A stretch of DNA of 11,381 nt, from NCBI GenBank assembly GCA_022560555.1, contig JADFSZ010000039.1, positions 1 through 11,381 of the forward strand, given 5' to 3'. This document shows, one piece after another, positions 1 through 11,381 of this stretch; positions within the stretch are counted from its first letter, which is position 1, and the number at the start of each line of letters is the position of its first letter. The stretch comes from JADFSZ01 sp022560555 [NCBI: PVC group bacterium]. Lineage in GTDB: Bacteria; GCA-001730085; JADFSZ01. The position numbers and the translations under genes were made by a program. Below the pieces are notes generated by a model. The model did no database searches, was not told where the DNA came from, and worked only from the letters and a program-made list of their open reading frames with translations.

Positions 1-669
1 GGCATTCGCTTGATGACTAATTTCGCCACAACGTGTTATCATCCCCTGCGCCTTTGCATATAAGGTACAATCAAGTATTTTGCTTGGAAAATAAAATAGA
101 ACAACAATCACCAGAGCGATAAGCAGTAATTCCCATGAGATAAGCAAAAGAATAGCAGTATAAATCAACCCGGAGATTAAGAGCGCTAATATGCTAATCA
201 CGGGAAAATAAAATGCTTTTATTTGGTCTAACGACGACAACATATATCTCAACTTTTCAATGGGTATCGATTCGAATTGAGATTTCGACAAATCTAAATA
301 AATCTTAAAGAGCTTCTTGCGTAAAACATACTCAGAGCTGACAAAGCTCTCAATAAACAACTTCTCTGAATAATATCTAGCAATCATCTTAAGACATATC
401 ATCACAGTCATAAAAGCAACAAGCACTAAAAATAAGCGGGTATCCGATTCCCCAACCAAGCTTGTTAACACATCTCCAAGAATGGGTGCCGTCAATACCC
501 TTTGGAATATTCCGCCGTGCAAAATTCCATTGACAATCGGGATAAATATAATGATGGCTGCCCCTTCACAGATAAATCCAGCTAAAAGAAGCAGAATGCC
601 AACAATCATACGTGATTTTTTAATCCCTAATAACTGTGCCTTCTTTAGATAATTTTTCATTGCATTCAT
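1..669 (-). CDS. ABC transporter transmembrane domain, N-terminal part (partial, cut by window edge)
   Basis: An open frame of 223 codons starts at an ATG at 669 and runs off the left edge without a stop, so only the N-terminus is visible. A GGA stretch 7 bases upstream could act as ribosome binding site; a second Met is at codon 4. The protein begins with a short basic stretch (MNAMKNYLKKAQ), then a hydrophobic helix at about residues 22-45. A linker and second helix follow (about 75-98), then a charged cytoplasmic stretch rich in K, E and S (about 100-145), and two more helices (about 155-195). This layout, including a coupling-helix-like segment (LRKKLFKIYLDLSKSQFE), fits the type-1 transmembrane domain of lipid/glycan ABC exporters such as MsbA and PglK. 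The ATPase domain would lie outside the window. Following a PIG-L deacetylase and a UGM-like flavoprotein, it probably flips or exports a glycan-linked lipid; the substrate is unknown. Confidence 0.75.
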   Translation of the reverse strand, partial: MNAMKNYLKKAQLLGIKKSRMIVGILLLLAGFICEGAAIIIFIPIVNGILHGGIFQRVLTAPILGDVLTSLVGESDTRLFLVLVAFMTVMICLKMIARYYSEKLFIESFVSSEYVLRKKLFKIYLDLSKSQFESIPIEKLRYMLSSLDQIKAFYFPVISILALLISGLIYTAILLLISWELLLIALVIVVLFYFPSKILDCTLYAKAQGMITRCGEISHQANA

Positions 670-712
670 GATATTTTCCGGGCTTGTATATATTCCTTAA
701 ATAGGCGTATAT

Positions 713-1483
713 CTAATTTGATAGCACTTCCCTCATCAATTGGCAATACTTCTTTCTCTCTAACGCCATAAATCCTTCGGCATAGCCTTCACCCTTCATT
801 CCCATTTGTGTTAATGCCATTGCTTGGCCTTCCATTGTTCGAATATAATTAATTTTTTCAATTTGGGATGCGTACAATGACAAAATCCTTCTCTTATCAT
901 CAAAAACATCACTAATATCAATAATCACATTTGGAATCACAATCCCCCACACACCATAGCCGTAACATAAATAATCGATGGAAGATGTATCAGATACATT
1001 AAACAATATTTCAGATGTAGCTAAATGATCAAGATGATTGTCCATAAACCATGGATGATAAACAATGCTTGGCCTATATTCTTTAATAATATTGCGTAAA
1101 TCATCTATATTTTTGTCTGTGGGCTTTAACGCGCCATCCTTACTTTTAAGATATCGAATATGATGAATATCCATACTCTCCATAACCCCTTTGGCCTCTT
1201 TTTGTCTTCTCTCTGTTACGAGAAGGGCACTCATCCTAGCATTGGAATGATAATCACTCGTCATGAAAACAACCATAATCTCATCATTTTGTTGTCTATG
1301 TTTTAGAAGCGAACCACCGCATGCAATCATTTCATCATCTAGATGCGGAGATAAAACCAATACGCGGCCGGATGGAGGAGTTTTTAAAACCTTCGGAGAA
1401 ATAAAAATACCTTCTCGTTTCATGTATCGATATTTTTTGTAAAAAGCAAGCCACAAGCGGTCAAATACTCTTTGAGGAATCAT
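713..1483 (-). CDS. PIG-L (LmbE-like) family zinc deacetylase
   Basis: This 256-residue protein carries the PIG-L zinc-site signature: SPHLDDE at residues 45-51 (H47, D49, D50) and NHLDH at 149-153 (H150, D152, H153), matching the PHxDDE and HxDH motifs of MshB, BshB and PIG-L. These enzymes remove acetyl groups from N-acetylglucosamine-type sugars, with a zinc ion bound by His/Asp/His. The length is normal for the family and no signal peptide is evident, so it should act in the cytoplasm. Its ATG overlaps the TGA of the upstream flavoprotein gene by 4 bases (ATGA), and GGTGA lies just upstream as a ribosome binding site, which points to translational coupling. The nearby flavoprotein and ABC exporter suggest cell-surface glycan modification. 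The substrate cannot be read from sequence; a role in a low-molecular-weight thiol pathway is possible but lacks the partner genes here. Confidence 0.88.
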   Translation of the reverse strand: MIPQRVFDRLWLAFYKKYRYMKREGIFISPKVLKTPPSGRVLVLSPHLDDEMIACGGSLLKHRQQNDEIMVVFMTSDYHSNARMSALLVTERRQKEAKGVMESMDIHHIRYLKSKDGALKPTDKNIDDLRNIIKEYRPSIVYHPWFMDNHLDHLATSEILFNVSDTSSIDYLCYGYGVWGIVIPNVIIDISDVFDDKRRILSLYASQIEKINYIRTMEGQAMALTQMGMKGEGYAEGFMALERKKYCQLMREVLSN

Positions 1484-2925
1484 CGATCACCGTTAACATC
1501 CTTATTATATGGTCCTAATTCTTCATGATACTCTTTCTCGGTATTCACAGCCCATAAATCATAGTGTGATTCAAAAAAATTCCGTGCGGCAAATAATCCC
1601 GTTAAAATGGCATGATCACTATTGTCATAGCGAAACATTCCGCACCTCCCCATCACCTGGAGATTCTTAAATCGAGACAAGTATTCTTTAATCTTATTCA
1701 AATGTTCTTGGTAAAATTCATCGTATATCGGATAGACTTTTGGCACCCGAATAACGAAGCCCTCAAGATATTTATCCCGTGGGCATAGATTAAGTCCTTG
1801 AAGTTCCCCTAAAGCTTGGTTAATGAGATCCGCGTCAGTCATAGACCATACATCATCATTTTCATTGACAAAATATTCCATTCCCAGCGTCGTTTTGGTT
1901 AAGTCTTTGACCATATAGTGGCTCCAATTTTTGTAATTTTGTATTCGAGCCACACGGACTTTAGGCTCATGAATATAAATCCAATTGTCATCAAATATAT
2001 TTTCCTTATTCAGAACAAGGTTTACAACAAGAAAACTACGGAAATTGAGCTGAGAAACGGAATCCATAACTTCCTTCGGAGGCTTTGGATCAAATCGCTC
2101 CAGCAATACCGATATAGGTATACTCGAAAAGAAGATGTCCGCATGGTATTCGCTCATTCGGCTATCCTTCTGACGGGCATAAACATGTGTAACTCTGTTA
2201 TGATTATGATGAATAGAAATCACATCTGTCTCACATCGATAATCAACTCCGAATTGTTCCGTAAATTTCTGTAATTTTTGGCAGAATTGACCGGGCCCAT
2301 ACATGGGATATAGAAAGTTCTTTATGAAACTCTTTGTTTTTCGGCTCTGGTTTTTAAATACAGCATCTAAAATGGCTCTTTTCATCGACATGCCTTGGAT
2401 ACGTTGCACGGCCCAATCACTTGAAAGTTTCTTGCAGGGGATGCCCCATACTTTTTCTGTGTATGTCTTAAAAAATATTTTATAAAGCCTGGCGCCAAAG
2501 CGATTGATAACCCATCCCTCGAAAGTTTTATCATCCCCCGGCTTCTTAAGCAAACTCCAAGCATAGGATCCCACACACAGCAAGGAGTTGCATAATCCCA
2601 GATTTTGGACAACATTCAAAAGGCGTAATGGATAGTGATAATATTTTGATCGGTAGTAAATGCGTGATTTACGTTTAACATAAAGGATGTCATCTTTAAG
2701 CACATCATGCCACAATTCATTGACCTCTTTATTTTTTGAGAAAAACCGGTGTCCGCCAATGTCATAATAGTTCCCATTTCGTACAACGGTACGGCACAAA
2801 CCCCCTACTTGGGCTTCACGCTCAATAACTGTGGTTTTGACTTGATTTTTGCCGAGCTCTAACGCACAGGCAAGTCCTGCAGGACCTGCACCGATCACAA
2901 GAGCCCCCTTACGGTATCGTGTCAT
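1480..2925 (-). CDS. FAD-dependent oxidoreductase, UDP-galactopyranose mutase / amine-oxidase-like
   Basis: This 481-residue protein opens with a Rossmann dinucleotide-binding motif (VIGAGPAG, residues 10-17) and an acidic residue at the end of the second strand (E35). GGLCRT (41-46) and DIGGHRFFS (55-63) follow, the FAD-contacting segments of the UGM/protoporphyrinogen-oxidase-like superfamily. A middle block (NRFGARLYKIFFKTYTEKVW, 141-160) and a C-terminal FAD-closing segment (GRCGMFRYDNSDHAI, 426-440) mark a bacterial subfamily usually annotated only as NAD(P)/FAD-dependent oxidoreductase or UGM-like. True UDP-galactopyranose mutases are shorter (about 370-400 residues), so galactofuranose formation should not be assumed. 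It is probably a soluble cytoplasmic flavoprotein acting on a sugar nucleotide or glycan precursor. It lies 40 bp after the TreT-like gene and shares a 4-base overlap with the deacetylase gene. No Shine-Dalgarno sequence is seen before its ATG, and an inverted repeat occupies that spot. Confidence 0.8.
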   Translation of the reverse strand: MTRYRKGALVIGAGPAGLACALELGKNQVKTTVIEREAQVGGLCRTVVRNGNYYDIGGHRFFSKNKEVNELWHDVLKDDILYVKRKSRIYYRSKYYHYPLRLLNVVQNLGLCNSLLCVGSYAWSLLKKPGDDKTFEGWVINRFGARLYKIFFKTYTEKVWGIPCKKLSSDWAVQRIQGMSMKRAILDAVFKNQSRKTKSFIKNFLYPMYGPGQFCQKLQKFTEQFGVDYRCETDVISIHHNHNRVTHVYARQKDSRMSEYHADIFFSSIPISVLLERFDPKPPKEVMDSVSQLNFRSFLVVNLVLNKENIFDDNWIYIHEPKVRVARIQNYKNWSHYMVKDLTKTTLGMEYFVNENDDVWSMTDADLINQALGELQGLNLCPRDKYLEGFVIRVPKVYPIYDEFYQEHLNKIKEYLSRFKNLQVMGRCGMFRYDNSDHAILTGLFAARNFFESHYDLWAVNTEKEYHEELGPYNKDVNGDR

Positions 2926-2928
2926 ATC

Positions 2929-2965
2929 TAGAACAGGTAGGATGAATTATAGTTTTTATGTTCTA
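2929..2965 (-). promoter_or_regulatory. Inverted repeat filling the gap between the TreT-like and flavoprotein genes
   Basis: The 40-bp gap contains TAGAACA (2929-2935) and TGTTCTA (2959-2965), a perfect 7-bp inverted repeat around a 23-base loop. The upstream arm begins right after the TGA of the TreT-like gene and the downstream arm ends 3 bases before the ATG of the flavoprotein gene. In mRNA it could form a weak hairpin that covers the initiation region, where no purine-rich ribosome binding site is visible. It has no following U-run, so it is not a standard terminator. It could be an RNA switch, a processing site, or chance. Confidence 0.35.
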
Positions 2966-4390
2966 TCATCTTAGGCCATCCCAAATGGCTTCCAGGCGCT
3001 TTTTAAGATGGTCAGACGTGATCGGCCACACTGTACGGCCATATAACGCACTCATAATTTCTTTGTAAGCAAGATCATTCATACGGAACTCAGGCAGCTT
3101 ATTGTCAATTTCTAAATAATAGCGCATGAGAATTACGTACCTTTTGATGAGATTAGGAAGTAAAAAGTTCTCTCGAACATGTTCAATCCCGTTTTTTCCC
3201 ATTTGCTCACGTTCCAATTTATTCTCCAGTAAAGTTTTCATTCTTTTCGCGATTTTATCAACGTCTGACGGCTCAACGATATAACCCGTTTGTCCGTTAA
3301 TAACCTGTTTTTTTATCCCTCCGATTCTGCTTCCGATCACAGGGGTTCCCTGCCACATAGCTTCCGAAACAACCAAACCAAATCCTTCCTTGGTTGAAAC
3401 ATGCACAAAACATGTCGCGACATTCATGAGCGCTCCCACAACTTCATTGTTATTTTCGACATTAACCCAAGTATGAATATCTTTATCGCCTCCGACCTCA
3501 TCAAGAATCGTTTGATACATGGCGGCTCCTTCAGGATCGTCTGATGCTGAGTTTCCGATCATTATGAGGAGAGGCTTGATTTTACTCGGAATATTCTCTT
3601 TCATAAGCTTAAAGGCTTGAATGATTCTTTTTTGGTTTTTATGAATATCATACCGTGAGACAGCAGCCACAATAGGCCGATCGGAATCGACATTGTGTTC
3701 GTTAAATAAATCGCTGAGAATCGATAATGCTTCTTCGCGTTTATATTGTTTATTCTTTTGTTTTAAGGGATCTATACAGGGGTTAATTTCATAGGTTGGA
3801 ATTTGAAGATCGGATTTTACAAATTCCGGCGAAGTAAAGATGGCACCGTGGTAATGATTGATATAAGGGACAAGGAAACGCCATATTCTTCGGCTGGCTT
3901 GTGACGTATCGATATGACAGCGCCATAAAATATGGCCATAAATATTCCCGCTCATTAACATGGCCGCGGGCTGGGGATCGTGTACAGTGACCATGTGACC
4001 CACAATAGTTGTCTTGTGAGTATTTTCATGTAAAGTGTCGAGGTAAGCATGAAATATCTCTTCCATGGAAATAGGTTGGTCAACTCCCTGTAAAAGATTA
4101 TGAAACTTTTTTGTGACAACAAAAAATTCATCGGACCCTTCAATAACAAACCAGCGGCAATCCACTCCGAGACCTTTGGCAAAAGGGATAATACTTTGAA
4201 GCATCTCGGCAACTCCTCCGCCAACACACGTCGAATTGACATTCGCCCACACTTTATTCTCTAATGGAGCGGCCAACCACTTGAGTTCGTCAATAATTTT
4301 TTGCCCCACAAACGGCTTATAAAGATCCACATCAATAGGATCAAGCGGAACAAACTGATTTTTATAACCTTTGCTTCTGTCATCGAACAT
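2966..4390 (-). CDS. treT: TreT-like GT4 glycosyltransferase (trehalose synthase / phosphorylase type)
   Basis: This is a 474-residue GT-B glycosyltransferase. Near the N-terminus, WANVNST (48-54) followed by GGGVAEML (57-64) forms the acceptor-side glycine loop typical of the TreT/trehalose phosphorylase group in family GT4. HDPQ (137-140) and WRCHIDTS (156-163) are also typical of that group. The C-terminal nucleotide-sugar domain has SRYDIHKNQK (245-254; R246 and K251 are likely phosphate contacts) and the retaining-enzyme motif EGFGLVVSE (335-343; E335 and E343). Archaeal TreT joins NDP-glucose and glucose to trehalose in one reversible step. This protein is longer than the roughly 410-residue archaeal enzyme, with an extra C-terminal stretch of about 45 residues (430-474). 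A good ribosome binding site (AGAGGTG, 4395-4401) precedes the ATG. The gene lies 23 bp after otsB, so two trehalose-forming routes are adjacent. Phosphorylase activity is an alternative. Confidence 0.82.
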   Translation of the reverse strand: MFDDRSKGYKNQFVPLDPIDVDLYKPFVGQKIIDELKWLAAPLENKVWANVNSTCVGGGVAEMLQSIIPFAKGLGVDCRWFVIEGSDEFFVVTKKFHNLLQGVDQPISMEEIFHAYLDTLHENTHKTTIVGHMVTVHDPQPAAMLMSGNIYGHILWRCHIDTSQASRRIWRFLVPYINHYHGAIFTSPEFVKSDLQIPTYEINPCIDPLKQKNKQYKREEALSILSDLFNEHNVDSDRPIVAAVSRYDIHKNQKRIIQAFKLMKENIPSKIKPLLIMIGNSASDDPEGAAMYQTILDEVGGDKDIHTWVNVENNNEVVGALMNVATCFVHVSTKEGFGLVVSEAMWQGTPVIGSRIGGIKKQVINGQTGYIVEPSDVDKIAKRMKTLLENKLEREQMGKNGIEHVRENFLLPNLIKRYVILMRYYLEIDNKLPEFRMNDLAYKEIMSALYGRTVWPITSDHLKKRLEAIWDGLR

Positions 4391-4413
4391 TCGGCACCTC
4401 TCAACATTTTAGA

Positions 4414-5226
4414 TTATGTAATTGCCTGTGTAATTCTATTTAAAAGTCTCTTAACCTCCGATTGATGCCTAATAGTATACCTAGCCTTAGTCTTTCGGGT
4501 CTCGTCATGAACATGTATGGAGATCCCTCCCTTTCGGTTGATCACACAAAACGCGTCTTCGTCCGTTGTGTCGTCACCTATGTAAATATAGCATGTTTGG
4601 CCCGGTTTTGTCCTGCTTTGGTATATGATCTTTTCGAGAGCCTTGCCTTTGTGCCAAAGAACACGCGGCATGAGTTCAATCACTTTTTTGCCTTTAATAA
4701 CACGTATTTTGAAAAAACTCTTAATTGTTTTAAGTCTGGCTTTAATCTCGCGGCAAAACAGAGCGGTTTTATGGGCCTGAATCTTACGGTAATGAATCGA
4801 AAGCGTTGCTCTTTTATCCTCCAAAAAAGAACCGGGATATTTGGATATTATCGGTCTTAAAACCTTTTTTGACTCACGGATAAAACCTTTCATCATCTTA
4901 TGTGCAGGATGACTCCATCTCCACGATGGGCCGCACAGTTCAAATCCATGATTTCCGGCATAAAACGCGCCGGGAATACGGATGAGGTTCTTCACTTCCT
5001 TTAATAAGCGTCCTGATATAAAACCAAGTCGGACACGAGACATTTTTTGCAGTCCCAAGAGCTGTTTATATAGCCTAAGAGACAATCGAGCTTTCGAGGG
5101 ATGTCCAACGATCGGACTGAGAGTTCCGTCAAAGTCCAAAAACAAAAACAACTGCCGTTTTGATAATATTTTCTTCTTAATGACAACCCATGCACGGTCC
5201 TTGCCGTCAATAAACACTTGCCTCAC
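4414..5226 (-). CDS. otsB: Trehalose-6-phosphate phosphatase (HAD family)
   Basis: This HAD-family phosphatase removes the phosphate from trehalose-6-phosphate, the second step of the OtsAB route. Counting from the GTG start at 5226 (270 residues), it has the catalytic LDFDGTLSP motif (residues 30-38; D31 nucleophile, D33 acid/base). ISGR follows (70-73) and then GNHGFE (91-96), the sugar-recognition motif of trehalose phosphatases. A Lys-containing WHKGKAL (191-197) and the magnesium-binding GDDTTDEDAF (217-226) complete the set. An upstream in-frame TTG at 5262 would add 12 residues but overlaps otsA by 40 bp with no ribosome binding site. The GTG is preferred because it makes a 4-base GTGA overlap with the otsA stop and has GGTGA four bases upstream. 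No other Met codon occurs before residue 60. It is cytoplasmic and almost certainly co-translated with otsA. Confidence 0.9.
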   Translation of the reverse strand: MRQVFIDGKDRAWVVIKKKILSKRQLFLFLDFDGTLSPIVGHPSKARLSLRLYKQLLGLQKMSRVRLGFISGRLLKEVKNLIRIPGAFYAGNHGFELCGPSWRWSHPAHKMMKGFIRESKKVLRPIISKYPGSFLEDKRATLSIHYRKIQAHKTALFCREIKARLKTIKSFFKIRVIKGKKVIELMPRVLWHKGKALEKIIYQSRTKPGQTCYIYIGDDTTDEDAFCVINRKGGISIHVHDETRKTKARYTIRHQSEVKRLLNRITQAIT

Positions 5227-6710
5227 AGCGTCACCAATTGCTGCATAATACTTAATGCCCAATGATAAACGTTGTTAGATCGTGTGATTTTCCTGAGCTC
5301 CCTCATTCGGCTATGCTTCTCTTTCTCATCCATCTCTAACGCCACTTTGATACTATTTGCAAACTGATCGACATCAAACGGATTGATCTGCAGTGCCCTT
5401 TTATATTCACGAGCCACTCCCGTAAATTTACTCAAAATGAGAACTCCATTCAAATCATTCTTTGCCGAAACGTACTCCTTAGCCACGATATTCATTCCGT
5501 CATGGAGCGGGCTTACGATACAAACATTTGCCAAGCGGTAAAAAGCTAAAATCTCTGTCCGCGTAAGTGTTCTGCGGATAAAAATCACGGGACACCAATT
5601 TTTTGTTTTGTGTTTTTGATTCACTTCTTCAACAAGCCTGTCAATTTCTCTATTAACGTTTCTGTAAATCGCTAATTTCATACGACTCGGCGCACCCGCA
5701 ACGACAAAAATTACTTTTTCCTTAAATGCGGGATGGGATTCTAAAAACCTGTCAATAGCCATCAAGCGCTCGGGAATTCCTTTAGAGTAATCAATCCTAT
5801 CCACTCCGAAAACTATATTCGGACAATCAAGTCGGTACTCCTTCTTCATCTCTTTAGATAAATTGACGACATCTTCTTTATCGGTATCACCGGATATCGC
5901 TTCAAAATCCACACTAATGGGAAACGCTCGTACCAAGGTTTCCTTCCCCTGAAAAATCATGGTGTTTTTCTCCCAATCAACCCGGCTCTCCAAAACAGAA
6001 TTAACCGTGTGAATAAAATTGTTACAGTGATACACAATATGAAACCCCATGAGATCATTCCCTAATAGGCCTTGTAAAATCTCTTCCCCTTTTGGGCAAA
6101 TTCGAAATTGTTCGGGGCTGGGCCAGGGGATATGCCAGAATTGCGCGATACTTAAGTTTGGATTGGCTTCGCGTAAATACCGTGGTAGAAGGGCAAAGTG
6201 ATAATCTTGAATCCAAACAAACGCGTCCCGGCCATCTAAGTATTTTATTATCGCATCGGCAAATTTGCGATTCACTTTTTGATATATGCGCCATTCCTTT
6301 TCTTCAAAAGATGGCTTCGCGTAAGCAAGATGACATAAGGGCCAAAGGGCTTTATTCGCAAACCCATAGTAATATCCCTTCACCTCTTCCTGCGTAAGCC
6401 AGATTCTTTTTAACGTGTATTCCGGATTCTCTTCAGGAACCTGAACACAATCATTCTTATCGACAACCTCACGGTCCGCATCACCGGATCCGTGAGCAAA
6501 CCATATTCCGCCGCAAGCACGGACAACGGAATCAACGGCATTGGCAGCGCCTCCGGCGGGACGCATGGCCTGGATTTGACCATTCACACGATTGTGAATA
6601 TAAGGCTCTCGATTGGAGACAACAACGAGGGGTTTATTAGGAAAAAAATCCTCCATGCTCTGCCTCAGAGACTCTTTTCCCAAATAAACTTTTGATTTTT
6701 TTTGAATCAT
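5223..6710 (-). CDS. otsA: Trehalose-6-phosphate synthase (GT20 family)
   Basis: This 495-residue GT20 enzyme is expected to transfer glucose from UDP-glucose to glucose-6-phosphate. Visible motifs are VVVSNR (29-34; R34 contacts the acceptor phosphate), PAGGAANAVDSVV (51-63), VWIQDYH (165-171; D169), FWHIPWP (191-197; H193) and VDRIDYSKG (303-311; R305, K310). APSR (340-343; R343) and SPLHDGMNIVAKEYVSA (400-416; D404, E412) follow. Two positions differ from the E. coli enzyme as I recall it: FAH (71-73) where E. coli has FGW, and H403 where E. coli has Arg. Acceptor preference may therefore differ; glucosylglycerol-phosphate synthase is a less likely alternative. The gene begins 6 bp after the channel gene. 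The ATG at 6710 has only a weak ribosome binding site. A second ATG at 6656 has GAGG six bases upstream and would give an N-terminus closer to E. coli OtsA, so either start is possible. Confidence 0.9.
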   Translation of the reverse strand: MIQKKSKVYLGKESLRQSMEDFFPNKPLVVVSNREPYIHNRVNGQIQAMRPAGGAANAVDSVVRACGGIWFAHGSGDADREVVDKNDCVQVPEENPEYTLKRIWLTQEEVKGYYYGFANKALWPLCHLAYAKPSFEEKEWRIYQKVNRKFADAIIKYLDGRDAFVWIQDYHFALLPRYLREANPNLSIAQFWHIPWPSPEQFRICPKGEEILQGLLGNDLMGFHIVYHCNNFIHTVNSVLESRVDWEKNTMIFQGKETLVRAFPISVDFEAISGDTDKEDVVNLSKEMKKEYRLDCPNIVFGVDRIDYSKGIPERLMAIDRFLESHPAFKEKVIFVVAGAPSRMKLAIYRNVNREIDRLVEEVNQKHKTKNWCPVIFIRRTLTRTEILAFYRLANVCIVSPLHDGMNIVAKEYVSAKNDLNGVLILSKFTGVAREYKRALQINPFDVDQFANSIKVALEMDEKEKHSRMRELRKITRSNNVYHWALSIMQQLVTL

Positions 6711-6716
6711 TCTATA

Positions 6717-7796
6717 TCACGAACCTAATGTAGGTGCCTGAATTTCTTTTGCCATATATACGGTCTGAGTCGGATAAGCAAATTCGATTCCTTCTTTTTC
6801 AAACGCCTCATGGATCCGAAAGTTAATATCCTGCTGAATATCCATATACAGGGTGTAATCACTGCCCAGAACATAATACACGGACTCAAAGTTCAGACTA
6901 AAACTGCCATAAGCATGAAAATGAGACCGGTCAAACTTGGCTTTCTCAACACTGTTTACGATATTTTTGATGATCTGGGGTATTTTTTTCAATTTCTCAC
7001 GCGGCGTCTGATAAATCACTCCAAGCTCAAACACAACCCTACGGGTTTCCATGCGCTTGTAATTTTTAATACGGCTTGATGTCAAATCTGAGTTTGAAAA
7101 AATCAACTGTTCTCCAAACAGACTCCGAATACGTGTGGTTTTGATACCGATACTTTCTATCGTCCCTAAATAATCACCCACAATGATAAAATCCCCGACA
7201 CGAAAAGGCTTATCGATCATGATAAATAAAGCGCTAAACGCATCCCCTAAAAATGATTGAGCCGCGAGCGCAACGGCAATACCGGTAATTCCTAACCCCG
7301 CGATGAGCGCGGTTATATCAAACCCTAAATTATCAAGAACAAAAGCGCCGGCACCGCCCCAAAGAACCCCCTTCAAGATGTTTGTGATGCCCTTTTTTGG
7401 AAGTTCCTTCGCCCGGCTTCGGTCATACATCTTGTTCACGCCGAAAACAAGAATTTGCTGAAGCGATTGTACGACCCAAAATGTTAAAACAAGAACAATA
7501 ACGGAATCTAATACCGGTTGGATTTTTTCATTAATGGTTATGAACTTCAAGGACACATAAAAAGCCATAAAAAACAGGAATATCGGTTTAATCTCATCGA
7601 TAATTTTTACAAGCAAATCATCAAATGTGTTCTTCGTACGATCCGAGATTTTTTTGAGTTTCTTCGTGACAAAAAGCTTAAACAAATAAAGACCCATAAT
7701 GATCACAAGTAAAAGGGCCATCGACATAACATAATCCCACAGCGTGTTATCATAGAGACTTATTTTGAAAAATTCCTTCACACTCGGTATATTCAT
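6717..7796 (-). CDS. MscS-family mechanosensitive ion channel
   Basis: This 359-residue inner-membrane protein releases solutes when turgor rises after osmotic down-shock. Hydrophobic segments lie near residues 21-42, 68-86, 97-118 and 143-160. The pore helix follows with its Gly/Ala pattern (ALIAGLGITGIAVALAAQSFLGDAFSAL, 163-190). Next comes the MscS beta domain with DKPFRVGDFI (195-204), GTIESIGIKTTRIR (211-224) and IFSNSDL (232-238). A C-terminal alpha/beta domain ends in IEFAYPTQTVYM (337-348), as in other family members. It has one or two more helices than the three of E. coli MscS. A strong ribosome binding site (AGGAGG, 7805-7810) lies 8 bases before the ATG. It is first in the run leading into otsA, with only 6 bp between them, which ties the channel to compatible-solute synthesis. 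Confidence 0.92.
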   Translation of the reverse strand: MNIPSVKEFFKISLYDNTLWDYVMSMALLLVIIMGLYLFKLFVTKKLKKISDRTKNTFDDLLVKIIDEIKPIFLFFMAFYVSLKFITINEKIQPVLDSVIVLVLTFWVVQSLQQILVFGVNKMYDRSRAKELPKKGITNILKGVLWGGAGAFVLDNLGFDITALIAGLGITGIAVALAAQSFLGDAFSALFIMIDKPFRVGDFIIVGDYLGTIESIGIKTTRIRSLFGEQLIFSNSDLTSSRIKNYKRMETRRVVFELGVIYQTPREKLKKIPQIIKNIVNSVEKAKFDRSHFHAYGSFSLNFESVYYVLGSDYTLYMDIQQDINFRIHEAFEKEGIEFAYPTQTVYMAKEIQAPTLGS

Positions 7797-7835
7797 ATAT
7801 TATTCCTCCTAAATATATGCATTATAATAGCTTAT

Positions 7836-7865
7836 ATCTTATTCAAGGCTGGCCTCTTTTGTCAA
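7836..7865 (-). promoter_or_regulatory. Candidate sigma-70 promoter P2 for the mscS-otsA run
   Basis: On the minus strand a perfect TTGACA (7865-7860) is separated by 18 bases from TAAGAT (7841-7836, four of six consensus positions). Transcription would begin near 7829, leaving a leader of about 30 bases before the channel ATG. It is downstream of P1, and the two could serve different conditions. Confidence 0.45.
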
Positions 7866-7875
7866 TCGGAAATCT

Positions 7876-7903
7876 ATTATATCACAAGCTCCCTTGGTCT
7901 CAA
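7876..7903 (-). promoter_or_regulatory. Candidate sigma-70 promoter P1 for the mscS-otsA run, extended -10 type
   Basis: On the minus strand TTGAGA (7903-7898) is followed after 16 bases by a perfect TATAAT (7881-7876). TGA directly precedes it, giving an extended -10. This is the best promoter match in the window. Transcription would begin near 7869, about 70 bases before the channel ATG. The rest of the 206-bp gap (7797-8002) shows no clear gene or classic terminator. Confidence 0.6.
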
Positions 7904-8002
7904 AGAAGCCCCCTTTTCAATGAAAATGTTTTTTCAATAAAACAACTTAGAGCAAGACATGATACATGAAATTCCGCCAAAGGAACATGCTCGGAATGAC
8001 AC

Positions 8003-10084
8003 CTACTGATAGTCTCTTCTTAGTTTCAGAGTCGCCGTAAGATTCTGCCGGGCCTTTGAATAATTTATGTCGATTTCAAGTGCATTCTCGAACTGATCAA
8101 TCGCCGCGTCAAAAAGCCCCATCCGGACATAAAGATTCCCCAAATTATTAAGAACTTGGGGTTGAGCTGGATTCAGATTGATCAAATAGCGATATTGTTC
8201 TAGTGCATCTCCAAACTGTTCCGTTAAAGTGAGAGAATCGGCTAAGCCGAGCCGAGCCGTGAAATGAGCGGGGTCAAGACCAAGAGCCTTTCGAAAATAC
8301 TTAATCGCGCTTAGATAATCTTTTTCCAAAATCATTGCCGTCGCGAGACCCATAAAAGCCCCTGGAGTTGGATCAATCTCAATAGCACGTAAATAGTGAA
8401 AGACACCTTCTCGTGACTTTCCGAATCGCAACAAACTTGCGCCATAATTCACGTGACAAAGAGCATTATTAGGATCAAGCAAAATGGCTTTTTCGTAATA
8501 ATCAAATCCCTTTTCGAATTCTCCCAATGTGATCCACGCATTGCCCAAACTTGTTAAAATATTTGCGTCATTTTTTTGATGTTGGTAGGCCGATTCATAA
8601 TACTGTAAAGCTTGATCATATTGACCCGCTTGCATCATGACATTTCCTAGATGCACATATGTTTCGGGATGATCAGGGATCAGTTCGAAAACTTTTTGAT
8701 AGTATTCGACCGCTCGTTCGGCATCCCCTTTGCGCATAAGGAGATTCCCCATATTGGTCAATGCTCTCGGATATTCGGGCTTTAGACGGAGAGCCTGAAG
8801 ATAATTCTTTTCGGCTTCTTGATTATTACCTTCTTCAAGGTAAACAAGCCCGAGACTATTGTACGCCATCCAGGATTTTGGATTTTTATCTATTGTGTCC
8901 GCCCATAAGGTCTTTTCGCTTTTGTAAATTTGGGATTGTTGAAATGTCAACAGGCTCAACACCACAACAGATAACCCCATGAACCCATAGACCCAAACAC
9001 GAGACTCCTTATATTTCATAATGATGGTCTCAATAAAGTACACGACCAAGACCACCGCTCCAATCATCGCAAAGTACTGCCAATGATCAGCCACGAATGA
9101 AAACCTCATAAAATAAATATTCACAAAACCTAAAACGGGAAGAATCATAATGAAAAAGTACCCAAACCCGCACAGCATGGGGCGCCCCCAAGAGCGGCGT
9201 TTTCTCCACAAAAAGATTCCTCCGATCAGCATGGAAAGGATCGGGATATACGATATCAATCGACTTGAATCAATATTCCATCTAGGATAAATAAAAATCA
9301 AATCGGAAGGCCATACCAGCTTATAAAGATAAAACCAAAAAGCCCAGCCCGCTCCCAGAGCCCGCGTCAACAGGGAATCCGTTCGGATAATGGCTTCGCC
9401 TATCGCGCGATGGTGCTGAAACCAGATAGTAATGAAGCCAAAAACAAGGGAGACCAAAAAGAAAGGAACGAGTCTCAATATCTGCTTAAATTTTATATTT
9501 CCGTTTTGAAAGTAAAAATAAAATCCCAGCAAAATCGGGACTCCAACCACAGCCGTCTTGCAAAGAAGAGCCATAACAAAGAAAAGAAGAGACCAATAAT
9601 ATTTTTTTGAATCATGTCTTTTATCCCATTTCACAAAACAGGTAAGACTTAAAAGATAAAAAACCATCGTGAGCGTGTTTTTTCGCTCCGTGATCCATGC
9701 TACCGATTCAACATTTACGGGATGAACGGCAAAGATGAGGGCCGCAAACCACGCCCCTTTAAAATTGAGAAGCAAAAGCAGTTGCCATAAAATATATACG
9801 CTCAAAAGATGCAGAATAATGTTGGTAATATGATATCCCGTCGCGTTAAGACCCCACAACCTCCATTCAAACCAAAGTGATGTTGAGACAAGAGGAAAAT
9901 AATCGGGCGCTTCGGTGGAGGTCCAAAATTTGATCAGGCCATCGGAACGATGGATCAGGGAATTCTGGTAAAGAAACGTATCGTCGTTCCATATGAATCC
10001 CGACGACATCGCGGGAAAATAAACGGCTATGACAAGAAGTATGATGAAGAGAAACTTAATTGGATCAGGAATGTTACGGATCAT
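8003..10084 (-). CDS. Multi-pass membrane GT-C / TMTC-like protein with C-terminal TPR repeats
   Basis: This 693-residue protein has two halves. Residues 1-385 are a polytopic membrane region of roughly ten hydrophobic segments. It begins with a helix (10-28) followed by an extracytoplasmic loop holding an acidic pair (WNDDTFLYQN, 32-41; D34 and D35), the position of the catalytic acid in GT-C enzymes. FAVHPVNVESVAWITERKNTL (118-138) and ADHWQYFAMIG (332-342) resemble segments of TMTC O-mannosyltransferases and their bacterial relatives. Residues 404-690 form about eight 34-residue TPR repeats with the usual W/Y-LG-Y-A-P spacing (for example NSLGLVYLEEGN, ALRLKP). These proteins are thought to glycosylate other proteins or assemble envelope complexes; activity here is unproven. 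AAGGTG five bases before the ATG serves as ribosome binding site. The gene starts 43 bp after a tRNA gene, and a TPR scaffold without transferase activity is the alternative. Confidence 0.78.
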   Translation of the reverse strand: MIRNIPDPIKFLFIILLVIAVYFPAMSSGFIWNDDTFLYQNSLIHRSDGLIKFWTSTEAPDYFPLVSTSLWFEWRLWGLNATGYHITNIILHLLSVYILWQLLLLLNFKGAWFAALIFAVHPVNVESVAWITERKNTLTMVFYLLSLTCFVKWDKRHDSKKYYWSLLFFVMALLCKTAVVGVPILLGFYFYFQNGNIKFKQILRLVPFFLVSLVFGFITIWFQHHRAIGEAIIRTDSLLTRALGAGWAFWFYLYKLVWPSDLIFIYPRWNIDSSRLISYIPILSMLIGGIFLWRKRRSWGRPMLCGFGYFFIMILPVLGFVNIYFMRFSFVADHWQYFAMIGAVVLVVYFIETIIMKYKESRVWVYGFMGLSVVVLSLLTFQQSQIYKSEKTLWADTIDKNPKSWMAYNSLGLVYLEEGNNQEAEKNYLQALRLKPEYPRALTNMGNLLMRKGDAERAVEYYQKVFELIPDHPETYVHLGNVMMQAGQYDQALQYYESAYQHQKNDANILTSLGNAWITLGEFEKGFDYYEKAILLDPNNALCHVNYGASLLRFGKSREGVFHYLRAIEIDPTPGAFMGLATAMILEKDYLSAIKYFRKALGLDPAHFTARLGLADSLTLTEQFGDALEQYRYLINLNPAQPQVLNNLGNLYVRMGLFDAAIDQFENALEIDINYSKARQNLTATLKLRRDYQ

Positions 10085-10127
10085 AGGTACACCTTAATAC
10101 ACCCACAAAATTTCAGGGCAAGAAAAA

Positions 10128-10201
10128 TGGCGGCGCAGGGATTCGAACCCCGGACACGAGGATTATGATTCCTCTGCTCTAACCAACTGAGCTACGCCGC
10201 C
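10128..10201 (-). tRNA. tRNA with CAU anticodon, probably elongator tRNA-Met
   Basis: The minus strand folds as a complete 74-nt cloverleaf. The acceptor stem GGCGGCG pairs with CGCCGCC, the D arm is GCTC/GAGC with a GG-containing 9-base loop, and the anticodon stem GAGGA/TCCTC encloses loop ATCATAA (anticodon CAT). The variable loop has 5 bases, and the T arm CGGGG/CCCTG encloses TTCGAAT. The discriminator base is A and CCA is not encoded. A paired G1-C72 and the absence of the three G-C pairs in the anticodon stem exclude the initiator type. A tRNA-Ile carrying lysidine at position 34 also has a CAT gene anticodon and cannot be fully excluded, but the acceptor stem favours elongator Met. 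A short T-run follows the 3' end. Confidence 0.95.
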
Positions 10202-10238
10202 AAAACCATAGATTTCGAAATTTGTATATTCTATTAAA

Positions 10239-10311
10239 AGAGATTTGATTTCCTGCTCTAATGCCGAATGAGGCTTTCCTTCGAAGAATCCCTTCGGCAA
10301 GCTACGCCGCC
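10239..10311 (-). pseudogene. Decayed tRNA-Met-like copy with hairpin in place of the D-loop
   Basis: On the same strand and just upstream of the intact tRNA, parts of that tRNA recur in the same order. The first 12 bases (GGCGGCGTAGCT) are at 10311-10300. TTAGAGCAG from the D stem is at 10261-10253. A degenerate anticodon-arm-like stretch (GAAATCAAATC) follows. Between the two exact blocks the intact gene has 7 bases and the copy has 38. No 3' acceptor strand follows, so it cannot be a working tRNA by itself. It looks like a partial duplication followed by insertion and decay. Confidence 0.55.
10262..10299. repeat. 38-bp hairpin element bounded by 7-bp inverted repeats
   Basis: TGCCGAA (10262-10268) and TTCGGCA (10293-10299) are perfect inverted repeats at the exact ends of the segment that separates the two tRNA-like blocks. 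An 8-bp palindrome, CTTCGAAG, sits near the middle, so the element can fold as a long imperfect hairpin. It resembles REP-type or small non-autonomous elements in layout. No U-run follows on either strand at the right distance for a terminator. Confidence 0.5.
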
Positions 10312-10326
10312 GCAAGACTTTTTTAT

Positions 10327-10974
10327 CTATGAATCTTCTTCTATCGAATCTGCTTGATCGGCACGTGCAAGATCACCCTTTTGAACAGGAAATACATCCC
10401 CAAAAATTTTAAAAAGGACCAACTGAACATAAAAGTGGATACCCGACAAAAGAATCCAGCTAAAAGGATCTCTACGAAGCTGCCATTGCCTGAGAAATAC
10501 ATACATAAAAGTCCCAAAACCAAGCACAATAAAAAAAACAATGACGTACTCTTGAAAAACGCTTTTAATTCTCTGAATGATCTGTTTGAAATCAAAAGCA
10601 TCCTTAAAACGATATTGGAGAACGAAATTCCCGATACTCATCGGAAGCAAAAAACACATCCCGATGATAATTAATCCGGCAATGGTCGTCCATGTAGGAA
10701 AAAGCCAGCTTAACACAGTTCCTGGAACAATAATGTAGCAGCAAACAACGGCAAATATCATAACTCCATGCTTCAAAAAAAGAATCCAATCATCCCATTC
10801 CGGCAGCGACTCTTCACTTTTTTGAATACGGTTTCTATAAATTTTGGCCACATAACCTGTAGCGGCAAAATTTAAAAAAGGAACAGCATTCACAAGCCAG
10901 CCAATTAAAAATTTCTTCCACCAGCGTTCATCGGAAAATGGGTATGTAAGTGATTCGATGAAACGTAAGCTCAT
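10327..10974 (-). CDS. DUF4013 family integral membrane protein
   Basis: This 215-residue membrane protein contains the DUF4013 hallmark: GYVAKIYRNRI (40-50) followed by LPEWDDW (57-63) after the first hydrophobic segment (about 22-40). Further membrane segments lie near 69-90, 95-118, 143-161 and 172-192, and the tail is acidic. The family is widespread in bacteria and archaea and has no established function. The start is set by AAGGAG (10981-10986), six bases before the ATG at 10974. An in-frame TTG at 11025 would add 17 residues but lies upstream of that site and close to the promoter, so it was rejected. The gene is divergent from rpoN and appears to be transcribed alone or with the tRNA region downstream of it. 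The family assignment is firm; a role cannot be inferred. Confidence 0.85.
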   Translation of the reverse strand: MSLRFIESLTYPFSDERWWKKFLIGWLVNAVPFLNFAATGYVAKIYRNRIQKSEESLPEWDDWILFLKHGVMIFAVVCCYIIVPGTVLSWLFPTWTTIAGLIIIGMCFLLPMSIGNFVLQYRFKDAFDFKQIIQRIKSVFQEYVIVFFIVLGFGTFMYVFLRQWQLRRDPFSWILLSGIHFYVQLVLFKIFGDVFPVQKGDLARADQADSIEEDS

Positions 10975-10980
10975 GGAATT

Positions 10981-10986
10981 CTCCTT
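10981..10986 (-). promoter_or_regulatory. Ribosome binding site that fixes the DUF4013 start
   Basis: AAGGAG on the minus strand ends six bases before the ATG at 10974. It is the strongest such site in this region and excludes the longer TTG start at 11025. Confidence 0.75.
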
Positions 10987-11011
10987 CTTTGCGACGTTTA
11001 AGAAAGCATTT

Positions 11012-11041
11012 AGTGTATCACACAAGAAGAATTTTTGTCAA
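11012..11041 (-). promoter_or_regulatory. Sigma-70 promoter of the DUF4013 gene, extended -10
   Basis: On the minus strand a perfect TTGACA (11041-11036) is followed after 18 bases by TACACT (11017-11012), with TGA directly before it (extended -10). Transcription would begin near 11005, about 30 bases before the ATG at 10974. A small dyad, GTGT-ATC-ACAC, overlaps the -10 and could be an operator half-site or chance. Confidence 0.6.
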
Positions 11042-11090
11042 CCGTAATTTCATAAAGCACTTGCATCAAATCCTGCTCCAAGAAATAACC

Positions 11091-11120
11091 TTGACAGATA
11101 CCCCGCTTCATCTGTATTCT
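11091..11120 (+). promoter_or_regulatory. Sigma-70 promoter of rpoN
   Basis: A perfect TTGACA (11091-11096) is followed after 18 bases by TATTCT (11115-11120, four of six positions). Transcription would begin near 11127, about 50 bases before the rpoN ATG. A better -10 match, TATAAG (11120-11125), is too far from this -35 at 23 bases. Confidence 0.5.
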
Positions 11121-11175
11121 ATAAGGGCTTCTTCTTTTTGGCATAAAATTTTAAAATTGTTCATAGGAAGACATC

Positions 11176-11381
11176 ATGCCCCTCGAAATGAGGCTTGTTC
11201 AAAAGCAAACGCAGAAACTTATTCTCAGCCCGCAGATGCAGCAAGCCATCTATCTGCTTCAACTCCCTCTCATGGAACTCAAATCCCTCGTCGAACAGGA
11301 GATGGTCGAAAATCCCGTGCTTGAAGAAACAAAGGGGGAAGAACAAAAAGACCAAGACACTGAAAGCGAAGAGAACAATAA
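11176..11381 (+). CDS. rpoN: RNA polymerase sigma-54 factor, N-terminal part (partial, cut by window edge)
   Basis: The frame opens at ATG 11176 and stays open through the window end (68 codons). AGGAAG five bases upstream is a good ribosome binding site. The visible residues are sigma-54 region I: LVQKQTQKLILSPQMQQAI (7-25), then YLLQLPLMELKSLVEQEMVENPVLEE (26-51). This glutamine- and leucine-rich block contacts activator ATPases and keeps the holoenzyme inactive until remodelled. It is followed by the start of acidic region II (EEQKDQDTESEENN). Sigma-54 directs transcription from -24/-12 promoters and needs enhancer-binding activators. The core-binding, HTH and RpoN-box domains would lie beyond the window. 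The usual proteobacterial upstream neighbour lptB is absent; a divergent DUF4013 gene sits there instead. Confidence 0.93.
   Translation, partial: MPLEMRLVQKQTQKLILSPQMQQAIYLLQLPLMELKSLVEQEMVENPVLEETKGEEQKDQDTESEENN

What the first reader, a model, noticed from the sequence alone, without database searches (positions are those of the whole stretch)
10239..10311. tRNA-Met-like copy whose D-loop is replaced by a 38-bp hairpin bounded by perfect inverted repeats
Seen directly: a 12-base block identical to the tRNA 5' end and a 9-base block identical to its D stem recur in the same order and strand just upstream of the intact tRNA. A degenerate anticodon-arm-like stretch follows. The interval between the blocks is 7 bases in the real tRNA and 38 in the copy, and those 38 bases start with TGCCGAA and end with TTCGGCA. 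This suggests partial tRNA duplication and insertion of a small REP/MITE-like element into the D-loop. As an RNA, the copy's GGCGGCG could compete for the tRNA's 3' acceptor strand, but that is speculation.
Basis: partly seen in the sequence, partly recalled or inferred. Interest (0 to 1): 0.6.

Follow-up and report, generated by a model that had tools for sequence, protein, structure and literature searches.

The report
Remnant of a tRNA-invading endonuclease element
A broken copy of a tRNA gene, interrupted by a small DNA hairpin, looks like the leftover of a little-noticed kind of selfish element that sits in bacterial tRNA genes with a small DNA-cutting enzyme and leaves the tRNA intact beside it.

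Summary
On the minus strand, 12 and 9 bases of the tRNA-Met 5' part recur in order just upstream of the intact gene, and a 38-bp hairpin replaces the 7 bases between them. None of 2000 shuffles matches this. The hairpin belongs to a dispersed family in this genome and in Omnitrophota. In relatives the same architecture carries a gene: hairpin-broken tRNA copy, small GIY-YIG nuclease gene, intact tRNA. Of 59 nuclease loci found in 384 genomes of one phylum, 39 have a same-strand tRNA at the end of the reading frame, and 24 of those 39 frames run into the tRNA. An exact repeat of 12 or more bases of that tRNA lies across the gene in 28 of 44 tRNA-linked loci. A hairpin starts where the repeat ends in 17 of 25 tested. 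Nuclease lineages track tRNA type; a second phylum shows it too. The window's genome holds one full element. I read the finding as an element unit lacking the gene. Homing into tRNA genes is inferred: no cleavage, empty site or transposition was shown.

The parts
10128..10201 (-). intact tRNA-Met (anticodon CAT), the target gene
   Evidence: ARAGORN; Rfam RF00005 67.8 bits
10202..10252 (-). spacer with decayed anticodon-arm-like continuation of the tRNA copy; where complete relatives carry the GIY-YIG gene, this unit has none
   Evidence: alignment; homology to about tRNA nt 48, no significant tRNA 3' half; no nuclease among the ORFs of 80 aa or more, and 51 bases are too short for one
10253..10261 (-). 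9-base block TTAGAGCAG identical to bases 20-28 of the tRNA gene (D-stem 3' side)
   Evidence: sequence; shuffles
10262..10299 (-). 38-bp hairpin (TGCCGAA...TTCGGCA), single member of the dispersed, usually twin, hairpin family
   Evidence: model R1 29.1 bits, E 0.001 over the genome
10300..10311 (-). 12-base block GGCGGCGTAGCT identical to bases 1-12 of the tRNA gene
   Evidence: sequence; shuffles

Best explanation
The feature is a nuclease-less unit (remnant or non-autonomous copy) of a tRNA-gene-targeting GIY-YIG element. In complete members part or all of a tRNA gene is present twice around a gene for a roughly 85-90 residue GIY-YIG nuclease. In the commoner order the upstream copy is broken at one point by one or two GC-rich hairpins; the downstream copy is whole, and the nuclease reading frame usually runs into it or stops just before it, sometimes on the tRNA's own T8-A9-G10. 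Proposed mechanism (inferred): the nuclease cuts an element-free tRNA gene. Repair from the element uses the recipient's tRNA 5' part and the tRNA body as homology arms. Hairpin, nuclease gene and a replacement tRNA 5' part are copied in, so the cell keeps one working tRNA. Shown here: the architecture, its recurrence, the hairpin at the break, and nuclease lineages tracking tRNA type. Inferred: cutting, homing, and that the window unit once had, or was mobilised by, the nuclease.
For: Own genome: contig C153 has [tRNA acceptor strand | twin hairpin | TAGC.. | GIY-YIG ORF], then a second ORF-less hairpin unit, then an intact tRNA 5' half that continues into a group I intron. C131 has an ORF-less twin-hairpin unit before tRNA-Arg(ACG). 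C206 has a hairpin and a partial copy before a Met-like tRNA cut off by the contig end (score 15, 0 of 1000 shuffles; hairpin seen by eye). Named relatives: L122 and L119, Omnitrophota MAGs. Survey: 54 of 384 genomes have a nuclease match; of 59 loci examined 39 have the tRNA at the ORF end, 5 the mirror order, 15 none. 24 of 39 frames overlap the tRNA, 11 more stop 0-11 nt before it, and 6 stop exactly on tRNA nt 8-10. Exact tRNA repeat of 12 or more bases across the gene in 28 of 44; longer than any match at other-isotype loci in 25 of 44. Hairpin at the break in 17 of 25. Tree: 22 label changes against a shuffled mean of 40.3, 0 of 200 as low. Second phylum: 19 of 25 loci tRNA-linked, 17 of 19 with the repeat, 14 of 19 above the other-isotype maximum. 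ORF-less units beside intact tRNAs also in L213, L222, L186, L200 and L241.
Against: The window has no nuclease ORF and no recognisable ORF remnant. Its break (D-loop, 7 bases replaced, one hairpin) is matched only in kind by one ORF-bearing case, L242 tRNA-His. In the plain scan of own-genome tRNAs against their flanks the window's Met copy did not exceed its control (score 12.0, control maximum 20.5), because the hairpin splits the match; Arg-ACG did (17.0 against 14.0). The three proteins tested are single-domain, without the DNA-binding part typical of homing endonucleases; the only solved structures matched are two UPF0213 proteins named hypothetical. The hairpin family also sits far from tRNAs and inside riboswitches and RNase P RNA, so a palindrome could have entered a tRNA pseudogene with no nuclease involved. 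15 of 59 and 6 of 25 nuclease loci showed no tRNA by the same test, and 8 of 25 breaks showed no hairpin; two Glu copies (L237, L273) show none by eye either. No empty site was found; the one same-phylum genome has other neighbours at tRNA-Met, no hairpin-model hit and no nuclease match. The tree rests on 86 columns, with 30 of 57 inner branches drawn open.
Confidence: 0.68

Rival explanations
1. Plain tRNA pseudogene hit by a dispersed palindromic repeat (REP/MITE or mitochondrial double-hairpin-like), with no nuclease involved: the first reader's idea.
For: Hairpin family dispersed away from tRNAs in own genome (C131:18262, C50:5048) and inside c-di-GMP-I and TPP riboswitches and RNase P RNA in other genomes. 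No ORF in the window.
Against: Four tRNA loci of this one genome have hairpin-broken copies upstream of an intact tRNA 5' end (and the window), one with a nuclease gene. In other genomes the hairpin starts where the tRNA copy breaks in 17 of 25 loci and the nuclease gene follows.
Confidence: 0.22
2. A functional RNA element: the hairpin-bearing tRNA-like stretch is a transcribed leader that regulates the nuclease or the tRNA (processing signal, decoy or hairpin repressor).
For: In several relatives the broken copy keeps D-arm sequence and some T-arm sequence, with the anticodon arm swapped for a hairpin (by eye: Glu and Pro; Gly and Ala). Some phage homing endonuclease genes are reported to be regulated by RNA hairpins (PMC2988022, passages).
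Against: The window copy lacks the tRNA 3' half, folds no better than shuffles, and has no gene after it except the tRNA.
Confidence: 0.07
3. Transcription terminator of the DUF4013 gene that ends at 10327 on the same strand.
For: The hairpin starts 27 bases after that gene's end.
Against: No T-run follows; the scan finds no terminator-like site there. Does not explain the tRNA blocks.
Confidence: 0.03

Closest known systems
Phage SegB and other free-standing GIY-YIG homing endonucleases (T4/T6; PMC13096335 and PMC2988022, passages read)
   Same: GIY-YIG nuclease gene next to tRNA genes in phages; the 2026 paper reports tRNA enrichment near segB and microhomology between the tRNA-Tyr 5' end and the segB 3' end.
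   Different: Here: bacterial chromosomes, single-domain protein of about 85-90 residues, a second tRNA copy broken by hairpins on the other side of the gene, and reading frames that run into the intact tRNA. Whether phage segB has a broken tRNA copy was not examined.
Double-hairpin / repetitive hairpin elements of mitochondrial genomes (PMC2800124, passages)
   Same: Short dispersed palindromes, sometimes in pairs, also found inside ribosomal RNA genes.
   Different: Bacterial; here tied to GIY-YIG genes and to a break point in a tRNA copy.
UPF0213-type single-domain GIY-YIG proteins (PDB 1ywl, 1zg2)
   Same: The only solved sequences matched by the nuclease profile (E 3e-7 and 2e-4).
   Different: The entries name hypothetical proteins; their gene surroundings were not examined.
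Integrative elements and phages that use tRNA 3' ends as attB (recalled, not searched)
   Same: Element carries a replacement tRNA part so the tRNA stays whole.
   Different: Here mostly the 5' part is duplicated and a nuclease, not an integrase, lies between the copies.

Membership tests
Free-standing GIY-YIG homing element | encodes a GIY-YIG nuclease | tested here: not met
   Window: no such ORF (Pfam of 8 window proteins). Relatives with the same architecture: met, PF01541 in 3 of 3 proteins scanned.
Free-standing GIY-YIG homing element | sits beside or in a conserved gene that stays functional | tested here: met
   Intact tRNA-Met next to the copy; 39 of 59 nuclease loci have the tRNA at the ORF end. 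Function of the tRNA is inferred from its sequence.
Free-standing GIY-YIG homing element | separate DNA-recognition domain (recalled as typical) | tested here: not met
   Three proteins of 84-89 residues; GIY-YIG only, apart from one marginal overlapping T5orf172 match (20.2 bits, cut-off 20).
Free-standing GIY-YIG homing element | site-specific cleavage and biased inheritance | not testable with these tools
   needs biochemistry and crosses
Dispersed palindromic (double-hairpin-like) element | several similar copies in the genome | tested here: met
   nearest copies 78-79% identical.
Dispersed palindromic (double-hairpin-like) element | paired hairpins head to head | tested here: not met
   Window copy is a single hairpin; the model was built from twins and its best matches are full twins.
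Functional tRNA gene | complete cloverleaf | tested here: not met
   No call for the copy by ARAGORN or Rfam.
Intrinsic terminator | G+C-rich stem followed by T-run | tested here: not met
   No such site at 10262-10299.

The most novel reading that the evidence does not exclude
A phylum-spanning, undescribed class of minimal mobile elements lives in bacterial tRNA genes. A single-domain GIY-YIG nuclease cuts a particular tRNA gene at a lineage-specific point, the break is marked by hairpins, and the element brings its own replacement tRNA part, with the nuclease reading frame fused to the tRNA and ended by the tRNA's own bases. ORF-less hairpin units such as the window's ride along, and the same hairpins have spread into loops of riboswitches and RNase P RNA.
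Probability: 0.5. Interest if true: 0.85.

Novelty: new variant of a known kind. Interest (0 to 1): 0.72.

Why it matters
If right, essential tRNA genes in at least two bacterial phyla are a home for tiny selfish nuclease genes that leave a working tRNA behind, a chromosomal counterpart of phage SegB. It would explain hairpin-broken pseudo-tRNAs and nuclease genes fused to tRNA ends, give a test of how a roughly 90-residue nuclease finds one tRNA type, and raise the question of how overlap of a reading frame with a tRNA affects RNase P processing.

Tried and rejected
Chance repeat: rejected. Intrinsic terminator: no T-run. Longer dispersed repeat carrying the 12-bp block: not seen; a lone 12-mer could not have been. 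Full decayed second tRNA: the 3' half was not significant in any of six cases (p 0.056 to 0.95). Pattern CCGAAG..CATTCGG in the 59 genomes: 38 of 59 matched (own included), but the loops differ and the reversed control pattern matched in many too, so I read the foreign ones as chance. tRNA-Met locus of the only same-phylum genome: neighbours differ, no empty site. Viral contigs: no hairpin match. Phages: 20 records with a protein match, all under 60% identity; their tRNA context was not examined. One search asked for another phylum but held one genome only. The hairpin's role is left open.

Literature: nine searches of ten, in an open-licence library only. Lists were capped (for example 25 of 108 papers shown, 20 of 128). 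In what was listed I saw no paper on chromosomal tRNA-linked GIY-YIG elements. I saw listings only, and passages of PMC2800124, PMC12455944, PMC13096335 and PMC2988022.

Limits of the counts. The survey query came from Asn-type elements found here, and 3 of the 59 loci (L219, L220, L284) are loci where I first saw the pattern. Of the 15 'none' loci, L220 has an intron-bearing tRNA that the program missed, L226 a tRNA inside the frame, and L236 and L261 end close to a contig end. One search used 25 of the 44 tRNA-linked loci (downstream type, repeat of 12 or more, ending by nt 45). For the tree I set L220 and L127 to Asn and L226 to Glu by hand; ARAGORN called the C153 gene tRNA-Thr(CGT) with an intron, and I read it as Asn-like from its 5' half. 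ARAGORN called no tRNA in L119/L213; Asn-like there is my reading too. The mirror class allows the tRNA to end up to 330 nt before the nuclease core. In one search some loci are neighbours on one contig (L295/L309, L297/L310). Two of the 60 places (G102:C18) share one locus.

Full report
OBSERVATION. The intact tRNA-Met(CAT) is at 10128-10201 on the minus strand. Upstream of it on that strand are GGCGGCGTAGCT (10300-10311), a 38-bp hairpin (10262-10299), TTAGAGCAG (10253-10261) and a decayed continuation of the tRNA to about nt 48. No shuffle of 2000 reaches the two colinear blocks. The copy is not called as a tRNA and does not fold unusually well.

OWN GENOME. The window is contig C210 of a 1.66-Mb, 222-contig draft. 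Hairpins of the same design recur: 11 pattern hits, window included, against 0 for the reversed pattern; by eye 9 belong and 2 (C118, C180) look like chance. Most lie in pairs placed head to head, TCCCGAATGA..TTCGGGA followed by TGCCGAAG..CATTCGGCA. One pair lies inside a partial copy of tRNA-Arg(ACG) just upstream of the intact gene, between tRNA nt 7 and 8. Among the 30 tRNAs found by Rfam, hairpins of this pattern beside a tRNA copy were seen at Met and Arg-ACG. In the copy scan itself only Arg-ACG (17.0 against a control maximum of 14.0) stood out as such; Met scored 12.0 under a control maximum of 20.5, and two other excesses (Leu-CAG, Ser-CGA) are of other kinds. A tRNA that this search missed because a group I intron follows its 5' half (C153) and a Met-like tRNA cut off by a contig end (C206) bring the number of tRNA loci with hairpin-broken copies to four.

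THE COMPLETE ELEMENT. On C153 the order is: tRNA acceptor strand, twin hairpin, TAGC.., a GIY-YIG gene (89 aa, PF01541), a second hairpin unit without a gene, the intact tRNA 5' half. I read this tRNA as Asn-like; ARAGORN offered Thr(CGT) with an intron. A scan of named genomes for the hairpin consensus gave 16 loci, 6 of them Omnitrophota (7 matches, each 38 bp). The other 10 have no second hairpin within 60 bases and I read them as chance. In two Omnitrophota loci, L119 and L122, the same order appears at tRNA-Asn or Asn-like genes; in L122 the reading frame ends on the tRNA's T8-A9-G10.

SURVEY. A three-sequence profile (A3) matched 54 of 384 genomes of the phylum of L119's genome at E 1e-12 or better. 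In 59 loci covering the 60 places, 39 had a same-strand tRNA beginning from 70 nt before to 160 nt after the frame's stop, 5 had the tRNA on the other side and 15 had none by this test. 24 of 39 frames overlap the tRNA and 11 more stop 0-11 nt before it. An exact repeat of 12 or more bases of that tRNA was found across the gene in 28 of 44, longer than at any other-isotype locus in 25 of 44. The break point, read by eye, differs by tRNA: Asn 7/8 in all four of L219-L222; Asp after nt 13 (L231) or nt 23 (L285); His D-loop (L242); Met between D-stem and anticodon stem (L223, L224); most Glu and Pro copies have the anticodon arm replaced; Ser anticodon loop (L225, L245, L194). Two Glu copies (L237, L273) show no hairpin. 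A hairpin starts within 6 nt of the end of the repeat in 17 of 25; 15 of 25 beat 95% of letter shuffles. The nuclease tree keeps tRNA types together (22 changes, shuffled mean 40.3, 0 of 200 as low), though with 86 columns, few resolved forks and some near-copies; one supported group holds Met, Val and Arg elements, suggesting retargeting, and the C153 protein falls in the Asn group. In a second phylum, 22 of 132 genomes match; 8 of 25 loci are of the downstream type, 11 the mirror type, 6 none; 17 of 19 show the repeat and 14 of 19 exceed the other-isotype maximum. Among the 59 genomes (own, one of the same phylum, 57 others) 6 matched at E 1e-9, own included; of the 9 foreign loci 4 have a tRNA at the ORF end (L249, L250, L256, L257), 4 have it upstream (L251, L253, L254, L255) and 1 has none (L252).

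THE WINDOW IN THIS LIGHT. It is an ORF-less unit at the D-loop. ORF-less units between a gene-bearing unit and the intact tRNA occur in C153, L213, L222 and L241 (the L222 match holds a stop), in L186 after what looks by eye like a decayed nuclease end, and without a visible nuclease gene in C131 and L200. The window lacks any nuclease remnant, so that it came from such an element is an inference from architecture and hairpin kinship (model R1, 29.1 bits, E 0.001 over the genome).

MECHANISM. Shown: duplicated tRNA part, break marked by hairpin, whole tRNA beside it, nuclease frame running into the tRNA. Inferred: cutting of element-free tRNA genes and repair from the element with the tRNA itself as homology. 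The role of the hairpin is unknown; it may spoil the cut site, control translation, or be an independent passenger. The last is not excluded, because twins of this family sit within c-di-GMP-I riboswitches (L163, L164, above the curated score) and a TPP riboswitch (L216, below it), and a single hairpin sits in RNase P RNA (L211, below the curated score, truncated at a contig end).

KNOWN RELATIVES. Phage SegB is nearest in kind (passages of PMC13096335). Mitochondrial double-hairpin elements resemble the hairpins (passages of PMC2800124). Nine literature searches listed no description of this bacterial arrangement; the lists were capped, and subscription papers and preprints were not searchable.

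Noticed in passing
L163 1465-1633, L164 1454-1621, L216 1439-1626, L211 1-274: Hairpins of this family lie inside loops of c-di-GMP-I riboswitches, a TPP riboswitch and RNase P RNA in genomes of named Omnitrophota MAGs; L166, L188 and L201 flanks look like cobalamin riboswitches (recalled motif; the Rfam search did not list them).
   Followed up: partly
L127 455-673 (-), L213 2085-2328 (+): Asn-like tRNA genes next to the elements are followed within the gene by group I introns (83.8 and 86 bits).
   Followed up: no
L227, L254, L255, L302, L303: Mirror arrangement: intact tRNA first, then the GIY-YIG gene, then a partial copy of the tRNA's 3' part, by eye with a hairpin.
   Followed up: partly
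own genome C131:18262-18336 and C50:5048-5122: Twin hairpins with no tRNA in the fetched flanks.
   Followed up: partly
L050 (tRNA-Ser CGA, C205): Downstream of tRNA-Ser an inverted partial copy of its T-arm and acceptor end (score 14.5 against a control maximum of 13.0).
   Followed up: no
window 2966-6710: Trehalose synthesis cluster: TreT-like glycosyltransferase, trehalose-phosphatase and GT20 synthase on the minus strand.
   Followed up: no
L126 about 1591-1663: Two near-identical copies of ACGAGATATTTCGGGCTCCAGGTTGGGGAG, 43 bases apart, upstream of the truncated Met-like tRNA.
   Followed up: no
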